25,242 nucleotides of DNA from positions 1 to 25,242 of the IMG/VR virus record IMGVR_UViG_3300027133_000016; one strand, written 5' to 3'. The stretch is from a virus. The position numbers were made by a program, and so were the translations under genes. Positions 1 to 25,242 of this stretch are shown in pieces (the stretch's first letter is position 1; the number at the start of each line of letters is the position of its first letter). The notes beneath the pieces are model-generated. The model worked only from the letters and a program-made list of their open reading frames with translations. It had not been told where the DNA came from and did no database searches.

Positions 1-145
1 TTTCAGCGATTTCATTGACCAAATACTCATATTCTTCTTTGGATAGCTGTCCCTGTTCATAATTTTCACGAATAACCAATAACTCGTTCGCCAATGCTGC
101 TGCTGGACCACCCATTCCTGCTGCTTCTCTTAATTGTTCTAGCAT
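1..145 (-). CDS. Conserved small phage protein, 3' end cut by the window
   Basis: The frame opens at an ATG at 143-145 and runs off the left edge with no stop, giving 48 visible residues that begin MLEQLREAAGMGGPAAAL. The start is supported by an AAGGGG Shine-Dalgarno six bases upstream. It overlaps the end of the preceding gene by 7 nt, which suggests translational coupling. The visible part is predicted helical: an Ala/Gly-rich N-terminus, then an acidic segment with QGQLSKEEYEYLV. Short proteins like this recur in marine T4-like phages, as far as I recall, but I know no function. There is no signal peptide or membrane segment in the visible part. Confidence 0.7.
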   Translation of the reverse strand, partial: MLEQLREAAGMGGPAAALANELLVIRENYEQGQLSKEEYEYLVNEIAE

Positions 146-327
146 CTTGGACCCCTTAAAAATTCAACAATACCTTTGGCAGTTTTCATATGTCGTGCTT
201 TATATGCACGATATTCATTTACCTCATCCATAATTGGATTCTTAATTTCTTCTAATCCTATAGATTCATATCCTGGATGATAAGGTGCTTCTGCTACTAA
301 TCTATCTTCAGTTGTAAATGTAGTCAT
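139..327 (-). CDS. Small hypothetical protein (62 aa)
   Basis: I place the start at the ATG at 325-327 (MTTFTTEDRLVAEAP), because AAGGA lies five bases upstream and the ATG overlaps the stop of the lipoprotein gene as TAATG. A longer reading from 342 would begin inside the lipoprotein gene without a ribosome site. The protein is charged, has no membrane segment, and ends in KGIVEFLRGPRC. It is translationally packed between the lipoprotein gene and the edge gene. I do not recognise a family. Confidence 0.7.
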   Translation of the reverse strand: MTTFTTEDRLVAEAPYHPGYESIGLEEIKNPIMDEVNEYRAYKARHMKTAKGIVEFLRGPRC

Positions 328-674
328 TATCTTCCTTTCCAAGCATCTACTATTACATCGATTCTAACTTTATTTGTTTTAACAACAGATTCGCAGAATA
401 CTTTGTTCTTGGATTCTCCTGCTTTCTTGATAGCTTCTTGCAATTTTCCAATAGCTTCTGCTTGTGGGTCAGATCTTAAAACAGCATAAACTTTTAATCT
501 CTCGATATACTCGTCTGCGTTTTGGAACATTAACTGATTACCACATTCTAATTTATCAACTGCTATTTTGGTATCAACTAAACGACCAAACATTTCTGGG
601 TCGTGTGGTCTTGGTAGGATAACAGAACATGCAGATAAAGAAACTACGGCAAGAATCAGTATTAACTTTTTCAT
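327..674 (-). CDS. Small phage lipoprotein with a type II signal peptide
   Basis: The N-terminus is a classic lipoprotein signal: two Lys, a hydrophobic stretch LILILAVVSL, then the lipobox LSAC with Cys16 as the lipidation site. The mature part (about 100 aa) is mixed helical and charged with two further Cys residues, Cys44 and Cys94, that could form a disulfide in the periplasm. The ATG overlaps the stop of the upstream gene by 4 nt (ATGA). Phage lipoproteins of this size can be outer-membrane spanins, superinfection-exclusion proteins or host-surface modifiers. It lacks the proline-rich character of most o-spanins and there is no holin or endolysin nearby, so function is open. Lipidation is well supported; role is unknown. 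Confidence 0.8.
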   Translation of the reverse strand: MKKLILILAVVSLSACSVILPRPHDPEMFGRLVDTKIAVDKLECGNQLMFQNADEYIERLKVYAVLRSDPQAEAIGKLQEAIKKAGESKNKVFCESVVKTNKVRIDVIVDAWKGR

Positions 675-1717
675 ACAGCTTTACCTGCACTCTTTAATGA
701 ACTTAATGGATCAGATTGAGAGTCGAACTTATGGGCTTGAGAAGCAAACTTCTTACCATTGTGATAGAAGTGAACAGAGCCACCACTGGATTTAACTGTA
801 ATATTCTTATGGTCTTTAAGGATATGTTCGTGGTCTTCGCTTGGCTTACTTGTATGGTGTTGAACACCCTTAGCAGTTTGATATGTTGTATGCTTAATAA
901 AACTGTGCCCCTTTTCTTCTGCAGGAGTCTTATGTGCATGTAGAACTTCACGAATATGTTTAACTACATGGTCGTGGTTATTGTTGTCTAAGTGGTGCTG
1001 CAACTCAGCAGCATGATCGTGAGCAACTTTATGTAAAAGTTCTTTGTTGCGTTTCTTAATATCATCATGCAACTTAGGATCTGCTTTTGCAATTTCTTTA
1101 CGCTGGTCTTTATTCTTACCTTTTAATTTAGGATGAGCAGCAAGTATTGCGTCTTGATGATCTTTATAATGCTGTCTGGCTTTTGAACCACCAGATTCCA
1201 TACCAAGACTTGAAGACGGAATGTTTTTACTGGACTTATCGCTGACTTTTAAACTTACGCCATGATGATGTTCTTTACCTGTCTTTGGATGCTTGGTAGT
1301 TACATAAACGTCAGAAGAATCTTCTTTCTGTGTTGCTTTGTGACCAGTTACCTTTTCTGTATCTCCAGGTTTTGAAGTCCAATGCACTGCTGAAATCTTA
1401 TGCCCTTTGTGAGTAGAATCGATATGTGCCTTAATATGATTGGCAGCACTCTCTGCATTTTTAGCGATCTTATCATAATCTTTAGGGTGAATTTGTTTCT
1501 TTAATCTCTCGTGTGCTTGCTCAGGTGTTTCATCGTTTTCATTCTTGTGTTTCTCTAGATGCTTACCACCATTTAAATGTTTGCCGACTAATAGTTCGTG
1601 CAACACACCTTTAGTGTTATTGGAAACACCACCCTCTTTGGAAGCATCATCAGCTGCTTCGATAAGCAATTCTTCGTAGTATTGTTCTTCTGCTAAGAAC
1701 GATTTAAAATTTTTCAT
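671..1717 (-). CDS. Basic His/Lys-rich protein, possible PD-(D/E)XK-type nuclease, with capsid-targeting-like leader
   Basis: A 348-aa protein that is very rich in Lys and His. Its N-terminus MKNFKSFLAEE matches those of the two upstream neighbours and resembles the T4 internal-protein leader MKTYQEFIAEA, which directs proteins into the prohead and is cut by gp21 after (L/I)xE. The middle carries SSDVYV (Asp136) and GVSLKVS (Lys157), spaced like the D...(x)xK core of PD-(D/E)XK nucleases, and an earlier GVLHELLVG could supply a helix Glu (Glu41). I recall similar proteins in marine T4-like phages but no established function. Its start codon overlaps the stop of the neighbouring nucleotidyltransferase gene by 1 nt. 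The nuclease reading is inference; the leader similarity is seen directly. Confidence 0.75.
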   Translation of the reverse strand: MKNFKSFLAEEQYYEELLIEAADDASKEGGVSNNTKGVLHELLVGKHLNGGKHLEKHKNENDETPEQAHERLKKQIHPKDYDKIAKNAESAANHIKAHIDSTHKGHKISAVHWTSKPGDTEKVTGHKATQKEDSSDVYVTTKHPKTGKEHHHGVSLKVSDKSSKNIPSSSLGMESGGSKARQHYKDHQDAILAAHPKLKGKNKDQRKEIAKADPKLHDDIKKRNKELLHKVAHDHAAELQHHLDNNNHDHVVKHIREVLHAHKTPAEEKGHSFIKHTTYQTAKGVQHHTSKPSEDHEHILKDHKNITVKSSGGSVHFYHNGKKFASQAHKFDSQSDPLSSLKSAGKAV

Positions 1718-2331
1718 TACTTTACACCCATATGTTTACGTAAGTCGTGATACAATTCTGTTTTATGTTCTGGTTTCATCTGTGACGATAGATGAGATTC
1801 AAACTTTTTCTGTTCACCAGCTGCAGCGTGACCACGAAGTTTAGTTCCAGAAATACCTTCAGTTCCTTTTGCATTTGGATCACGTTTACCTGCATTGTGG
1901 AACTTTATACTCTTGAAATTGTAATGTCCATGTGGACCTTCTTTTCCATTATACTTTTTAATCAATTCATGCATTGGTTTACGATCATCGCCACCAGCAA
2001 AGTGTAAATGAGTAACACCTTTTTTGTGCAACTCAGCAGCATGATGAAGAACAGTAGGATGTTCTTTATCAGCTACCTTAACATTGGTTCCAGGAAATGC
2101 TCTCTCTGCATGTTTCTTTTTAACATCAGGTGGTAATGGATTAGATCCGTCTTTAGTTGCATGCGAACCTGATAATACCAATGTATGTTCTGCATTATGT
2201 TTCTTGGCAGTATCATGCATATGGGTTACGAGTTTCTCATGACCAGCAGTTGGAGGATTCATTCGACCAAAAGCAAGAACATGATGAACGTCTTTTTCTG
2301 ATTCTACAATATAAGATTTAAATGTCTTCAT
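1717..2331 (-). CDS. HIGH-family nucleotidyltransferase (cytidylyltransferase/NadM-like), basic, with capsid-targeting-like leader
   Basis: A 204-aa protein with the two signatures of the HxGH nucleotidyltransferase superfamily: GRMNPPTAGH at residues 22-31 (the T/HxGH nucleotide-binding motif) and GISGTKLR at 159-166 (the ISxTxxR motif). These enzymes transfer an AMP or CMP group from a nucleotide triphosphate, for example to nicotinamide mononucleotide or a phosphoalcohol; the true substrate cannot be read here. The protein is unusually His/Lys-rich for the family. It begins MKTFKSYIVES, like both neighbours, which suggests a removable prohead-targeting leader before the catalytic domain (from about residue 15). 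The ATG overlaps the end of the ligase-like gene by 4 nt. Adenylyltransferases of this type are known in T4-like phages. Confidence 0.85.
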   Translation of the reverse strand: MKTFKSYIVESEKDVHHVLAFGRMNPPTAGHEKLVTHMHDTAKKHNAEHTLVLSGSHATKDGSNPLPPDVKKKHAERAFPGTNVKVADKEHPTVLHHAAELHKKGVTHLHFAGGDDRKPMHELIKKYNGKEGPHGHYNFKSIKFHNAGKRDPNAKGTEGISGTKLRGHAAAGEQKKFESHLSSQMKPEHKTELYHDLRKHMGVK

Positions 2332-3518
2332 TTTCTTGGCTTTAATAAGTTGGCTTTACTGAATTCTGCACGATTAACAATTTTAGATGGTTCTTGTTTA
2401 CCTTTGTGCGTATAATTTATAACATATCCCTCAGGATCTGTTTTCTTATCTCCAATATGATGCTCAAGACCGCCAGTATGCTGGTTTAAATTCTTAACTA
2501 AAAGGTTTTTACCTTGCTGTAAATGCTGATGCATTTTAAATAGATTCTCATAATGCTCTTTATTTTTCTCAACATGCGCAGCGTGACCAGAACCAAGATT
2601 ACGCTGAGCAGTTTGTCCCTTCTCAGACTTTAGTTTAGACGCTTTCTTTTCATAAACATCCTGAATATGTTTAATGAATCCTTTTGCGTTTGGTTTTGTA
2701 TCTTTGCGAACTGTTTGATTGATGTAAGTTCCCAAATGTCCAGCATCACCTTTGTGTTCTGGATGGATCGCACCATACATCTTATCGCCGTGTTTATCAT
2801 GAATATCTTTTGCAGCATTCATGTGGCTTTGGAATCTTTTCTGATCTGCTTGAGTATATTTAACTTTGCTAGTATCATGCTCGGCACCAGCAAGATGCAC
2901 ATCTTTGTGTTGACCAAAACTTTTCATATCAGGATGAGGAGTTGCTTTCATCGAAGCAAAATCTTTACCCTCATATTTTTGGTGAACAACTAACCCAAAT
3001 TTAGATTGGGCTGTTTTCTTGGCTTCATCGCCATGCGCAGTATACTTAATTGTATTTGGTGTATAAGAAGCAGTTCCCTTCTTCTCATCATATTTAACAT
3101 CACCCTCAGAGTGCATAACGTCACCCTGATATACACCTTGCTTAGGTGCAACCTTTGGTAGATGTTTTAGAGCATGCTTTAATTTTTCTGCGAGACCTGG
3201 AGCATGACCATGGTTCTTGTCAATGTCCTTAGCAGTATAGTTGATTTTTGGGTTTTTATTGAACGCTGACTTGGAAGCAACAAAGAATTTTCCAGTTTCT
3301 GGATGCTTTCCAAAAACCAATGATGATCCGTCATATTTCATGGTCAGATCGCTGGATTGTTTCCCAGCTTTAATGTGTTCATGTCCATGGTTTAGTGCAC
3401 CAAGAGCATGTTCGAACCCTGAAGAACCATGGAATAGAGGGCGATCCTCTACATGATGGATGTGCTTCAGTTTCTCTTCTTCGGTTTCTTCTTTAAGGAA
3501 TGTTTGGAACGACTTCAT
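2328..3518 (-). CDS. Ligase-like covalent nucleotidyltransferase, basic, with capsid-targeting-like leader
   Basis: A 396-aa protein from the ATG at 3518 (a longer reading begins at 3527). Ligase-superfamily motifs can be followed: KYDGSSLVFG with lysine about residue 61 (motif I, KxDG), GVYQGDVMHSEG about 128-139 (motif III), FGLVVHQKY (IIIa), EGYVINYTHKG near 363 (motif IV) and SKIV near 378 (motif V). It therefore probably forms a lysyl-AMP intermediate and joins or caps a nucleic acid end. The spacing between motifs III and IV is unusually long and filled with His/Lys-rich sequence. I recall relatives in marine T4-like phages annotated as unknown function. MKSFQTFLKEE at the N-terminus matches the next two genes. 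It is first in its transcription unit; the host-type -10 lies only about 10 bases before the first ATG. Confidence 0.8.
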   Translation of the reverse strand: MKSFQTFLKEETEEEKLKHIHHVEDRPLFHGSSGFEHALGALNHGHEHIKAGKQSSDLTMKYDGSSLVFGKHPETGKFFVASKSAFNKNPKINYTAKDIDKNHGHAPGLAEKLKHALKHLPKVAPKQGVYQGDVMHSEGDVKYDEKKGTASYTPNTIKYTAHGDEAKKTAQSKFGLVVHQKYEGKDFASMKATPHPDMKSFGQHKDVHLAGAEHDTSKVKYTQADQKRFQSHMNAAKDIHDKHGDKMYGAIHPEHKGDAGHLGTYINQTVRKDTKPNAKGFIKHIQDVYEKKASKLKSEKGQTAQRNLGSGHAAHVEKNKEHYENLFKMHQHLQQGKNLLVKNLNQHTGGLEHHIGDKKTDPEGYVINYTHKGKQEPSKIVNRAEFSKANLLKPRK

Positions 3519-3537
3519 TTTACCCATCTATACAGTT

Positions 3538-3566
3538 ATTATACCCTACTTTTACAATAAAGTAAA
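3538..3566 (-). promoter_or_regulatory. Sigma-70-type promoter for the basic-protein operon
   Basis: On the minus strand: TTTACT at 3566-3561, a 17-bp spacer, then TATAAT at 3543-3538. It has the same layout as the promoters at 10749, 19158 and 24612. Predicted initiation is within a few bases of the ATG at 3527, so the 5' leader would be only about 4 nt to that ATG or about 13 nt to the ATG at 3518. A TGCTTTA string overlaps the -35 box, but it is 19 bp from the -10, too far for the usual MotA box spacing. Confidence 0.75.
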
Positions 3567-3579
3567 GCATTATTTTAGT

Positions 3580-3600
3580 AACCCTACGTTCTGAAGGGTT
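3580..3600 (-). terminator. Hairpin between operons, weak terminator candidate
   Basis: AACCCT and AGGGTT form a six-pair stem with a nine-base loop. On the minus strand it is followed by ACTAAAATAATG, not a U-run, so termination is uncertain; on the plus strand it is followed by ATTTTAA. It lies between the late-type motif at 3635 and the promoter at 3538. Its arm and loop share a 14-base identity with the hairpin at 19298-19314 in opposite orientation. Confidence 0.45.
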
Positions 3601-3634
3601 ATTTTAATCCATTGAAAACAATGACTTACAGAGG

Positions 3635-3642
3635 TATTTATA
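3635..3642 (-). promoter_or_regulatory. T4-type late promoter motif TATAAATA
   Basis: The minus strand reads TATAAATA exactly, the T4 late promoter -10 recognised by the gp55 sigma factor with the gp45 clamp as activator. It lies in the gap downstream of the nuclease-like gene stop and about 120 bp before the basic-protein operon. Late expression would fit genes whose products carry a prohead-targeting leader. I found no other exact copy in a gap of this window. Confidence 0.65.
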
Positions 3643-3647
3643 AAAGT

Positions 3648-4451
3648 CTATGAAGCGAATGCTTTAAGTAGAGACTGATTGTCAGTTAAGCTGTAAGCTG
3701 TTCTATTAATAGTGACGTTATTTTGGGATGTAATGGGTGCTAGGTTATAGAGAGATTTTCTTAGGTTTGAAAATTCTAAAGTCATAACGAACTGGTAATC
3801 GCCACCACCCTTTGGCTGGCATCTAGTTCTGATTCTAGCTGATGTGCAGTTTGAGAAATCTTCGATCTTCTTGGTTAGCTTGGCATTCAATTTTAACGGA
3901 TCGAATTTATTCATTAAATAGAACCCATGAGTACCTACATTGATGTAGTAGGTTTTCTTCTTATTGTAGTAGTCACAGATAGCCTTAGCTGGGACTGTTA
4001 TGTGGACCTCGTTCTCACCCTTATAACTTTGTATATCAATTTCATACGCTTTGCGTTTGTCTTTAATACCACCAGTAAGTATTTTTCTACCAGCTTGGTC
4101 ATTCTGTAGAATAGGAACTTTACTTCTCCACTTCTCACCAGCAGTACCCGATACATTCATTTCTTGGAGAAGGTTGTATTGAGTTGCGATATCTCGCATC
4201 ATGATTTTCTCAGGATCGCCTTTAAGGTCTTCAGCGAATGCCCACTTACCGTTGTAGTATTTTAATACTAGAGATCCTGCTGCAGTTGGGGATATCTTTA
4301 ACTCACATCCTGTTGATGTTGATATACTTTTAGTGACGATAGAAAGATCTGGTTTATCGTGCGATGCGCCAGCTGGATCACCTACAGTGATTTTGTATTC
4401 TTTCAATACGTTATGTGCGTTTCTCTCGTAATCGAAACCTTTTTGTGCCAT
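3648..4451 (-). CDS. PD-(D/E)XK nuclease-like protein
   Basis: I start at the ATG at 4449-4451 (MAQKGFDYERNAHN), which has GGGG nine bases upstream; a TTG-initiated version at 4466 would begin inside the palindrome. The 267-aa protein shows a PD-(D/E)XK pattern near the N-terminus: Glu9 in a helix, PD at 34-35 in KPDLSIV, and ELK at 50-52 in GCELKIS, followed by an aromatic strand around KYYNGKWAF. That arrangement belongs to restriction-endonuclease-fold enzymes that cut DNA. The C-terminal 200 residues are a separate region I do not recognise. It ends the uvsX-gp41-TET transcription unit. Nuclease identity is by motif only; a structural role cannot be ruled out. Confidence 0.6.
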   Translation of the reverse strand: MAQKGFDYERNAHNVLKEYKITVGDPAGASHDKPDLSIVTKSISTSTGCELKISPTAAGSLVLKYYNGKWAFAEDLKGDPEKIMMRDIATQYNLLQEMNVSGTAGEKWRSKVPILQNDQAGRKILTGGIKDKRKAYEIDIQSYKGENEVHITVPAKAICDYYNKKKTYYINVGTHGFYLMNKFDPLKLNAKLTKKIEDFSNCTSARIRTRCQPKGGGDYQFVMTLEFSNLRKSLYNLAPITSQNNVTINRTAYSLTDNQSLLKAFAS

Positions 4452-4460
4452 GGGAACCCC

Positions 4461-4478
4461 GTACAATAATTATTGTAC
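4461..4478. repeat. Perfect 18-bp palindrome upstream of the nuclease-like gene
   Basis: GTACAATAATTATTGTAC is a perfect inverted repeat filling most of the gap between the metallopeptidase stop and the nuclease-like start. As RNA it folds into a seven-pair stem with an AAUU loop, placed directly before the GGGG ribosome-binding site. It could be a dimeric repressor operator, a translational control hairpin, or a nuclease site. Confidence 0.7.
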
Positions 4479-5194
4479 TATTTAGGTCTGCGCTGTCTAC
4501 GAATAACTTTCTCGTATTTGCGATCCCACTTACCGATCTGGTCAATGATCTTTCTTGGAGATTCATTGTTTCGGAAGTCGTAGTCGAATGTCTTGAGGAA
4601 ATAGTGGAGGGTTTTTGAATCGCGAGATTTCTTGCAGCGATTTAGTAGCGTATTAATATCTACGTTTGGTCTTAGTACTTTGAAGTCTAGGTATACACAA
4701 TGAGCATATGCTTGTATCTCATCGAACTCAGAAAGGTACTTTCTTTCTGCGTCTTTTTTGGCTATACCAACTTTCTTATAAGGAACAACATAATTGCTCC
4801 ATGTATCATCACGTCTATCATATTGCATGAAGTGAATTATCTCATGCATCAAAGTTTGCAATAAACGAAACTTAAACTTTTCCCAAACTTGGTCATTGAA
4901 ATTAAATGTATCAAATTTGGTTGTATGTATTATTAAAAGTGACTGTCTATTTTCTGGATCATACTCACCACCAATACAAACATACTTCTCAGTCCAACTA
5001 GCCTTAGACTTCTCTTCTCTCCATACAACTTTAGTTCGCCACTTTTTAAGATAGTTGGCTAAACCTTTTGAATCGTTTCTATACTTGTCTAGATCCTTGA
5101 GGACTTTTGCTGGAACAAGTTTAGCCCTAAATGGACGCTCATAAAAATTGAGCATGTCCATCCAGTCGGAGTTATAATTTTCCAGGAACTTCAT
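4478..5194 (-). CDS. Putative zinc metallopeptidase (HExxH)
   Basis: The ATG at 5192-5194 (MKFLENYNSDWMDML) is the likely start because AGGG lies just upstream and it follows the HAD stop by 8 bp; a longer frame from 5245 would overlap the HAD gene by 43 bp. The 238-aa protein contains LMHEIIHFMQ with His117, Glu118 and His121, the zincin HExxH motif, and a downstream acidic helix LSEFDEIQAYAH that could give the third zinc ligand. I see no signal peptide, so it would act in the cytoplasm or in the virion. The family is not one I can name; it is not obviously SprT. The C-terminus is strongly basic (KVIRRQRRPK), which may bind nucleic acid. Catalytic activity is inferred from the motif alone. 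Confidence 0.7.
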   Translation of the reverse strand: MKFLENYNSDWMDMLNFYERPFRAKLVPAKVLKDLDKYRNDSKGLANYLKKWRTKVVWREEKSKASWTEKYVCIGGEYDPENRQSLLIIHTTKFDTFNFNDQVWEKFKFRLLQTLMHEIIHFMQYDRRDDTWSNYVVPYKKVGIAKKDAERKYLSEFDEIQAYAHCVYLDFKVLRPNVDINTLLNRCKKSRDSKTLHYFLKTFDYDFRNNESPRKIIDQIGKWDRKYEKVIRRQRRPK

Positions 5195-5202
5195 ATTCAG
5201 CC

Positions 5203-5655
5203 CTATTTGATAAAAGGAACTGGCTCCTGCATACCCCTTTCCCAAAAATACAACTCAACAGTTTGGGGTAACAGTTTGCGCATCCCTCTCAGTACTTTTT
5301 TGTTGTCTTCATAATGTCGTTGTATACCCAATTCAAGCACCCTTTCGGACTTAAATCGGACTACATTTTCAACAGTTCTGGTATTATCTAGAAGATGGAA
5401 GGAAATTACTCTTCCACCATAATATTTATTCAGCCAGTCTTTTGTGATTGTATGTATTCTTGGCTCTCGTTTTCTTGCAGAAATGGCGTAAAATTGGGTC
5501 TCAACTGGCTCTATAAGTTTCTCGGCATTCTCGTACCAATCGTACAAAAAGTCCTTCCTAGCCTTTCTTTGAACCCCATTCATTTTACCCCACTTCATTT
5601 CGGATGGCGGTGGCTGAGCAGCCAGAACCCCATCGATGTCATAAGAAACTATCAT
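5203..5655 (-). CDS. HAD-superfamily phosphatase
   Basis: All four HAD motifs can be placed in this 150-aa protein: motif I YDIDGVLA with Asp6 (nucleophile) and Asp8, motif II AISAR with Ser59, motif III Lys102 in RFKSER, and motif IV YEDN with Glu116-Asp117. There is little room for a cap domain, as in polynucleotide 3'-phosphatases and magnesium-dependent nucleotide phosphatases. The start overlaps the glycosyltransferase stop as ATGA with no ribosome site of its own, so the two are translationally coupled. That coupling suggests a shared pathway, for example processing of a modified nucleotide or removing a phosphate released during glycosylation, but the substrate is not visible. Confidence 0.8.
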   Translation of the reverse strand: MIVSYDIDGVLAAQPPPSEMKWGKMNGVQRKARKDFLYDWYENAEKLIEPVETQFYAISARKREPRIHTITKDWLNKYYGGRVISFHLLDNTRTVENVVRFKSERVLELGIQRHYEDNKKVLRGMRKLLPQTVELYFWERGMQEPVPFIK

Positions 5656-6659
5656 AGGATTAATGGATCAACCTTTCCAGTCTTTTCTACAACAGCTTTC
5701 TGCTTTTCCCAGATATTTCTACGGACTTCCTCTGGGAATGACGCAAACTTATCCAACTCCATTTTGGTATCTGTAGGGAAACACCAATTCAAACCATTGT
5801 TACCTTTCGGTGCGCAGACAGGAATACCTGCATAAAGAGCATGATATGCACGACCAGTTCTCCAACCAGACTTCTTATGTTTATCGTCATAGACAGCTAG
5901 ACAGCCATAGAACTGTTGATAGAACTTTCTACGATCTCTTTGCTGTGGGTTTGGTAGAATCTCAAGTGCTTCAAAATCATCCCATTCAGCTTCTTTACCT
6001 GCAACTTGAAGACAACGTGAAGAAGTAAACTCTTTGAAGTATTTGGTTCTGCCATTTGGTCTACCAATGTAAACCACCTTCTCAATATTACCTGGATGAA
6101 ATTCAGCAAACTCCATACCAGATGCCATGGGTAAATCAACAGTTGTAGTTCCGATAGGACACTTCAGGATAGTTGCAACTTCATTACACTCAGTCGCATT
6201 GGCTGCAATAGTCCAACGTGACCAATCTTCATCAGGTAACAACTCCCAAAGGAATGGAAGATCTGGATCGTCATTCAAAAAGATGATGCGACCCTTATGT
6301 GCTTTAATCATCTCAACAGTTTTATCCCAGTACTTCTGATAGAACTGCAAATTAGTTCCACCAAACTCAAGCATGAGAACATCACAATCTTGATATGTGT
6401 CAAATGTTTCAAACCCATCATCTTTGGTTGCATCAGTTGCTTCTGATAGTGGAATGATTCGATGACCAAAATCAAGCATGTTCTTGAACAGAGCAACACG
6501 TTTCTCTACCCATGCTCCACGAACACCATTCTCTTTGTTGGTCAAACCAATCTTACCAGAAACTCTGCGATAACCAATTTTAGTTCCAGTATTGCTAGAG
6601 TTCTTTGAATAGAACCACTCTAACAACCTTTCTTCACCTAGAAACTCATGTAGTGACAT
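5652..6659 (-). CDS. GT-B glycosyltransferase, candidate DNA-base glycosyltransferase
   Basis: A 335-aa protein with the two-lobed GT-B layout. The N-terminal lobe holds a Rossmann-like half with repeated hydrophobic strands (CDVLMLEFGG near 92-101, RIIFLNDDPD near 124-133). The C-terminal lobe has KVVYIGRPNGR and a donor-binding region GWRTGRAYHALYAGIPV at 265-281, typical of nucleotide-sugar enzymes. Size is close to the T4 DNA glucosyltransferases (351 and 400 aa). It starts 8 bp after the TET/JBP-like dioxygenase stop with AAGG upstream. In other phages a glycosyltransferase next to a TET-like oxygenase decorates hydroxymethylated cytosine, so I infer sugar transfer to the oxidised base. 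It could instead glycosylate a protein or surface glycan. Confidence 0.8.
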   Translation of the reverse strand: MSLHEFLGEERLLEWFYSKNSSNTGTKIGYRRVSGKIGLTNKENGVRGAWVEKRVALFKNMLDFGHRIIPLSEATDATKDDGFETFDTYQDCDVLMLEFGGTNLQFYQKYWDKTVEMIKAHKGRIIFLNDDPDLPFLWELLPDEDWSRWTIAANATECNEVATILKCPIGTTTVDLPMASGMEFAEFHPGNIEKVVYIGRPNGRTKYFKEFTSSRCLQVAGKEAEWDDFEALEILPNPQQRDRRKFYQQFYGCLAVYDDKHKKSGWRTGRAYHALYAGIPVCAPKGNNGLNWCFPTDTKMELDKFASFPEEVRRNIWEKQKAVVEKTGKVDPLIL

Positions 6660-6667
6660 AATAAACC

Positions 6668-7969
6668 TTACGCAAAAAATTCATCAAGTGATCCAGACTT
6701 CATTGATTCTGGATGATATTTAATTAGGATTTCATCTCCAAGTTTTTCACGACAATAGTCGTACCACTCGTCAGAAGTCCACATACCTTCGGAAACACCA
6801 TTCCAAAGTTTACGTTGCATCGGATGTTCAGGATTCTTGCGACGTTGTTCAACGAAGTCATAACGACAGTTCTCATATTCCCAAGAACCCAACTCAAGCA
6901 TCTTCTCACGGAAGTAGCAAACCAAACTGATACGCTCAGAACCTTCTTCACAAACGATAGGAGTGTTGCCATGCATAACATCATGGTTGTTAATCAATAG
7001 CAAGTCGCCTGGACGTGGATTAACAGCAACACGATACTCAGGTGCAATCAAATAACCACCACTGTAACGTCCATCATTTGACAAAGTTAGTAGATTTGAA
7101 AGACCACTATTTAAATCGCCAACGTCATAGTGAGCAGCAGTTCTGAATGTTTTATTCACAGTAACAGTTGTGAATGGAGTTCCAGGAACTAGGAAACGAG
7201 GATCAACTTGTCTCGCTGCTTTCATCTGTGCTTCATAACGCTGTGGTAGTAGATCCCTAAAACCATTTGACAATGTTTGTAGGAATGGGTAAGCAAGTGC
7301 AAACTTCTCAGGATTCTTGGCAGTGTAAGATGTTGCACGACCATAAGGAATGCGAGGATAACGATCGAACCAACCTGCGATGCCAGAATAAACTGAGTTA
7401 GCGTAAGTGGTTGCACAAATCAATTCATCAGCAACAAAGTTTGCTTCTTTAATTTGTTCTTGTCGTGGAAGTGTACGCACTTTCTCAACCCACTGATCGA
7501 AATTAAAATTGGTTGACTTAGTTCTTTCAATCGACCAAACATTATTGCGATTAGATGGAGTAGGTGGTTTACCCTTATAGCGTTTGATAATATCTTCTAC
7601 AGGATCTCCTGCAAGACCAGAGTATGGGTCAAGGAAGTATTCAACCATCTCAGATTCATACTCAGTAACCCATTCACGATTACCCAACTTCTCACCACGT
7701 GGACCTGCTGCTGCGCCACGATTCTGTGTTTCAGTTGCAGCTTCACGAAGACCTGCATACGCTTGGTCTTGTTGTTCTTTGGTGAAGAAGTTCTTACGGA
7801 ACTTCAATACAATCCTGTCTTCATTGATAGGATCTTCACCATAAGGTGCTGGCATATAAACATCAGTATCTTCTTCGATAAGATGGTCGTAATGATTCTC
7901 GTCAACGAATTGACCAATCAAATGTTTACAATCAATCTTTTTATCAGCGACAATAACTTTAACTGTCAT
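6668..7969 (-). CDS. TET/JBP-family 2-oxoglutarate/Fe(II) DNA dioxygenase
   Basis: A 433-aa protein whose C-terminal half has the TET/JBP signature: FRTAAHYDVGDLNSGL with iron ligands His280 and Asp282, then GGYLIAPEYRVAV, then the distal ligand His333 in VMHGNTP, and the 2-oxoglutarate-binding Arg346 in ERISLVCYF. TET enzymes oxidise 5-methylcytosine and JBP hydroxylates thymine in DNA; phage members are known to make 5-hydroxymethylcytosine for further modification. The N-terminal 200 residues are not recognised. The last seven residues, SLDEFFA, closely match the polymerase tail SLEDFFG, a clamp-binding peptide in T4-like phages. The start has GGAGAG four bases upstream. It sits between gp41 helicase and the glycosyltransferase. 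Which base it modifies is unknown; no methyltransferase is in the window. Confidence 0.88.
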   Translation of the reverse strand: MTVKVIVADKKIDCKHLIGQFVDENHYDHLIEEDTDVYMPAPYGEDPINEDRIVLKFRKNFFTKEQQDQAYAGLREAATETQNRGAAAGPRGEKLGNREWVTEYESEMVEYFLDPYSGLAGDPVEDIIKRYKGKPPTPSNRNNVWSIERTKSTNFNFDQWVEKVRTLPRQEQIKEANFVADELICATTYANSVYSGIAGWFDRYPRIPYGRATSYTAKNPEKFALAYPFLQTLSNGFRDLLPQRYEAQMKAARQVDPRFLVPGTPFTTVTVNKTFRTAAHYDVGDLNSGLSNLLTLSNDGRYSGGYLIAPEYRVAVNPRPGDLLLINNHDVMHGNTPIVCEEGSERISLVCYFREKMLELGSWEYENCRYDFVEQRRKNPEHPMQRKLWNGVSEGMWTSDEWYDYCREKLGDEILIKYHPESMKSGSLDEFFA

Positions 7970-7978
7970 TTCTCTCTC

Positions 7979-9376
7979 CTAAAACTTAAATCCACTAAAC
8001 TCGTTCTCACTATGTAGTCGTTTACCAAAATCTGATTTATCAAACAATGGTTCGTCTTTTTCTTTAGTTCCAACATCTGATAGCCCTGCTTGCGCAGAAA
8101 CTTCAACATCATATAACTTCATTTTAGATCTATCGATACCAACGACAAACCTCTTGTAGAAATTTGGGTCGTTGTAACGATTCTTCAACTGCTTAACGAT
8201 AATCTGATTCAACTGCTCAAGTTCTTCATTACTCACAAGTGCGAACATGAAATCAGCTGTCGCAGGGAGTCCAAAAGATTCTGAAGTGTCCTCAAGTCCT
8301 GGGTCTGAGTTTGTAAATCCAGATCGAGTTGTTTGAGTTGCACTAACAATAGGTACGTTGTATTCAACTGCCAGTCCCCTTAGTTCTTCAGCGATAGCCT
8401 TAATATATGTATAAGAGTTTACACCATGGGTTTGTTTCATTCTAGATGAAGCACAGATATTCAGATAGTCAATAAAGATAATATCTGGAGCAAACTCTCT
8501 CTTAAGTTTTAACTCTTCCAACAAAGCACGGAAGTGACCAGCATGAGCACCTGCAGTTGGATACTCTTTGACAATCAGTGTTCCCTGTGTTTTTGTAGCA
8601 ATCTTCTGTAGACGTGAATCAAAGATATCCCGATCAACAACTTTCAATTCATCCATGGTTAGGTTAAGTAAGTTTGCATCGATACGTTCAGCGATACGTT
8701 CTTCAGCCATCTCCATTGTTATGTATAAAACATTTTTACCCTGCATAAGAACACTGGCTCCAACGTGACACATAAACAACGATTTACCAACACCTGTTCC
8801 TGCCAAAGCAATGTTCAAAGTTTTCTTACTGAGTCCACCTTTGGTGATTTTGTTGAACATCTCAAGATCGAAAGCAATTTTCTCTTCCACCCTGTGATAA
8901 AAATCATACCTATCATTAGCATCCTGAATGTAATCATGACCAACATGATTATCAAAGCAAACACCAAGTGCTTCACTAAGAATAGTAGGTATCGCATCTT
9001 GTTGATGCACTTTGTCCCTACCATCGATAATTTGAATTGATTTAAGAATCGCATTATAAACTGCCCTGTCTTTACAAAACTTTTCAGTCTGACCAATCAA
9101 CCATTCTTCATTAGGTTCTTTATTAGTCAACTGTTTGGCATATTCTTGGAACTCAGGAACTTCTTTGTCAGTTAGCCCTTTGATATTGCCAATCTCAATA
9201 GCCAGAATCTCAGGTGATGCTGGCTTATTATACTGCTCAAAAAACTCAACTAAGATTTTAGCGATAGCACTTTCTTTACGATCTGCAAAATACTCAGTCT
9301 TTAAATGAGGAACTGCCTTACGACAGAACTCCTCATTGTGAATCAGGTTCGATAGGATCGCCTGTTCTATTCTCAT
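7979..9376 (-). CDS. 41: Replicative DNA helicase gp41 (DnaB-type)
   Basis: The gp41 helicase unwinds DNA 5'-3' on the lagging strand and works with primase gp61. The 465-aa product has an N-terminal DnaB-like helical domain (AILSNLIHNEEFCRKAVPHL), then a RecA-type motor with Walker A GTGVGKS at about 193-199, an ITMEMAEERIAER H1a-type element, Walker B IIFIDYLN, and SATQTTRSG, the DnaB H3 region. Length matches T4 gp41 (475 aa). I chose the ATG at 9374-9376, preceded by AGGTGG, over an upstream GTG at 9385; either way it overlaps the preceding small gene. It follows uvsX and precedes the TET dioxygenase, placing DNA modification in the replication operon. Confidence 0.93.
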   Translation of the reverse strand: MRIEQAILSNLIHNEEFCRKAVPHLKTEYFADRKESAIAKILVEFFEQYNKPASPEILAIEIGNIKGLTDKEVPEFQEYAKQLTNKEPNEEWLIGQTEKFCKDRAVYNAILKSIQIIDGRDKVHQQDAIPTILSEALGVCFDNHVGHDYIQDANDRYDFYHRVEEKIAFDLEMFNKITKGGLSKKTLNIALAGTGVGKSLFMCHVGASVLMQGKNVLYITMEMAEERIAERIDANLLNLTMDELKVVDRDIFDSRLQKIATKTQGTLIVKEYPTAGAHAGHFRALLEELKLKREFAPDIIFIDYLNICASSRMKQTHGVNSYTYIKAIAEELRGLAVEYNVPIVSATQTTRSGFTNSDPGLEDTSESFGLPATADFMFALVSNEELEQLNQIIVKQLKNRYNDPNFYKRFVVGIDRSKMKLYDVEVSAQAGLSDVGTKEKDEPLFDKSDFGKRLHSENEFSGFKF

Positions 9377-9659
9377 CAACACCACCTGTGTACGTTAAAT
9401 TATTATTCGCAATACCTTCATGAATAAGATCTTGAAGGATATCACCTATGTATTTCTCAAAGGGTTTCATGTCAGTGATAACCTTATCGTTGTAGTCAAG
9501 AATCTCATATTCAAAACTAATCTTCAAGGAATCGTTGGCTTCATCTTCTTCGAAACCAACTTTACCATAAGAATAAATTATACCTTCATATGCACCATCT
9601 GTCAACTTTATCGCATCATGTCCATTACTGCGATTTTGCACAGTAACATAATTGCGCAT
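9333..9659 (-). CDS. Conserved hypothetical protein between uvsX and gp41 (108 aa)
   Basis: The start is the ATG at 9657-9659 (MRNYVTVQNRSNGHD), one base after the UvsX stop; a longer frame from 9707 would run back into uvsX. The protein alternates short predicted strands and charged turns (DAIKLTDGAYEGIIYSYGKV, then ISFEYEILDYND) followed by an amphipathic helix EKYIGDILQDLIHEGI. The tail is acidic and overlaps gp41 by 44 nt. I recall a gene in this position in other marine T4-like phages. Function unknown; location suggests a replication or recombination accessory. Confidence 0.75.
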   Translation of the reverse strand: MRNYVTVQNRSNGHDAIKLTDGAYEGIIYSYGKVGFEEDEANDSLKISFEYEILDYNDKVITDMKPFEKYIGDILQDLIHEGIANNNLTYTGGVDENRTGDPIEPDSQ

Positions 9660-9660
9660 A

Positions 9661-10728
9661 TTATTCTTCATCATCAATCGCAGCAAGTTCTGCATCGATA
9701 TCTTCATCTTTAAGGATATCTGTTGAACCTACCTGATATTTGTTTTTAACAAACTCAATGAAAGACTTTTGCATAAGTACTGGCATCCAGAAGTCTTTAG
9801 TATCTGTATCTTTCAGGCGATACTTCTTATCTTCAATAACACCATCTGCATCTACTTTACTATACCAACCATTACTTGGCTTGACAACATGCCCAGACTC
9901 GAGTGCGATATCAAGTAAGCCAGACCAACGGCTAATACCCCCATCATGATATACAGTAACAGGAATCTTAGATTTTTCACGCACATAACGAGATTTCTCC
10001 ACATTGATAATAAAATTATATCCAACAACTTCAGTCCCTTCTTTTTCTTGTTGACGACCAAGAATGTATACATTATCGGCAGAGTACATGGCACCAGTTC
10101 CACCACCGACAATAGGTTTGGGGAACATACCGATCTCCATATATGTATGATTAACAACAACCAATGGAATATCTTTAAGGTTCAGGTGTGGTGTAATCAT
10201 ACGGAACAATGACTTCATCTGTTTGGCACGACTCATATCAGCAACAGATTTGCCATCAAGTGCATCTTCTACTTCCTTCTTAGACGCAAGATTACCAATA
10301 GAATCAATAACAATAATAAGATGGTCGCCACGTTCAACTCCTTGTAGCTGTTGCATGATGTCAAACTTCAACTGCTCTACGTCAGTAAGTGGTGTATGGA
10401 TAACACGCTCGGTATCAATACCGAAAGAATCAAAGTATGCTTGAGGTGTGCCGAACTCTGAGTCGTAGAAAAGCAACGCAGCATCGGGGTACTTGTCCAT
10501 ATAAGACTTAGCCATTAGCAAACTGAATGCTGTCTTGAAGTGTTTACTTGGTCCAGCCCACATTGTGATACCTGGAGTCAAACCACCATCAAGACGACCA
10601 GACAATGCAATATTGATTGCTGGGACAGTGGTAGGAATCATATCCTTCTTTGTGAAGAACTTTGATTGTGATAGAATAGCAGAATCTTTAATCGTACTAT
10701 TCTTGCGAATTTTATCTAGTATACTCAT
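9661..10728 (-). CDS. uvsX: UvsX RecA-like recombinase
   Basis: UvsX coats single-stranded DNA and drives strand exchange for recombination-dependent replication and repair. The 355-aa protein has Walker A GPSKHFKT at 59-66, the T4-type variant of this loop, Walker B LIIVIDSIG near 116-124, and the VVVNHTYMEIG segment where RecA proteins have their DNA-binding loop region. The acidic tail (AELAAIDDEE) is typical of single-strand binding partners. Length is close to T4 UvsX (391 aa). The start has AGGAG seven bases upstream and is about 20 bases from the promoter -10, so it is the first gene of its operon. Confidence 0.95.
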   Translation of the reverse strand: MSILDKIRKNSTIKDSAILSQSKFFTKKDMIPTTVPAINIALSGRLDGGLTPGITMWAGPSKHFKTAFSLLMAKSYMDKYPDAALLFYDSEFGTPQAYFDSFGIDTERVIHTPLTDVEQLKFDIMQQLQGVERGDHLIIVIDSIGNLASKKEVEDALDGKSVADMSRAKQMKSLFRMITPHLNLKDIPLVVVNHTYMEIGMFPKPIVGGGTGAMYSADNVYILGRQQEKEGTEVVGYNFIINVEKSRYVREKSKIPVTVYHDGGISRWSGLLDIALESGHVVKPSNGWYSKVDADGVIEDKKYRLKDTDTKDFWMPVLMQKSFIEFVKNKYQVGSTDILKDEDIDAELAAIDDEE

Positions 10729-10748
10729 TTTTCAACTCCTAAAATTTT

Positions 10749-10777
10749 ATTATACACGAAGTATGGTTATTTGTAAA
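10749..10777 (-). promoter_or_regulatory. Sigma-70-type promoter for the uvsX-gp41-TET operon
   Basis: Minus strand: TTTACA at 10777-10772, a 17-bp spacer, and TATAAT at 10754-10749, close to the host housekeeping consensus. It fills the 52-bp gap between the hydroxylase stop and uvsX, and leaves a short leader containing the AGGAG ribosome site. It resembles the other three promoters in the window, suggesting common early timing. Confidence 0.85.
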
Positions 10778-10780
10778 GTT

Positions 10781-11335
10781 TTATTTTGGGTTAGATTTGT
10801 GATGTGGCACATCGAATACAAAGGTTACACGAACTTCATTGCCAACATTTTCAGTTCCATGTTGCAATTTATTATTGAACCACAACAAAGTTCCTGGCTC
10901 TACTATGTATTCCTCATCTCCAACCATATATTTGTATCTACCTGCGATGGAGAGATGGTAACGATCTCTGGTCTGATAATAACTACCGATGTCTATATGT
11001 TTGCCGACAGAACCACCAACTGGCAATGACAAGAATCCACAACGTGAATGGTCGTGGAAGTTTCGTTTCATAAATCTAACAATTTCTGTGTGTCTGTTAT
11101 ACGCAGGTGTTTTAATGCAATACTCAGTGTCACCAACATATTGCGTTTCATTCTCAACACCACCAATAACTAATTGCAAAACACCTGCATTAATTTGTGG
11201 GAAGTCAAATTCTTTCTGGACTGTTGAAGCACCTTTCATCTGACCTTCAGAGTTCCAATCATCTTTGTAAAGTTTTAATTGAGCAAGAATCTTTGATACG
11301 TTGATTCCTGTTTTAATCACTTTAATATTATCCAA
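10781..11335 (-). CDS. Aspartyl/asparaginyl beta-hydroxylase-like 2OG-Fe(II) oxygenase
   Basis: The C-terminal half shows LPVGGSVGKHIDIG (HxD iron-binding pair), RYHLSIAGRYKYMVGDEEY, GTLLWFNNKLQHGTEN with the distal His, and RVTFVFD with the 2-oxoglutarate Arg, the pattern of the Asp/Asn beta-hydroxylase family. Those enzymes hydroxylate proteins or small substrates. The start is unusual: the polymerase C-terminal codons supply GGAGG, and a TTG at 11333-11335 six bases further gives MDNIKVIKTGIN (184 aa) overlapping the polymerase stop. Longer frames from ATG 11368 or 11377 lie deeper in the polymerase gene. It is the last gene before the uvsX promoter. The substrate is unknown; it may be a phage or host protein. 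Confidence 0.8.
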   Translation of the reverse strand: MDNIKVIKTGINVSKILAQLKLYKDDWNSEGQMKGASTVQKEFDFPQINAGVLQLVIGGVENETQYVGDTEYCIKTPAYNRHTEIVRFMKRNFHDHSRCGFLSLPVGGSVGKHIDIGSYYQTRDRYHLSIAGRYKYMVGDEEYIVEPGTLLWFNNKLQHGTENVGNEVRVTFVFDVPHHKSNPK

Positions 11336-13817
11336 AGAAATCCTCCAATGATGACTTGGCTTCAACATTCCAACCAATCGGCTGGATTACAGTTTGCATT
11401 GCATCGAGGAATGTCTTTTCAAACTGTGTTTCATAATCAATAAAGTCATGCAAACCAAACTCTTTCGGTAGATTTTGCGGGAATGCGATAACGTCTTCCT
11501 GGAATGGATTTGGTTTTCTCACATATACAAACTTAACCTTCTCACCCTCTTTAATCAACTGATACTTCTTTTCAAGTCCAAGTTTCTTGACATAATGATT
11601 GTAAAGTAGTGAACCCCTTACATGGATAGGTGTTCCCTTGGTATAGATCGGAGAACCAGCATATGTTCTCAAACCATTTACGCCACGTGGGAAAGCAATA
11701 TCCTCTACTGGCATTTGGTTGAATTCTTCACGGAACTTTTCGATATACGAGTGTAAGTCCGCTTGACTGCCCTTGAGAATAACTTCGATCGAATCTTTAA
11801 GTTTGTCACGAATAACAGCAGGTGTACTTGACTTGACCATTTCAAGCCCCATAACTTTGAGTTTCGGTTTAGCATACTGCACTCCTTCAGAATTGTGTAC
11901 GTTCAATATGTATCTTTTCTTGGCAGTCCAGATACCCTTATCGGCAAGAACCTCACGTTTCATAATCATCTTCTGAGAGTATGCGTTCATATACTCACCC
12001 AACTTTTGATACGTTTGGTCAATGAATGGTTGGAAGATCTCTTCGCAAACCTTATCCATATATTTAATTTTCTGGTCGTCAGTTTTACCTTCGCAAACTT
12101 TCTCGATCAGTTCTTCCAATGTTAGATAGATTGAATCTGTGTCAATGGCGATAACAAAGTCTTTACCTTCTGTCTTCATGACCTTGTTGAGATAACGATT
12201 AAACTCATTTGCCATCCAACGAATCGATAGTTGACCACTGGTAGTAATACCTTCTGCCATGCGAATATCAAAGTAACGGAAATACTGATTACCCATCGCA
12301 CCATAAGCAGAGTTGAGAGCAATCTTCATTGCCATCTGCAGGTTGTTCAGTCGACTAATCTCTTTCAGTAGTTCTTTCTTGGACTTGTCGTTCTGATATT
12401 CCTGTTCAACTTTCAGCATCTGCTTCTTGAACTTACTGCGGTCTGAATACATCTTCTCCATCAACTCAGGCATGAACCCTTTGATATCTCTGCGGTAAGT
12501 CCAGCCATTGGCAGTCAACGCAAGATCCCTACGCTTACAATATTCAGTATCAACTTCTTGATTGAGCAGACGTTCAACGTTGCATGAGATCTTCTCACCA
12601 CTCAATGTTTCTGGTGAGATGTTATACTGCATAATCAAGTGAGGATATAGACTGTTCAAGTCAAAAGAAGCAACCCACTTATGCATACCCAGCAATGGGT
12701 CTTTAACGAAAGCACCTTCAAATGCTTCATTCTTACTGGAACCAACCTTGGTAGGAATGGCGATATGTTTCTTACGCAGGTGATTATAGATGATGGCGTC
12801 CCACATTCTTACCTGAGAGAATACATCTTCATAGTTAATCTTTGCATTGTATGCCATGGTAAGACACAACTCAATCAGTCGCATCTTATCTTCAAGTTTG
12901 TCAACCAACTCTACGTCGTGAATGTTATACTCAACGAAGTCTTGCCAGTAATTTGTATAGAAGTCTTTAAATGTATCTCCAGGGTTTTCTTTCTTGGCAT
13001 CACCAAGTTCTTCACCTGCGATATAATCTAGACGATAGGACTCTTGCTTTTGATAAGTGAACTTCTTATACAAGTCAAGATAGTCAAGTTGGCTTACACC
13101 ATGGATGTCAAATGAAATTTCTTCGTTACCTTTAACAAAGATCTTTCGTTCATTGATATATCCCCATGGTGAAAGTTTGGCTGCGATTGCTTCGCCAAGT
13201 TCACGCTGAATACGTTTAGTCAAATATGGTACGTCAAAGAATCCAATGTTCCATCCAGTTAGAACATCAGGATAATTCTGTTGCCAGAAAATCATAAACT
13301 CTTTGAGAAGTTGTTGCTCGTCTTTGCAACGGAAGTAAGTAACATCCTTGCGAGTATTTTCAAACTCACGTGTGCCGAAAGTGATAATACTCTTAGATTG
13401 AAAGTCTTTGATTGTGATTAGTAAGATCTCTTCATTCGCCTGTTTGACATCAGGGAATCCATCTTCAACTGCAGTTTCAATGTCGATGGTGAACACTTTA
13501 ATTTGTTCCATATCCCAACGAACATCACTCTCATAAGTGTCGCTGATATATTGGTGAACATAGTTAGTGTTTCCGTAGACGTTGAAACCCTGCACTTCTT
13601 TGTAACGATCAAAGAACTCACGTGTTTCTTTTACAGTTCCAGGTTTAACTTCATCGATAACTTGACCATCGAGTGTGCGCCACTGGCTCTCTGCTTTATT
13701 TGATGTTACATAAAGTGTTGGGTAAAAGTCGATCTTACGTTGAAACGCTCTGCCGTTTTCATAACCTCTGACACACATTTTGTTACCAAAGGGAAATACG
13801 TGCGTATAAAAAATCAT
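11328..13817 (-). CDS. 43: Family B DNA polymerase gp43
   Basis: The replicative polymerase with proofreading. The 829-aa protein carries exonuclease motifs DIE at 112-114, NIGFFD at 190-195 and YNIHD at 297-301, then polymerase motif A DLNSLYP (386-392), motif B KIALNSAYGAMGN (498-510) and motif C DTDS (559-562). It is a little shorter than T4 gp43 (898 aa). It ends SLEDFFG, a C-terminal sliding-clamp-binding peptide as in T4/RB69 polymerase. Its start overlaps the upstream small gene by 4 nt (ATGA) and lacks a clear ribosome site, so it should depend on coupling. The frame is intact with no intein or intron. Confidence 0.97.
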   Translation of the reverse strand: MIFYTHVFPFGNKMCVRGYENGRAFQRKIDFYPTLYVTSNKAESQWRTLDGQVIDEVKPGTVKETREFFDRYKEVQGFNVYGNTNYVHQYISDTYESDVRWDMEQIKVFTIDIETAVEDGFPDVKQANEEILLITIKDFQSKSIITFGTREFENTRKDVTYFRCKDEQQLLKEFMIFWQQNYPDVLTGWNIGFFDVPYLTKRIQRELGEAIAAKLSPWGYINERKIFVKGNEEISFDIHGVSQLDYLDLYKKFTYQKQESYRLDYIAGEELGDAKKENPGDTFKDFYTNYWQDFVEYNIHDVELVDKLEDKMRLIELCLTMAYNAKINYEDVFSQVRMWDAIIYNHLRKKHIAIPTKVGSSKNEAFEGAFVKDPLLGMHKWVASFDLNSLYPHLIMQYNISPETLSGEKISCNVERLLNQEVDTEYCKRRDLALTANGWTYRRDIKGFMPELMEKMYSDRSKFKKQMLKVEQEYQNDKSKKELLKEISRLNNLQMAMKIALNSAYGAMGNQYFRYFDIRMAEGITTSGQLSIRWMANEFNRYLNKVMKTEGKDFVIAIDTDSIYLTLEELIEKVCEGKTDDQKIKYMDKVCEEIFQPFIDQTYQKLGEYMNAYSQKMIMKREVLADKGIWTAKKRYILNVHNSEGVQYAKPKLKVMGLEMVKSSTPAVIRDKLKDSIEVILKGSQADLHSYIEKFREEFNQMPVEDIAFPRGVNGLRTYAGSPIYTKGTPIHVRGSLLYNHYVKKLGLEKKYQLIKEGEKVKFVYVRKPNPFQEDVIAFPQNLPKEFGLHDFIDYETQFEKTFLDAMQTVIQPIGWNVEAKSSLEDFFG

Positions 13818-14128
13818 ATTTTGTTTGCTAATCTTAAAATTTTAACTTGATCATTGGGTGCAAGATATGCTCTTACAGTTAAGCATCGTCTCATTGTAAT
13901 TGGATCATCGTAGTAAGTAAACTCAACCAGTCTATTCTCGAGCATATGTTTTATCATATCTCGAGTTAGTTTTTCTTTCACCTGCATGATTGCTGTTTCA
14001 TCACCATCTTGTAATAGAGTTGAAAACGATTCATCCATCTCTGCTTTACCCACTACCATCTTACCACCGATGGCATAGTCGTGCGAATGAAATATTGGTA
14101 CGTTTAATATTTTGATTTTATTTACCAT
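13814..14128 (-). CDS. Small protein upstream of gp43 (104 aa)
   Basis: I favour the ATG at 14126-14128 (MVNKIKILNVPIFHSHDYAIGG), which overlaps the exonuclease stop by 11 nt; the longer frame from 14161 begins inside the exonuclease gene. The protein seems to consist of a short strand region followed by a helix (AIMQVKEKLTRDMIKHMLENR) and a closing strand region with MRRCLTVRAYL. No catalytic motif is visible. It is coupled to gp43 by an ATGA overlap and so probably needed in step with the polymerase. Function unknown. Confidence 0.7.
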   Translation of the reverse strand: MVNKIKILNVPIFHSHDYAIGGKMVVGKAEMDESFSTLLQDGDETAIMQVKEKLTRDMIKHMLENRLVEFTYYDDPITMRRCLTVRAYLAPNDQVKILRLANKI

Positions 14129-14684
14129 ACATAAGTTGCATAGCATCCAATGCACAATCATGTACTGGATGATGTTTGATTACACTGTGTCGTTTAAATG
14201 TTGGGTGATTGACTTCACAATAACCATTCGTGGAACCAGTAAAACAATCAACAGCAGTTCTCACGTCCCTCCACATATTATACGTGGTAATCGGATTAAT
14301 GTCAAGTTTAACGCACAAACTATCTATTGCAACTTGGTCAAGAGAACCACGTGCCCACATAGTTTGCTTACTTGCGTTAGGATACTTCGCCATATAATCT
14401 TTTAGAATTTTAATCGCATCTTCTGCAATTAAATCATCTGGACTTGCATCAAAAGAAACCTTGCGAACATATTCGTGTTGATTCTTCCACCAATCAATTG
14501 TGTCTTTTGAAATGGTGCGACCAAGTCTTTCAACTTGGTCTTTTGATTTTAACTTAACGAAACATGCATCGTCAAGAAGTTTCTGATAGTCAGGTTGTTC
14601 CTCTGGATCGAAATAAATTAAACCTGCAGATAAAATCACGCAGGTTGATTCGATACCCAAAGTTTCTACATCAAATACAAACAT
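14118..14684 (-). CDS. dexA: DexA-like DEDDh 3'-5' exonuclease
   Basis: A 188-aa exonuclease of the RNase T/DexA type, which trims DNA or RNA 3' ends using two metal ions. Visible motifs are DVET with Asp5 and Glu7 (Exo I), ARGSLDQVAIDSL with Asp116 (Exo II) and VHDCALDAM with His175 and Asp180 (Exo III, DEDDh form). The conserved WW near residue 65 and MWRD near 137 are also typical of the RNase-T-like phage family. T4 DexA is 227 aa. The start overlaps the previous stop as TAATG. Near gp43 it could assist host DNA breakdown, repair or RNA turnover. Confidence 0.85.
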   Translation of the reverse strand: MFVFDVETLGIESTCVILSAGLIYFDPEEQPDYQKLLDDACFVKLKSKDQVERLGRTISKDTIDWWKNQHEYVRKVSFDASPDDLIAEDAIKILKDYMAKYPNASKQTMWARGSLDQVAIDSLCVKLDINPITTYNMWRDVRTAVDCFTGSTNGYCEVNHPTFKRHSVIKHHPVHDCALDAMQLMYGK

Positions 14685-14995
14685 TACCAGTCTCTCTTAT
14701 ATCCAATTGGTGTGACGAATGCATTCATCTTTTGTTCATCTGTCCAGTCTTTAGTGTAGTCATTATCTTTATCAGCCAATGGAATAATTTCTTCTTTGGC
14801 AATCTCTCGAGTGCTTAGAATTGTTTCTCCTACCCACAACTGCGAGAACTCATTCATCTCTTCAGATGTAACTGTATCAGCTGCCCATTGTTCAGCTGTG
14901 CAAGGATATTCACCATCATTGTGGTTATCAGGAACTTCAATAACATAACGCATACGATATTGAGAAATAGTTTCAACCAAAACAAACTTACTCAT
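14684..14995 (-). CDS. Small hypothetical protein (103 aa)
   Basis: Starts at an ATG with AAGGAG seven bases upstream, overlapping the previous gene by 8 nt. It is acidic, with several Trp residues (QWAADTV, LWVGET, DWTDEQ) and predicted strands in the first third (FVLVETISQYRMRYVIEV). This resembles small single-domain phage proteins with a beta-sheet N-terminus, but I cannot name a family. It lies in a string of overlapping small genes between DNA ligase and the exonuclease. Confidence 0.7.
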   Translation of the reverse strand: MSKFVLVETISQYRMRYVIEVPDNHNDGEYPCTAEQWAADTVTSEEMNEFSQLWVGETILSTREIAKEEIIPLADKDNDYTKDWTDEQKMNAFVTPIGYKRDW

Positions 14996-15356
14996 CGATC
15001 ATCTCCTTAGTAATAGCAAGTGACTTCTCCAATGCTTTTCCTGCGACACGCAGACCATATTCCATCTCACGCTTTTGCCTTCTCGCAAGCAACAACTCAC
15101 GATTAAGTTTCAGATTTTCCTCATACAACTTTGTAGTATTTTTCTGAAGCACATCAACATATGTAGTTAGTTTATGAATAGTCACCCACGATCCATCAGC
15201 GAGTTTAGTGTGACCATCACGAATACGAAATTCGTCAGTCCATCTCTCACCTTCTTTGTACTTGGGCATCGGCTCAAATAAAAACAATTCTTGTTCTTGA
15301 AATTTCTTCACAAGTGGAGCGAATTGACGTTCAACATCGTCTTTACCATAAAACAT
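14988..15356 (-). CDS. Small coiled-coil hypothetical protein (122 aa)
   Basis: The first half is globular with KYKEGERWTDEFRIRDGHTKLADGSWVTI. The second half, from about residue 65, is a long charged helix (VLQKNTTKLYEENLKLNREL and on) with heptad-like leucines, so a coiled coil and dimerisation are likely. GAGGAG lies eight bases before the ATG, which overlaps the upstream stop by one base. No enzyme motif is seen. Function unknown. Confidence 0.7.
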   Translation of the reverse strand: MFYGKDDVERQFAPLVKKFQEQELFLFEPMPKYKEGERWTDEFRIRDGHTKLADGSWVTIHKLTTYVDVLQKNTTKLYEENLKLNRELLLARRQKREMEYGLRVAGKALEKSLAITKEMIDE

Positions 15357-15883
15357 TATTCATTCTCCTCATACTCATATTCTTCAGTACGACCTTCCAT
15401 TGCTGCGTGGATATCACACATAGTACGATGCCAACCATCGGTATAAGTTTTACCTGGAGCACCACACTCTTCACATGTACGATAACTCATACTCTCAGCA
15501 AAAGAGATGTAGTTATAGTGTTTATCAGTTGCAGCCTGAACATAGAAACGAAGACCACCGAACTTTTCTTTGACTTGAACAGCAACTGGAACCCTTAGAG
15601 TTTCTTCATCCAGTTTTGCTTTGGCTTCATCAATTGCTTCTTGCGTTACTGTTTTTGTTCCATAAAGAACATTACCAACACCTGTTTCCATAAGATAATC
15701 ATATCGACTTTTTGCGCTACGATATTCCGAAGTCAACAAACCACAAAGAATATCGATGATGTTATACCAACCATCACCACATTCGAAACCCCAGCACATG
15801 GCTGTGTGTCGCATATCCGCATTACGATCTTTAAAGATAAGCGGATACTTTGCACATAGTGCTTCGTCTAATTCTTTTCTCAT
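15356..15883 (-). CDS. Conserved protein with CGDGWY motif and C-terminal Cys cluster
   Basis: A 175-aa protein with MCWGFECGDGWYNIIDILCG near residues 29-48, VQVKEKFGGLRFYV near 102-115, and a CEECG motif (Cys137, Cys140) plus a later Cys-x-x-His (CDIH) that could complete a zinc site. Proteins with this CGDGWY...KEKFGGLRFY...CxxCG order are widespread in bacteria and phages but uncharacterised. The ATG overlaps the upstream stop as ATGA. I would expect a small zinc-binding protein; nothing points to catalysis. Confidence 0.75.
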   Translation of the reverse strand: MRKELDEALCAKYPLIFKDRNADMRHTAMCWGFECGDGWYNIIDILCGLLTSEYRSAKSRYDYLMETGVGNVLYGTKTVTQEAIDEAKAKLDEETLRVPVAVQVKEKFGGLRFYVQAATDKHYNYISFAESMSYRTCEECGAPGKTYTDGWHRTMCDIHAAMEGRTEEYEYEENE

Positions 15884-16035
15884 GATAATTCTCTACTCAT
15901 TTGATATTGCCAAAACCTATACAACTCTTCATACGCTCTAAGAACTTCATCAGGAAGTTTATTACCTTTACGTATTTCTTCTTCAATCACTCTTCCGAGT
16001 GTACGAGCTAATCTAATTTCTTCTAAATCCACCAT
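15880..16035 (-). CDS. Very small helical protein (51 aa)
   Basis: The start at 16033-16035 (MVDLEEIRLARTLGRVIEEE) has GGAG five bases upstream and lies one base past the previous stop, so I prefer it to the longer frame from 16110, which would overlap the neighbour by 74 nt. It appears as one or two amphipathic helices (EEIRLARTLGRVIEEEIRKG and LRAYEELYRFWQYQ). Function unknown; it may be a small binding partner. Confidence 0.65.
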   Translation of the reverse strand: MVDLEEIRLARTLGRVIEEEIRKGNKLPDEVLRAYEELYRFWQYQMSRELS

Positions 16036-16036
16036 A

Positions 16037-16405
16037 TCAACTCCATGTTCTGTGGTTTTCTGCCACATGCTCAATACCATCATACTCATGAATGTGCCAC
16101 TCAACACCATCGGGAATATCTACAATAGCAATCTCTGCTGCGAAACCATTGGCAGCACTACCCATCTCTTCAATCACAGCAATCAAGTCTGGGTCTGAAC
16201 GATCTTCACAGAACTCATAGTAACTGAGATAACCATCATCTTTGCCACACATACCGTCTTTCCAATATGTAACACCAAAGATTTTTCCTTTGGTTGGATC
16301 TTCTTCCTTCTCAAATGCAATACCTTTACGTTCAAGCAACTTCTCGAACGCTGTATCACTCAAACCAAACCCACCGAAGCAACGATTAATAGCTACTCTT
16401 GTCAT
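16037..16405 (-). CDS. Conserved phage protein with INRCFGGFGLS N-terminus
   Basis: A 122-aa protein beginning MTRVAINRCFGGFGLSDTA and ending VEWHIHEYDGIEHVAENHRTW. I recognise this pair of end motifs from proteins found in many phages and prophages; they remain uncharacterised. The middle has a Cys-containing acidic stretch (FCEDRSDPDLIAVIEEMG). The start is supported by GGAG six bases upstream. It lies in the small-gene run downstream of DNA ligase and overlaps its neighbour by 20 nt. Probably cytoplasmic; no function assigned. Confidence 0.8.
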   Translation of the reverse strand: MTRVAINRCFGGFGLSDTAFEKLLERKGIAFEKEEDPTKGKIFGVTYWKDGMCGKDDGYLSYYEFCEDRSDPDLIAVIEEMGSAANGFAAEIAIVDIPDGVEWHIHEYDGIEHVAENHRTWS

Positions 16406-16601
16406 TTTTAACTCCTAATACTCTATGTATAATTTTATCCTGAATCATATGTGGGATTGTCATATATGGAAACACAAGAAAGAAAGGACAACCACTAGAA
16501 CCCCAACCACCAGTTTTCAAAAACTTTCTATATGAGTCAAGATCTTGTTTACTCTTTGGGTTGAAAAATCTTTTCTGCCCTAGTTTACTTTCTAGTATCA
16601 T
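16386..16601 (-). CDS. Small hypothetical protein (71 aa)
   Basis: Begins MILESKLGQKRFFNPKSKQD and includes GGWGSSGCPFFLVFPYMTIP, a Gly/aromatic segment, then HMIQDKIIHRVLGV. The ATG overlaps the ligase stop by 4 nt (ATGA), so it is coupled to DNA ligase translation. No recognised motif; not long enough in hydrophobic residues to be a clear membrane protein. Confidence 0.7.
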   Translation of the reverse strand: MILESKLGQKRFFNPKSKQDLDSYRKFLKTGGWGSSGCPFFLVFPYMTIPHMIQDKIIHRVLGVKNDKSSY

Positions 16602-17893
16602 TTAATCACCTTGCTGGTATCTGCAACAGTTTTATCATCACGAAGTTCAATAAACACTGGAAGGAACAAACTATCCTCACCTTGTTTATTCTTTATTCTC
16701 ATATTATACTTGATAGCTACAATTTTGTCAACTAAATTTTCTTTCCAATAATTCTTGCGATGTTCCTCAGTAAAGCCAGAGCCAACATTAACTTTTACAA
16801 CACCATCGGCAGATTCGCAAACAATCGCACCAAGCATTCCTGCAGCTTTACCCTTACCCTCTTCCACTGCAACAATCTTCAAGTCGCACTCGAGTTCGCC
16901 TTTGAATTTAATCTGAGTCTTGCTACGTTTATCTTCCCAGATACCTTTGCGACATTTCAGGATGATACCTTCTTGGCCATCAGCAAGCAATTTCTCGAAC
17001 AACGTATTTGCTTCTTCGATAGCATCAACTTCCCAGCTATCAACAAGACCAACTTTCTTTGGCTGATATGTATCCAGCATTACACAAAGAGAATCAAATC
17101 GTTGTCCGTAAGGAACAAGACATTCACCTTTAGTAAACGCATCATACGGAATCAAATCCCATACTGTGGCATGAACCTTGCGTGCTTCATCAGTTTTGAT
17201 AGTACCCTTGTTGGCTTTATTCAAAATACCATTACCAGTCTGACGATCTAGGATGATACCTTTATCTTTGACGAGCAACTCGCCATCAAACACGCAATCT
17301 TGTCCGTTAGCCATGACAATGAAATCTTCTTCGAGATTACCCAACAAGTCAATCTCTTTACCATTGCGTGAACGAAACTCACACTTACCAGAACGAACGA
17401 TAGCATTGAATCGCATACCATCCATTTTAGTTTGCACGAAAGCAGGGAATTTAATTTTATCAACCAGCTTCTGTTCGAATGGTGAACAGAGCATAACAGG
17501 ATATTCAAAAATCAAATTCTTCCATACCTTGTTTGCTGTTGACACATCAACACCACACTTCAAGTCTTTAGCGATGATACGCTCAAGTACTTTAGCATCG
17601 TCTGCGTTTAGTGCTTCAAGATTCGCACGCAGATGGTCGATACCAGCATTACCAGTGACCAATCGTTTAGTCAAATCACCGATTGAATCCATGGCAAACT
17701 TGAGAGAGATTCCATCACCAGTATTTGGTGTATACTCAGGAATCTTACGGATGTAAAACTGAGTGAACGGGTCGAGAGTCTTGCGAACAACCTCACGTAG
17801 CACTTCGTTATCGCTATGTGCGTTTAGTTGCTCGATCTTGAAGTTGCGTGAGTTATTACTCGCAAGACTCTCGAAAAACTTATTCAGATTCAT
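16598..17893 (-). CDS. 30: ATP-dependent DNA ligase gp30
   Basis: Seals nicks, including Okazaki fragments. The 431-aa protein has an N-terminal DNA-binding helical domain with DLKCGVDVSTAN near 110-121, the adenylation motif KMDGMR with Lys156, motif III FDGEL at 202-206, motif IV EGIILK, and motif V QIKFKGE, followed by an OB-fold region (VCESADGVVKVNVGSGFTEE). T4 gp30 is 487 aa. AAGGTGG eight bases upstream supports the ATG, which directly follows the MazG stop. The frame is intact. Confidence 0.95.
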   Translation of the reverse strand: MNLNKFFESLASNNSRNFKIEQLNAHSDNEVLREVVRKTLDPFTQFYIRKIPEYTPNTGDGISLKFAMDSIGDLTKRLVTGNAGIDHLRANLEALNADDAKVLERIIAKDLKCGVDVSTANKVWKNLIFEYPVMLCSPFEQKLVDKIKFPAFVQTKMDGMRFNAIVRSGKCEFRSRNGKEIDLLGNLEEDFIVMANGQDCVFDGELLVKDKGIILDRQTGNGILNKANKGTIKTDEARKVHATVWDLIPYDAFTKGECLVPYGQRFDSLCVMLDTYQPKKVGLVDSWEVDAIEEANTLFEKLLADGQEGIILKCRKGIWEDKRSKTQIKFKGELECDLKIVAVEEGKGKAAGMLGAIVCESADGVVKVNVGSGFTEEHRKNYWKENLVDKIVAIKYNMRIKNKQGEDSLFLPVFIELRDDKTVADTSKVIK

Positions 17894-18193
17894 TTATGCT
17901 GCCACCTTAATGTTTGACCACTTAGCAAGTTTCTCTTTCTTTTTAATTCCTGCTTGAGCCACTGCATTACCATCAATAATTTGTTCTTCAATCATCATCT
18001 CGATCATACAAAGCAAATCACCGATCTCTTCTTCAAGACGTTCACGATTAGTTGCACCATTGTGTTCGCCATCAATCCCGAAACGAAACACCTTACTGAT
18101 TGCTTGTGTAACTTCTGCACATTCCTCTTGGCAGATAAGCATAATTTCTTTTTGCTTCTCCGAAGTAATTTTATTCATTGCAAATTTATTCAC
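17894..18193 (-). CDS. mazG: MazG-like nucleotide pyrophosphohydrolase
   Basis: Hydrolyses nucleoside triphosphates, or possibly ppGpp, to monophosphates. The all-alpha MazG metal site is visible: EECAEVTQAISKVFRFG (ExxE helix) followed by EEIGDLLCMIEMMIEEQ (ExxD helix). I choose a GTG start at 18191-18193, with AAGGA seven bases upstream, giving 99 aa; an ATG at 18178 (MNKITSEKQKE) and one at 18226 are alternatives. It is a single-domain MazG as in many marine phages. It sits just before DNA ligase in a nucleotide and DNA metabolism operon. Confidence 0.85.
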   Translation of the reverse strand: MNKFAMNKITSEKQKEIMLICQEECAEVTQAISKVFRFGIDGEHNGATNRERLEEEIGDLLCMIEMMIEEQIIDGNAVAQAGIKKKEKLAKWSNIKVAA

Positions 18194-18530
18194 TTTTAAT
18201 TCCTTCAATATGTTTACATTTTCCATGATATTTGTAACCGATGCAAGTACAAGACATACCAGACTCAGTTTCTTCTACATAATACACATGGTCTTTACTA
18301 CCAAGAATTTTCCATCGTTTATTAGATGTCTTCTCTTCATAGCGTTTAATTATTTGAAACTTCCGATACCGAGTATCGAATCCCAAAGGTTTCTTGAACT
18401 TCATAAAATCTTTTGGATTGTTCCACTTAAAGTACCCAATGATTTTATCCATTGAATTATTCATGAGGTATGTATGGTTTGGTTGACGATACTCAACATC
18501 CCATACGGTAATCTCTTTAGCGAGAATCAT
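18186..18530 (-). CDS. SWIM-type zinc-finger protein (114 aa)
   Basis: The C-terminal 25 residues read SGMSCTCIGYKYHGKCKHI, a CxC...CxH arrangement that is the SWIM zinc finger. SWIM fingers bind DNA or proteins and are usually attached to larger enzymes such as helicases or transposases; here the finger follows only about 85 residues of basic, aromatic sequence. This stand-alone form suggests a small nucleic-acid-binding regulator. Its ATG overlaps the upstream stop by 4 nt. Confidence 0.8.
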   Translation of the reverse strand: MILAKEITVWDVEYRQPNHTYLMNNSMDKIIGYFKWNNPKDFMKFKKPLGFDTRYRKFQIIKRYEEKTSNKRWKILGSKDHVYYVEETESGMSCTCIGYKYHGKCKHIEGIKSE

Positions 18531-18850
18531 GCTGCCACCAATTCATTGTAATCAATGCGTGGCTCAGGACAAGCAACTTTACCATCATACTCCAACTGCG
18601 ACTTCTCGAACCATGACATATAGTCATCACTCTCCAAAGACCAGTCGAGGATATACTCACGACAATACTCGTTATTCTTTTCCACATCTGCAGCAGCAAC
18701 AACTTCTGCGTAGTCGATGTTTAGTGGCACACCTTCAATCATATACTCAGAGCCACCTTTCATCTTCCAATACTGGGGACACTCACCCTCGCCATCCCAA
18801 TCGTGGGCACCATAATTTTCCATATACTGAGTGCGAATAACAAGTTTCAT
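18527..18850 (-). CDS. Conserved hypothetical protein (107 aa)
   Basis: Begins MKLVIRTQYMENYGAHDWDG and continues with GECPQYWKMKGGSEY, a run I recall from uncharacterised proteins in many phages. It is acidic with several Trp and Tyr residues. AGGAG lies nine bases upstream of the ATG. No catalytic or membrane features are visible. It is the second gene after the promoter at 19158. Confidence 0.75.
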   Translation of the reverse strand: MKLVIRTQYMENYGAHDWDGEGECPQYWKMKGGSEYMIEGVPLNIDYAEVVAAADVEKNNEYCREYILDWSLESDDYMSWFEKSQLEYDGKVACPEPRIDYNELVAA

Positions 18851-18869
18851 AATATAGATCTCCTAAAAA

Positions 18870-19124
18870 TTAAACCAAACTAAAAGTTGTCTTACGTGGC
18901 ATTCCCGAAGCAAACCCACTGGTACCACCACAAAAGCCACGTGAATTTTTGCCAGTCATCTTGGCTTTGGGTTCACGACGTTTACGTGAGTCAACTTGAA
19001 TCACGCCACCAGAGCGAAGGAATGCTGCAATCGCTTTTTCAGATTCAGCACGAGATTCAGCTTTGGTACGAACAGGGACATTGTAGATAGTAGCAACGAT
19101 TTGCTTTTTGACAGACTTTTTCAT
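18870..19124 (-). CDS. Small basic protein, first gene of the ligase-polymerase operon
   Basis: An 84-aa protein from the ATG at 19122-19124, chosen because AAGGA lies nine bases upstream; longer frames start at 19148 or 19169 without good sites. It is strongly basic (MKKSVKKQIVATIYNVPVRT, SRKRREPKAKMTGKNSRG) with a Gly-rich tail GFCGGTSGFASGMPRKT. An AESRAESEKAIAAFLRSGG helix lies in the middle. It may bind nucleic acid. Being first after a strong promoter suggests abundant early expression. Confidence 0.7.
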   Translation of the reverse strand: MKKSVKKQIVATIYNVPVRTKAESRAESEKAIAAFLRSGGVIQVDSRKRREPKAKMTGKNSRGFCGGTSGFASGMPRKTTFSLV

Positions 19125-19157
19125 AATCAGGTTTCCTTTTTCATTCATCATAAGACT

Positions 19158-19186
19158 ATTATACACCAAACCTGAATTATTGTAAA
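19158..19186 (-). promoter_or_regulatory. Sigma-70-type promoter for the ligase-gp43 operon
   Basis: Minus strand: TTTACA at 19186-19181, 17-bp spacer, TATAAT at 19163-19158. It follows the cluster of hairpins that closes the gp45-hsp20 operon and is nearly identical in both boxes to the uvsX promoter, including GTG just before the -10. Confidence 0.85.
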
Positions 19187-19201
19187 GTATTTTTTTTGGA
19201 T

Positions 19202-19249
19202 AACCCTTTGGGTTGTAGGGGATTGTAACTCCTTGATTTTACTGGAGTT
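19202..19249. other. Two inter-operon hairpins
   Basis: AACCC-TTT-GGGTT at 19202-19214 is a five-pair hairpin, and AACTCC...GGAGTT at 19227-19249 is a six-pair stem with an 11-base loop. The second is followed by TTTTATG on the plus strand, which resembles a terminator for plus-strand transcripts. They lie between the stronger minus-strand hairpins and the promoter at 19158. There is no gene in 19187-19316. Confidence 0.4.
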
Positions 19250-19261
19250 TTTATGTGTGTC

Positions 19262-19282
19262 GACCCTCTATCAGAGAGGGTC
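19262..19282 (-). terminator. Strong hairpin, terminator candidate
   Basis: GACCCTCT and AGAGGGTC pair perfectly over eight positions with a five-base loop. On the minus strand the next bases are GACACACATAAAAAC, with no U-run, so it may act as an mRNA 3'-end stabiliser or a factor-dependent stop. It is the second hairpin after the gene at 19317. Confidence 0.5.
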
Positions 19283-19297
19283 TTGGGCTGTAAATAC

Positions 19298-19314
19298 CCC
19301 TACAGAACGTAGGG
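19298..19314 (-). terminator. Hairpin right after the operon's last stop codon
   Basis: CCCTAC-GTTCT-GTAGGG on the minus strand forms six pairs, beginning two bases after the TAA of the Sm-like gene and followed by GTATTTAC. On the plus strand it is followed by TTTTATTT, so it may work in both directions. Its sequence recurs in opposite orientation at 3580-3593. Confidence 0.55.
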
Positions 19315-19316
19315 TT

Positions 19317-19595
19317 TTATTTGAAGGAAGATGCGATCTGAATACCAGAGCCGAAGATTCGGTTGTATTCATTCTCCATAGCTACTGTTGGAGAACCTTC
19401 TGTTCCTATTGACGATGAGTATAGGGTGATATCACCATTAGCATATGGCATATAAGGAGCAAGAGCAACACCAACTCCTTGTGCTGTTTGTTGTATAACA
19501 ATTGCTGCTGGATCTTTCATAGAATATCCAACACCAGACGCTTCTACTTTTGCAATTATTTCTTCGCCATTCAATAACTTAAACACTTTAATCAT
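19317..19595 (-). CDS. Small beta-rich, possibly Sm-like phage protein (92 aa)
   Basis: The ATG at 19593-19595 has GGAG seven bases upstream, so the product is MIKVFKLLNGEEIIAKVEAS and on. The first 25 residues resemble the start of Sm/Hfq-like beta barrels (strand, LNGEE turn, strand), followed by YSMKDPAAIVIQQ and a Gly-rich segment. I recall similar proteins in marine T4-like phages, sometimes suggested to be Sm-like, which would mean RNA binding; that is tentative. It overlaps the preceding gene by 8 nt and ends the operon. Confidence 0.7.
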   Translation of the reverse strand: MIKVFKLLNGEEIIAKVEASGVGYSMKDPAAIVIQQTAQGVGVALAPYMPYANGDITLYSSSIGTEGSPTVAMENEYNRIFGSGIQIASSFK

Positions 19596-19800
19596 TTTCA
19601 CTCTCCGCTAAAAAATCAATAAACGATGCTGCTTGGTCATGATCTGGAAATTCTTGAATAATAAATCTTTCCTTATCATAATAATGTTGTGCAACTAATA
19701 ACACATATCTGGTTTTATACACAGATATTTTCATAACCCAATTGCCACGACGGATCGTGACGAAGGATATTAGATTTGGTGAGATTTTTGCTTTCATCAT
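19588..19800 (-). CDS. Small hypothetical protein (70 aa) whose start lies in a hairpin
   Basis: The frame opens with two Met codons (19800 and 19797), reading MMKAKISPNLISFVTIRRGN and later YVLLVAQHYYDKERFIIQEF and DHDQAASFIDFLAE. There is no ribosome-binding site before them, and both lie in the 3' arm of a long inverted repeat. A later Met at 19734 (MKISVYKTRYVLL) is an alternative start, giving 48 aa. The domain looks alpha/beta. I do not recognise it. Confidence 0.55.
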   Translation of the reverse strand: MMKAKISPNLISFVTIRRGNWVMKISVYKTRYVLLVAQHYYDKERFIIQEFPDHDQAASFIDFLAESEND

Positions 19801-19843
19801 AGAAATTATTTAGGGAATCCGAAGATTCCCTAGTTTCTATGAT
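19796..19843 (-). promoter_or_regulatory. Long UUCG hairpin covering a stop codon and the next start codon
   Basis: On the minus strand the inner stem TAGGGAATC-TTCG-GATTCCCTA has nine pairs capped by a C(UUCG)G tetraloop. An outer ten-pair stem, ATCATAGAAA with TTTCTATGAT, encloses it with a small asymmetric bulge. The 5' arm contains the TAG of the 27-aa gene and the 3' arm contains the ATG of the 70-aa gene. It may terminate transcription, protect mRNA, or hide the downstream start. Confidence 0.75.
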
Positions 19844-19920
19844 TTAACTGGTTGTGGCGTTTTACCGTTTACCCAATCCCAATCTTCATCGGTCATGGGA
19901 ATCCAATTGTTTACTTGCAT
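19837..19920 (-). CDS. Micro-protein (27 aa), MQVNNWIPMTDEDWDW type
   Basis: An ATG at 19918-19920 with GGAG eight bases upstream opens a 27-codon frame, MQVNNWIPMTDEDWDWVNGK then TPQPVKS. It overlaps the end of the 44-aa gene by 10 nt in another frame, as real genes in this window do. It has three Trp residues and an acidic centre. No family known to me. Good ribosome site and tight packing support it; its shortness limits confidence. Confidence 0.5.
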   Translation of the reverse strand: MQVNNWIPMTDEDWDWVNGKTPQPVKS

Positions 19921-20045
19921 TTCCCATACTCCTGCATCAACTTAGTTGCTCGCTCACGATTACCATTGCGAGCAGCATCTGCAGCAGCACGAGCATAGCC
20001 AATTCCCTTTAAAACAACATAGACATGTCGGAAAAATGATTTCAT
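19911..20045 (-). CDS. Small Ala-rich basic protein (44 aa)
   Basis: ATG at 20043-20045, directly after the Hsp20 stop, with GGAG six bases upstream. The product reads MKSFFRHVYVVLKGIGYARA then AADAARNGNRERATKLMQEY and GKCK. It is a probable helical hairpin with a hydrophobic first helix. Short proteins containing a GYARAA-type segment followed by a basic helix are familiar from marine and T4-like phages, without known function. Confidence 0.7.
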   Translation of the reverse strand: MKSFFRHVYVVLKGIGYARAAADAARNGNRERATKLMQEYGKCK

Positions 20046-20522
20046 TTATTTCTCCTCATTCAATAATTGTTTCTCACCTTTAGACTTAATAGCAACTTTC
20101 TTTGGTTTACTTTCTTCAGGTGTTAGACGCTCTAAAGCAATCTTCAACATACCATTAAAAAGTTCTGCGTCTTTAACTTCTACATTATCTTCAAGAGCAA
20201 ACCAACGAGTGAACGCACGATTAGCAATACCCTTAAATACAAAGTTTTCATCATCAGATACGCTATTAACATTACCTTTGATTACTAACTTGCCACCATC
20301 AATCTCGATATCGATGTCTTGCTTAGAGAAACCAGCTACAGCCAATTCGATTGTATATGAGTTCTCACTGTTCTTACGAATGTTGTATGGAGGATAGTTA
20401 GGAATATTTTTGGTGATCTGATCATGCATCTCTTTATATTGAGAAAGAGTCTTATCAAATCCAATAAAGAATTTTTCTAGTTCTTTATCATTCCACAAGT
20501 TTGGGATAAATTGACGATTCAT
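20046..20522 (-). CDS. hsp20: Hsp20 small heat shock protein
   Basis: A 158-aa alpha-crystallin-domain chaperone of the IbpA type, which holds unfolded proteins in large oligomers. The domain runs from about YPPYNIRKNSENSYTIELAV through FSKQDIDIEIDGGKLVIKG to the strand region RAFTRWFALEDNVEVKDAEL and closes with GMLKIALER, the conserved G-x-L box. The start is the ATG at 20520-20522, with AAGGAG six bases upstream; a frame from 20564 would overlap the neighbour. T4-like marine phages commonly carry hsp20 near this cluster. It may aid head or tail assembly or protect host enzymes. Confidence 0.92.
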   Translation of the reverse strand: MNRQFIPNLWNDKELEKFFIGFDKTLSQYKEMHDQITKNIPNYPPYNIRKNSENSYTIELAVAGFSKQDIDIEIDGGKLVIKGNVNSVSDDENFVFKGIANRAFTRWFALEDNVEVKDAELFNGMLKIALERLTPEESKPKKVAIKSKGEKQLLNEEK

Positions 20523-20532
20523 AATGTTCTCC

Positions 20533-20757
20533 TTACTTAGTTCCGAATACTTTCTTAGCATCAAATGAAGTTGCTGCTGTACCTACTGTAGTGAAAAAAT
20601 CTACAGTTGATTTAGCGACAGTCTTAGCAAATGATTGCTGAGCATCGATGTAAGTTTGGAGGGATTTTGCTACTTCTTCGTTTTGAACGAAAGTCTTAAC
20701 GAATTGAGTTTTGATACCTGATACAGTATCGATAGATGTGTTTAATGCTGATAACAT
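20533..20757 (-). CDS. Small helical, possibly phasin-like protein (74 aa)
   Basis: Begins MLSALNTSIDTVSGIKTQFV with AAGGAG six bases before the ATG, the same ribosome-site layout as hsp20. It is nearly all amphipathic helix (NEEVAKSLQTYIDAQQSFAK, TVAKSTVDFFTTVGTAATSF), Ala/Thr/Val-rich with few charges, which resembles a single phasin-type helix segment. Phasins coat hydrophobic granules; here it might pair with the Hsp20 chaperone. The resemblance is weak. It follows a long structured leader. Confidence 0.7.
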   Translation of the reverse strand: MLSALNTSIDTVSGIKTQFVKTFVQNEEVAKSLQTYIDAQQSFAKTVAKSTVDFFTTVGTAATSFDAKKVFGTK

Positions 20758-20787
20758 ATTGTTCTCCTTTTCAGCGAGTTTAAAATT

Positions 20788-20958
20788 GCTACCCCGAAGG
20801 CATAGCGTTAATGCTGGTTACTGGTTCCAGCGACAGCTTAACGTACTGACAGCTTTACCAACGATTCGTAACTTAGCGGTCCTAAGGTGAATTCTTGGTA
20901 GTGTTTTACATGGTTACTACCACCATGTCCCATCCCGAGGGATGCGTACTTGCATGGG
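20788..20958 (-). ncRNA. Candidate structured RNA or leader upstream of the phasin-like/hsp20 genes
   Basis: This 210-bp gap (20758-20967) is the largest in the window and looks more GC-rich than its surroundings. On the minus strand several hairpins can be drawn: 20931-20944 (CATCC/GGATG), 20908-20928 (ACATGG/CCATGT), 20856-20900 (TACCAA/TTGGTA enclosing CTTAG/CTAAG at 20872-20886), 20806-20843 (CGTTAA/TTAACG plus GCTG/CAGC), and 20788-20806 with a UUCG loop. Some are mutually exclusive, which could allow switching. Only very short frames lie here, none with a ribosome site. I could not match it to a known riboswitch, ribozyme or tRNA. Confidence 0.55.
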
Positions 20959-20967
20959 TAAATCTAT

Positions 20968-21144
20968 TTAGGCAGCAGGAAGTTCTGTAGCAGCAGCTTC
21001 TTGTTGCTTAATAATTTCTTCTACCTGTGGTTCACCCTGTTGCTTGATTTTGCTGATTAGGGTTACAACTTCCTCAAATGGATGTTTACCAAGTACACGC
21101 AGAATCAAATTGCATTCGTCAACTGTTAGTTCAAGTTTAATCAT
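20968..21144 (-). CDS. Small conserved phage protein (58 aa)
   Basis: ATG at 21142-21144, one base past the regA stop, with AAGG nine bases upstream. The product begins MIKLELTVDECNLILRVLGK, continues HPFEEVVTLISKIKQQGEPQ and ends in an Ala/Glu-rich tail. The first 40 residues are a strand-helix-helix unit (LTVDE...LILRVLG...PFEEVVTLISKI) that I recall in small proteins of many tailed phages. Function unknown. It is co-transcribed with regA, gp62 and gp44. Confidence 0.8.
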   Translation of the reverse strand: MIKLELTVDECNLILRVLGKHPFEEVVTLISKIKQQGEPQVEEIIKQQEAAATELPAA

Positions 21145-21145
21145 G

Positions 21146-21565
21146 TTATTTTACCTTCTTACCAATGTTATATTTAGGGACTAATTCCCATTCATCTTTC
21201 TCTTTATAAGAGACCACTTTAATTTGAGATAGAGATGCTTTAGGGTCAGCACGTTTAGAATCAAGAATCTTCAACAGTTCCCAGTCTTCCAACAATGTTG
21301 CAATAGCATTTCTTCTCTCAATATCACCAGAAGTGATATTCGATTCTTTACCATCCAAAGCAAATAGTTCTTTGAAGTGAACGATAAAGTATCTACCCTG
21401 CTTATGTAAAATATGGCAGGATTGATATAATTTCTTTTCTTTTCTGGATGCGATCCCGATGCGGGTAAGTGTCTCACGAACCTTCAGAAAGTTGTCAGGT
21501 TCAGGTAAAGTCACTTCAAGCATGGACTCTGGCGTCCAGTCGTAGTAAATCATTTCAACAGTCAT
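21146..21565 (-). CDS. regA: RegA translational repressor
   Basis: RegA binds early phage mRNAs near start codons and blocks ribosome loading. The 139-aa protein begins MTVEMIYYDWTPESMLEVTL and has LTRIGIASRKEKKLYQSCHI and YFIVHFKELFALDGK, all typical of RegA; T4 RegA is 122 aa. It follows gp62 by 2 bp with GGTGG upstream, keeping the T4 order 45-44-62-regA. It probably regulates its own operon, as in T4. Confidence 0.93.
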   Translation of the reverse strand: MTVEMIYYDWTPESMLEVTLPEPDNFLKVRETLTRIGIASRKEKKLYQSCHILHKQGRYFIVHFKELFALDGKESNITSGDIERRNAIATLLEDWELLKILDSKRADPKASLSQIKVVSYKEKDEWELVPKYNIGKKVK

Positions 21566-21567
21566 GA

Positions 21568-21945
21568 TTATTTTCCACCTTTATATAATTTTTGTTCTAT
21601 CATAGCCAACTGCTCATCAGACAATACACTCAATGCCTGTTTAGCCTTTTCGTTAGAATACCCATAGTATTCTTTCACTAAACGTAAAGACTCAGAAATG
21701 GCATCCTTCTTAGACCATTTACTGAATCTTTTCTTTTTAGTAATACTATTTAGCAAAAACGAAAATTGCCAGTTCTTTGGAATCCCATAATGGCGATTCA
21801 TCTCGTTGGCGTACAATAGGGTATCTGGAAAATAAGACAACCCTTTATTCACGATCCAAGCATTATAATCCTTATGTGCTTGGGGATCTTCGAATAGGTT
21901 TTGTTTGGTGAAATTTATTGCATTAATATAATCAAATGGACTCAT
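21568..21945 (-). CDS. 62: Clamp loader small subunit gp62
   Basis: gp62 joins four gp44 subunits to load the gp45 clamp. The 125-aa protein begins MSPFDYINAINFTKQNLFED, continues through NAWIVNKGLSYFPDTLLYAN and HYGIPKNWQFSFLLNSITKK, and ends in a helical region LSDEQLAMIEQKLYKGGK. The SYFPDT...LNxxxxxxxxxKQxxFLL-like arrangement is typical of T4-type gp62. It is shorter than T4 gp62 (187 aa). Its ATG overlaps the upstream stop by 4 nt, so it is coupled to the small membrane protein rather than directly to gp44. Confidence 0.9.
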   Translation of the reverse strand: MSPFDYINAINFTKQNLFEDPQAHKDYNAWIVNKGLSYFPDTLLYANEMNRHYGIPKNWQFSFLLNSITKKKRFSKWSKKDAISESLRLVKEYYGYSNEKAKQALSVLSDEQLAMIEQKLYKGGK

Positions 21946-22277
21946 GAATCAAACCCGACTTCTTTCAAATTATCAGGAGTCGCTGCGAACTTTTTACCTG
22001 GATATCTTTTATCCAAGTTTTCTTCTAGTTCTTTGCGATTAGTTCCCTGAGCCATAAATGTATTATCGGGAAGTGAATATACAAAATATCCATGATCTAC
22101 CTTCTCAATTTTAATTGGCAGGTATTTCTTTTTTATTTCATCAATGTGTTCTTGTAATACCTCAAGAGTTTCTTCTTGCTGCATTTTTCTAACTTCAGCA
22201 ATCGCTTTAAATTCTCTGAGATACCAACCAAGACGAACAAGCATAAAGGCGACCAAAATGTATATGAGTAGTTCCAT
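21942..22277 (-). CDS. Small membrane-anchored protein between gp44 and gp62
   Basis: The N-terminus LLIYILVAFMLVRLGWYL is one probable transmembrane helix, followed by a charged coiled-coil stretch (EVRKMQQEETLEVLQEHIDE) and a small globular tail with VDHGYFVYSLPDNTFMAQG and RYPGKKFAATPDNL. AAGGA lies six bases before the ATG. In T4 gene 62 follows 44 directly; here this 111-aa gene is inserted. The topology would put most of the protein on one side of the membrane. Function unknown; possibly membrane anchoring of replication or a moron gene. Confidence 0.8.
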   Translation of the reverse strand: MELLIYILVAFMLVRLGWYLREFKAIAEVRKMQQEETLEVLQEHIDEIKKKYLPIKIEKVDHGYFVYSLPDNTFMAQGTNRKELEENLDKRYPGKKFAATPDNLKEVGFDS

Positions 22278-22286
22278 ATCATATCC

Positions 22287-23240
22287 TTATTTGAATTTAC
22301 ACTGAGCCATAACTTCAGTCAGTGCTGCCATAATATTTATCTCTTGGTCTGCTACGAATGCTGCTTTATATTGATAGTCTGCAAGAATAAGAATCAACTG
22401 AGGAATGCTCACTTCTTGCATGTTGCCAACTGCATTATCATACAACTCACGAAACAATGGAGCAGTACCCAACTCGCTATTCTTTCCAACCCACTTGCGA
22501 ACTTCACCGAAGTTCTTTTCCTTCATATCTTTGACAAGTTGTTTGTAAGATTCTGCACTGGCATTGATAAGGATACCAGAATCAATCTTACCAGAAACAG
22601 AGTAACGCTGAAGTTCGTTCAGGATACGACGATAGTCAGGGAAGTGTTTAATGATGAGTTCAGAAACCACCTTTGGATCAAACTCAATATTCTCTTGTTT
22701 GAGAATCTGCGCTGCACGCTTGAAGAATGTTGCAGCAATTTCCTGCTTGTCTTTAGATTCAATCTTGAATTCAATCACAGCACAACGACTATGCAATGGT
22801 TCAATGATTCGGTTCTTAAAGTTACAGGTGAAGATAAAAGAACAGTTGCCAGAGAACTGCTCAATAAAGTTACGAAGAGCAGGTTGCACTGACTCTGCAT
22901 TCATATAGTCTGCTTCGTCAACGATAACTACTTTCTTGGCGTCAGTCAGGGATACAGTAGAAGCAAAGTTCTTGATTGTAGTTCGCAGAGTGTCAATTGA
23001 ACGACCTTCATCAGATCCGTTAATCATAATAAAGTCTGCTCCGACTTCATTGCAAAGTGCTTTGGCAATAGTAGTCTTACCAACACCAGCTGTTCCGCAG
23101 AACAAAAATGTTGGTAGCTGTCCTTTAGATACATATTCCCTGAATGTCTGTTTCAACGATTCAGGGAGAACACAATCATCAATTTTCTGTGGGCGATATT
23201 TCTCTACCCAAAGAAACAAATCATCACGTGATTCAATCAT
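22287..23240 (-). CDS. 44: Clamp loader large subunit gp44 (AAA+ ATPase)
   Basis: The ATPase that opens and loads the sliding clamp with gp62. The 317-aa protein has the AAA+ order: WVEKYRP at 11-17 (clamp loader box II), Walker A GTAGVGKTT at 49-57, Walker B VIVDEAD at 105-111, sensor 1 FTCN near 137-140, and the SRC arginine-finger motif at 151-153, then a helical collar domain. Length equals T4 gp44 (319 aa). AAGGA lies seven bases before the ATG, in a TAAGGAATTTGTTATG context that resembles T4 RegA target sites. Confidence 0.95.
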   Translation of the reverse strand: MIESRDDLFLWVEKYRPQKIDDCVLPESLKQTFREYVSKGQLPTFLFCGTAGVGKTTIAKALCNEVGADFIMINGSDEGRSIDTLRTTIKNFASTVSLTDAKKVVIVDEADYMNAESVQPALRNFIEQFSGNCSFIFTCNFKNRIIEPLHSRCAVIEFKIESKDKQEIAATFFKRAAQILKQENIEFDPKVVSELIIKHFPDYRRILNELQRYSVSGKIDSGILINASAESYKQLVKDMKEKNFGEVRKWVGKNSELGTAPLFRELYDNAVGNMQEVSIPQLILILADYQYKAAFVADQEINIMAALTEVMAQCKFK

Positions 23241-23267
23241 AACAAATTCCTTATAACAAATTAAATA

Positions 23268-23912
23268 TCAAAAATACCTATCATTGGGTGTATAGGTATC
23301 TACATCAACAACCCCAAAATTAAACGAAAAAGAAATCCTATCACCTTCAGATTTATTTTCTCTTACGGCATGCATAATATTTGCAGGTGCTAAAACTAAC
23401 GCACCTTCAACTGGTGTAACGTAATGTTTAACTGCAGTTATATTATTTCTGTTATGGAAATATTTGGCTGCATAATTAAAATATGTACTAATATCTGGAT
23501 GCAAATAAACCAGATCGCCAGATTCTAAAGGTACTTTAGGGTAGTATGATCCAGCTAATACATTCCCTGGATGTGGATGGCTTTCTAGATTAGATCCTGG
23601 AGGATATATATTGAACCAACAAGAATCCAAAACCAAATTAACTGTTGGTCTTGGATTTAACTCATTAAAACAAGTCTTTGCATTTTCAAAAATTAAACCA
23701 ATTAACTTTTTAGTTTCTGGGAATGCTAAAAAGTCTTTTTTAGTTAAATTATAACTCTTCCACTTTAAAGAATATTTACTATGTCCCTCTGGGTTTCTAT
23801 GCTCAGGATCTTTACTTCTTAGTGTATAAGCATGGCTAGATATTTTTTCATTATCTATTGGCAGATCTTTCCACTGCCAAATAGGATAGGTGAATATATC
23901 TGTTCGAGTCAT
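23268..23912 (-). CDS. Putative 2OG-Fe(II) oxygenase (prolyl-hydroxylase-like fold)
   Basis: From the ATG at 23910-23912 it is 214 aa (a GTG at 23921 overlapping gp45 by 4 nt is an alternative). Motifs: WFNIYPPGSNLESHPHPGNV with the HxH/HxD-type metal-binding pair in SHPHPGN, AGSYYPKVPLESGDLVYLHP, then APANIMHAVRENKSEGDRIS with the distal His and the 2-oxoglutarate Arg, and SFNFGV. This matches the family of putative 2OG-Fe(II) oxygenases found in many marine phages. If the metal pair is H-P-H rather than HxD, one ligand is atypical. The substrate is unknown. It sits between the clamp and clamp loader genes. Confidence 0.82.
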   Translation of the reverse strand: MTRTDIFTYPIWQWKDLPIDNEKISSHAYTLRSKDPEHRNPEGHSKYSLKWKSYNLTKKDFLAFPETKKLIGLIFENAKTCFNELNPRPTVNLVLDSCWFNIYPPGSNLESHPHPGNVLAGSYYPKVPLESGDLVYLHPDISTYFNYAAKYFHNRNNITAVKHYVTPVEGALVLAPANIMHAVRENKSEGDRISFSFNFGVVDVDTYTPNDRYF

Positions 23913-23917
23913 TGATC

Positions 23918-24571
23918 TCACTCAAATGTAGAGTCAGCTTCAACGGCTACATAATAAACCAAATCACCAGCACCTTTGAAGCGAGAGATCTTCTTGGAAG
24001 AAATGCTAACATCATAATCTCCAGGAAGCATCTTTAGGTTCTCAACCTTCAAGTTTGCTTTGAAAGTTTTGTTTGTGGTACCAACAGTTTCATTGAAACT
24101 ATTTGCGGTAGCATTCTTCTTATCGCCAACGACAGCAATGATAGTTGAACCATCACCGATGATTGATAGGTCTTCACTGCGAAGAACACCTGCAGTCTTA
24201 CGAAGCATATCCAACTGAGTAGCAGTTAGTTTGAAGTTAATCTCTGCTTCAGGGAATGTGATTGCTTTCTGCGGAGCAGTCAATACTTCAGGTGATGCAG
24301 CGAAGTATTTAATCGTACTCTTACCTTGTTTGATTGTAACGAACTTCTCACCGAACTCAAGTTCAGGATCTTCGAACAAAGACATGGCACCCAAGAACTC
24401 ATTGAGATCGTAGATGCCAAAGTCGGGAAATGTTTCTGCCACTGTAGTGTCAGCCATCACATTTTTCTGTGATGAGATGGTTGCAAGTTTATTACCTTGC
24501 TTCAACAACAGATTGCTATTAATACCAGCAAAGTTTTTAATTACTGCAACTGTTTCTTTAGATAACTTCAT
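23918..24571 (-). CDS. 45: Sliding clamp gp45
   Basis: The trimeric ring that holds polymerase on DNA and, in T4, activates late transcription. The 217-aa protein begins MKLSKETVAVIKNFAGINSN and has the repeated clamp fold, with FPDFGIYDLNEFLGAMSLFE in the first domain and TATQLDMLRKTAGVLRSEDL in the second, ending DLVYYVAVEADSTFE. Length is close to T4 gp45 (228 aa). AGGAG lies six bases upstream of the ATG. It is the first gene after the promoter at 24612. Confidence 0.95.
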   Translation of the reverse strand: MKLSKETVAVIKNFAGINSNLLLKQGNKLATISSQKNVMADTTVAETFPDFGIYDLNEFLGAMSLFEDPELEFGEKFVTIKQGKSTIKYFAASPEVLTAPQKAITFPEAEINFKLTATQLDMLRKTAGVLRSEDLSIIGDGSTIIAVVGDKKNATANSFNETVGTTNKTFKANLKVENLKMLPGDYDVSISSKKISRFKGAGDLVYYVAVEADSTFE

Positions 24572-24611
24572 TTACTTCTCCTATTCATATGTAACATAAC
24601 TATGTATTCTC

Positions 24612-24640
24612 ATTTTACCTTCAAACTGATTAAAAGTAAA
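24612..24640 (-). promoter_or_regulatory. Sigma-70-type promoter upstream of gp45
   Basis: Minus strand: TTTACT at 24640-24635, 17-bp spacer, TAAAAT at 24617-24612. It begins two bases after the band-7 gene stop and leaves about a 35-base leader before gp45. The -10 is one base off the consensus, so it may be weaker than the other three. Confidence 0.65.
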
Positions 24641-24642
24641 AT

Positions 24643-25242
24643 TTATTTTCCAATCATCAAACCAGTCATATTGCTTGGAACAACAATAGTCTGAACCTTG
24701 CCATTCTTAATACCTTCAGAGATATTCAATGCAGCTTGAGCATTCATAAACGCAATGGAACTCGCAGAGTTATTTGCAAGAGCAGCCATCCGCTCAGCTT
24801 CTTTACGAGCAGTCTGTACTTCTACTTCTTTCTGTTTGAATTCATTCTTTGCACGAACCAATTCATTGGCAGATGCTACAACCGAATCAGCAGGAACGAT
24901 GTTACGAATAAGAACCTGTCCGATAATTAGACTTCCATCAAGTTTCTCATCAGCAAGACTCTTTTGAATCTGCTCTCTGATTGCTTGTTCCATTGCTTGA
25001 CGATTGTCCGCCATATCCAGTGCTTCGTACTTACGTGCTTCTTTGTAAATAGCATTACGTGCAGTTTGAACAATGTAATTATACATCAGGTAAATATCGC
25101 CATTGTGTTTAGCGTGGAATGCTTGACTCTTTTGACTATAGAGTTCAGCAACTTGTGCTTGATTAATGTTATAGATAACCACAGCATCAAAGTCTTTCAT
25201 AGTGCTGTTGTCTTTGGCAACAGGGGTCATGTCGTCAAGTTT
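24643..25242 (-). CDS. SPFH/band-7 (prohibitin-like) protein, 5' end cut by the window
   Basis: The frame is open to the right edge (KLDD before the first visible Met), so 199 C-terminal residues are present. They include the end of the band-7 domain (DFDAVVIYNINQAQVAELYS, LDGSLIIGQVLIRNIVPADS) and the following helical region (NEFKQKEVEVQTARKEAERM) with the Ala-rich ANNSASSIAFMNAQAAL and a hydrophobic end VVPSNMTGLMIGK. These proteins assemble rings on membranes and control proteases. Prohibitin-like genes are known in marine T4-like phages. The membrane anchor, if any, is outside the window. Confidence 0.85.
   Translation of the reverse strand, partial: KLDDMTPVAKDNSTMKDFDAVVIYNINQAQVAELYSQKSQAFHAKHNGDIYLMYNYIVQTARNAIYKEARKYEALDMADNRQAMEQAIREQIQKSLADEKLDGSLIIGQVLIRNIVPADSVVASANELVRAKNEFKQKEVEVQTARKEAERMAALANNSASSIAFMNAQAALNISEGIKNGKVQTIVVPSNMTGLMIGK

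Follow-up and report, generated by a model that had tools for sequence, protein, structure and literature searches.

A T4-like environmental phage carries, in its replication operon, a TET/JBP dioxygenase gene followed by a gene for a glycosyltransferase with the fold of T4 DNA beta-glucosyltransferase (beta-GT). The proposal that these two genes form a DNA hypermodification cassette, made earlier from the sequence alone, is well supported: it has been strengthened by the fold of the glycosyltransferase and by its constant pairing with TET genes in other viral contigs. The same TET clade is also found with alternative cassettes, among them one of a thymidine-hypermodification type, and these exchanges, with searches for methyltransferase and hydroxymethylase genes, point to thymine as the base that is probably modified.

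A TET/JBP dioxygenase and a beta-GT-fold glycosyltransferase

The window analysed here, by which we mean the whole 25,242-nucleotide stretch of virus DNA, corresponds to positions 1-25,242 of IMG/VR record IMGVR_UViG_3300027133_000016. On its minus strand, genes for DNA polymerase, UvsX, a gp41-like helicase, the TET enzyme and the glycosyltransferase follow one another (Table 1), with 9 bp between the helicase and TET genes and 8 bp (6660-6667) between the TET and glycosyltransferase genes. The earlier placement of the pair in one operon with uvsX and gp41 is confirmed. A terminator scan of the minus strand, from the candidate promoter (9577) down to 4400, found no site.

Table 1 Features of the replication operon and its proposed modification genes in the window
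Feature	Position	Strand	Length	Basis and context
DNA polymerase	11328-13817	-		Further upstream, same operon direction
UvsX-like recombinase (uvsX)	9661-10728	-		PF00154 and T4_UVSX_C
Candidate promoter, sigma-70 consensus TTGACA-17-TATAAT	9605-9577	-		12/12 consensus match, consensus only; upstream of the helicase, TET and glycosyltransferase genes
DnaB/gp41-like replicative helicase	7979-9385	-		phrog_19 (E = 2.3e-127), DnaB_C; directly upstream of the TET gene
TET/JBP 2-oxoglutarate/Fe(II) dioxygenase	6668-7969	-	433 aa	PF12851, phrog_24024, catalytic residues, fold
GT-B glycosyltransferase of T4 beta-GT fold (GT335)	5652-6659	-	335 aa	AlphaFold model, Foldseek
HAD-like small protein	5203-5655	-	150 aa	N-terminal DxDGVLA motif; 4-bp overlap with the glycosyltransferase gene

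The TET gene gives the single Tet_JBP family match of the window (residues 211-355, E = 3e-24, 85.5 bits against a curated cut-off of 34.9) and matches phrog_24024, a family of unknown function, across its whole length (E = 2.8e-159). No substitution occurs in its iron triad (HxD...H; H280, D282 and H333) or its 2-oxoglutarate arginine (R346) among 24 aligned homologs, at identities down to 32%. When an AlphaFold model built from 20 homologs (mean pLDDT 83.8) was compared with the PDB using Foldseek, the 26 best matches were all TET2, CcTet, NgTet1 or CMD1. By family, fold and residues, the product is a full-length TET/JBP dioxygenase, and the complete catalytic signature earlier ascribed to it is confirmed. 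The label 'SNF2 DNA repair protein', which phage TETs frequently bear in GenBank, was set aside. Two further 2-oxoglutarate dioxygenases, unrelated to the TET gene, are encoded within the window.

The glycosyltransferase gene has no match in Pfam, PHROG or NCBIfam, none by tblastn in the isolate-phage collection and no credible one in a sequence-profile search of the PDB, in which interleukin-2 and SufI appeared as chance matches. Its AlphaFold model from 19 homologs (pLDDT 85.6, pTM 0.84) is closest in the PDB to T4 DNA beta-glucosyltransferase (1bgt; Foldseek E = 7.9e-9, TM 0.67, full length), and the next structural group comprises protein O-glycosyltransferases of the Gtf3/GtfC type (TM about 0.56). 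Profile alignment by hhalign against a five-member beta-GT family is weak (E = 0.028), though collinear over 261 columns, and against T4 beta-GT alone it is not significant; because the sequence matches are marginal, homology to beta-GT is argued from structure. Motifs and the hhalign alignment, both drawn from sequence only, place a candidate catalytic base at D131 (compare T4 D100) and a candidate nucleotide-sugar contact at R270 (compare T4 R269), both invariant. The earlier description of a GT-B enzyme of T4 size located 8 bp from the TET gene therefore holds, in length, gap and fold. Comparing the TET and the glycosyltransferase gene with five or six relatives each gives dN/dS values of about 0.06-0.2, which indicates purifying selection on both.

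A HAD-like gene is the third of the cassette and follows the glycosyltransferase in most loci with enough downstream sequence. Profile searches of Pfam and the PDB found no match for its product, which is termed HAD-like on the basis of its motif, in which D6 and D8 are conserved; it is possibly a phosphatase or nucleotidase.

Constant pairing and exchangeable downstream cassettes

Among viral contigs, the glycosyltransferase family (GT335) was found in 35 loci and TET in 40. Wherever the upstream flank of GT335 is present (34 of 34 loci), a TET gene precedes it, either immediately or with one small gene in between; at the sole GT335 locus without a TET (L029), the contig end falls inside the glycosyltransferase gene. 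Across the GT335 loci, identities range from 39 to 100% for the TET and from 63 to 100% for the glycosyltransferase. At locus L015, a glycosyltransferase of 88% identity stands beside a TET of only 39% in a different gene context, and at L035 the corresponding values are 91% and 58%. Judged from these comparisons, the two genes appear to have been recombined and yet kept together, and because the pairing survives recombination we argue that they function jointly.

Downstream of the TETs, GT335 is exchanged with TAGT (the TET-associated glycosyltransferase, PF20691), with other glycosyltransferases, and with ADDT (PF18724) together with a P-loop kinase (PF18751). Matches to ADDT range from E = 3.7e-22 to 1.3e-52 and those to the kinase from E = 1.7e-6 to 2.2e-18. 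A tree of 54 TETs requires 11 or more changes of partner, and its well supported branches alone require the GT335 label to have been gained or lost five times or more; since the loci were gathered by TET and GT335 queries, these counts do not represent natural frequencies. The neighbours of the TET belong to DNA-modifying enzyme families in 52 of the 54 loci gathered in this way.

Alternative cassettes replace the glycosyltransferase even behind TETs that are 67-74% identical to that of the window. One of them combines a glutamine amidotransferase domain, a possible amidoligase, a GNAT protein, ADDT (E = 3.7e-22) and the P-loop kinase (E = 1.7e-6). Another contains TAGT (E = 4.8e-19), and at locus L050 TAGT occupies the glycosyltransferase slot behind a 69% identical TET. 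More distant TET relatives are accompanied by a GT4-type glycosyltransferase or by ADDT and the kinase (kinase E = 2.2e-18). Distant relatives in isolate phages include those of Cr30, with ADDT (E = 1.3e-52), DLP6, with TAGT and a nucleotidyltransferase nearby, and C48C1, with a protein without family assignment and a UDP-galactopyranose mutase.

The cassette of ADDT and P-loop kinase is akin to the enzymes with which ViI-like phages hypermodify thymidine; the specificities of its kinase and ADDT are predicted from the names of the families and from their studied relatives, which weakens the argument drawn from them. Among isolate phages, 376 have a relative of ADDT; most are phages of Salmonella, Vibrio, Klebsiella and Escherichia, and the genus Kuttervirus, to which ViI belongs, is included. 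ViI DNA is known from experiments to contain 5hmdU-derived bases, which arise when a 5hmdU DNA kinase phosphorylates the base and substitution follows (PMC6449724). An independent description of Rhodococcus phage Tonitrus places the genes for a tet-like protein, for aGPT-PPlase2 and for a 5hmU DNA kinase side by side (PMC11955845).

The probable target base and alternative explanations

The sequence-only reading had suggested looking elsewhere in the genome for a C5-methyltransferase or a dCMP hydroxymethylase, and neither turned up in the longer lineage records or in three of four isolates. A contig of the same phage population (G004), 99.95% identical to the window over 6.4 kb, adds about 95 kb; in all, 121 kb of phage-population sequence was searched, and perhaps a quarter of the genome of the window phage lies outside it. 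A contig of 159,683 bases (G001) comes from a relative whose TET is 70% identical, and these two contigs with 14 further records make up a lineage set of 16. No match to the C5-cytosine methyltransferase family PF00145 was found in the window, in the 16 lineage records or in the four complete isolate genomes that carry a relative of the window TET (DLP6, Cr30, C48C1 and S-CBWM1), and no C5-methyltransferase candidate emerged when the window, G001 and G004 were scanned for motifs in all six frames. A methyltransferase of divergent sequence could escape PF00145. Similarly, no enzyme of the TS family, which includes dCMP and dUMP hydroxymethylases, was found in the window, the 16 records, DLP6, C48C1 or S-CBWM1, in a search that recovered T4 gp42 dCMP hydroxymethylase, the positive control, and T4 thymidylate synthase. 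Cr30, which has no PF00145 match, has one TS-family gene, far from its TET, and a literature search found no report of DNA modification in this phage. A restriction panel published for DLP6 was set aside as evidence, the wording of its outcome being garbled. ThyX is present in 7 of 12 records, G001 and G004 among them.

For a TET clade whose genomes lack a methyltransferase or hydroxymethylase and in which glycosyltransferases alternate with a thymidine-type kinase and transferase cassette, conversion of thymine to 5-hydroxymethyluracil is the simplest reading. We propose that the TET/JBP dioxygenase would add a hydroxyl to the C5-methyl of a pyrimidine that is already part of the DNA, as its family and fold suggest, and that the beta-GT-like enzyme would then move a sugar onto the hydroxymethyl group, as suggested by its fold and strict pairing. 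The donor would be a host nucleotide-sugar (UDP-glucose in T4), and the HAD-like protein may process a nucleotide or sugar phosphate by-product. The base would most likely be thymine, giving a glycosylated 5-hydroxymethyluracil that resembles trypanosome base J in its chemistry; formed after replication in the phage's own DNA, it would shield this DNA from host nucleases. A beta-GT fold can accept such a base, since T4 beta-GT glucosylates 5hmU in vitro to base J, though only in single strands or G mismatches (PMC4111573), a restriction that counts against the thymine reading. Of the two products offered by the sequence-only reading, the JBP-like thymine product thus fits better and glycosylated hydroxymethylcytosine has become less likely, given the negative methyltransferase search and the exchange with thymidine-type cassettes. 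We judge it somewhat probable that enzymes of this TET clade convert thymine in DNA to 5-hydroxymethyluracil and that this base is glycosylated in the window phage. The broader proposal, in which TET oxidation of thymine in finished DNA, needing neither a methyltransferase nor a nucleotide-level hydroxymethylase, is a shared first step for swappable finishing cassettes (a beta-GT-fold glycosyltransferase, TAGT, or a kinase with an amino acid:DNA transferase), seems to us evenly balanced.

The thymine reading is weakened by several points that favour a cytosine route, in which a host C5-methyltransferase, or a phage enzyme that escaped detection, would provide 5mC, the TET would oxidize it to 5hmC and the glycosyltransferase would add the sugar. 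Phage TETs characterized so far, by Burke et al. in 2021, reportedly act on 5mC (as cited in PMC12730594); the natural acceptor of T4 beta-GT is 5hmC; and the sequence covers only a part of the genome of the window phage. The marginal sequence relation between the glycosyltransferase and beta-GT also counts against the thymine reading. Residue D285, three positions past the iron-ligand aspartate, aligns with N1387 of TET2, a cytosine-recognising position. A substrate call from this residue was dropped, since TETs of the main clade have aspartate there with every kind of downstream cassette, and outlying ones asparagine or serine; an aspartate would suit thymine and the amino group of cytosine equally well. 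Against the cytosine route, PF00145 has no match in the 20 records from the lineage and the isolates, of which four are complete genomes that carry this TET, and the motif scan gave no candidate; Dcm-type methylation by the host is sparse, and the same TETs swap to the thymidine-type cassette. We therefore consider modification of cytosine unlikely, although it retains an appreciable chance.

Other explanations detach one or both enzymes from phage DNA modification. The glycosyltransferase might act on a phage protein or on host lipopolysaccharide, leaving a plain 5-hydroxymethylpyrimidine in the DNA, and protein O-glycosyltransferases are indeed its second-best structural neighbours; the DNA glucosyltransferase nevertheless matches with a clearly higher TM, the pairing with TET is strict and the DNA-modifying TAGT fills the same slot, all of which make this improbable. 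Still less probable is a role for the TET in RNA modification (on m5C or m5U of tRNA, for instance) or in demodifying host DNA, within a loose cluster of auxiliary genes. The 2-oxoglutarate dioxygenases of marine phages are varied (PMC9599517), and the window itself encodes two unrelated ones, but the nearest structural matches of the enzyme are without exception TETs that act on DNA, and it is DNA-modifying families that adjoin the TET in nearly every locus of the tree.

Relation to known systems

Pairs of phage TET and glycosyltransferase are already known, and a Pfam family is named after them. Systems of TET with TAGT, which likewise place a TET/JBP dioxygenase next to a DNA glycosyltransferase, were reportedly predicted by Iyer et al. 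in 2013 and are said to have been shown on 5mC by Burke et al. in 2021. In the systems described, a C5-methyltransferase accompanies the TET, whereas none was found in the lineage of the window, and their partner is TAGT rather than an enzyme of the beta-GT fold (GT-B). Three features are new here: the partner has a beta-GT fold and belongs to no sequence family, a methyltransferase is absent, and one TET clade exchanges this partner for cassettes of the thymidine-hypermodification type.

In T4, the gene order is 42 (dCMP hydroxymethylase), beta-gt, segA, uvsX, 40 and 41; the TET and glycosyltransferase genes of the window thus share their recombination and helicase neighbours with 42 and beta-gt, but lie at the opposite end of the block. 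T4 beta-GT shares its fold with the window enzyme, but the sequences are not recognisably alike beyond the hhalign match given above. The TS-family gp42 of T4 makes 5hmdCMP before replication, whereas the TET would act on DNA after replication. Phages M6, ViI and phiW-14 hypermodify thymidine through a 5hmdU kinase followed by ADDT/aGPT-PPlase, and it is ADDT and the P-loop kinase of this type that replace the glycosyltransferase behind close relatives of the window TET; unlike these phages, the window encodes neither. These phages incorporate 5hmdU during replication from the nucleotide pool (PMC6449724), whereas the TET of the window would supply it in DNA. Kinetoplastid JBP1/JBP2 and JGT likewise combine a TET/JBP hydroxylase with a separate glycosyltransferase, on a thymine substrate that needs no methyltransferase; a phage counterpart is predicted here from gene comparisons, and no J-binding domain was seen.

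If the thymine reading is correct, both steps of kinetoplastid base J synthesis, by a TET/JBP enzyme and a glycosyltransferase, would also take place on thymine in phages, which bears on the origin of the TET/JBP family. Glycosylated thymine would then join the anti-restriction chemistry of phages, and the enzymes would be new means to write 5hmU and base J in DNA. The exchangeable finishing cassettes behind one TET would also make it possible to infer the substrate of that TET by genomics, with DLP6, Cr30, C48C1 and S-CBWM1 as cultured relatives.

Oxygenases and GenBank labels

Two other 2OG-Fe(II) oxygenases are encoded in the window, both unrelated to the TET/JBP dioxygenase (TET); they are listed below with two further genes.

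Additional genes in the window
Feature	Position	Strand	Remarks
Aspartyl/asparaginyl hydroxylase-like 2OG-Fe(II) oxygenase	10781-11377	-	PF05118; flanked by polymerase and uvsX
Second 2OG-Fe(II) oxygenase	23268-23921	-	PF13759
Hsp20 small heat-shock protein	20046-20564	-	
Band 7/SPFH protein	24643-25230	-	

In GenBank, the TETs of phages DLP6 (L066), Cr30 (L067), S-CBWM1 (L069) and HTVC112P (L089) carry the name 'SNF2 DNA repair protein', which is a mislabel.

Genes inserted into the cassette

At two of the collected viral loci (L008:6519-7634 and L017:4567-5679), the glycosyltransferase and the HAD-like gene are separated by a SulP-like transporter fragment, called by eye from its N-terminus. 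At a third locus (L016:7184-7777), a PF13759 2OG oxygenase gene lies between TET and the glycosyltransferase, and its product might further oxidize the modified base or the sugar.

Alternative genes behind TET

At L059:11302-16284, TET is followed by genes for an amidotransferase, an amidoligase-like protein, a GNAT protein, ADDT and a P-loop kinase; the product of this cassette is probably a new hypermodified base of amino-acid type. In phage C48C1 (L068:9317-11349), the genes behind TET encode an unassigned protein of 344 aa and, matching PF03275, a UDP-galactopyranose mutase, an arrangement that suggests a galactofuranose-bearing base.

Follow-up and report, generated by a model that had tools for sequence, protein, structure and literature searches.

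The DNA analysed here, a stretch of 25,242 nucleotides from a virus (IMG/VR record IMGVR_UViG_3300027133_000016, positions 1 to 25,242; hereafter the window), carries a gene for a TET/JBP 2-oxoglutarate/Fe(II) DNA dioxygenase alongside genes for a family-B DNA polymerase, a sliding clamp and a clamp loader (Table 1). The dioxygenase matched the Pfam family Tet_JBP (PF12851) at E=3e-24 with 85.5 bits, the curated cut-off being 34.9, and gave a human TET2 profile match at E=1e-5. Its nearest folds in the PDB were CcTet, CMD1, TET2 and NgTET1, and by these similarities it is a member of the TET/JBP family. Residues H280, D282, H333 and R346 were invariant in an alignment with 20 relatives; by analogy, the first three would be the HxD...H iron ligands and R346 the arginine that binds 2-oxoglutarate. 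Several homologues in GenBank (KU682439.2, KF301602.1 and MG450654.1) are labelled 'SNF2 DNA repair protein' yet match Tet_JBP. Two further genes for 2OG-Fe(II)/cupin-type oxygenases lie in the window at 10781-11377 and 23268-23921. The gene directly downstream of TET perhaps encodes a glycosyltransferase, judging by GT-B-like sequence features seen by eye, and neither ADDT nor TAGT was found in the window.

Table 1. Features of the window that bear on the TET C-terminus and the T4-type replisome
Feature	Coordinates	Strand	Evidence and remarks
TET/JBP 2-oxoglutarate/Fe(II) DNA dioxygenase gene	6668..7969	minus	433 aa, stop codon included
SLDEFFA codons, proposed gp45-clamp-binding tail of TET	6671..6691	minus	Sequence and conservation among relatives
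Linker from enzyme body to tail (KYHPESMKSG region)	6692..6727 (borders approximate)	minus	Alignment, positional entropy, pLDDT
Gene directly downstream of TET	5652..6659	minus	335 aa; no match in Pfam or PHROG; ends KVDPLIL, without tail
Family-B DNA polymerase, T4 gp43 homologue	11328..13817	minus	829 aa; Pfam DNA_pol_B, 9.5e-27
SLEDFFG codons of the polymerase C-terminus, presumed clamp-binding epitope	11331..11351	minus	Sequence; ORF ends ...AKSSLEDFFG*
gp45 sliding clamp, proposed docking partner	23918..24571	minus	217 aa; Pfam gp45-slide_C, 8.1e-10
gp44 clamp-loader large subunit	22287..23240	minus	Pfam Gp44_lid, 1.8e-16
gp62 clamp-loader small subunit	21568..21945	minus	Pfam Phage_clamp_A, 7.3e-13

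Because gp45, gp44 and gp62 are all encoded in the window, its replisome is of the T4 type. The clamp matched the T4 gp45 structure (1czd) over its full length at E=7e-26, as well as RB69 gp45 (1b77/1b8h), and the polymerase of the same phage in record G010 matched T4 gp43 at 1.2e-136. Within this setting the TET protein ends in a hydrophobic and acidic peptide (...MKSGSLDEFFA*), which is of the same kind as the end of its own polymerase (SSLEDFFG) and the T4 termini of gp43 (ASLDFLFG) and gp55 (SLDFLYEAND). The positions and residues given for both tails in the original prediction were exact, and the likeness that it had drawn to the T4 clamp peptides holds as well. The two other oxygenases of the window lack such an end. 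The corresponding motifs at the C-termini of T4 gp43, gp55 and gp33 bind gp45, sit on unstructured linkers and are interchangeable (PMC2988020), and the name sliding-clamp-binding motif (SCBM) has been given to them (PMC7892883). The TET tail and the T4 motif are alike in their C-terminal or near-C-terminal position, in the pattern [ST]L[DE]x[FL][FY], in the variable linker before it and in the presence of gp45 in the same phage. They differ in that the T4 motif reads LDFLF or LDFLY and belongs to the replication and transcription proteins gp43 and gp55, whereas the TET type has the consensus LxxFF and sits on base-modifying enzymes, where clamp binding is putative. Homologues of gp55 from six of seven gp45-bearing records likewise have a segment of the type LDDFIG, LDEFIG or LENFFDE near the C-terminus.

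The segment that joins the tail to the enzyme body differs in sequence and length between relatives. AlphaFold2 confidence fell towards the C-terminus of TET (mean pLDDT of 61 and then 42 in the last blocks), and residues 428-433 were modelled as a short helix at pLDDT <50; the tail is accordingly predicted to be floppy. The tail does not have the glutamine that opens a PIP-box (QxxLxxFF); the window TET reads K-S-G-S-L there, and 64 of 72 distinct TET tails have A, S or K three residues before the leucine. The tail has the LxxFF core in common with the PIP-box, but for want of this glutamine we do not place it in that class.

Relatives of the window TET retain the tail while its wording changes. 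All 38 intact C-termini retrieved in a first search of viral contigs carried the motif at their end, even at 41% identity, in forms such as SLDEFFA, STIEEFFA, TLDSFFG, SSLESFF and SDLDAFF. In a larger set 116 ORFs clustered with TET, from which two frame-broken ORFs and three from phages without detectable gp45 were left out; a terminal LxxFF was present in 104 of the remaining 111 ORFs of comparable loci, a set that includes some contig-end fragments and many near-copies. The leucine and the two phenylalanine positions varied by 0.18, 0 and 0 bits at the amino-acid level, as against 1.96, 0.83 and 1.00 bits at the codon level, across 72 distinct codon tails, and linker positions -3 to -7 varied by 1.9-2.7 bits in amino acids. 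Fixed residues, drifting codons and a loose linker together indicate purifying selection on the tail peptide. A tree of 45 non-redundant TET sequences requires three changes in tail presence or absence and would fit a single gain with two losses, several of the divergent rows being long branches. No TET relative was confirmed among the bacterial genome contigs searched. The co-variation of TET and polymerase tails that had been proposed as an alignment check was not borne out residue by residue, only the LxxFF core being common; Caulobacter phage Cr30, in which the polymerase ends ADLSSLFD and TET ends GATLF, is a suggestive single case.

Tail and clamp also go together across phages. We detected gp45 in all ten tested records behind tailed TET loci, and S-CBWM1, HTVC112P and P12024L, in which there is no detectable gp45, have TETs without a tail, as do all 27 further TETs of the HTVC112P type. 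We then estimated the background by scanning 1170 predicted genes in eight gp45-bearing records with a strict tail pattern ([STAND][LI][DEGKSQN].FF.?$). The pattern picked out 17 genes, of which eight encode TETs and seven polymerases; the other two encode an ADDT-like protein and a tail-tube-like protein. The eighth polymerase of these records ends KIDDFF. As 16 of the 17 are a polymerase, a TET or an ADDT-like protein, the TET tail is more than a chance ending; the tail-tube-like protein (GSLKNFFG) is presumably a chance match. It was set aside as unrelated, together with the other LxxF-type ends of structural proteins (SAPLDFFLG and a family of ~242 aa ending LEGLxSFF). This last family (G001 7960-8691 and similar in G003-G005) is conserved, has a CPxC...C/H region and is probably a virion structural protein.

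The tail recurs on other enzymes that modify DNA, which the original prediction had overlooked. Among 64 ORF families of four or more members around TET, and apart from a weak nuclease-like cluster ending SLLKAFAS that was not counted as tail-bearing, an LxxF or LxxFF end was in the majority only in the polymerase (46/47), TET (104/116), TAGT (16/16), ADDT (44/50) and two GNAT acetyltransferase families (44/45 and 10/11), ADDT and the GNATs having a weaker variant with a single F followed by a variable residue. Of the other 1440 ORFs around TET, just three have an LxxFF end. They encode an ADDT-like protein (L031), a glycosyltransferase (L040) and a Dam methylase from phage C48C1, each of them an enzyme of the DNA-modification type. 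A search with this Dam returned 76 relatives, Dam proteins encoded beside gp43; 58 ended in LxxFF and seven more in LxxF, after a hypervariable linker. TAGT of phage DLP6 ends LSSFFN. TAGT, DNA polymerase and Dam are consecutive and all tailed at two loci with no TET nearby (L298 610-4885 and L300 610-4885). At a further locus a tailed TAGT follows a gene that by eye resembles T4 gp42 dCMP hydroxymethylase (L189, 4827-5516 and 5974-6807), so the tail also occurs outside TET pathways. Since enzymes of unrelated folds bear it, the tail has been acquired repeatedly. It was absent from T4 Dam, T4 alpha-glucosyltransferase, T2 TAGT and the TAGT of the 40-kb phage ctUhy936, all of which we inspected.

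Of the two GNAT families beside TET, the first (L018 2333-3013 and 40 similar) ends PSLEEFLV, with AlphaFold2 pLDDT <50 for its last nine residues, and the second (L065 3909-4508 and similar) ends VDLNSFL. We also noticed a BglII-like restriction endonuclease (PF09195, 5e-12) directly after a Dam-type methylase in T4-like contigs (L244, L245 at 4876-5406 and L246 at 2873-3403), which ends NNIENFFE, and a PD-(D/E)XK-like protein (L285) that ends GLGEFFG; both are possible clamp-docked nucleases.

Close homologues of the window TET nearly all keep the tail; it is missing in two lineages inside the tailed clade, absence from close homologues being what the original prediction had named as counting against it. 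In one lineage, L184-L188, the TETs share 56% identity with the window TET, have lost the tail and end EEGISEHNRLVES. There, gp45 was found in one of the records, the polymerase ends ANLEEFFG, and the next gene after the tailless TET is a TAGT that ends STLEEFF. The other is phage Cr30, in which gp45 is present and the TET tail is degenerate. Outside the tailed clade on the tree, the L190 TET (48% identity) is also tailless and lies beside a tailed TAGT. A frameshift hiding the tail was considered for the Cr30, L184 and L190 TETs, and the other reading frames showed none. The TET tail is thus dispensable in some lineages, and these three cases, tail loss in L184-L188, degeneration in Cr30 and absence in L190, are points against docking. 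As a conjecture, an adjacent TAGT could supply the single clamp contact that the enzyme pair needs where TET is tailless.

We consider it very likely that TET docks on gp45 through this tail, as a sliding-clamp-binding motif, and that docking directs oxidation mainly to freshly replicated phage DNA, with the clamp probably a shared platform. Docking is supported because the peptide is of the same kind as in gp43 and T4 gp55, is conserved in diverged TETs, is absent where gp45 is absent and recurs on unrelated modifying enzymes. Seven or eight residues at the very end of TET would act as a clamp-binding motif like those of T4 gp43, gp55 and gp33, and the flexible linker would let them reach the hydrophobic patch of gp45, so that TET could travel with clamps loaded on phage DNA. 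Loading takes place on replicating phage DNA, so a docked TET would be carried to new phage DNA, and pyrimidine methyl groups would be oxidised mainly there, away from host DNA. Each subunit of the trimeric T4-type clamp offers one site. These sites may be shared or exchanged between the polymerase and the modifying enzymes, and gp45 probably acts as a platform for successive base-modification steps by TAGT, Dam, an ADDT-like protein and probably ADDT proper and the two GNATs. We infer that TET binds gp45, acts at the fork and prefers phage DNA, and likewise the order of events and the handover between enzymes. Of the earlier proposal that TET rides the clamp and acts just behind the fork, the docking is well supported by the sequences, and the placement at the fork goes a step beyond them, as late transcription uses this clamp too.

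This last point leads to another reading, in which the tail binds gp45 for a different purpose, either to reach late-transcription clamps or to compete with gp43 and gp55 and so limit the use of the clamp. Since gp45 is common to the gp43, gp55 and gp33 tails (PMC2988020), the tail alone cannot separate these processes; however, tails on base-modifying enzymes of unrelated folds fit delivery of an enzyme to DNA better, and although this is not decisive we regard such a purpose as unlikely. The partner might also be the host beta clamp, the polymerase or another TET subunit rather than gp45, given that LxxFF resembles the core of a PIP-like motif and that the tailless L184 TET adjoins a tailed TAGT, which makes enzyme-enzyme contacts possible. 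We find this very improbable, as the gp43 and gp55 of these phages have a tail of identical type, as the TET tail is linked to the presence of gp45, and as TET phages without gp45 infect bacteria that have a beta clamp too, yet their TETs are tailless.

Two further readings do without a clamp. Short hydrophobic C-termini can be degrons in bacteria, and the TET end might be one of the Lon, ClpXP or Tsp type that keeps TET low, its likeness to the polymerase being coincidental. However, the same peptide ends nearly every polymerase in these loci, the L-[DE]-x-F-F pattern is position-specific, gp55 homologues carry the related segment with more residues after it, and TETs of phages without gp45 have no tail; a degron is therefore highly improbable. 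Barely conceivable is a functionless tail kept through recent common descent or through overlap with the next gene, even though the TET stop codon overlaps the start of that gene in 77 of 109 loci. Codons vary where residues are fixed, the FF persists beside six or more different families of downstream gene and in loci without gene overlap, the window among them, and the tail occurs independently on non-homologous proteins; codon drift, varied neighbours and the non-overlap in the window together rule out an artefact of overlap or recent descent. Docking on gp45 for modification of new phage DNA remains our preferred reading.

Known clamp-linked modification enzymes offer a comparison. T4 alpha-glucosyltransferase binds gp45, as shown in vitro (Sommer 2004, cited in PMC13216743) and confirmed by pull-down (PMC13216743). 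Like TET, it is a phage DNA-modification enzyme on the same clamp and has been linked to the idea of replication-coupled modification; it differs in that it ends FDIITK, without a tail, and is a glycosyltransferase acting on hmC that is incorporated as a nucleotide. As it binds gp45 all the same, clamp binding does not need a tail. The ratio of alpha to beta glucosylation in T4 is set mostly by expression and enzyme activity and not by this contact (PMC13216743), so the functional gain from the TET tail may be modest. Mammalian Tet1 belongs to the same TET family and has no C-terminal tail of the LxxFF kind. An interaction of Tet1 with PCNA has been reported and replication-dependent recruitment seen, but this recruitment ran via Uhrf1, and the putative PCNA-binding peptide of Tet1 failed to localise to replication sites (PMC9440122). 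The statement that such a tail had not been described for TET enzymes therefore stands for the clamp tail, for which no prior description was found, and is qualified by the reported Tet1-PCNA interaction. Our literature search for a clamp motif in phage DNA modification or on a phage dioxygenase found no description, its reach stopping short of subscription papers. In eukaryotes, Dnmt1 binds PCNA via a PIP-box/PBD. There too a short clamp-binding peptide recruits a DNA-modifying enzyme to newly replicated DNA, the differences being that Dnmt1 is eukaryotic and a methylase, not an oxidase, and that the PIP-box glutamine is absent in phage TET.

Phage TET enzymes have reportedly been studied by Burke et al. 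2021 together with C5-methyltransferases and tailoring glycosyltransferases. The order of TET followed by tailoring enzymes is shared with the loci described here, but no C5-methyltransferase was found in the gp45-bearing TET records tested here, so the substrate may differ. As a source of 5mC, a C5-methyltransferase (PF00145) was sought in 15 viral records (G001-G015) and in DLP6, Cr30, C48C1 and S-CBWM1, and none was found. Among ten records including T4, the thymidylate-synthase family (PF00303) was found only in Cr30 and T4, Cr30 being the only TET phage of the two, and ADDT (PF18724) was detected in 8 of 13 records, once below the family cut-off. ADDT is named for amino acid:DNA transfer. 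These three observations make thymine a candidate substrate, possibly oxidised to 5-hydroxymethyluracil, with divergent methylases as an alternative. More tentatively, and with somewhat more doubt than conviction, we propose that gp45 may carry the whole hypermodification line on new phage DNA, in which TET (perhaps converting thymine to 5-hydroxymethyluracil) would be followed by TAGT, ADDT and GNAT, with Dam acting on adenine.

The clamp-type tail on phage TET suggests that clamp-linked modification, known from Dnmt1 with PCNA and from T4 alpha-glucosyltransferase, extends to TET oxidation. Direct clamp recruitment of TET has been reported in mammals, where the peptide could not be confirmed. 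A terminal LxxFF in a gp45-bearing phage may also serve as a marker that flags unknown genes as DNA-modifying enzymes. Modifying enzymes hooked to the replication clamp would provide a simple, testable mechanism for the full and prompt self-modification of phage DNA.
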